Part shown: in pieces, positions 1 through 34,178 of the stretch | Layout: the number at the start of each line of letters is the position of its first letter | How positions within the stretch are numbered: the first letter of the stretch is position 1 | From: Anaerolineales bacterium | Lineage (GTDB): Bacteria; Chloroflexota; Anaerolineae; Anaerolineales; DRMV01 | NCBI GenBank assembly: GCA_027053355.1 | Contig: JALUDX010000135.1 | Location: 1-34,178, forward strand | Length of the DNA stretch: 34,178 bases | Reading direction: 5' to 3' | Program-made: the position numbers and the translations under genes | Notes under the pieces: model-generated | Databases searched by the model: none | Told to the model about the DNA's origin: nothing | The model's input: only the letters and a program-made list of their open reading frames with translations

Positions 1-128
1 ACGGCGTGCCGCACATCTACAAAACTTACGCGGGCGAGGGGCACGGCTTCCGCAAACCCGAAACGCTGGAAGACCTGTACGAGGAAATTCAGCGGTTTTT
101 GATGAAATACGTGCTGTTTAGCGCGTAA
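1..128 (+). CDS. C-terminal fragment of an alpha/beta-hydrolase-type protein, possibly S9 prolyl oligopeptidase (5' end outside window)
   Basis: Open frame from nt 3 to TAA at 126-128: GVPHIYKTYAGEGHGFRKPETLEDLYEEIQRFLMKYVLFSA; the 'Y.GEGHGFRKPE' segment matches the catalytic-His region of S9 peptidases. Confidence 0.6.
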   Translation, partial: GVPHIYKTYAGEGHGFRKPETLEDLYEEIQRFLMKYVLFSA

Positions 129-176
129 GAAGAACGCCTTTTCTCCTTATGTTGCGCCTTTGCCGAAGGAAACGTT

Positions 177-1073
177 ATGAGTAAATCGTCTTCTTGGCGG
201 TGGGTGCGTCTTGGCGGTAGCCTTCTCGCTGGGACTTTACTGGCGTGGTGGCTGCTGAAGCAAGATTGGGGCACACTTTGGGCTGCGATGAGCCGATTGT
301 CATGGCCTATACTTTTAGCGGCTTTTGTGCTTTATTGGACGGGCATCGCTTTCAATGCCGCCCGATGGTATACTGTGTTGCATGGGATGAAGATAAAAAT
401 CTCCAGAGGTAAGGCCTTACGCTTGACTTTTGCCGGGGCTTTCGCGTCTAATTTCCTTCCTTCGACGGTAGGCGGTGACACGCTCCGAGTGTTAGGGTTA
501 TTAGGAGGCGTAACTTCGGCTTCGGTGGCGGAAGCGGTAACCTCGGTGGTGGTAGATCGGTTACTCAACGTGGTGGCCATGTACACGTTTCTGCCGCTCA
601 CGTGGTTGACCTACGGGGCAACTTTCCGCCACATGCTACCCGTCGAAGATGGGGGAGGATTGTTTTTGTTGTTGCCGCCAGATCTGCAGGCCAAACTGCA
701 GCAGAAATTGCGATCCGTGGGAAGCGGCTTTGCAACTCTAAGGCGTTCGCCGCAGGCCATAGGTCAAGGCTTTGTGTTAGCCTGGCTGTCACTACTGCCA
801 CCTTTTACCGCTACCTGGTTGGTCGCGCGGGCTTTAGGCATTCCCGTGTCGTGGTATGAAGTGGCAGGCACCACGGTCATTACCTATACCATTACATTAT
901 TGCCTATTGCTTTCAATGGCTATGGCGTGCGCGAAGTAAGCCTCGCCGTTTTGTACCCTTTGTTAGGGGCCACGCCAGCCCAGGCGCTCACTTTAGCGTT
1001 GGTGACCCGTTTTTTGATGGCAGCGACCACACTGACCGGTGCGCTGTGGGTGGGCGAAGCCGTGCCCCGTTGA
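177..1073 (+). CDS. Flippase-like / lysylphosphatidylglycerol synthase TM region (UPF0104) integral membrane protein
   Basis: 298 aa multi-TM protein; FNAARWYTVLHG...FASNFLPSTVGGDTLRV...VVVDRLLN pattern typical of LPG_synthase_TM proteins. Confidence 0.8.
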   Translation: MSKSSSWRWVRLGGSLLAGTLLAWWLLKQDWGTLWAAMSRLSWPILLAAFVLYWTGIAFNAARWYTVLHGMKIKISRGKALRLTFAGAFASNFLPSTVGGDTLRVLGLLGGVTSASVAEAVTSVVVDRLLNVVAMYTFLPLTWLTYGATFRHMLPVEDGGGLFLLLPPDLQAKLQQKLRSVGSGFATLRRSPQAIGQGFVLAWLSLLPPFTATWLVARALGIPVSWYEVAGTTVITYTITLLPIAFNGYGVREVSLAVLYPLLGATPAQALTLALVTRFLMAATTLTGALWVGEAVPR

Positions 1074-1181
1074 ACCAAAGGCTAATTTGCGCTCTCTACG
1101 CGTAATTATCTACCCAAAAGCGCTGCATATAGCCCTGTACACAGCACACAGAAGGCACGCTTTCTACGCACTCTGTCATTT

Positions 1182-2993
1182 TTGAGGCTTGCCATGCAAA
1201 TCCTCATTTTCTCCCTCATCATTGTAATCACCATGATACTTTTGCTCACCGACGCGCTACGGCCAGAAATCATCGGGCTGGGCGTGCTGTTTACCTTGGG
1301 CGCAACCGGCCTCGTCTCTTGGAAAGAGGCGTTTTCCGGTTTCAGCAGCAACGCGGTGCTGGCGATGTTCGGCCTGTTCATCATCGGCGGTGCGCTCCAG
1401 CGCAGCGGCGCGGCCGGCTGGCTGGGCGACAAACTGGTTGATCTCGCTAAGGGGAACGAGTCGGCGCTGATTGCCATCGTGATGAGCACGGCTGCCGCGC
1501 TTTCTGCCATCATGGTCAACATCGGCACCGCAGCCGTGCTCCTGCCCGCGGTGATGAGCGCCGGCCGCAAGACCAAAATTTCGCCTTCGCGGCTGGTCTT
1601 CCCCTTGGGCGTGGGCACCATCATCGGCGGCATGATCACCCTCATCGGTGCGACGCCCACCATCATCATGAACGAATTTCTGGCCGCGGCGTCGCTGCCG
1701 CGCTTCAAAATCTTTGAACAAGCGCCGCTTATCCTCCCCGGTGTGGTGCTCGCCGTGGCACTGATGGTGCTCCTCAAAAACCTGCTCTTGCCCAAACGCC
1801 TGCCGGAATACGAAAGCATCCTCCAGAAAAGCGACGCGCTCATCCAAACCTACATGCTGGACAGGGTGCTCCACGAAGTCGCGGTGAAGCCCGGCTCGTC
1901 GCTGGCGGGCATCAGCCTGCGGGAATGCGGCCTGCGCTCCCGCCACGGCGTGTACGTCATCGGCATCCGCCGCGGCGAGCGCTTTCTGCCACCGCCCACA
2001 GCCGAAACGGTGCTTCAAGTGGGCGACCGCCTTCTCCTCCGCGGCGACAATGCGGCCGTTCAATCCGCCGCCGAAGCCTGCAACCTGGAAGTGCTCCCCG
2101 AGGTGGAGGCCTTCCCGCCCAACCTGCTGCGCGAGGGCTACCAGATGGCCGAGGTGACGCTGGCTCCGCGGGCGTGGATGCAGGGCAAAACCGTGGCTGA
2201 AACCGATTTCTTCAACCGTTACGGCCTGCGCATCCTGGCCATTGACCACAAAGGCCAGCCCAAGCACCATCACATCGCCGAGCACAAATTGGAATTTGGC
2301 GACACCCTGCTGGTGCACGGCCGCGCCGACCGCATCGCCGCGCTGGAAGAGGACGACAACTTTATTGTGCTGGACAAAACTTCGCTGGAAGAAGCCGGGA
2401 ACACGCTTTCGGTGCCCAAGGCGGTGGTAACCGCGGTGGTCACGGCGCTGGCGTTGGCCGCGGTGGGCTTCCACATCCTGCCGCTGGGTGCGGCCGCGGT
2501 GGGTGGCGCTACGCTGTTGCTTTTGCTGGGTGTGCTCACTATGGAAGAAGCCTACCACGCCATTTCGTGGAAGGTGCTCATTTTCATCAGCGGCATGTTG
2601 CCTTTGGGTGCGGCCATGGTGCACAGCGGCACCTCCGAAGCCGTAGGACGCCTGCTGAGTCGTTTTCTCGGCGGACACAGCGCATTCTGGCTTTATCTGC
2701 TGATTGCCGTGGCAGCCGCATTGATCGGACATCTCACTTCCAACGTCACTGCGGCCGTGGTGACCATTCCCCTGGCCATCCAAACGGCGGCGCACCTCGG
2801 CGCAGACCCGCGCGCCGCAGCGGTGGTGGCCGCGCTGGGGGCTTCTAACGTCTTCAGTTCGCCGACTTATCAGGTCAACGTGTTCCTGATGGGCCCGGGC
2901 GAATACAAGCCGCTGGATTTCGTGAAGAAGGGCGCGCTGTTTTCCGTGCTGGTCATCCTGACCACCGCGGTGGGGGCTGCTTTGGGGTTGTGA
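1182..2993 (+). CDS. SLC13/DASS family permease with two central TrkA-C (RCK_C) domains
   Basis: 603 aa; TM blocks flank a soluble middle region with two RCK_C-like segments (SLAGISLRECGLRSRHGVYVIGIRRG..., QVGDRLLLRGD, FGDTLLVHG); C-terminal SNVTAAVVTIPLA. Start may be ATG 1194. Confidence 0.85.
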   Translation: MRLAMQILIFSLIIVITMILLLTDALRPEIIGLGVLFTLGATGLVSWKEAFSGFSSNAVLAMFGLFIIGGALQRSGAAGWLGDKLVDLAKGNESALIAIVMSTAAALSAIMVNIGTAAVLLPAVMSAGRKTKISPSRLVFPLGVGTIIGGMITLIGATPTIIMNEFLAAASLPRFKIFEQAPLILPGVVLAVALMVLLKNLLLPKRLPEYESILQKSDALIQTYMLDRVLHEVAVKPGSSLAGISLRECGLRSRHGVYVIGIRRGERFLPPPTAETVLQVGDRLLLRGDNAAVQSAAEACNLEVLPEVEAFPPNLLREGYQMAEVTLAPRAWMQGKTVAETDFFNRYGLRILAIDHKGQPKHHHIAEHKLEFGDTLLVHGRADRIAALEEDDNFIVLDKTSLEEAGNTLSVPKAVVTAVVTALALAAVGFHILPLGAAAVGGATLLLLLGVLTMEEAYHAISWKVLIFISGMLPLGAAMVHSGTSEAVGRLLSRFLGGHSAFWLYLLIAVAAALIGHLTSNVTAAVVTIPLAIQTAAHLGADPRAAAVVAALGASNVFSSPTYQVNVFLMGPGEYKPLDFVKKGALFSVLVILTTAVGAALGL

Positions 2994-3317
2994 GGCACGC
3001 CTTATTTATGTGATATATCATTTGGGCAGGGAGGAGTGCAAGCAGGCGCAGGCAGGGGATACCTGCGACGAGCGAGAAGGTGCAGGGAGGCGGTGGGGGC
3101 TTTAAGGAGAAAAACACGGGAACGCGATTCGGCGTTACTGAGAACAGAAGAGTGGTGTGAGCATTTGCTGGCGCAGCGCTTTCCGCCGCGTTTTTGTTTT
3201 TTGATAAGGCATTGAAGTTTTTTGGCAGGGGAGCGCGCGGAGAGAGGTTTGAGCGGAAACGCTTTCTCTTTTACGCTTGCTTTTGATAACTACCATTATC
3301 GCAAACAAATGGATGGG

Positions 3318-3460
3318 CCACGGATAACACGGATTTTTAAGTTGCCAAGATGACGCCAAGACCGCCAAGAAGCGAGGGCAAAGCGTGGACTTTTTAGTGT
3401 TTTTCGCCCAATCTGTGCTCATCTGTGGATCTCTTTCTGCGTAATCTGCGTAATCTGTGG
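3318..3460. repeat. MITE-like element bounded by inverted CCACRGATNACRCRGATT arms
   Basis: CCACGGATAACACGGATT (3318-3335) and AATCTGCGTAATCTGTGG (3443-3460), 14/18 complementary; contains GCCAAGATGACGCCAA (3344-3359), repeated at 6861-6876. Confidence 0.65.
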
Positions 3461-3513
3461 TTTTAGATACGAAAAAAGCCGACGTGGCGCTGGGTTTCTG
3501 CTATACTTACCTC

Positions 3514-4485
3514 ATGACCTCGACGCACCCAACGCCTTCGTCCCCCGGTACGCAGCCACTGGTGGTGCTGGTGGGCCCTACCGCAGTGGGCAAAACAGCG
3601 CTCTCATTGCAATTGGCTGAGGCCTTGCATGCCGAAATCGTTTCTGCGGATTCCCGGTTACTCTATCGCGGCATGGACATCGGCACGGCCAAGCCCACCC
3701 CTGCAGAGCGCGCCCGCGTGCCGCATCACTTGATCGACGTCACCACCCCCGATAAACCTTGGAGCCTGGCACGCTTTCAAGATGCGGCCTATCAGGCCAT
3801 CGCGGACATTCACGCGCGCGGGCGGCTGCCGTTGTTGGTCGGCGGCACAGGGCAATATATTTGGGCCGTAGTCGAAGGCTGGCAGATACCGCGGGTGGCC
3901 CCGCGCCCCGAATTACGCCGCGCCTTAGAGGCCTGGGGGCAAGAAATCGGCGCCGAAGCCCTGCACTCCCGCCTTGCCTGGCTGGATCCGCAGGCTGCGG
4001 CGGGCATCCTCCCTTCCAACATGCGGCGCACCGTGCGGGCGTTAGAGGTCATTTTTACCACCGGGCGCCTTTTTTCGGCCCAGCGTACCCGCCAACCGCC
4101 CCCTTACCGGGCGCTCGTTTTGGGGCTTACCCGCCCTCGGCCGGAACTACACCAGCGCATCGACGCCCGCATTGAGGCCATGCTGGCCGCAGGCTGGTTA
4201 GACGAAGTGCGTCGTTTACTTTCTGTCGGCTATACGACAGACCTGCCCGCAATGTCAGGCATTGGCTATGCCGAACTGGCGGCCTATCTGCAAGGCCGCC
4301 TCCCTTTGGACGACGCAGTGCAGCAAATCCGCCGCCGCACCCGACGTTTTGTACGCCGCCAGGCCAACTGGTTCAAGCCCAACGATCCTCGCATTCACTG
4401 GTTTTCGGCGGGCGACGCCTCCTTCCCTGCTATGCTTACGGCCATCCGCACTTTTTTGGCTGCCGGCAGCAACCAAGTTCCTTGA
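3514..4485 (+). CDS. miaA: tRNA dimethylallyltransferase
   Basis: VVLVGPTAVGKTALSLQLAEAL (P-loop), EIVSADSRLLYRGMDIGTAKP, HHLIDVTTPD, LLVGGTGQYIWAVVEGW, RTRRFVRRQANWF; ATG at 3514 is preferred over the longer ORF start. Confidence 0.95.
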   Translation: MTSTHPTPSSPGTQPLVVLVGPTAVGKTALSLQLAEALHAEIVSADSRLLYRGMDIGTAKPTPAERARVPHHLIDVTTPDKPWSLARFQDAAYQAIADIHARGRLPLLVGGTGQYIWAVVEGWQIPRVAPRPELRRALEAWGQEIGAEALHSRLAWLDPQAAAGILPSNMRRTVRALEVIFTTGRLFSAQRTRQPPPYRALVLGLTRPRPELHQRIDARIEAMLAAGWLDEVRRLLSVGYTTDLPAMSGIGYAELAAYLQGRLPLDDAVQQIRRRTRRFVRRQANWFKPNDPRIHWFSAGDASFPAMLTAIRTFLAAGSNQVP

Positions 4486-4548
4486 GCGGTGTTATGTATC
4501 CTGTAGTGGGAAAACCTTGTTCCCGACTTTTGAGGCAAGGAGGACATT

Positions 4549-4995
4549 ATGATAACTACCATTCGGCAATTGCTGGACAAAAAAGGGCGACAGGTCTGGG
4601 CTATTTCTCCTGAAGCAACGGTGTATCAGGCGCTGGAGATAATGGCCAACAAAGACATCGGCGCGGTGTTAGTGATGGATGGCGACCAATTGCTGGGCAT
4701 CTTTTCGGAAAGAGATTACGCCCGCCGATGTATCTTGCGCAACCGGCGCTCCAAAGAGACGCAAGTGAAAGACCTGATGACGCCTAACGTGGTGACCATT
4801 GCTCCCTCAGCCACCATTAACGACGCAATGGAATTGATGAGCCGCTATCACATTCGCCACCTCCCTGTAACGGAAGGTGGTCGCGTCATTGGCGTTATTT
4901 CTATTGGCGACGTGGTCAAGGCGGTCATCGAGAATCAGGAACACATGATTTCTCATCTGGAAAGTTACATTACCGGCGAACCGCCAAGCGCGTAG
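4549..4995 (+). CDS. CBS-domain pair protein
   Basis: 148 aa with two CBS motifs (GAVLVMDGDQLLGIFSERDYARR; IRHLPVTEGGRVIGVISIGDVVKAV); RBS aaggagga upstream. Confidence 0.9.
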   Translation: MITTIRQLLDKKGRQVWAISPEATVYQALEIMANKDIGAVLVMDGDQLLGIFSERDYARRCILRNRRSKETQVKDLMTPNVVTIAPSATINDAMELMSRYHIRHLPVTEGGRVIGVISIGDVVKAVIENQEHMISHLESYITGEPPSA

Positions 4996-5021
4996 GCAGC
5001 ACTCCCCACCCTACACGAAAC

Positions 5022-5050
5022 CGGGAGGCCGCTTCTAAAGCGGCCTCCCG
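5022..5050. terminator. GC-rich hairpin between convergent genes (possible bidirectional terminator)
   Basis: CGGGAGGCCGCTTCTAAAGCGGCCTCCCG, a 12-13 bp stem between the CBS gene (+) and lipoprotein gene (-); no T-tract follows. Confidence 0.5.
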
Positions 5051-5098
5051 ACGCGGCACGCGCCTTGACGCAGTTATTCGGCTATCCGAAATAGGCTG

Positions 5099-6097
5099 TT
5101 ATTTTCCGGGATTGTAAAGCACCAACGTGCCCCATGTGGTTGGGTCGGCCAAGGCGCGGTAGGGATCGTTGGAGATCATGGTTTGTTGCTCGGCCTCTCC
5201 AGCATTGTCGTTGTCAGAAATGTTGATCGCAAAACCCATTTGCATGCCGATATGCGGTTTGAACCCCAGCATCGCCCACGGAATGGCAAATTCGATGTTG
5301 TAGCCGTGGTCTTCCAGCTGCACGCCGATGTCTACGCTGGGGGTCTTCCCCGCTTTGTGCACTGGATACCATACGTAAGCCTCGGGAGAGGTACCGGGCG
5401 GGCTGCCGGGAGACACACCGATTTGATAATCGTCGATGTTGAGCCCACGAATGTAGAAATCGCCGTATAGATTGGTGTCTAACTGAATTTCAATTTCATC
5501 GCCTTTGAAAATATCTTTACCGTGCTGGGTTTGCACCAAATGGTCGTCAGTTACTTCCACACCAATGTACAACGCCCGATAATCCCAGCCGATGCGATAT
5601 TTGCCGCTGATATCGCTGGGGCCGTTGTAATTGGCTTGACCGTAAACCACGTATTTGATGGGATAAGTAGTGCGGGTACGCCAATCTACGAAATTGCCAT
5701 CGATGTGGTTGGGGGCTACCCACAATAGTGGTACGCGTACCACGGGGCCTGGTCTGCGGGCGGGTGTGGGCGTGGGCGTGGGCGGGATGGGCGTTGGAGT
5801 GAACGTCGCGGTAGGTAAGGGCGTGTTAGTGGGCGGCAAAGGCGTAGGCGTAGCGGAAGGGGGCGTGGTCGGCGTATCGCCGAGGGTAGGCGTGGGCGCT
5901 GCCGTCGTCGGTGAAGTTGGTTCTTTGGTCGCCGTAGGGGGAATGGCCGTAGGGTTGGCCACAGCAGTGAGGGTAAGATCAGGAGTCGGAAACACAAAAG
6001 GCGTTGGGGTGCTCAACCCGGGCAGCGAGCATGAAGCCAGCGTCAGTCCGCCCCACAGGAGCACTAACCAGGGTAAAAGCGAGCGCAAGCGGCTCAT
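5099..6097 (-). CDS. Secreted lipoprotein with Thr/Pro-rich linker and C-terminal CBM9-like/DOMON-type domain
   Basis: N-terminal signal with lipobox (VLLWGGLTLASC), TP-rich linker (TPTPLPPTNTPLPTATFTPTPIPPTPTPTP), then a domain with KYRIGWDYRALYIGVEVTDDHLVQ...GDEIEIQLDTN...YNIEFAIPWAMLG typical of CBM9-like sugar-binding domains. Confidence 0.8.
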   Translation of the reverse strand: MSRLRSLLPWLVLLWGGLTLASCSLPGLSTPTPFVFPTPDLTLTAVANPTAIPPTATKEPTSPTTAAPTPTLGDTPTTPPSATPTPLPPTNTPLPTATFTPTPIPPTPTPTPARRPGPVVRVPLLWVAPNHIDGNFVDWRTRTTYPIKYVVYGQANYNGPSDISGKYRIGWDYRALYIGVEVTDDHLVQTQHGKDIFKGDEIEIQLDTNLYGDFYIRGLNIDDYQIGVSPGSPPGTSPEAYVWYPVHKAGKTPSVDIGVQLEDHGYNIEFAIPWAMLGFKPHIGMQMGFAINISDNDNAGEAEQQTMISNDPYRALADPTTWGTLVLYNPGK

Positions 6098-6360
6098 TTT
6101 AGACCTCCTTCTTTGCGTAATGAAAGCGAGTCAACAAACGTGTTCCGTGCAATAAACAGGCCAACATATGGCCTCTCTAACGATAGACGCTAAGTATTCG
6201 CCAAAAGTTCCCCCGCCGAAGGGACATACTGCTACGTTAGAGATTTGTTAGAAACCTGCGCGAACCCCGGCAATTTCAACTCCTTATGCTAAAATAGCAG
6301 TGCTCAAATACTGCACAAACAGCACATTGTGCTAAAAGTCTCAAAAGTGGAGGTAGCAAC

Positions 6361-6642
6361 ATGGCCAAGAAAATCAAAGTCCAACCCTTAGGCAGTCGGG
6401 TCTTGATTCGCCCTGAAGAGGAAGAACCGCGCACCAGCAGCGGCATTTTACTGCCTGAGACGGCGAAAGAAAAGCCCCAAATTGGCGAAGTGATCGCCAT
6501 TGGCGACGAAGAAGAAGACATCCCCGTGAAGGTGGGGCAAAAGGTGCTCTACCCCAAATACACGGGCACGGAAATCAAGATCGACGGGGTGGAACATCTG
6601 ATCATGGACGCCAGCGATTTGTTGGCCGTGGTTGAGAAGTAA
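6361..6642 (+). CDS. groES: Co-chaperonin GroES
   Basis: KVQPLGSRVLIRPEEEEPRTSSGILLPETAKEKPQIGEVIAIGDEE...VKVGQKVLYPKYTGTEIKIDGVEHLIMDASDLLAVVE. Confidence 0.95.
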   Translation: MAKKIKVQPLGSRVLIRPEEEEPRTSSGILLPETAKEKPQIGEVIAIGDEEEDIPVKVGQKVLYPKYTGTEIKIDGVEHLIMDASDLLAVVEK

Positions 6643-6690
6643 CCGCAACCGCTGGGAACAACCTCCCTGCTTTTGTCGAGCGAGAAAAAA

Positions 6691-6722
6691 CAGCGCCCGG
6701 GTGCCCCCCGCCCCGGGCGCTG
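6691..6722 (-). terminator. Strong hairpin with its T-tract on the minus strand
   Basis: CAGCGCCCGGG (6691-6701) / CCCGGGCGCTG (6712-6722), 11-bp perfect stem; preceded on + by gagaaaaaa, so the minus strand reads hairpin + TTTTTTCTC. Confidence 0.5.
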
Positions 6723-6989
6723 TGACGAGAAAGACCACGGGTGACACGGGCTGCCACAGATGCCCACAGATTTTCGAGTAATGCAAAGAACGCAAAGGAA
6801 CATAAAGACGCAAAGATGCCAAGAAACGCAGATAGACGCAGATTTTTGGGCGCCGAGGTCGCCAAGATGACGCCAACAGCCGCATCCCGTTTCCCGACTC
6901 CCTATTTTCTGTGCCTTCTCTGTGTCTTCTGTGACTTTCTGTCTGTGTTATCTGCAGTGTCTCTTCTAAACTACGAAACGGAGGGCAAC

Positions 6990-7958
6990 ATGTTCCAACT
7001 GAACATCGGCGGTTCCGAAGCAGCCGATACAAGCAAAATTTACGATTTGGTCGTGGTCGGTGCGGGCGCTGCGGGGCTGACCACCGCAATTTACGCTTCG
7101 CGCGATGGCTGGGATACGTTGGTGCTAGAACGCGAAGCCGCCGGCGGCTTGGCCGCAACCACCCATCTGATCGAAAACTATCCGGGCTTCCCCGAAGGCA
7201 TCGACGGCTCGAAATTGATGGAACGCTTTGCCGAGCAGGCCAAGCGGTTTGGCGCGCAAATCGTCGAGTTCGAGGAAGTAGAACGCCTGCAGCGCAACGC
7301 GGAAGGCATTTTCGAAATCGAGACCACCGGCGCCACGTACAAAGGCCGCACTGTGGTGTTGGCCACGGGCAGCCGCCCCAAGCATTTGGGCATTCCCGGC
7401 GAAGAGGCCTTTGCCAACAAGGGCGTTTCGTACTGCGCCACCTGCGATGGCCCGCTTTACAAAGACCAGGACGTGGTGGTCATCGGCTGCGGCAATTCCG
7501 GCTTGCAAGAAGCCCAAATTTTGCTGGAATACGCCAAAAGCGTGACTTTCGTGGAGTTCCTTTCCTACTCCATTGCGGAAAAGGTCCTCCGCGACCGGGT
7601 GATGAATCACCCGAAAGTGACGTGCTACTTCTCGCACATGGCCGTGGAAATCAAGGGCGACGATTTCGTCACCGGCGTGGTGATCAAAGACCGGGAAAGC
7701 GGTGAGACCAAAGAGATCCCGGCCAAAGGCGTGTTCATCTATGTGGGCTATCAGCCTTACACCGATTTCGTCAAGGGCTTCGTGGAACTGGATCAACGCG
7801 GCTACATTGTGACCGACGAGCGGATGCACACCAACGTGCCGGGCGTGTTTGCCGCGGGCGACGTGCGTTCCAACAATCTGGCCCAGGTAGCGGTGGCCGT
7901 AGGCGATGGCGCCAAAGCCGCGATCGCGGTGCGCGAATACCTGCAAGCCAAAGCATAA
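6990..7958 (+). CDS. Thioredoxin reductase-like flavoprotein, paralog 1
   Basis: FAD motif VVVGAGAAGLTTAIYASRDGW, redox motif CATCDGPLYK, C-terminal GVFAAGDVRSNNLAQVAVAVGDGAKAA. ATG 6990 with RBS ggaggg; the upstream in-frame extension to 6741 is repeat-derived. Confidence 0.9.
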   Translation: MFQLNIGGSEAADTSKIYDLVVVGAGAAGLTTAIYASRDGWDTLVLEREAAGGLAATTHLIENYPGFPEGIDGSKLMERFAEQAKRFGAQIVEFEEVERLQRNAEGIFEIETTGATYKGRTVVLATGSRPKHLGIPGEEAFANKGVSYCATCDGPLYKDQDVVVIGCGNSGLQEAQILLEYAKSVTFVEFLSYSIAEKVLRDRVMNHPKVTCYFSHMAVEIKGDDFVTGVVIKDRESGETKEIPAKGVFIYVGYQPYTDFVKGFVELDQRGYIVTDERMHTNVPGVFAAGDVRSNNLAQVAVAVGDGAKAAIAVREYLQAKA

Positions 7959-7962
7959 AACC

Positions 7963-8880
7963 ATGATAACGCATACCCAGGTGCTCATTTTAGGCGCGGG
8001 ACCGGCGGGGCTGGCAGCAGCCCTGTATGCGGCCCGCGCCGATTTAAACCCCTTGGTGCTCACCGGCCCTGAGTTGGGCGGGCAGGTTTCCATCACCTAC
8101 ATGGTCGAAAACTACCCCGGCTTTCCCGAAGGGGTCGAGGGGCCGGCATTGGTGCAGCGGTTCAAAGAGCAAGCCGAAAAGTTTGGGGCGCGCTTAGTGT
8201 TGGATACCGCGGTGGCCGTCGATTTCAGCCAGCGGCCTTTTCGCGTGCAGGCCACCAAAACCACCTACACCGCCGACACCGTCATCGTGGCCACGGGCGC
8301 CACGGCCAAAACTTTAGGGGTGGCCGGTGAAGATGAACTGGTAGGCATGGGAGTTTCGTATTGCGCCACCTGCGACGGCCACTTTTTCAAGGGTATGGAC
8401 ATCGTGGTCGTCGGCGGCGGCGACAGCGCGCTGGAAGAAGCCCTGTTCCTCACCCGTTACGCGAACACGGTCACGATCATCCACCGCCGTGACCAGTTGC
8501 GGGCTGGCCCGCTGCTGCAAAAGCGCGCTCGCGAGCATCCGAAAATCCGCTTCTTGCTCGACACCGTGGTCACCGAAATTTTAGGCGAAGACATGGTGGA
8601 AGGGGTGCGCCTGCGGCACGTGCCCAGCGGGGAAACGCGCGATCACCCCACCGCGGGCGTCTTCATCTTCATCGGCTACCATCCCAACACCGATCTCTTC
8701 ACGGGACAATTAGCCTTAGACGAGCGGGGTTACATCGTTACCGACAAATTCACCCGCACCAGTGTGCCGGGCGTGTTTGCCGCGGGGGAAGTGGCCGACA
8801 GCCGCTATCGGCAGGTCATCACTTCCGCAGGCATGGGCGCGGCAGCAGCCATGGAAGTGGTGCATTTCCTGAGCGGCTAA
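7963..8880 (+). CDS. trxB: Thioredoxin reductase, paralog 2
   Basis: LILGAGPAGLAAALYAARADL, CATCDGHFFK, VVGGGDSALEEALFL, IIHRRDQLRA, GVFAAGEVADSRYRQVITSAGMGAAAAM; begins 4 nt after paralog 1 stops. Confidence 0.95.
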   Translation: MITHTQVLILGAGPAGLAAALYAARADLNPLVLTGPELGGQVSITYMVENYPGFPEGVEGPALVQRFKEQAEKFGARLVLDTAVAVDFSQRPFRVQATKTTYTADTVIVATGATAKTLGVAGEDELVGMGVSYCATCDGHFFKGMDIVVVGGGDSALEEALFLTRYANTVTIIHRRDQLRAGPLLQKRAREHPKIRFLLDTVVTEILGEDMVEGVRLRHVPSGETRDHPTAGVFIFIGYHPNTDLFTGQLALDERGYIVTDKFTRTSVPGVFAAGEVADSRYRQVITSAGMGAAAAMEVVHFLSG

Positions 8881-9015
8881 CTCCCGCTATGGGGGCGTAA
8901 AAGTGACAATTGTAACTACTCCCTGGGCGGTAAGTGGATTATATTGGAACGTGACGGACTAAAATCAGCCGCGAACGTTCACTCGGCTGTCCCATCATGC
9001 ATTGAGGAGGCAACT

Positions 9016-9951
9016 ATGGCAAAGGTTTCGATTATCGGCGCCGGTATGACCGGCTCGACCACGGCACATTGGCTGGCAGAGCGGGAAATTGCTGATATTG
9101 TGCTGGTTGACATCATCGAAGGTATGCCCCAGGGCAAGGCGTTGGATTTGACCGAGGCCATGCCGGTTATCGGCAAAGACGCCAAGATTTTCGGAAGCAA
9201 CGATTATGCAGACACCAAAGGCTCTGACATTGTGATCATCACCGCTGGCCTGCCGCGCAAGCCGGGAATGAGCCGCGACGACCTGCTGGTGACCAACGCT
9301 AAAATCGTGGCCGACGTGGCGCGCAAAACCTTAGAGCAATCCCCCGACGCCATCTACATCGTGTTGACCAACCCGCTGGACGTGATGACCTACCTGACCT
9401 GGAAGGTCACGGGCCTGCCCACTTACCGCGTGGTCGGCCAGGCGGGCATCCTCGATTCCGCCCGGATGCGCGCCTTCGTGGCCATGGAAACCGGCGTGAG
9501 CGTCGAAAACATCCACTGCTATGTGCTCGGTGGCCATGGCGACGACATGGTGCCCCTGACGCGGCATTCCAACATAGCGGGGGTGCCCCTGTACAAATAC
9601 TTGCCAGAAGACAAACTGGCGGCCATCGTCGAGCGCACCCGCAAGGGCGGCGGCGAAATCGTGGGCCTGCTGAAGAAAGGGAGCGCCTTCTACGCTCCCT
9701 CCGCAGCCCTGGCCCAGATGGCCGAGGCCATCCTCAAAGGCAAAAACCTCATCGTGCCCGCCACCGCTTACCTGGATGGTGAATATGGGATGCACGACAT
9801 CTTCATTGGCGTGCCCACCATGCTTGGCCGCAAAGGCGTCGAGAAGGTCATTGAATACGAACTCAACGACGAGGAAATGGCGGCCTTCCAGAAGTCGGCG
9901 GCTCATGTGAAATCCAACGTCGCAAAACTCAGCGAATTCGGCCTGCTTTAA
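9016..9951 (+). CDS. mdh: Malate dehydrogenase (LDH-like type)
   Basis: MAKVSIIGAGMTGSTTAHWLAER, VLVDIIEGMPQGKALDLTEAMP, IITAGLPRKPGMSRDDLL, VLTNPLDVMTYL, CYVLGGHGDDMVPL; RBS gaggaggca before ATG 9016. Confidence 0.95.
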   Translation: MAKVSIIGAGMTGSTTAHWLAEREIADIVLVDIIEGMPQGKALDLTEAMPVIGKDAKIFGSNDYADTKGSDIVIITAGLPRKPGMSRDDLLVTNAKIVADVARKTLEQSPDAIYIVLTNPLDVMTYLTWKVTGLPTYRVVGQAGILDSARMRAFVAMETGVSVENIHCYVLGGHGDDMVPLTRHSNIAGVPLYKYLPEDKLAAIVERTRKGGGEIVGLLKKGSAFYAPSAALAQMAEAILKGKNLIVPATAYLDGEYGMHDIFIGVPTMLGRKGVEKVIEYELNDEEMAAFQKSAAHVKSNVAKLSEFGLL

Positions 9952-9957
9952 ATCGCC

Positions 9958-9990
9958 ACGGGAAGGGCAATCACCGCCCTTCCCGTTTTT
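9958..9990 (+). terminator. Rho-independent terminator-like hairpin after mdh
   Basis: ACGGGAAGGGC-aatcacc-GCCCTTCCCGTTTTT. Confidence 0.85.
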
Positions 9991-10014
9991 CAACTTTCTC
10001 CAAGGAGGCATTTC

Positions 10015-11310
10015 ATGCTGCTCAAAGACCGTTTGGCCCAAATCATCCCCGATTGGCGCGCGCGCCAACGTAAATTGGCCAAAGAACACGGCGACGTGGT
10101 CGTAGATCAGGTGCACATGCGCCAAATTTTGGGCGGGATGCGGGGCGTCAAAGCCTTGGTGACGGACATTTCGTACGTCGACCCTTACGAAGGCATCCGC
10201 TTCCGCGGGCACACCATTCCTGAAGTTTTGGCTCACTTGCCTAAGCCCAAAGACGGCACTATGCCTTACGTGGGCGGCCTGTATTGGTTGCTGCTGGTGG
10301 GTGAATATCCTACCGAAGAGGAAGCCCTCTCGGTGGAGGCAGAATGGAAGAAGCGCGGCGAGGTGCCGCAGCACGTGTTCGACATGCTCAAAGCCTTGCC
10401 CAAAGATACCCACCCGATGACCATGTTCGCGGCCGCAGTGTTGGCCTTGCAGCCGGATTCTATCTTTGCCAAGCGCTACAAAGAAGGCCTGAAGAAGACC
10501 GATTTTTGGGATCCGATGTTGGAAGACGTGCTCAACCTGACCGCGAAACTCCCGGCCATTGCCGCTTACATCTACCGCCTGAAGTACAAAGACGGCAAGT
10601 TCATCCCCGCCGACCCTGACCTGGATTGGGGCGCGAATTTCGCGCACATGATGGGTGTGGAAAATCCCGAGTACAAGGATCTCAGCCGCCTGTATTTCAT
10701 CCTCCACTCGGACCATGAGAGCGGTAACGTGAGCGCCCACACCACTTACTTGGTTTCGTCCGCGCTGTCGGATATTTACTACGCGTTCTCCGCGGCCATG
10801 GACGGCCTGGCCGGCCCATTGCACGGTCTGGCGAACCAGAACTGCCTCTATTGGCTCAAGGGCGTGATGGAAGAATTTGGCGGCGTGCCCACCCACGAGC
10901 AAATGCGCAAATATGCGTGGGACACGCTGAACAGCGGCCAGGTGATTCCGGGTTACGGCCACGCGGTGCTCCGCCGTACCGACCCCCGTTACAAAGCCCA
11001 GTTCGAGTTCGCGTTGGAGCACATGCCCGACGACGCGCTCTTCCAGACCGCCAAGGTGGCTTACGAGGTCATCCCCGAGGTGCTGAAAGAGCACGGCAAG
11101 GCCAAGAACCCGTGGCCCAACGTGGACGCGTTGAGCGGCACGTTGCAGCAGCACTACGGTGTGGTGGAATCCGACTTCTACACCGTGATGTTTGGTGTGG
11201 GCCGCGCGTTGGGCGTCACGGCCAACACGGTTTGGGCGCGGGCCTTGGGGCACCCCATCGAGCGTCCCAAGTCGGTGACCACCGCGATGCTGGAAGAGAT
11301 GCTCAAATAA
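10015..11310 (+). CDS. gltA: Citrate synthase, eukaryotic (mitochondrial)-like subtype
   Basis: EGIRFRGHTIPEVL, FAHMMG, LHSDHESGNVSAHTTYLVSSALSD, GLAGPLHGLANQ, VIPGYGHAVLRRTDPRY; RBS aaggagg upstream. Confidence 0.92.
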   Translation: MLLKDRLAQIIPDWRARQRKLAKEHGDVVVDQVHMRQILGGMRGVKALVTDISYVDPYEGIRFRGHTIPEVLAHLPKPKDGTMPYVGGLYWLLLVGEYPTEEEALSVEAEWKKRGEVPQHVFDMLKALPKDTHPMTMFAAAVLALQPDSIFAKRYKEGLKKTDFWDPMLEDVLNLTAKLPAIAAYIYRLKYKDGKFIPADPDLDWGANFAHMMGVENPEYKDLSRLYFILHSDHESGNVSAHTTYLVSSALSDIYYAFSAAMDGLAGPLHGLANQNCLYWLKGVMEEFGGVPTHEQMRKYAWDTLNSGQVIPGYGHAVLRRTDPRYKAQFEFALEHMPDDALFQTAKVAYEVIPEVLKEHGKAKNPWPNVDALSGTLQQHYGVVESDFYTVMFGVGRALGVTANTVWARALGHPIERPKSVTTAMLEEMLK

Positions 11311-11335
11311 CCCTGCCCCACCTCACCTCACCTGT

Positions 11336-11368
11336 AAAGAGCGCATCCGAACGATGCGCTCTTTTTTT
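11336..11368 (+). terminator. Rho-independent terminator after gltA
   Basis: AAAGAGCGCATC-CGAAC-GATGCGCTCTTTTTTT. Confidence 0.9.
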
Positions 11369-11523
11369 GTCGGCAGCCAAAGAGAAACCACAGAAAACGC
11401 AGAGAAGGTGCCGAGAACACAGAAGGGGAAGTCTGGCTACTTGGTTTTACTGCAGCGCTTTAATATCCGCTGGCAGTTCCCCGCATTTCAGATCGCGCGA
11501 CGAACTTGGGGTACAATAAGGCC

Positions 11524-12801
11524 ATGCTCCTCTTAGGCCAATGGCACAATTACGACCTCAAAATTAGCGTGCGCGAGCATGAGCGCAGCCTGACGGTGAG
11601 CGCCATGTGGGAAGGCGGCCTTTTCACCGCGGCATACGAAGGCGGCGGCAGGCCGCGCACGTTCATTACCCAGGGCACGGTGTACCGCCGCGCGCTGGAT
11701 GGCCGCATGTTGGCCAAATGGCGCCCCGCGGGGGCGCAGCGGCAGCGGCGTTGGCTGACCCAAGACGAGGCGCTGCAAATGGAAGCCCGCGCCCGCGGTT
11801 TGGTGCAGGCTGTGTACGACGACTTGCAGCGCGGTGTGCTGCAGACCAACGTGCCCCTCCCCCCTTTGGGGCACACCCTTTTTCAGCGGGCTATCGCCTG
11901 GGATGAAGCGCGCTCCCGGGCTGACGCGCGGCGTTATCGGGCAATCTACCTTCCCATCGGCATTTTGCCGCCCGACCAGTACAGCGCTATCGTGTTGCAG
12001 GCCACTCTGGGCTGCTCGTTCAACACCTGCACCTTCTGCACTTTCTACCGGGATCGCCCCTTCCGCATTAAATCGCCCGAGGAATTTCGCAGTCACGCCG
12101 AGGCTGTCAAAGATTTCTTGGGGGAAGGCATTTACCTGCGGCAAGGCGTCTTTTTAGGCGATGCCAATGCTTTGGTCGTGCCGATGCGTCGTCTTCTTCC
12201 CCTTTTGGAGGTTGCTAACCAGGTTTTCCCCGCGGCTTGGGGAAGCATCGGCCGGCCCGCCAGCCGCGCGGATGGCGGGATGGCTACGCACCAGAGCGCC
12301 TGGGGCGGGATTTATGCTTTTTTGGATGGTTTTAGTGGGGAGAAGAAAGGGGTGAATGACTATGCGAAATTGGCCTCGCTGGGGCTCAAGCGGATCTACA
12401 TCGGCATGGAAAGCGGGCACGAGCCGCTGTTGCGCTTCCTCGACAAGCCCGGCACGCCAAAGGACGTGCTGCACACCGTCCAGGCCATGAAGGACGGCGG
12501 GGTCGCCGTGGGCGTGATCGTGCTGGTGGGCGCGGGCGGCCATTTCTACGCCGACGCGCACGTCCGCGATACCATCGCCCTGATCAACGCCATGCCCCTC
12601 GACAGCCACGACATCATCTACTTCTCCGAACTGGTCGTTACCGACGACATGCCCTACGCCCAGCAGGCCGCGGCAGCCAACTTGCGCCCCCTCACCCACC
12701 GGGAATGCCAGGCGCAAGAAGCCGCCATCCGCGCCGGGCTCCGTTTCCGCGGCAGCAAGCCCCGCATTAGCCGCTACGACATCCGTGAATTTGTGTACTA
12801 A
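11524..12801 (+). CDS. Radical SAM protein
   Basis: CSFNTCTFCTFYRDRPFR (Cx4Cx2C cluster motif), YIGMESGHEPLLRFLDKPGTPKDVLHTVQAMK, VGVIVLVGAGG. Confidence 0.85.
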   Translation: MLLLGQWHNYDLKISVREHERSLTVSAMWEGGLFTAAYEGGGRPRTFITQGTVYRRALDGRMLAKWRPAGAQRQRRWLTQDEALQMEARARGLVQAVYDDLQRGVLQTNVPLPPLGHTLFQRAIAWDEARSRADARRYRAIYLPIGILPPDQYSAIVLQATLGCSFNTCTFCTFYRDRPFRIKSPEEFRSHAEAVKDFLGEGIYLRQGVFLGDANALVVPMRRLLPLLEVANQVFPAAWGSIGRPASRADGGMATHQSAWGGIYAFLDGFSGEKKGVNDYAKLASLGLKRIYIGMESGHEPLLRFLDKPGTPKDVLHTVQAMKDGGVAVGVIVLVGAGGHFYADAHVRDTIALINAMPLDSHDIIYFSELVVTDDMPYAQQAAAANLRPLTHRECQAQEAAIRAGLRFRGSKPRISRYDIREFVY

Positions 12802-12828
12802 CCACCCCACCCGCGAGGATTGCCCGCC

Positions 12829-14196
12829 ATGGAAGCCACCACCATGCAAAGCCTGACCTTCCAACGCCAACGCATCGAAACCGCGCTGGAACAAGGCCGC
12901 ATCCAAGACGCCATCGCCATCCTGCTCACCCTGCATCCCGCAGACCGGGCGGACGTCTTCGAAGAACTGGACGAACCCGAACGCCGCACGCTGCTGGCGC
13001 ATTTAGACATCGCGACCATCGCCGACCTGCTGGAAGAAATGGAGGACGAAGAGGCCGCGGAAACCGCGGAAGAAATCCCCACCGAGCGGCTGGCCGAAGT
13101 GCTGGACGAAATGGAGCCCGACGAAGCCGCGGACCTGCTGGGCGACCTGCCGCCCGAACAAGCCGCGGAGGCGCTGGCCGAGATGGAAGACGCGGACGAG
13201 GTGCGCCCCCTGTTGCTCTACCCCGACGAAACCGCGGGCGGCCTGATGACCACCACTTACGTCGCCCTCCGCCGCCAGACCACAGCAGCCCAGGCCATCG
13301 ACTTCCTGCGCCAGATCAGCGACCGCGCGGAGATCCCCTTCTACCTCTTCGTGGTGGACAAAGAGCGCCGCCTGGTTGGCGTGGTCGACCTGCGCGACCT
13401 GCTGGCCGTTTCGCCCGACACCGTGATGGAAGACATCATGGATCCCGATGTCATTTACGTCACCGCGGGCACCGACCAGGAAGAAGTGGCCCGGGTGATG
13501 GTCAAATACGACCTGGCTGCGTTGCCCGTGGTCGACGCCAAAAAGCGGCTGGTCGGCGTGATCACCTACGACGACATCGTCGACGTGCTGGAAGAAGAAG
13601 CCACCGAAGACATCTACCACCTGGCCAGCGTCTCCGACGAAGATTTAGACCCCGAAAGCCCGGTGCTGGAACAAATCAAAGGCCGCCTGCCCTGGCTGTA
13701 TCTCAACACGCTGACTGCGCTGTTTGCCTCGTGGGTGATCAGCCATTTCGAAGACATCATCGCTCAGGCCGCGGTGCTGGCGCTCTTCCAGTCGGTGGTA
13801 GCCGGGCAAGGCGGCAACACCGCCAGCCAAAACGTGGCCATGACCGTGCGCGCCATCGCCTTGGGGAAGATTTCTCCCCGCGCGCTGCTCCGGGCACTGT
13901 GGAGGCAGTTCGTCACCGGTCTGATGTTAGGCGTGCTGGTGGGCGTCGTGGTCGGCATAGGCGTGTATTTTTGGCGGGGCAACCTCTACTTGAGCCTGGT
14001 TTTGGCCCTGGCGCTCATCGGCAACCTGAGCGTGGGCTCCATCGTGGGCGTGCTGGTGCCGTTGGCGTTGGAAGCCGTGGGCATAGACCCTGCCCTGGCC
14101 TCTTCCATCCTGGTCACCGCGGTCACCGATGCCAGCGGGTTCTTCATCTTTCTCACCTTAGCAGCGCACTTTTTGAGCAAAATCATGGGCGCGTGA
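12829..14196 (+). CDS. mgtE: Magnesium transporter MgtE
   Basis: MgtE_N repeats (LHPADRADVFEELDEPERR...), two CBS domains, TM domain with ASNT-type loop (VVAGQGGNTASQNVAMTVRAIALG) and DASGFFIFLTLA. Confidence 0.93.
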   Translation: MEATTMQSLTFQRQRIETALEQGRIQDAIAILLTLHPADRADVFEELDEPERRTLLAHLDIATIADLLEEMEDEEAAETAEEIPTERLAEVLDEMEPDEAADLLGDLPPEQAAEALAEMEDADEVRPLLLYPDETAGGLMTTTYVALRRQTTAAQAIDFLRQISDRAEIPFYLFVVDKERRLVGVVDLRDLLAVSPDTVMEDIMDPDVIYVTAGTDQEEVARVMVKYDLAALPVVDAKKRLVGVITYDDIVDVLEEEATEDIYHLASVSDEDLDPESPVLEQIKGRLPWLYLNTLTALFASWVISHFEDIIAQAAVLALFQSVVAGQGGNTASQNVAMTVRAIALGKISPRALLRALWRQFVTGLMLGVLVGVVVGIGVYFWRGNLYLSLVLALALIGNLSVGSIVGVLVPLALEAVGIDPALASSILVTAVTDASGFFIFLTLAAHFLSKIMGA

Positions 14197-14269
14197 TCCA
14201 AATTTAGGATTTGCGAATCGCCAATCGCCAATCGCAAATCGCTAATCTCCGATCCATCGGGAGGCAACC

Positions 14270-14794
14270 ATGAAACTCACAGGCAAACGCGTGGGCGTGC
14301 TGGTCGAAGAAGGTTTCGAAGACCTGGAGTTTTGGGTTCCGGTGATGCGGCTGCGCGAAGAAGGCGCAGAGGTGGTCGTCATTGGCACGGGGCGACAACC
14401 CGTGTTCAAGGGGAAGCACTGCTTAGAAGCCCGGCCCGACGTCACCGCCGAGCAGGTCAGCGCCGAAGGGTTGGATGGCCTGGTGGTGCCCGGGGGCTGG
14501 GGCCCCGACAAACTGCGGCGTTTCGACGCGGTACTCGACCTGGTGCGCACCATGCACGCGCAGGGCAAGGTCATTGCCAGCATTTGCCACGGCGGGTGGG
14601 TGCTGGCCTCCGCGGGCATCGTGCGCGGGCGCAAAGCCACCGGCTCGCGCGGCATTCGCGACGACCTGCAAAACGCAGGCGCCCAGTGGGTCGACGCGCC
14701 CGCGTTCCGAGAAGGCAACCTGGTTTGGGGACGGGTGGTCGCCGACATCCCGGCCTTTTGCCGTGAACTGGTCGCCGCGCTCAGTGAAGCATGA
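14270..14794 (+). CDS. DJ-1/PfpI family protein (type 1 glutamine amidotransferase-like)
   Basis: KRVGVLVEEGFEDLEFWVPVMRLREEGAEVVVIGT, GLVVPGGWGPDKLR, VIASICHGGWVLASAGIVRGRKATG. Confidence 0.92.
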   Translation: MKLTGKRVGVLVEEGFEDLEFWVPVMRLREEGAEVVVIGTGRQPVFKGKHCLEARPDVTAEQVSAEGLDGLVVPGGWGPDKLRRFDAVLDLVRTMHAQGKVIASICHGGWVLASAGIVRGRKATGSRGIRDDLQNAGAQWVDAPAFREGNLVWGRVVADIPAFCRELVAALSEA

Positions 14795-14811
14795 CCCGCT
14801 TCCGCTTGTCG

Positions 14812-14829
14812 TTAACCCAACTTTAACCC
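14812..14829 (+). promoter_or_regulatory. Candidate PHO-box-like direct repeat upstream of pstC
   Basis: TTAACCC at 14812-14818 and 14823-14829, exactly 11 bp apart; TAGAAT -10-like hexamer at 14850-14855. Confidence 0.4.
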
Positions 14830-14984
14830 CCAGCCGCGCCATCTCTTGATAGAATAAATCGCAAATGCGGGGGGCGGGAGACAGGATGGCGGCGGAGGTG
14901 AGGCGCGTCTCGCCCCCGCATTGCCTTTCAGCGTCTTCGCGCCTCTCTTTCCGCTCATCTTTCAAACGATTCAGCGACCTTCTC

Positions 14985-15962
14985 ATGCAACCGACCTCTT
15001 CTTCATCCTGGCGGAAACGCCTGGCCTACTACTTCAAACACGGCGACGTCCTTTGGTGGACGCTCCTTACCCTTTCCGTCGGCGTGGTGCTCGTGCTGGT
15101 GCTCTGGATTGCCTGGCAACTGTGGGTGCAATCCGCAGCAGCACGGCACGCTTTCGGCTGGCAATTCATTTGGCCGTGGGCTAAGCCCGTCTGGAACCCC
15201 GCGTTAGACAAATTCCAGGCTTGGCCGGCCATCTACGGCTCGCTGATCACCGCAGCGATTGCCTTGGTGCTGGCCGTGCCCTTGGCCGTGGGCATTGCCA
15301 TCTTCCTCTCAGAATTGGCGCCCGAATGGCTGCGCGCGCCGCTCAACTACATGGTTGAAATGCTGGCCGCCATTCCCAGCGTGGTGTACGGCCTGTGGGG
15401 CATCTATGTGTTCCTGCCATTGGTGGTCGTCCCCTTGGGCAAGGCGTTAGCACCTTTGGGGGAGATTCCCGGGCTGGGCGTCTTTTTCCGCGGCCCGGTG
15501 CCCGCCTCGGGTTTTAGCCGGTTGGGTGCGGCCTTGGTGCTGGTGATCATGATTTTGCCCACCATCGCCGCGGTCAGCCGCGACGTGCTGCAAGCCATCC
15601 CCCGCAGCCAACGAGAAGCCGCGCTGGCCTTGGGCGCCACCCGCTGGGAAACCGTGTGGAAGGTGCTCCTCCCCTACGGGCAGAGCGGCATTTTGGGCGC
15701 CATCATCTTGGGTTTCGGCCGCGCCATTGGCGAAACCATGGCCGTGACCATGGTCATCGGCAACAGCGCGGGAGGCGGCTATTCCATTTTGCGGCCGGGG
15801 TACACCATGGCCAGCATCATCGCCAACGAATTTGCCGAAGCGGTCAGCGAAATGCACACCGCAGCCCTCATCGAGATTGGGCTGGTGCTCTTCGTGCTGA
15901 CCTTCCTCCTCAATGCCTTGGCCCGCTGGCTGGTGGTCAACAAAACCATCAAGCGGGCATAG
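14985..15962 (+). CDS. pstC: Phosphate ABC transporter permease PstC
   Basis: IYGSLITAAIALVLAVPLAVGIAIFLSELAP, ALGATRWETVWKVLLPYGQSGILGAIILGFGRAIGETMAVTMVIGN. Confidence 0.93.
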   Translation: MQPTSSSSWRKRLAYYFKHGDVLWWTLLTLSVGVVLVLVLWIAWQLWVQSAAARHAFGWQFIWPWAKPVWNPALDKFQAWPAIYGSLITAAIALVLAVPLAVGIAIFLSELAPEWLRAPLNYMVEMLAAIPSVVYGLWGIYVFLPLVVVPLGKALAPLGEIPGLGVFFRGPVPASGFSRLGAALVLVIMILPTIAAVSRDVLQAIPRSQREAALALGATRWETVWKVLLPYGQSGILGAIILGFGRAIGETMAVTMVIGNSAGGGYSILRPGYTMASIIANEFAEAVSEMHTAALIEIGLVLFVLTFLLNALARWLVVNKTIKRA

Positions 15963-15971
15963 CGAGGAACC

Positions 15972-16916
15972 ATGGCTCCTGAAAGCATTTACGCCCACGT
16001 GAACCTGCGCCGCAATTATCGGCGGCGGAAAATCCTCAACACGGTGATGCTCTCCCTCACCGGCGTAACCGTGGCCTTGGCCGTGCTGCCCTTGGTCTGG
16101 ATCACGGTGTACGTGCTGCTCAAAGGGGGGCGCTACCTCAATTTAGCCCTCTTCATCCACCTGCCCGCACCCATGGGGACGCCCGGCGGCGGGGTGCTGC
16201 ACGCCATCGAGGGCAGCCTGGTAATGGTGTTGCTGGCGTCACTGCTGGCCATTCCCGTGGCCTTGCTGGCCGCGTTTTACCTGCTGGCCCGGCCCAACAC
16301 CGCGGTAGCCCAGGCCGTGCGTTTCAGCACCGACATGCTGGCCGGCATCCCTTCCATCGTAGTCGGCTTGTTTGGCTACGCAGTCATCGTGGTCACCCAG
16401 AAGCACTATTCCGCCTTTGCCGGCGGCGTGGTTTTGGCCATCATCATGCTGCCGGTGGTGTTGCGCTCGGCCGAAGAAATGCTGAAACTGGTGCCGCCCG
16501 AAATGCGCGAAGGCGCCCTGGCCTTGGGCGCACCCGAATGGCGCGCTGCGCTGCGGGTGGTGTTGCCCGCGGCTATGGAAGGCATCGTCACCGGCGTGAT
16601 GTTGGGCATTGCCCGCGCGGTGGGCGAAACCGCGCCCCTGCTCTTCACCGCGCTGGGCAACGACCATTACGAAATCGGCCAGATCGTCCGCCAGGGATTG
16701 CACTACCACCAAAGCATGGGCCAGATTTTGGGGCAAATTTTCGGCCAGCCTGCCGACGCGCTTCCCCTCACCTTGTGGAAATACGCCCAGCAACCTTACC
16801 AGGAACGCGTCCAACTGGCCTGGGCGGTGGCTTTCGTATTGATGCTCTTCGCGTTGGGGCTCAACATCGCAGCCCGCGCCTGGCTGGCCTACCGCCGCCG
16901 CAAACTCTACGGCTAA
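15972..16916 (+). CDS. pstA: Phosphate ABC transporter permease PstA
   Basis: [61 protein letters not shown]. Confidence 0.93.
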
Positions 16917-16932
16917 ACGGAGGAAAAACCGG

Positions 16933-17757
16933 ATGACGCAACAACCCGTCGCCTTAAACCGCACCGACAAGCCGGCTGCCGTCGCCTCGGCCACCAAAAT
17001 GGTCATCCGTGGGGTGTCGGTTTATTACAAAACCTTCCGCGCCATCAAAAACGTCGACCTCCCCGTCTACGAAAACCGCATCACCGCCTTCATCGGCCCC
17101 TCGGGCTGCGGCAAGTCTACCCTGTTGCGCACCCTCAACCGGATGAACGACCTGATCCCCGGCGCGCGGGTGGAAGGGAAAGTGCTGCTGGACGGCGAAG
17201 ACATCTACGCGGCAGGGCAAGATGTGGTCGACATCCGCCGTCGGGTGGGCATGGTTTTTCAGCGGCCCAATCCCTTCCCGATGAGCGTGTATGACAACGT
17301 GGCTTTTGGCCTGCGGCTGCTGGGCATTCGCCAGAAGAGCATCCTCGACGAAGTGGTCGAACGCAGCCTGCGGGCGGCCGCACTGTGGGAACACGTGTGC
17401 GACAACCTGAACCAATCGGGCATGGCCCTTTCCGGCGGCCAGCAGCAGCGGCTGTGCATTGCCCGCGCCATCGCGGTGGAACCCGAAGTCATTCTGATGG
17501 ACGAGCCGACTTCAGCCCTCGACCCCATCGCCACCCTCACCATCGAAGATTTGCTGCAAACCCTCAAGGAGAACTTCACCATCGTCATCGTGACCCACAA
17601 CATGCAGCAGGCCGCGCGCATTTCCGACTACACCGCCTTCCTCAGCATGGACGACGACCGCGCCGGCTACCTGGTCGAATTCGGCCCCACAGTAGAACTT
17701 TTCACCAACCCCAAAGAAAAACTGACCGAAGATTACATCACCGGCCGCTTTGGGTAA
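16933..17757 (+). CDS. pstB: Phosphate ABC transporter ATP-binding protein PstB
   Basis: [97 protein letters not shown]. Confidence 0.96.
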
Positions 17758-17827
17758 CAGTCCGTCCTCTGCAAACGCCGCAGTTCCCCCGCTTGAACAG
17801 AGACTGCCCCCGAAAAAGGAGAACCCC

Positions 17828-18505
17828 ATGCCCCGTCAAGTGTTAGAAAGCGAAATTCAGAACCTCAAAAATCAGATTTTGCGTTTAGGCGATATGGTGC
17901 GGCAGGCCATGTTGGACGCCATCGAAGCCCTCAAGCACCGCGCTACCAACCGCGCGCGGCAAATTATTGCTGCCGATCAAGCGATCAACGCGCTGCGCTT
18001 CGATATCGAAAAGGCTGCTTTGGTGGTCATCGCCACTCAACAACCCTTGGCGCACGATTTACGTTTTTTGGCTTCGGTGTTGGATATTGCTGGGGAATTG
18101 GAGCGCATGGGTGACTATGCGAAAGGGATAGCGAAAATCAACATCCTCATGGGCGACAAGCCTTTGCTCAAGCCCCTCATCGACCTCCCCCGCATGGCTA
18201 ACATCACCGCCGATATGCTCCAGGCCGCGCTGCAAGCCTTCGTCAACGACGACGCGGAAACCGCCGCTGCCATCCCCCGCCGCGACGATGAGGTAGACGG
18301 CCTCTACAACCAGATTTACCGCGAACTCATCACCTTCATGATTCAAGACCCCAAAACCATCGACCAGGCCAACTACCTGCTCTGGGCAGCCCACAACGTG
18401 GAGCGCATGGCCGACCGGGTGACCAACATCTGCGAACGCACCATTTTCACCGCCTCAGGCGAAATCGTAGAACTGGACACCGACGAGAACGGCAACGCGC
18501 GATAG
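17828..18505 (+). CDS. phoU: Phosphate signalling complex protein PhoU
   Basis: LRLGDMVRQAMLDAIEAL, ATQQPLAHDLRFLASVLDIAGELERMGDYAKGIAKI, AHNVERMADRVTNICERTIF. Confidence 0.95.
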   Translation: MPRQVLESEIQNLKNQILRLGDMVRQAMLDAIEALKHRATNRARQIIAADQAINALRFDIEKAALVVIATQQPLAHDLRFLASVLDIAGELERMGDYAKGIAKINILMGDKPLLKPLIDLPRMANITADMLQAALQAFVNDDAETAAAIPRRDDEVDGLYNQIYRELITFMIQDPKTIDQANYLLWAAHNVERMADRVTNICERTIFTASGEIVELDTDENGNAR

Positions 18506-18523
18506 AAAAAGGGGATGCGAGAT

Positions 18524-19303
18524 TTACCCCGCGCAGACTTCAGCCCAAAAGGAGCGCACCGCCTGGGCTACCATTTCAGGCTGTTCTAACATCACCATGT
18601 GCCCCGCGGCTTCTACGGTGACCAACCGGCTGCGGGGCAACTTCTCCCGCAGGAAAAACGCCGCGCTCAACGGCATCATCTTGTCCAGCACACCATGCAC
18701 GATCAACGCGGGCACGTCGATGGCGGGCAGGTCGGCACGCGCGTCGAACCGGTCGCAAGCCAAGAAGTCGTTGTGCACCACGGTGTGGCGGGTTTCCAAC
18801 ATCCGCCGTGCGGCCAGTTCCCGCAGGCGGGGCGACGCCTGGGGGGCAAAAGACCATTTGACGATGCTTTTCACCGCCGCGGGGAAGGCCGCTTCATGGG
18901 CTGTGCTTTCCAGCAGGCGAGGGTTGACCGGCAAGCGCGCTCCCGTTCCCACCAAACCCAGCGCAGCGACCTTTTCAGGCTGCTCGCGCACCAGCGCTAA
19001 CACGATTGCGCCGCCCATGCTGTGCCCCACCCACAGCGCAGGCGGGAGCCCCAACCCCTCGGCCCAAGCCGCGAGGCCGCGGGCATACTCTTCGATGCGC
19101 TGTGCGCCGACGCCCTCGCTGCGGCCATGGCCGGGCAAATCCACCGCCAGGGTGCGCACGCCGGGCAAACGGCGCAACGGGGGCGGCCAATGCAAATGAT
19201 TCCCGCCAGCGCCGTGCACCAACACCACGGGGCAATCCGCTCCGCCCACGGCGAGGCGCAAGTCAGCCTCGGTGTAATACAAACCACGCCATTGGGGCAT
19301 CAT
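18524..19303 (-). CDS. Alpha/beta hydrolase
   Basis: VVLVHGAGGNHLHW, AVDLPGHGRSEG, LWVGHSMGGAIVLAL (GHSMGG nucleophile elbow), PALIVHGVLDKMMPL, EAAGHMVMLEQPE. Confidence 0.92.
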   Translation of the reverse strand: MMPQWRGLYYTEADLRLAVGGADCPVVLVHGAGGNHLHWPPPLRRLPGVRTLAVDLPGHGRSEGVGAQRIEEYARGLAAWAEGLGLPPALWVGHSMGGAIVLALVREQPEKVAALGLVGTGARLPVNPRLLESTAHEAAFPAAVKSIVKWSFAPQASPRLRELAARRMLETRHTVVHNDFLACDRFDARADLPAIDVPALIVHGVLDKMMPLSAAFFLREKLPRSRLVTVEAAGHMVMLEQPEMVAQAVRSFWAEVCAG

Positions 19304-19365
19304 CTTCTCCTGGGGGAAAGAGGGAGCAACTGTTCGGCTTTTTAGGTCGCCAATCTGGGTTTTCT

Positions 19366-19533
19366 GGTAACTACCTGCCCTGCGCCGAAAACGAGGCTGA
19401 CAAGCAATTTCGTCTTCGCTCAGGGCGGCGGCTCAGCCCCCTCTCCTCTCCCAATGGGAGCGGAGAGGGGGCGCGCAGCAGGGGTAAAGTGAGGGCGAAA
19501 AGCCACTGCAGCGCTTCTGGGTAGGTAATTACG
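19366..19533. repeat. MITE/REP-like intergenic element with a nested hairpin
   Basis: Imperfect terminal inverted repeats GGTAACTACCTGCCC (19366-19380) / GGGTAGGTAATTACG (19519-19533), 12/15 complementary; internal hairpin GCCCCCTCTCCtCTCCCAATGGGAGcGGAGAGGGGGC at 19436-19472. Confidence 0.5.
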
Positions 19534-19565
19534 TTTTCTGTGGTTTCCCTGCCCAGGCTGAGCGG

Positions 19566-20210
19566 TCACCCGTCGGCGAGGGGGAACCACATCCGGCAGC
19601 GCCAGGCTGCAGCCTCGGTTCGTCCTTCTTCCCAACGGCCTTGCAGGCAATCTGCGAGGGCCTGCATTTCGGCTGCGCCCAACGCGGCGCGCGGTTGGTC
19701 AGGCAATTGCCCTTCCGCAACCAGGCCGATGATTTCCACCCCCGCTTCGACAAACCGCAGGCGCAACTGCGCTTCGCGCTCCGGCGCGGCCTCACGCAGG
19801 CGGGTAAGGATTTCTTCCGCAGCCCAGAAAAGTGCCCGCCGCCGCACCAGGGACAAATCGGCGGCAGGCAACGCGCTTTCCACGAGCACCTTGGTCTTTT
19901 GTCCATAAACCTCTTCGGTTTTTCGGGCCAACAAGGCAAGAGCGGCTTCCAGGCCGTCCTCTTCCAATACCGCGGGGTAAAGGAGATAGAGCAGGTAGCG
20001 AATCTCTGTCGAGGCCTGGTGCGCTAAATGCTCGAGGGCAGTTACTTCGGCTAACCCCTCTTTGAGGGAACGTTGGCAAAGCCGCCGCGCAATGCCCGCC
20101 CGCATGGCCAGTGCGGCCACGGTCTGCGTTAGCCCGTCGTGGAGGGCACGCGCCAATTTCGCGCGCGCCGCCATCTCCAGTCGCAGCGTGCAGGGCGCAG
20201 GTTCACCCAT
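19566..20210 (-). CDS. Stand-alone HisKA_3 (NarL-type histidine kinase) protein with degenerate ATPase region
   Basis: AARAKLARALHDGLTQTVAALAMRAGIARRL and STEIRYLLYLLYPAVLEEDGLEAAL match a HisKA_3 DHp domain; the C-terminal half lacks recognisable N, G1 and G2 boxes. Confidence 0.75.
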   Translation of the reverse strand: MGEPAPCTLRLEMAARAKLARALHDGLTQTVAALAMRAGIARRLCQRSLKEGLAEVTALEHLAHQASTEIRYLLYLLYPAVLEEDGLEAALALLARKTEEVYGQKTKVLVESALPAADLSLVRRRALFWAAEEILTRLREAAPEREAQLRLRFVEAGVEIIGLVAEGQLPDQPRAALGAAEMQALADCLQGRWEEGRTEAAAWRCRMWFPLADG

Positions 20211-21999
20211 TTTCCACCACCGGCATGAAAGCGAATTGGGTCACATCCACCAATCCCTTATCCGAAAGGCGCAGTTCGGGGATGACGACCAGCGCCATCA
20301 GCGCGAGTTGCATGTTGGGGTTCTTGATGCGGCAGCCGCAGGTGCGGAAGCCTTCCAGCACGGTGGCAGCCTTTTTCGCCACCACTTCGGCGCGCTCGGT
20401 GGACATCAGCCCCGCGATGGGCAGTTCCACCAAGCCGATGACCTGGCCGTCTTTCACCACTACCTGCCCGCCGCCCACCTCGGCGAGTTTGTTGGCCGCG
20501 ACGGCCATGCTTTCTTCGTCGGTGCCGACCACCAGCATGTGATGGCAGTCGTGCGCCACGGTGGAGGCCACCGCGCACTTGCCGCGGAAGCCAAAGCCGT
20601 GCACCAGGCCTACCTGCACCGTGCCCGTGGCGTGGTGGCGCTCTACCACCGCGGCTTTGGCAAGGCCCAGGTCGGCGTTGGGCTTCACTTCGCCGTCGGT
20701 GACGGGCACTTCCATCACCAGGTGCTTGGTGGGCGCTTGCCCTTCAATGATGCCGATGACGTGCGCCTTCGCCGTGCCGCTGGCTTTGGGCGCGGGCAGG
20801 CGGAAGTCGTTGGCGGTGAGGGGGCGCTTCAGGTGCACCGAGTTGCGCGCCCATTCGGGGTAAGGGTAGGTGGGCAGGTGGATCAGCAGGCTGCCGTCTT
20901 CGGCAATCAGGCGGCCTTTGGCAAATACCTTGTGCGCGTGGAAGTCGGCGATGTCGGGCACCAGCAGGATGTCGGCCCAGCGGCCCGGGGCAATCATGCC
21001 GATTTCGCGGCTGAGGCCGAAGTGCTCGGCGGTGTTGATGGTCATCATCTGGATGGCGGTCAGCGGCGGCAGCCCCTGGCTGACCGCGTGGCGCAGCACC
21101 CTGTCCATGTGTCCTTCGTTGACCAGGGTTTCGGCATGGCTGTCGTCGGTGCAGAGCAAAAAGCGGCGGGAATCCAGCCCCATTTCGGTAATGGCCTTGA
21201 CCTGCGGGGCGACATCCAGCCAGCCGGAGCCGTAGCGCAGCATGGCCTTCATCCCCTGGCGGACGCGGGCCACCGCGTCTTCCAGGCGGGTGCCTTCGTG
21301 GTCGTCTTCGGGGCCGCCGGCCACATAGCCGTGGAAGGGCAGGCCCAGGTCGGGGCTGGCGTAGTGCCCGCCGATGGTCTTGCCCGCGGCCGCGGTTTCG
21401 GCCATTTCCCGCAGCATTTTTTCGTCGCCGTTGAATACGCCGGGGAAGTTCATCATCTCGCCCAGGCCGATGATGCCTTCCCATTGCATGGCTTCGGCCA
21501 CGTCTTCGGGGGTGATGGTGCCGCCGGGGGTTTCCAGCCCTGGGGCCGAGGGCACGCACGAGGGCACCTGCACCCACACGTGGATGGGCTGCTGGCGGGC
21601 TTCGTCCACCATCAGGCGCACGCCCTTCAGGCCGAAGACGTTGGCGATTTCGTGGGGGTCAACGAACATGCCCGTGGTGCCGTGGGGGGCGACGGCGCGC
21701 ACGAATTCCGTCACCGTGACCATGCCCGATTCCACGTGCATGTGGCCGTCTAACAGGCCGGGCACTAAGTACATGCCTTGGGCGTCCACCACGGTGGTGT
21801 GTTCGCCGATGGTGTGGGAGGCGTCGGCGCCCACGAAGGCAATACGGCCATCGGCCACCGCGACGTCGGTGTGCGGGATGATTTCGCCGCTCTGCACGCT
21901 CACCCACTTGCCGTTACGGATGACCAGATCCGCGGGTTCGCGCCCCATGGCGACGGCGATGAGTTTTTGGCGGGTTCGATACCAGGCTTTGGCGTCCAT
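20203..21999 (-). CDS. ade: Adenine deaminase
   Basis: ADLVIRNGKWVSVQSGEI, LVPGLLDGHMHVESGMVTVTEFVRAVAPHGTTGMFVDPHEIANVFG, GHYASPDLGLPFHGYVAGGPEDDHEGT, FLLCTDDSHAETLVNEGHMDRVLRHAVSQGL, DCHHMLVVGTDEESMAVAANKLAEVGGG. Confidence 0.94.
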   Translation of the reverse strand: MDAKAWYRTRQKLIAVAMGREPADLVIRNGKWVSVQSGEIIPHTDVAVADGRIAFVGADASHTIGEHTTVVDAQGMYLVPGLLDGHMHVESGMVTVTEFVRAVAPHGTTGMFVDPHEIANVFGLKGVRLMVDEARQQPIHVWVQVPSCVPSAPGLETPGGTITPEDVAEAMQWEGIIGLGEMMNFPGVFNGDEKMLREMAETAAAGKTIGGHYASPDLGLPFHGYVAGGPEDDHEGTRLEDAVARVRQGMKAMLRYGSGWLDVAPQVKAITEMGLDSRRFLLCTDDSHAETLVNEGHMDRVLRHAVSQGLPPLTAIQMMTINTAEHFGLSREIGMIAPGRWADILLVPDIADFHAHKVFAKGRLIAEDGSLLIHLPTYPYPEWARNSVHLKRPLTANDFRLPAPKASGTAKAHVIGIIEGQAPTKHLVMEVPVTDGEVKPNADLGLAKAAVVERHHATGTVQVGLVHGFGFRGKCAVASTVAHDCHHMLVVGTDEESMAVAANKLAEVGGGQVVVKDGQVIGLVELPIAGLMSTERAEVVAKKAATVLEGFRTCGCRIKNPNMQLALMALVVIPELRLSDKGLVDVTQFAFMPVVENG

Positions 22000-22020
22000 G
22001 AAAACCTCCGTGTGATAAGG

Positions 22021-22084
22021 GAACCGCAGATTTTTTCACAGATTACGCAGATTTTTTCTGCGAAATCTGCGTAATCTGCGGTTT
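22021..22084. repeat. Palindromic interspersed repeat (CACAGATTACGCAGATT family)
   Basis: CAGATTACGCAGATTT (22039-22054) and AAATCTGCGTAATCTG (22063-22078): 16-bp perfect stem with 8-nt loop. Confidence 0.8.
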
Positions 22085-22139
22085 ACAGAAACATCTCCGC
22101 GAAAAGGAAAACCGCGGCGAGTTGCTGCCGCGGCGGGGT

Positions 22140-22826
22140 TCAGCGCTTGACCACCATGGCCATCGCGTTGGCGAGTTCGATGACCTGGGGCACGAGGCCG
22201 GCTTCCTCGAAGGCGCGGCGCACCCCGGGGAACTGGTAATCGTGGGTCATCAACACCCCGCCGGGGCTGAGGCGGGGGTAAAAGAAGGCGATGCCGTCCT
22301 TGGTGCTCTGATAGAGGTCGACGTCCAGGAACACAAAGGCAAAGTTTTCCTCGGCTACCGGCGCGGCGGTTTCGGGGAACCAGCCGGGGTGGAAGTGCAG
22401 GTTGGGGTAGTCGGCTAAGTAGTGCTGCACGGCTTCTAACGAGGCGGCGAACATGCCCTTGCGGAAAAAGCCTTCGTCGTGGGCGGAAGCATCGGGCAGC
22501 CCGGCAAAGGTGTCGAAAATATGCAAAGGCTTGTCGCCCTTGGCCTCGGCAATCAGTTTGGTGCTCCCCCCGCGGTAGACGCCCACTTCCGCGTAAGCGC
22601 CTTCCACCGTGCGCTGGGCGCGCGCCACAGCGTAGAGGGCGAAAGCCTCCGCGGTGGTGATGCGCATGTCGCTTTCCCGGCACACCTGCTTGATGAGCGC
22701 CATCACTTCGGGATCCTTGTAGCCGTTGTACACCGGGCGTTCCCAGGCGCACAGGGCGCGGTGCAGCCACTTGCGGAAGGCGTCGGATTTGCTCAGGGCG
22801 GTGTAAATCCACGACTGGGTGCTCAT
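22140..22826 (-). CDS. TylF/MycF-family class I SAM-dependent methyltransferase
   Basis: GAYAEVGVYRGGSTKLIAEAKGDKPLHIFDTFAGLPDAS, FAFVFLDVDLYQSTKDGIAFFYPRLSPGGVLMTHDYQFPGVRRAF. Confidence 0.85.
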   Translation of the reverse strand: MSTQSWIYTALSKSDAFRKWLHRALCAWERPVYNGYKDPEVMALIKQVCRESDMRITTAEAFALYAVARAQRTVEGAYAEVGVYRGGSTKLIAEAKGDKPLHIFDTFAGLPDASAHDEGFFRKGMFAASLEAVQHYLADYPNLHFHPGWFPETAAPVAEENFAFVFLDVDLYQSTKDGIAFFYPRLSPGGVLMTHDYQFPGVRRAFEEAGLVPQVIELANAMAMVVKR

Positions 22827-22853
22827 GAGGCAACACTTCACAGGAAAGAAGCA

Positions 22854-22945
22854 CACAGAAGGCACAGAGAATTCACAGAAGGCACAGAAAAGTCAAAATT
22901 TTTCTTTCTGTGTTTTCTGTACTCATCTGTGCAATCTGTGTTTTT
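22854..22945. repeat. CACAGAAGGCACAGA direct repeats plus TCTGTG arms
   Basis: CACAGAAGGCACAGA at 22854-22868 and 22874-22888, followed by TTTCTGTGTTTTCTGT and ATCTGTGCAATCTGTG in inverse orientation. Confidence 0.7.
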
Positions 22946-22950
22946 GATCT

Positions 22951-24333
22951 TTACCCGGCGATGCGGCGGGCGGCTTGGTTGTGGGCTTCAATCAGCGCGG
23001 GCAAATCTACGGTGGTGAGTTGGCCCTCTTTCACCACGAATTTGCCGCCCACCACGGTGTAATCGGCTCGCACGGGAGCGCAGAAGACGAGCGCCGCCAC
23101 CGGGTCGTGCAGCGCGCCGGCGTAGTCTAAGCGGTTGAGATTGACGGCGAAGAAATCGGCGGCTTTGCCCGGGGCGAGTTGGCCGATGTCGTCGCGCCCC
23201 AGCACGCGCGCGCCGCCGCGGGTTGCCATTTCCAGCGCCTGCCGGGCGGTCAGCAGCGGCGGAGCGCCCGAGCCGCTGCGCGAAAAGCCCAGCACACCGG
23301 AACGCACCCGCGCCAACAGCATCGCCATGCGGGTTTCTTCCAGCAGGTGCGAGCCATCGTTGCTCGCCGAGCCGTCCACGCCCAAGCCCACCGGCACGCC
23401 CGCCATCAGCATTTCGTAAATTGGCGCAATGCCGGAGCCCAACCGCATGTTGGAAGCCGGGCAATGCGCCACGCCCACCCCGTGCTCCGCATAAAGGGCG
23501 ATTTCTTCATCGTTCACATGGATGCTGTGGGCGAACCACACATCGGGGCCGATCCAGCCCAGTTCTTCCATGTAAGCCACCGGCTTCTTGCCGAATTTCT
23601 CCAGGCAGAAAATTTCCTCGTCCTCGGTTTCGGCAAGGTGGGTGTGCAGGCGCACGCCGTATTCGCGGGCGAGTTTGGCGCTTTCCCGCATCAGGTCGGC
23701 GGTGACGCTGAAGGGCGAGCACGGTGCGAGCACAATTTGCAGGAACGAGCCGGGCTTAGGGTCGTGGTATTGCTCAATCAGCCGCTGGGAATCTTTGAGG
23801 ATGAAATCTTCGTCTTCCACCACGCTGTCGGGCGGCAGGCCGCCCTTGCTCTCGCCGAGGCTCATGGAGCCGCGCGAGGCGTGCAGCCGCAGGCCGACTT
23901 CCTGAGCGGCTTCTATTTCGTCATCCAGCCGCGCGCCGTTGGGGTAGAGATACCAGTGGTCAAAGGCGGTGGTGCAGCCGGAAAGCGCCAGTTCGGAAAG
24001 TGCGGTTTTGGTGGCAATGCGGAATTCGGGCGGGGTGATGCGCGCCCAAATCGGGTAAAGGGTGGTCAGCCAGTGGAAGAGGTTGGCGTTTTGGGCGGCG
24101 GGGATGACGCGGGTGAGGGTCTGGTAGAAGTGGTGGTGGGTGTTGACCAGGCCGGGCAGCACGATGTACCCGCTCAGGTCAAGGATTTCGTCGGCGGTAG
24201 AAGGCAGTTCGGCCGTGAGGCCTACTTGTTCGATGAAGCCATCGCGGATGAACATGCCGCCGTTGGGAATTTCCCGGCGGGCATCGTCCATTGTCACTAA
24301 AACTTCGGCGTTGCGGATGAGGAGGGTGGGCAT
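22951..24333 (-). CDS. Amidohydrolase, 8-oxoguanine deaminase-like
   Basis: LPGLVNTHHHFYQTLTR, SRGSMSLGESKGGLPPDSVVEDEDFIL, LAPCSPFSVTADLMRESAKLAREYGVRLHTHLAETEDEEIFCLEKFG, VAHCPASNMRLGSGIAPIYEMLMAGVPVGLGVDGSASNDGSHLLEE. Confidence 0.85.
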   Translation of the reverse strand: MPTLLIRNAEVLVTMDDARREIPNGGMFIRDGFIEQVGLTAELPSTADEILDLSGYIVLPGLVNTHHHFYQTLTRVIPAAQNANLFHWLTTLYPIWARITPPEFRIATKTALSELALSGCTTAFDHWYLYPNGARLDDEIEAAQEVGLRLHASRGSMSLGESKGGLPPDSVVEDEDFILKDSQRLIEQYHDPKPGSFLQIVLAPCSPFSVTADLMRESAKLAREYGVRLHTHLAETEDEEIFCLEKFGKKPVAYMEELGWIGPDVWFAHSIHVNDEEIALYAEHGVGVAHCPASNMRLGSGIAPIYEMLMAGVPVGLGVDGSASNDGSHLLEETRMAMLLARVRSGVLGFSRSGSGAPPLLTARQALEMATRGGARVLGRDDIGQLAPGKAADFFAVNLNRLDYAGALHDPVAALVFCAPVRADYTVVGGKFVVKEGQLTTVDLPALIEAHNQAARRIAG

Positions 24334-24419
24334 GGGGAATTTTTTTTGGGGGGGTGGTCAATTGGTGGGTTGGTTACTTGGTCGGATGCGTGGTGGCTGA
24401 ACCAGAACACGACCGAGTT

Positions 24420-24846
24420 TTATTTCTCGTGTGCTTGCTCCAAAACAGCATCAATCACTCGCTGACTGATGCTAAATCCTTTCTCTCGTAATTGCGCTAA
24501 TTCAGGGCGAAGCATCTCATTGCTCCAGTTTGCGACGGCCTTTCTTTTCATCCATGAGCACCCAATCGGCCTGGAGTTCTCGCGCCAGAACGATGGTTTC
24601 TGCTTCTCCCAAATCAAGTTCATCAAGTAGGACTTCAACCGCCAAGCGGTCTCGCACTTCCTTCACCTTGATCCATGTCGCGGCTGACACTTCTTGTTTG
24701 GCTCCGCCTTTTTCGCGCCCGAACACCACGGCTTCGTCATACACCGCTTGGGGAATGTAAACCTCTCGGAAAATTTTCCGGAGTAACTCAAAGCGGCCTA
24801 TGGAGGCTAACCCAATCAGCGGTGTTGTGTTCGAGACCACAATCAT
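24420..24846 (-). pseudogene. DUF3368 (PIN-like toxin) gene split by a frameshift with apparent internal deletion
   Basis: ORF 24517-24846 has MIVVSNTTPLIGLASIGRFELLRKIF...DLGEAETIVLARELQADWVLMDEKKGRRKLEQ*, while the usual C-terminal helix LRPELAQLREKGFSISQRVIDAVLEQA lies in another frame within 24420-24638. Confidence 0.7.
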
Positions 24847-24852
24847 CGCGGC

Positions 24853-25128
24853 TCACTCGTCCAATTTCATCTTCTCGACCGCGGCGAATTCGTCTTCCAA
24901 CTCTTGCGGGGCATAGTCTATGTACGCAATTCCCCGTTTTCGGAGCAGGGCCAAAAACGCTGTGCGGGAAATTCCAAGCAATTTTGCCGCTTTGCCTGAT
25001 GAAATTTGGCCGTCTGTGAACAACGACAACACCACCCATTCCCGCACATTATCCTGGATGCGTGCCTGGTCATACCCGAAACGCAGCAAATCGGGAGGTA
25101 ACTTTACTTCGAAGACTACGTCTGCCAT
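24853..25128 (-). CDS. UPF0175 family protein (antitoxin-like)
   Basis: MADVVFEVKLPPDLLRFGYDQARIQDNVREWVVLSLFTDGQISSGKAAKLLGISRTAFLALLRKRGIAYIDYAPQELEDEF; located 6 nt upstream of the DUF3368 start. Confidence 0.88.
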   Translation of the reverse strand: MADVVFEVKLPPDLLRFGYDQARIQDNVREWVVLSLFTDGQISSGKAAKLLGISRTAFLALLRKRGIAYIDYAPQELEDEFAAVEKMKLDE

Positions 25129-25309
25129 GGCGTTTTCCTTTTTGCATCCAAAGGCTTTTCCTCTACTTACCTTCAATTGTACCGCAAAAGCGGGTGCGGC
25201 GTGGTAAGATTGGGCGTTGTCGCGCCGCAGGGTGGCCGGACGGCTGCCCTTTGCTCACCCAACGACTTGACTGCCCGGCAACGCGACCCCCGCCTGCCCG
25301 GAGGCCTCC

Positions 25310-27469
25310 ATGCTTTCGTTCTACGACGACAGCCACCGTCCCAACCACTTCAGCCTGCCCCGCCGCATCAACCGCCTTGGCGAACTGGCCTACAACCTCT
25401 GGTGGACGTGGCATCCGCGCGCCCAGCGCCTTTTCCGCCATATTGACGATTCGCTGTGGGAGGAAACTTATCACAACCCCGTGCGCTTCCTCAAACAAGT
25501 GCCGCGCGCCCGCCTGAACGCGGTGGCTGCAGACAAGCACTTCCTCAGCCGCTACGACGCGGTGATGCACGCCTACGACCGCTACCTCAACACCGCCGAA
25601 ACCTGGTTCCGCCGCGAATACCCCGACACGCAGGGCACCATTGCTTATTTTTCCACCGAGTTCGGCTTGCACGAAACCCTGCCCATCTACGCCGGCGGCC
25701 TGGGCGTGCTTTCGGGCGACCACCTCAAGGAAGCCAGCGACCTCGGTCTCCCGTTGGTGGCTGTGGGCTTTTTTTACACCCACGGCTATTTCACCCAGCG
25801 CCTCAGCGACGACGGCTGGCAGGAAGCCCTGCCCGTCAACCTGCGCTACGACGACCTGCCCATCATCCCGCTTTACGATGCCGAGGGCAAGCCGCTGACC
25901 GTTTCGGTAGAACTGCCCGGCCGCGAGGTGCAGGTGCGGCTGTGGACGATTCAGGTCGGCCGCGTGCCGTTGGTGCTGCTGGATAGCGATGTGGAAGGCA
26001 ATTCCGCCGACGACCGCGCGCTCACGGCCCGCCTCTACAGCAGCGAATTGGACTTGCGCATTTCGCAGGAAATCATTTTGGGCATTGGCGGCGTGCGCGC
26101 CCTGCGGAAACTGGGCTGTGCGCCGCGCGTCTGGCACATGAACGAGGGGCATTCGGCGTTTATGACGTTGGAGCGCATCCGCGAATTGGTCGCGCAGGGT
26201 GTCTCCTTTGAGGAAGCCGCCGAGCAGGTCGCCCGCAGCAGCGTGTTCACCACCCACACGCCCGTGCCCGCAGGCAACGACGAATTCCCCACCTGGCTGG
26301 TGGAACGCTACTTTGCCCGCCTGTGGCCGGAACTTGGCCTCACCCGCGAGCAGTTTTTGGATTTGGCGCGCCGCGAGCACCCCTGGGGCGAGACTTTTTC
26401 CATGCCCATCCTTGCCCTGCGCTTAGCCGAATACCGCAACGGCGTTTCGGAACTGCATGGCCGCGTTGCCCGCAAGATGTGGCACTTCCTCTGGCCTGAC
26501 CGCAAGGAAGACGATGTGCCCATCACCCATATCACCAACGGCGTACACGTGGATACCTGGCTTGCCCGCCGCCTTGCTCTGCTCTTTGACCGCTATTTGG
26601 GCGCGAACTGGCGGGAGCACATGGACGACCCCGAAATTTGGGAGCAGGTTGACCGCATCCCCGACGGCGAACTGTGGACGGTGCGCCGCCACCTGAAGCG
26701 CAAACTGGTGGCTTACCTGCGCGAGCGCGCCCGCAAAATGTGGCTGGAACTGCGGGTGCATCCGGTGCAGGTGATTGCCGCGGGCGTGCTCCTTGACCCA
26801 TACGCGCTGACCATCGGCTTCGCCCGCCGCTTTGCCACCTACAAGCGCGCCAACTTGGTGCTGAGCGATTTTGAGCGCCTGCTCAGCCTGCTCAACCGCC
26901 CCAACATGCCGGTGCAGATCATCTTTGCGGGCAAGGCCCACCCAGCCGATGAGCCGGGCAAGCGCCTGATTCAGGAGGTCTACCGTAAGGTCAAACTGGC
27001 GGAAAACGGCGGGCGTCTGGTGTTCGTGGAAGATTACGACATGAACCTCGCCCGCTACTTGGTGCAGGGCGTGGATGTGTGGCTGAACACGCCCCGCCGC
27101 CCCAACGAGGCTTCGGGCACTTCGGGCATGAAGGCTGCCATCAACGGCGTGCTCAACTTTTCGGTGCTGGACGGCTGGTGGCGGGAAGGCTACAACGGGC
27201 GCAACGGCTGGGCCATTGGTGACGAAACCGATTACGACGACCCCGCCGCGCAGGACGCCGCGGACGCCGAAAGCCTGTATGCCGTGCTGGAAAACGAAAT
27301 CATCCCGCTTTACTACAAGCGCCGCGCCTCCGACGGTCTGCCCGCGGCGTGGCTGGAGCGCGTGCGGGAATCCCTCCGCACGGTCACGCCGCAGTTTAGC
27401 ACTCGGCGCATGGTGAAGGAATACATGCGCGCCCTCTATGCCCCCGCCATGGGGGAAGATGCCGGCTGA
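25310..27469 (+). CDS. glgP: Alpha-glucan (glycogen) phosphorylase
   Basis: IAYFSTEFGLHETLPIYAGGLGVLSGDHLKEASDLGLPLVAVGFFY, WHMNEGHSAF, HTPVPAGNDEF, ITNGVHVDTWLA, FARRFATYKRANL, IIFAGKAHPADEPGK, NTPRRPNEASGTSGMKAAINGVLNFSVLDGWW. Confidence 0.94.
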   Translation: MLSFYDDSHRPNHFSLPRRINRLGELAYNLWWTWHPRAQRLFRHIDDSLWEETYHNPVRFLKQVPRARLNAVAADKHFLSRYDAVMHAYDRYLNTAETWFRREYPDTQGTIAYFSTEFGLHETLPIYAGGLGVLSGDHLKEASDLGLPLVAVGFFYTHGYFTQRLSDDGWQEALPVNLRYDDLPIIPLYDAEGKPLTVSVELPGREVQVRLWTIQVGRVPLVLLDSDVEGNSADDRALTARLYSSELDLRISQEIILGIGGVRALRKLGCAPRVWHMNEGHSAFMTLERIRELVAQGVSFEEAAEQVARSSVFTTHTPVPAGNDEFPTWLVERYFARLWPELGLTREQFLDLARREHPWGETFSMPILALRLAEYRNGVSELHGRVARKMWHFLWPDRKEDDVPITHITNGVHVDTWLARRLALLFDRYLGANWREHMDDPEIWEQVDRIPDGELWTVRRHLKRKLVAYLRERARKMWLELRVHPVQVIAAGVLLDPYALTIGFARRFATYKRANLVLSDFERLLSLLNRPNMPVQIIFAGKAHPADEPGKRLIQEVYRKVKLAENGGRLVFVEDYDMNLARYLVQGVDVWLNTPRRPNEASGTSGMKAAINGVLNFSVLDGWWREGYNGRNGWAIGDETDYDDPAAQDAADAESLYAVLENEIIPLYYKRRASDGLPAAWLERVRESLRTVTPQFSTRRMVKEYMRALYAPAMGEDAG

Positions 27470-27819
27470 TCCAAAAAAGGGCGCACTGCCGTGCGCCCCT
27501 ACAGAACTTATCACACCCAAAGGCCTTGTAGGGGCGAGGCGTGCCTCGCCCCTACAGCACCCGCCGCATGGTGAAGGAATCCACGCGCGCCCTCTACGCC
27601 CCCGCCATGGGGGAAGATGCCGACTGATCCAAAAAAGGGCGCACTGCCGTGCGCCCCTACAGAACCTATCACACCCAAAGGCCTTGTAGGGGCGAGGCGT
27701 GCCTCGCCCCTACGGCACCCAGCGCATGGTGAAAGAATCCATGCGTGCCCTCTATGCCCCCGCCATGGGGGAAGATGCCGACTGATCCAAAAAAGGGCGC
27801 ACTGCCGTGCGCCCCTACA
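27408..27819 (+). repeat. 158-bp tandem duplication of the glgP 3' end plus intergenic hairpins, about 2.6 copies
   Basis: Copies anchored at ATGGTGAA 27410, 27568 and 27726 (period 158 bp). Each carries the last codons of glgP, a stop, GGGCGCACTGCCGTGCGCCC and, in copies 1 and 2, GTAGGGGCGAGGCGTGCCTCGCCCCTAC. Confidence 0.95.
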
Positions 27820-27851
27820 AAATCACGCATCATGCCCAAACGCTTCAGACC

Positions 27852-28760
27852 ATGACCCCTTACCTTTTCGGCGAATTGGCCGCGCTGGCGGCTTCTGTGT
27901 GCTTCACCATCGGGCCGACCCTGTTCACCTTAGCCGGTCGGCAAGTGGGCTCGTTGACCGCCAACCGGATGCGGCTGCTCCTGGGCCTGGCCTACCTGCT
28001 CGGCATCCATTGGCTCCTCTTTGGCCGCCCCTACCCGTCTATGGCCTGGCAGCCGCTGGCCGCCATGCTGCTTTCGGGGATCATCGGCCTGGCCCTGTCA
28101 GATGTCTTCCTTTTCGAAGCCTTCGTGCTGATTGGGCCGCGCCTCACCTTACTGGTGCTCAACCTCTCGCCGGTGCTGGCTACGGCCATGGCCTGGGTCG
28201 GCCTGGGCGAACGCCTGCGGCCGCTGCAAATCGCGGCCATTGGCGTGGTGTTGGGAGGCGTGAGTTGGGTGGTGCTGGAAAGGGGGGCGCCTGATCCCAA
28301 TGGCCGTAGCCGCGACCAACACAACCCGCGTGGCCTGCTCTACGCGCTCATCGCCGCGATTGTGGGCGCGGTCAGTATCCTGCTGGCCAAAATCGGCATG
28401 GGGTACGGCCTCAATCCCATTTCGGGGGCGACGGTGCGCATTTCGGGCGGCATGGTGGTGCTTTGGGGCTGGACAATGCTCAGCGGCAGGCTCCCTTCCA
28501 CCTGGGCAACCTTGAAAAAACACCCCCGCGCGTTAGGCATCATCGCCATCGCGGTGCTCATCGGCCCGGTGGCGGGCATTTCCCTTTCCCTGTTGGCGCT
28601 CAAAAACATCCCCGTGGGCATCGCAACCACCTTGAGTTCCCTGCCGCCGGTGTTGCTGCTGCCGGTCGCCCATTGGGTGTTCCACGAAAAAATCACCCCC
28701 CGGGCCATCGTCGGAACGGTGGTCGCCACAGGGGGCGTGATTTGGTTGCTCGCCATGTAG
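27852..28760 (+). CDS. EamA/DMT family transporter
   Basis: About 10 TM helices, two EamA halves (GELAALAASVCFTIGPTLFTLAGRQVG...; GLLYALIAAIVGAVSILLAKIGMGYGLNP...). Confidence 0.85.
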   Translation: MTPYLFGELAALAASVCFTIGPTLFTLAGRQVGSLTANRMRLLLGLAYLLGIHWLLFGRPYPSMAWQPLAAMLLSGIIGLALSDVFLFEAFVLIGPRLTLLVLNLSPVLATAMAWVGLGERLRPLQIAAIGVVLGGVSWVVLERGAPDPNGRSRDQHNPRGLLYALIAAIVGAVSILLAKIGMGYGLNPISGATVRISGGMVVLWGWTMLSGRLPSTWATLKKHPRALGIIAIAVLIGPVAGISLSLLALKNIPVGIATTLSSLPPVLLLPVAHWVFHEKITPRAIVGTVVATGGVIWLLAM

Positions 28761-28817
28761 ATGGCTTTCCCCAATTCCTCAGCGCTTCCTCCTTACTTCA
28801 GCCTTGGCAAGAAGAAA

Positions 28818-28835
28818 CCACAGATTACGCAGATT
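28818..28835 (+). repeat. CCACAGATTACGCAGATT interspersed repeat core
   Basis: Exact reverse complement of 3443-3460 and 17/18 reverse-complement match to 22064-22081. Confidence 0.8.
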
Positions 28836-28874
28836 AGTGCAGATTGAGCGAAAAACACAAAGCCGAACAGACAC

Positions 28875-30119
28875 CTATTCGTAACGCAACGCCTCGACGG
28901 GCTCTAAGCCGGCCGCGCGGTTGGCCGGGTAAAGGCCGAAAAACACGCCCACCGCGGCAGAAAACAGCGTCGCCAAGAGCACCGCGTCGGTGCCCACCTG
29001 GGGGATGATATCCGCGTGCGCGGCCGCCGCGATTTTGCCCACCGCGGCGGCAATGCCCCACCCTAACAGGATGCCTAAGCCGCCCCCCAACAGGCTCAGC
29101 AACACGGCTTCGGCCAAGAACTGCACCAAAATATCCCGTTTGCGCGCGCCCAAAGCCTTGCGCAAGCCGATTTCTCGCGTCCGCTCGGTGACGCTGACCA
29201 GCATGATGTTCATAATGCCGATGCCCCCCACCAGCAGCGAAATGCCCGCGATGCCGCCCAAGAAGATGGTCAGCACCTTGGTGATGGTGCGGAAAGTGCC
29301 CAAAAATTCCTCTTGGGTGAAAATGGTGAAGTCGTCTTCCTGGTCGGGGCGCAGGTGATGGCGGGCGCGCAAGACGGTCTCGGCCTGGCTGCGGGCGGCG
29401 TTCACCTGGTCGGCAGAGACGGCCGCCAAGAGCATGAAGTCGACCTGCTCGGTTTGATGGGTAAAGCGCGCCATGGCTGTGCTCAGCGGGATGTAAACCC
29501 GGTCGTCCTGGTTCCCGCCCAAAGCGCCGCCGCCTTTGGGCGCCAACACGCCCACAATGCGGAAAGGCTGCCCCCGCAAGCGCACGGTAAGCCCCACCAA
29601 GCCTTCGGTGCGGTCGAAGAGGGCTTTAGCCGTGTCGGGGCCCAACAGCGCCACCGAGGCGCGCCCCAAAAATTCGGCCTCGCTGATGAGCCGCCCTTCG
29701 GTCACCTCCATGTTGCGCGCCCGCAGATAACCGGGAGTGATGCCCACCAGGCCGGTCAAGTGGCTGGCGCCTTCGGCGGTCACCGTTTCGTTGAGCATGA
29801 CGACAGGGCAGGCTTCAGCAATGGCCGGCGCGGCCAAAGGGTCGCTGAGCGCCCGCGCGTCCGAAAGGGTGAGATGCCGCGGCACAGCCGCGGGGTTGGT
29901 GCCCGGCTGGATTCTGCCCGGCGCCACGAACAGCAAATTGGTGCCGATGCCTTCGATAGAAGAGGTGATGGCATTTTCCGCGCCGCGGCCGATAGCCAGC
30001 ATGGCAATGACCGCGGCCACGCCGATTACAATGCCCAAAATGGTGAGCAACGAGCGCAATTTGTTGGCCCACAGGCTGCGCACCGCGTCGCGCCAGGCCA
30101 ACCACAGGCTAAGCAACAT
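28875..30119 (-). CDS. MacB/FtsX-type ABC transporter permease
   Basis: [94 protein letters not shown]. Confidence 0.92.
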
Positions 30120-30831
30120 GGGCAACCTCCGAAGCGGGTTGCGGCGCGGCAATCCGCTCGATGCGGCCGTCGCGGAGGTGAATGACCCGTTGGGCGTAGG
30201 CCGCGATTTCGGGGTCGTGGGTCACCAAAATCACTGTGGTGCCTTGCTCGCGGTTGAGACGCGTCAGCAAGGCCATGATTTCTCGGCCTGAGCGGGTATC
30301 CAAGTTGCCGGTGGGTTCGTCGGCCAGGATGATGGCCGGTTGGTTGACCAACGCGCGAGCAATCGCCACCCGCTGTTGCTGCCCGCCCGAGAGTTCGTTG
30401 GGCTTGTGGTGCAAGCGGTCGGCCAGGCCGACGGCCTCCAGCGCGGCGCGGGCCCGGGCGGCCGTGCCGCGCCAGATGCCCGCATAGCGCAAGGGCAGTT
30501 CCACATTGTCCAGCGCGGTCATGCGGGGCAACAAGTTGAAACTCTGGAACACAAACCCCACCTTGCGATTGCGAATGGCCGCCAGTTGGTCATCGCTCAA
30601 TTGGGAAACCGGCCGCCCGTCGAGGACGTATTCGCCCGTGGTTGGGCGATCCAAACACCCCAAAATGTTCATCAACGTCGACTTCCCCGAGCCGGAAGGC
30701 CCCATGATGGCCAGCAATTCGCCCCGCGACACCGTAAACGAGACGTCCCGCAGCGCGGGCACTTCCACTTCCTTGCCCAAGCGGTAAATTTTGGTCAGGT
30801 TGCGGGCTTCCAGCACCCACTCGCTCATCAA
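30109..30831 (-). CDS. MacB/LolD-type ABC transporter ATP-binding protein
   Basis: [91 protein letters not shown]. Confidence 0.95.
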
Positions 30832-32186
30832 TGGCCTCCGAAAAAGTTGATCTGCTCGGCCGGGGGATTGAGTACAATCCGATCGCCGACGTGCAGGTCG
30901 CCATCCAGCAGTTGAGCGTATTCGTCGGAGGTAGCGCCCAGGCGCACTTTCACCGGCTGGGGTTGGCCAGTGCGGAGCACGAAGACCACCGGGGTGCCGT
31001 CGCGCGTCCGGATGGCACGCAAGGGCAGCAGGAGGACATCTTCCAGATGCGCGGTGCGGATGGAAACCGCAGCGGTCATGCCAGGGCGGATGGCTTCGTC
31101 CGCATCGGTGAGCCGCACCGTCGCTCGGAAGGTCACCGACCCGCCGCCTCGGGCGGCTTCGCCGGCCAAGGCGGTTTCGGAAACGACGCCGTGGTAAGTG
31201 CGTCCGGGCAGAGCGTCGAAGGCCAGGGTGGCTTGCTGCCCCACCTTCACTTGGGCGACATCCAGTTCAGAGAGCCCCACGTCCACCAGCAGTTGGCCCA
31301 AATCGTCGAGGCGGAAAGCCACTTGCCCCGGCGCGACCACGTCGCCTTCCCGCACCTGGACGTCGGTAACCACGCCGCCGAAAGGCGCGGTCAGGCGGGC
31401 CATATCCAAGGTGGCCTGGGCGGCTGCAATTTGGGCTTCTAAAATCGACACCTGGTCTGCGGGCGGGCCGTCTTTCCAGCGGGCAACTTCGCGTTCCGCT
31501 TGCTCGACCTGCGCCTTGGCCAGGGTGAGGTCGGCTTCGGCTTCTTGCAAGTCTAAATCGCTGGGGCCGTCGAGGTTGGCCTTGGCAATCTGCTCCTGGC
31601 GTTTGGCCAGTTCCAGTTGGGCACGCAGCGCGTCTTGCAGTTGCGGCGGGGTGCGGGGGTCGTTGAGGTCGTGCTGGATGGAAATGACCATGTTGTGCCA
31701 TTTTTTGTATTCTTGCTGTGCGTCTTCGTCATCCCAGTTGACGATCCAGTCGTAATGGTTTTGCGCGCGGTCGCGTTGGCGCTTGGCCTGGGCCAACTGC
31801 TGCAGGGCCTGGGCATAGCGCAGCGAGGCCGCGTCGCGCAGATCTTGCAATTGTTTCTGCGCGTTGAGCAAAGACACCCGCGCTTGAAGCAGCGCCTGCG
31901 GCCATTGGTCGTCACGCAAAACGACCAACACCTGGTCGCTGCGGACGTGGTCGCCGGCAGCGACGGCCACCTTCCCCACCACGCCCTGGATCTGCCAACG
32001 CAGGGTCGCGCTTTGGCGGGCGCGTACCGTGCCGCTGACGCTGACGGTGGATTCCAAAGTACCTTTCGCCAAAACCGACGTCTGCCAGGGGGACTTGGGG
32101 GCGGGTGTCTGATGGTTGCGCCACCACAGCCATCCTCCCGCGGCGAGCACGGCCAGTGCCAGGAACACCCCTAAAACTCGTTTCAT
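30828..32186 (-). CDS. Efflux periplasmic adaptor subunit (HlyD/MacA-like membrane fusion protein)
   Basis: N-terminal membrane anchor, [42 protein letters not shown], coiled coil, [47 protein letters not shown]. Confidence 0.92.
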
Positions 32187-32214
32187 CGAACGCCTCCTTG
32201 GGAACTGGCGACCG

Positions 32215-32230
32215 CTTACCAAACGGTAAG
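32215..32230 (-). promoter_or_regulatory. Palindromic operator candidate upstream of the efflux operon
   Basis: CTTACC-AAAC-GGTAAG, between the predicted transcription start and the RBS/ATG of the adaptor gene. Confidence 0.5.
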
Positions 32231-32243
32231 TAACTGTACTCTA

Positions 32244-32272
32244 ATTATAGACAGAGAATAACGTCTTGTCAA
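32244..32272 (-). promoter_or_regulatory. Perfect consensus sigma70-type promoter for the MFP-ABC operon
   Basis: Minus strand: TTGACA (32272-32267), 17-nt spacer, TATAAT (32249-32244). Confidence 0.85.
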
Positions 32273-32422
32273 CGAGAAAAATTAGGCTAAAGTTCTACTA
32301 ATTCCCGCTTGACTTTCAGGGAGAGATGGTGTATGCTGCCTTCAACTTCAGCAAGGGCGCGGCGCGCTTTTGAGAGGCGGCTGAACATCTCTCCCCTCAA
32401 GGGAACAAGAGGGCAGGGTGAT

Positions 32423-32449
32423 TACGCTTTGCCGCAGCGGCAAAGCGTA
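32423..32449. repeat. Perfect 27-nt palindrome in the divergent intergenic region
   Basis: TACGCTTTGCCGC-A-GCGGCAAAGCGTA, 13-bp arms around one central base. Confidence 0.8.
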
Positions 32450-32667
32450 GTTTGTTGCGCTGCGGCCTAAACCTCTACATGGCAGCGCGCGCCGAAAAGC
32501 GCACAAGCGCACAATTGTCTCCTGCGCCTGACTCGCGGCCTAAAAAATGGCGACATCCCAGCGACGCGAAGGGCACCGCCAACATTGCCATAGACATACG
32601 CTTGATAAAGGTTTTTACGATATGCAATAATCGTTAATCGTCCTTTGCCAATACGCGGAGGCTTCAG

Positions 32668-34178
32668 ATGCGCTCCAGCACAAAAGTCGTCCTCACCAAC
32701 CTACTGGCTTTTTCTCTCTTAATGCTGCTGACTCTGCCCGCCTTAGCAAAATTCGCCCTCCCGACCACCCCGCTGAGGTTGGCAAATTCCGCAAAACCAA
32801 TATGGCGTTACAACAAACAACACTGGGGGATATCTCCTCACGCTGCCCCAACGGTCAAGCCTCCGCAACTGTGGAAGTTTAGCGTGGGAAATGATACCGC
32901 CCACGGGTTCCCCGCTTCCCCCGCGATAGGGGTAGACAACACTCTCTTTGTCCCGTTGTACGATACGATCTATGCCGTCAATCCCGACGGCTCAGAAAAA
33001 TGGCATACAACCTTAGATGACGACGGCGACTATATCAGAGGAATACCCACCATAGATGACAACAGCACCAGCACCACGGACGACGATGTGGTGTACGTGC
33101 CAGTAATGAACGACAACTCGGCAGACCCGTCGGTATACGCACTCCGAGCAAGCGACGGTCTTAAACTGGGTGCAGAAGATGTGTGCGGCAACACCGCCAA
33201 AGGCGGGCCGTTGCTGGTTACGCGAAATGGGCAGGATTGGCTATATGTAGGCTGCGGCTCAAGGGTATACGCATGGAAGATTGAAAAAACGGTCACTGGT
33301 GGTATCGTCGCTTCCGTCAGCTTCAACTTTCAATGGGCAACTTCCTTAGGAGGGAGCGTATGGAGTTCGCCAACCTACGACCCAGACCACGATTACGTCA
33401 TTGCAGGTGCACTAACTTCTAACAAATTAGCCGCCTTCAATGCCAGTGACGGCACAGAAGTCTGGTCATTCATAACCGGCGACGACATAAAAAGTTCTGC
33501 GGCTATCAAAGAAGGCCGCGTGTATTTTGGGTCTAACGACGGAAAATTATATGTCCTCTCATCAGATACGGGTACAGAAATTTGGGAATTTAACGCCGGC
33601 GCACCAGTGCGGAGTTCTCCTGTAGTTTACGGGAGTGGTAGCAACACAAGGATTTACTTCACCACTTACACCGACCCGTCCTACTTATATGCGTTAGACG
33701 GGAACGGCAATTTGTTGTGGACGGCCGAAACCGGGAAAAATGCGCAATCCTCGCCGGTGGTAGACGCGAATGGCAACGTACTTGTCATTGAACACAAAGC
33801 AAAGATTTTCAACTTCACCAGCGACGGGAATCTGGTGTGGGAAATAGACCCTGCTACAGACCCCAGTTACGATGACCCAGGGGATTTAGAAGGCGAAATT
33901 GCCATAGACTCGTGCGGTAATCTATATGTGCTTGGGGGGCAACGGTCAACGAGTTCCCCTGCCGGACTTTTCATAGCATACGGTGACAGCCCCTGCGTTC
34001 CGCCAACACCGACCCCCACAGCCACGTTCACCCCCACGCCCACGGCCACGTTCACCCCCACGCCCACGGCCACGTTCACACCCACCCCTACGGCCACGTT
34101 TACACCCACCCCTACGGCCACGTTTACACCCACCCCTACGGCCACGTTTACACCCACCCCTACGGCCACGTTTACACC
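32668..34178 (+). CDS. Secreted PQQ-like (BamB/PQQ_2-type) beta-propeller protein with Thr/Pro-rich C-terminal repeats; 3' end beyond window
   Basis: ATG 32668 opens a frame of 503 codons with no stop: signal peptide MRSSTKVVLTNLLAFSLLMLLTLPALA, then repeated blades (LWKFSVGNDTAHGFPASPAIGVDNTLFVPLYDTIYAVNPDGSEKW; AFNASDGTEVWSFITGDDIKSSAAIKEGRVYFGSNDGKLYVLSSDTGTEIWEFNAGAPVRSSPVV), then (ATFTPTPT)n. Confidence 0.9.
   Translation, partial: MRSSTKVVLTNLLAFSLLMLLTLPALAKFALPTTPLRLANSAKPIWRYNKQHWGISPHAAPTVKPPQLWKFSVGNDTAHGFPASPAIGVDNTLFVPLYDTIYAVNPDGSEKWHTTLDDDGDYIRGIPTIDDNSTSTTDDDVVYVPVMNDNSADPSVYALRASDGLKLGAEDVCGNTAKGGPLLVTRNGQDWLYVGCGSRVYAWKIEKTVTGGIVASVSFNFQWATSLGGSVWSSPTYDPDHDYVIAGALTSNKLAAFNASDGTEVWSFITGDDIKSSAAIKEGRVYFGSNDGKLYVLSSDTGTEIWEFNAGAPVRSSPVVYGSGSNTRIYFTTYTDPSYLYALDGNGNLLWTAETGKNAQSSPVVDANGNVLVIEHKAKIFNFTSDGNLVWEIDPATDPSYDDPGDLEGEIAIDSCGNLYVLGGQRSTSSPAGLFIAYGDSPCVPPTPTPTATFTPTPTATFTPTPTATFTPTPTATFTPTPTATFTPTPTATFTPTPTATFT
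34021..34178 (+). repeat. 24-bp in-frame tandem repeat encoding ATFTPTPT, running off the window end
   Basis: Units start at 34021, 34045, 34069, 34093, 34117, 34141 and 34165 (last one partial). Confidence 0.95.

Follow-up and report, generated by a model that had tools for sequence, protein, structure and literature searches.

A truncated HisKA_3 protein beside the adenine deaminase gene of an Anaerolineales bacterium, probably a kinase-dead remnant of a membrane-anchored histidine kinase

Introduction

Several proteins related to histidine kinases have an altered or damaged ATP-binding domain. Spo0B of Bacillus has a degenerate ATPase domain. Its phosphotransfer takes place on a four-helix bundle formed by a dimer (PMC3433190). 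ChpT of Caulobacter has the DHp dimer fold, and its atypical CA fold, altered in the lid region, does not bind ATP (PMC3433190). The Sphingomonas phosphotransferase PhyT/PhyP is thought to derive from a histidine kinase via a degenerate ATPase domain (PMC5898713), and in Corynebacterium a CA-damaged, inactive pseudokinase variant of ChrS still promotes signalling, apparently together with a paralogous kinase (PMC9491836). ChpT, PhyT and the ChrS pseudokinase offer earlier examples of kinase-dead derivatives that have kept a role. The HisKA_3 kinase DesK is also relevant to this question, as its Gln193, one helical turn after His188, holds the catalytic water in position during dephosphorylation (PMC5231405).

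Here we examine an open reading frame (ORF 19566-20210) in a stretch of 34,178 nt from an Anaerolineales bacterium, referred to in full as the window. A first-pass annotation of this DNA had proposed that the ORF could encode a HisKA_3-based phosphotransfer or phosphatase protein rather than a kinase. Its product resembles the Anaerolineales TM-GAF-HisKA_3-HATPase_c kinase (e.g., loci L008 and L115) over the whole of DHp and CA, in its downstream gene and in its placement within the family clade, but differs in having lost the TM and GAF regions, the N, G1 and G2 boxes and the lid. The DesK/NarX-type HisKA_3 kinases provide the best structural match, with H24-Q29 of the ORF corresponding to DesK His188-Gln193; unlike them, however, the ORF product would lack autokinase activity, judging by its motifs, and has neither a sensor nor an adjacent NarL-type regulator. 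ChpT is essential and belongs to a known phosphorelay, whereas the ORF occurs in one genome only, and Pfam finds no match in it to the histidine phosphotransferase family (ChpT). Spo0B models of Pfam and NCBIfam likewise gave no match, and in contrast to Spo0B the loss seen here is confined to a single lineage of a HisKA_3 kinase. PhyT/PhyP differ in carrying HRxxN rather than HisKA_3, a membrane anchor and a phyR locus, and the ChrS pseudokinase arose by a frameshift from a complete heme-responsive kinase during laboratory evolution.

Domain Content and Motif State

The ORF lies on the minus strand at 19566..20210, begins with ATG and comprises 214 codons. Its start overlaps the 3' end of a complete adenine deaminase gene (ade, 598 aa, 20203..21999, minus strand) by 8 nt, and residues 1-9 at this junction (20184..20210, minus strand) have no clear counterpart in the intact kinase. 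HisKA_3 (PF07730) is the sole Pfam family above its cut-off, matching residues 15-80 (19971..20168, minus strand) with 44.7 bits and an E value of 2e-11 against a cut-off of 24. NCBIfam kinase models such as UhpB and MctS were matched far below their cut-offs, and a sequence search of solved structures returned DesK as a weak match. Within this HisKA_3/DHp region the motif HDGLTQ (20124-20141, minus strand) retains H24, D25 and Q29 in alignment with intact relatives; the Gln thus stands five residues after the His, and both H24 and Q29 are invariant among relatives.

The remainder of the protein, residues 81-214 (19569..19970, minus strand), is a degenerate CA region whose HATPase-like fold is predicted but whose ATP residues are lost, and HATPase_c was not found in the ORF by Pfam even up to E 10. 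In alignment with intact relatives the former N box (residues 132-142; 19785..19817, minus strand) reads EEILTRLREAA in place of EEAVNNARKHA, leaving the N-box helix without Asn, and the former G1 box (residues 165-170; 19701..19718, minus strand) reads AEGQLP where intact kinases have DDGxGF, for instance DDGVGF, so that one Gly (G167) is kept and the Asp has become Ala. The ATP lid carries an 8-residue deletion, GxGT of G2 is lost (G200A, G202A, T203W) and the C-terminal tail is some 12 residues shorter than in intact relatives. Upstream of the HisKA_3 part the TM and GAF domains are missing. With the residues of N, G1 and G2 missing, we infer that the product cannot autophosphorylate. The base composition of the ORF follows a coding-like codon-position pattern (GC1 0.74, GC2 0.49, GC3 0.69), with a GC3 lower than the 0.79-0.85 of its neighbours. 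Neither a response regulator homolog nor, near the ORF, a phosphorelay gene was found within the window. The first-pass annotation had described a HisKA_3 protein that keeps its His and HDxxxQ, lacks the ATP-binding motifs and has no neighbouring response regulator gene, and in these respects it was correct.

An AlphaFold2 model of the 214-aa protein, computed with its relatives (pLDDT 81, pTM 0.71), shows an elongated hairpin for DHp and an alpha/beta fold for CA. An intact ortholog modelled as a control has two further helices, a short one in the lid and one at the C-terminus, both absent from the ORF model. When the latter was searched with Foldseek, cytoplasmic structures of DesK ranked first and ChpT (4fmt_A) appeared at rank 46 (E 2.4e-6, TM-score ~0.51), a comparison that pairs a predicted model with a fold search. 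TM-scores near 0.5 may partly reflect differing domain orientation.

Intact Kinase Relatives

Matches to the ORF at E <=1e-12 occur in 48 of 61 related genomes, its own included, and nearly all those outside its own genome lie in open frames of ~340-670 aa. One exception, in genome G025, is a 262-aa protein (L093) whose aligned part shows nothing unusual in the regions of the N box and G1. Members of the genus (G001-G005) encode a kinase of ~460-510 aa, and Pfam finds GAF, HisKA_3 and HATPase_c in the two genus kinases scanned (G005, G002); the hydrophobic N-terminus of the genus kinases was judged by eye to be a membrane anchor. This TM-GAF-HisKA_3-HATPase_c kinase, with intact ATP motifs, is present in relatives at the genus, family and order level. 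The homologs align with ORF residues 10-213, and the C-terminus of the ORF therefore corresponds to a whole HATPase domain.

Searching GTDB contigs with the ORF sequence alone returned no relatives, and a second, alignment-based scan of these contigs added 80 Anaerolineae loci, with a core extractable in 76. The N, G1 and G2 boxes are intact or conservatively varied in these 76 cores and in 29 order-level relatives, and a loss like that of the ORF was seen in none of them; the motif expression failed in 10/76 cores, each a mild variant (KKGT, ENGT, DEG, VKNA, etc.). The degenerate form of the kinase occurs in one genome only. A search of that genome, a metagenome-assembled genome in 215 contigs in which a gap is possible, revealed no separate full-length copy; the L008 kinase, used as query, matched the ORF itself best. 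The annotation had looked to orthologs for a conserved His with absent N and G boxes, but the orthologs examined have a normal HATPase domain, which is the pattern it had itself named as a sign of local decay.

Gene Order and Rearrangement

In G001-G005, G008 and G009 a same-strand alpha/beta hydrolase gene follows that of the kinase, an arrangement that recurs in 45/71 of the further Anaerolineae loci with room downstream under a strict distance test, and in several more of those loci the hydrolase open frame overlaps the end of the kinase. The window has the same order, with the ORF followed by the hydrolase ortholog (18524..19303, minus strand), the gene found after the intact kinase in most relatives. 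In several relatives the kinase-hydrolase pair is followed by rdgB, DUF177 and sigma factor genes, and in the genome studied here the rdgB-DUF177-sigma group lies on another contig without the pair, the contig ending 442 nt beyond rdgB. None of 29 relatives has a homolog of the ORF beside ade. This gene order, with the hydrolase next to the ORF, ade beside it and rdgB-DUF177-sigma elsewhere, identifies the ORF as the positional ortholog of the TM-GAF-HisKA_3-HATPase_c kinase, now beside ade and without its first half.

The gap between ORF and hydrolase contains a dispersed repeat (19351..19553) with the folding potential of a strong hairpin (z -4.0); the two relatives measured have a much shorter gap, of 54 nt (L051) and 22 nt (L056). 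The repeat, which is possibly MITE-like, is ~130-200 nt long and has ~40 copies in the genome, mostly 85-97% identical. A search for sigma-70-like promoters from 18500 to 20400 returned none.

Two further observations concern this neighbourhood. The ade product shares 98% identity with its counterpart in G003 and 97% with the one in G009, a member of another genus, unlike the hydrolase beside the ORF, which is only 63% (G003) and 53% (G009) identical; from these identities it is possible that ade has been exchanged between species. The pairing of an orphan TM-GAF-HisKA_3 kinase with an alpha/beta hydrolase is conserved across Anaerolineales (loci L098-L177), and in the flanks examined no response regulator gene adjoins the intact kinase orthologs.

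Tempo of Evolution and Residual Constraint

The ORF is 34-38% identical to the kinase cores of its genus, which are 75-91% identical among themselves, and by part the identity to genus kinases is 46-49% in DHp and 26-35% in CA. For the hydrolase the corresponding values are 63-66% to genus members against 69-82% among them. In a phylogenetic tree the ORF falls among the kinases of its family (8-row clade, SH-aLRT 96) on a very long branch; its end branch measures 4.16 changes per column against 0.03-0.47 for family kinases, a roughly ten-fold difference. The hydrolase end branch (0.62) compares with 0.11-0.63 for family hydrolases, and since this branch is normal and that of the ORF is long, the acceleration is specific to the kinase remnant. 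Second-position differences of the ORF are strongly raised, and third positions are near saturation. That the ORF might instead be an ancient paralog was judged unlikely, with both the gene order and its placement in the family clade against this.

Simulations were used to gauge how much of the ORF would survive neutral drift. Drift from the genus kinases to the divergence of the ORF introduced ~4 stops on average, and the probability of an open frame was 7e-3 to 1e-6 across settings; it was <=0.0003 with indels at the final divergence and 0.007 for a change in no more than 40% of residues. In simulations constrained to an open frame, with total identity matched, DHp regions scored 26 +/- 11.5 bits against an order-wide profile compared with 71 for the ORF (0/200), and with DHp identity itself matched they reached an HMM score of 56 +/- 9 compared with 74.3 (6/200 reach it). 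The CA region of the ORF was preserved no better than in simulated drift. All these simulation results hinge on the assumed mutation bias and indel rate. Among order-wide invariant columns the ORF keeps 27/37 in DHp and 20/46 in CA, the 10 lost DHp invariants including D22A, P27L and R78Y. A Fisher test of invariant against variable DHp columns, to which we give little weight, returned p 0.0014 with genus-level ancestors and p 0.075 with family-wide ones. These comparisons suggest that the DHp half of the ORF is under residual constraint, the effect at matched identity being modest.

A DegS-Like Protein in the Same Lineage

Most of the 61 related genomes also encode a soluble DegS-like HisKA_3 protein of ~355 aa, which consists of a coiled coil, HDGPAQ and a CA domain, and an intact NarL-type regulator gene lies directly upstream of its gene. 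The copy in the genome studied here lies on contig C160 (G000:C160:10963-12042; L004, also L208:4464-5534 on the minus strand), with orthologs at L179-L182. Its N box is intact in most genomes, but in the genus and in G009 5/5 readable proteins lack both the N-box Asn and the second Gly of G1, and the same two residues were lost independently in family f2 (3/3; L201, L203, L205). His and Asp are kept in all of these N-box-less proteins, and HATPase_c is still scored by Pfam in most of them, weakly. Species of the genus clade are 51-64% identical to the G000 copy. In the G024 ortholog (L204) the N-box Asn has gone in a further, independent event (LLGFSHRQGQA), and there G1 retains its glycines. 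On sequence grounds, the DegS-like protein is a candidate conserved pseudokinase, better supported than ORF 19566-20210, and together with its regulator it offers the stronger lead for the protein class that the annotation had proposed, as the same question can be tested there with better evidence.

Discussion

That the ORF originates as a rearranged, degenerate local ortholog of a membrane-anchored GAF-HisKA_3-HATPase_c kinase is, in our view, very likely. As gene order shows, a rearrangement joined the kinase gene's 3' part and the hydrolase gene to the end of ade, with TM and GAF gone. The ORF is probably translated with ade, translational coupling being likely because its start overlaps the ade stop. 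The CA part would then have drifted freely while the DHp part held better than drift predicts, and it is this retention that leads us to take a residual ATP-independent role as the most likely outcome. The product may form a DHp homodimer, or a heterodimer with another HisKA_3 kinase of the genome, and such a dimer could bind a NarL-type response regulator and remove its phosphate via Gln29; alternatively, His24 could be phosphorylated in trans. Taken as a whole, the reading of a kinase-dead kinase remnant with a residual ATP-independent role is one we hold to be probable, if not strongly so. As to its parts, the chance that the protein keeps a function of any kind is slightly better than even, a phosphatase or partner role as its exact activity is doubtful, and a recently born ATP-independent, DHp-centred regulator of one species, cotranslated with ade and acting on a NarL-type regulator or a sister kinase, is a still more speculative picture which we consider improbable.

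Several observations weigh against the favoured reading. The degenerate form comes from one genome, too few to demonstrate its conservation; the ORF has two broken ends and a repeat at the 3' one, as would a gene being lost; ten DHp invariants have gone, GC3 is lowered and second-position differences are raised; and the DHp constraint test falls to p 0.075 with family-wide ancestral columns. The broken ends, the restriction to one genome, the very long branch, the lowered GC3 and the lost DHp invariants would equally suit a decaying, non-functional 3' half of a kinase gene, its frame open by chance and perhaps passively expressed with ade. We regard such decay as a serious possibility of somewhat less than even likelihood, since 214 codons remain open where drift leaves a mean of ~4 stops, the DHp half is kept better than in simulated drift and the codon-position pattern is still that of coding sequence. 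Membership of a dedicated family of HisKA_3-derived histidine phosphotransferases, like Spo0B or ChpT, would fit the kept His and HDxxxQ, a CA fold predicted without its ATP residues and the presence of ChpT among the structural matches. However, it is mostly refuted and highly improbable, given that no ortholog among the 76 further cores and 29 order-level relatives shares these losses, that nothing similar lies beside ade in 29 relatives and that the window holds no phosphorelay gene nearby. The CA fold retained in the model might also have meant an active kinase whose ATP site is intact but shifted, but the N-box helix has no Asn, the G1 Asp is Ala, G2 is absent, the lid helix present in the model of the intact ortholog is missing and Pfam finds no HATPase, leaving this reading practically no chance.

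Of the earlier proposal of a phosphotransfer or phosphatase protein, the loss of ATP residues and the retention of the phospho-acceptor region stand, while the existence of a family does not. An ATP-independent role fits the statistical preference for preservation of the DHp half, but not as that of a stand-alone family, since the ORF is a truncated ortholog in a single genome. It is a one-genome oddity and not a new class of signalling protein. If the remnant does not work, it is a case of ordinary gene decay. If it does, it would illustrate the route by which kinase-dead proteins of the phosphotransfer or phosphatase type, ChpT among them, come about: rearrangement removes domains, and the CA part then drifts while DHp is retained.
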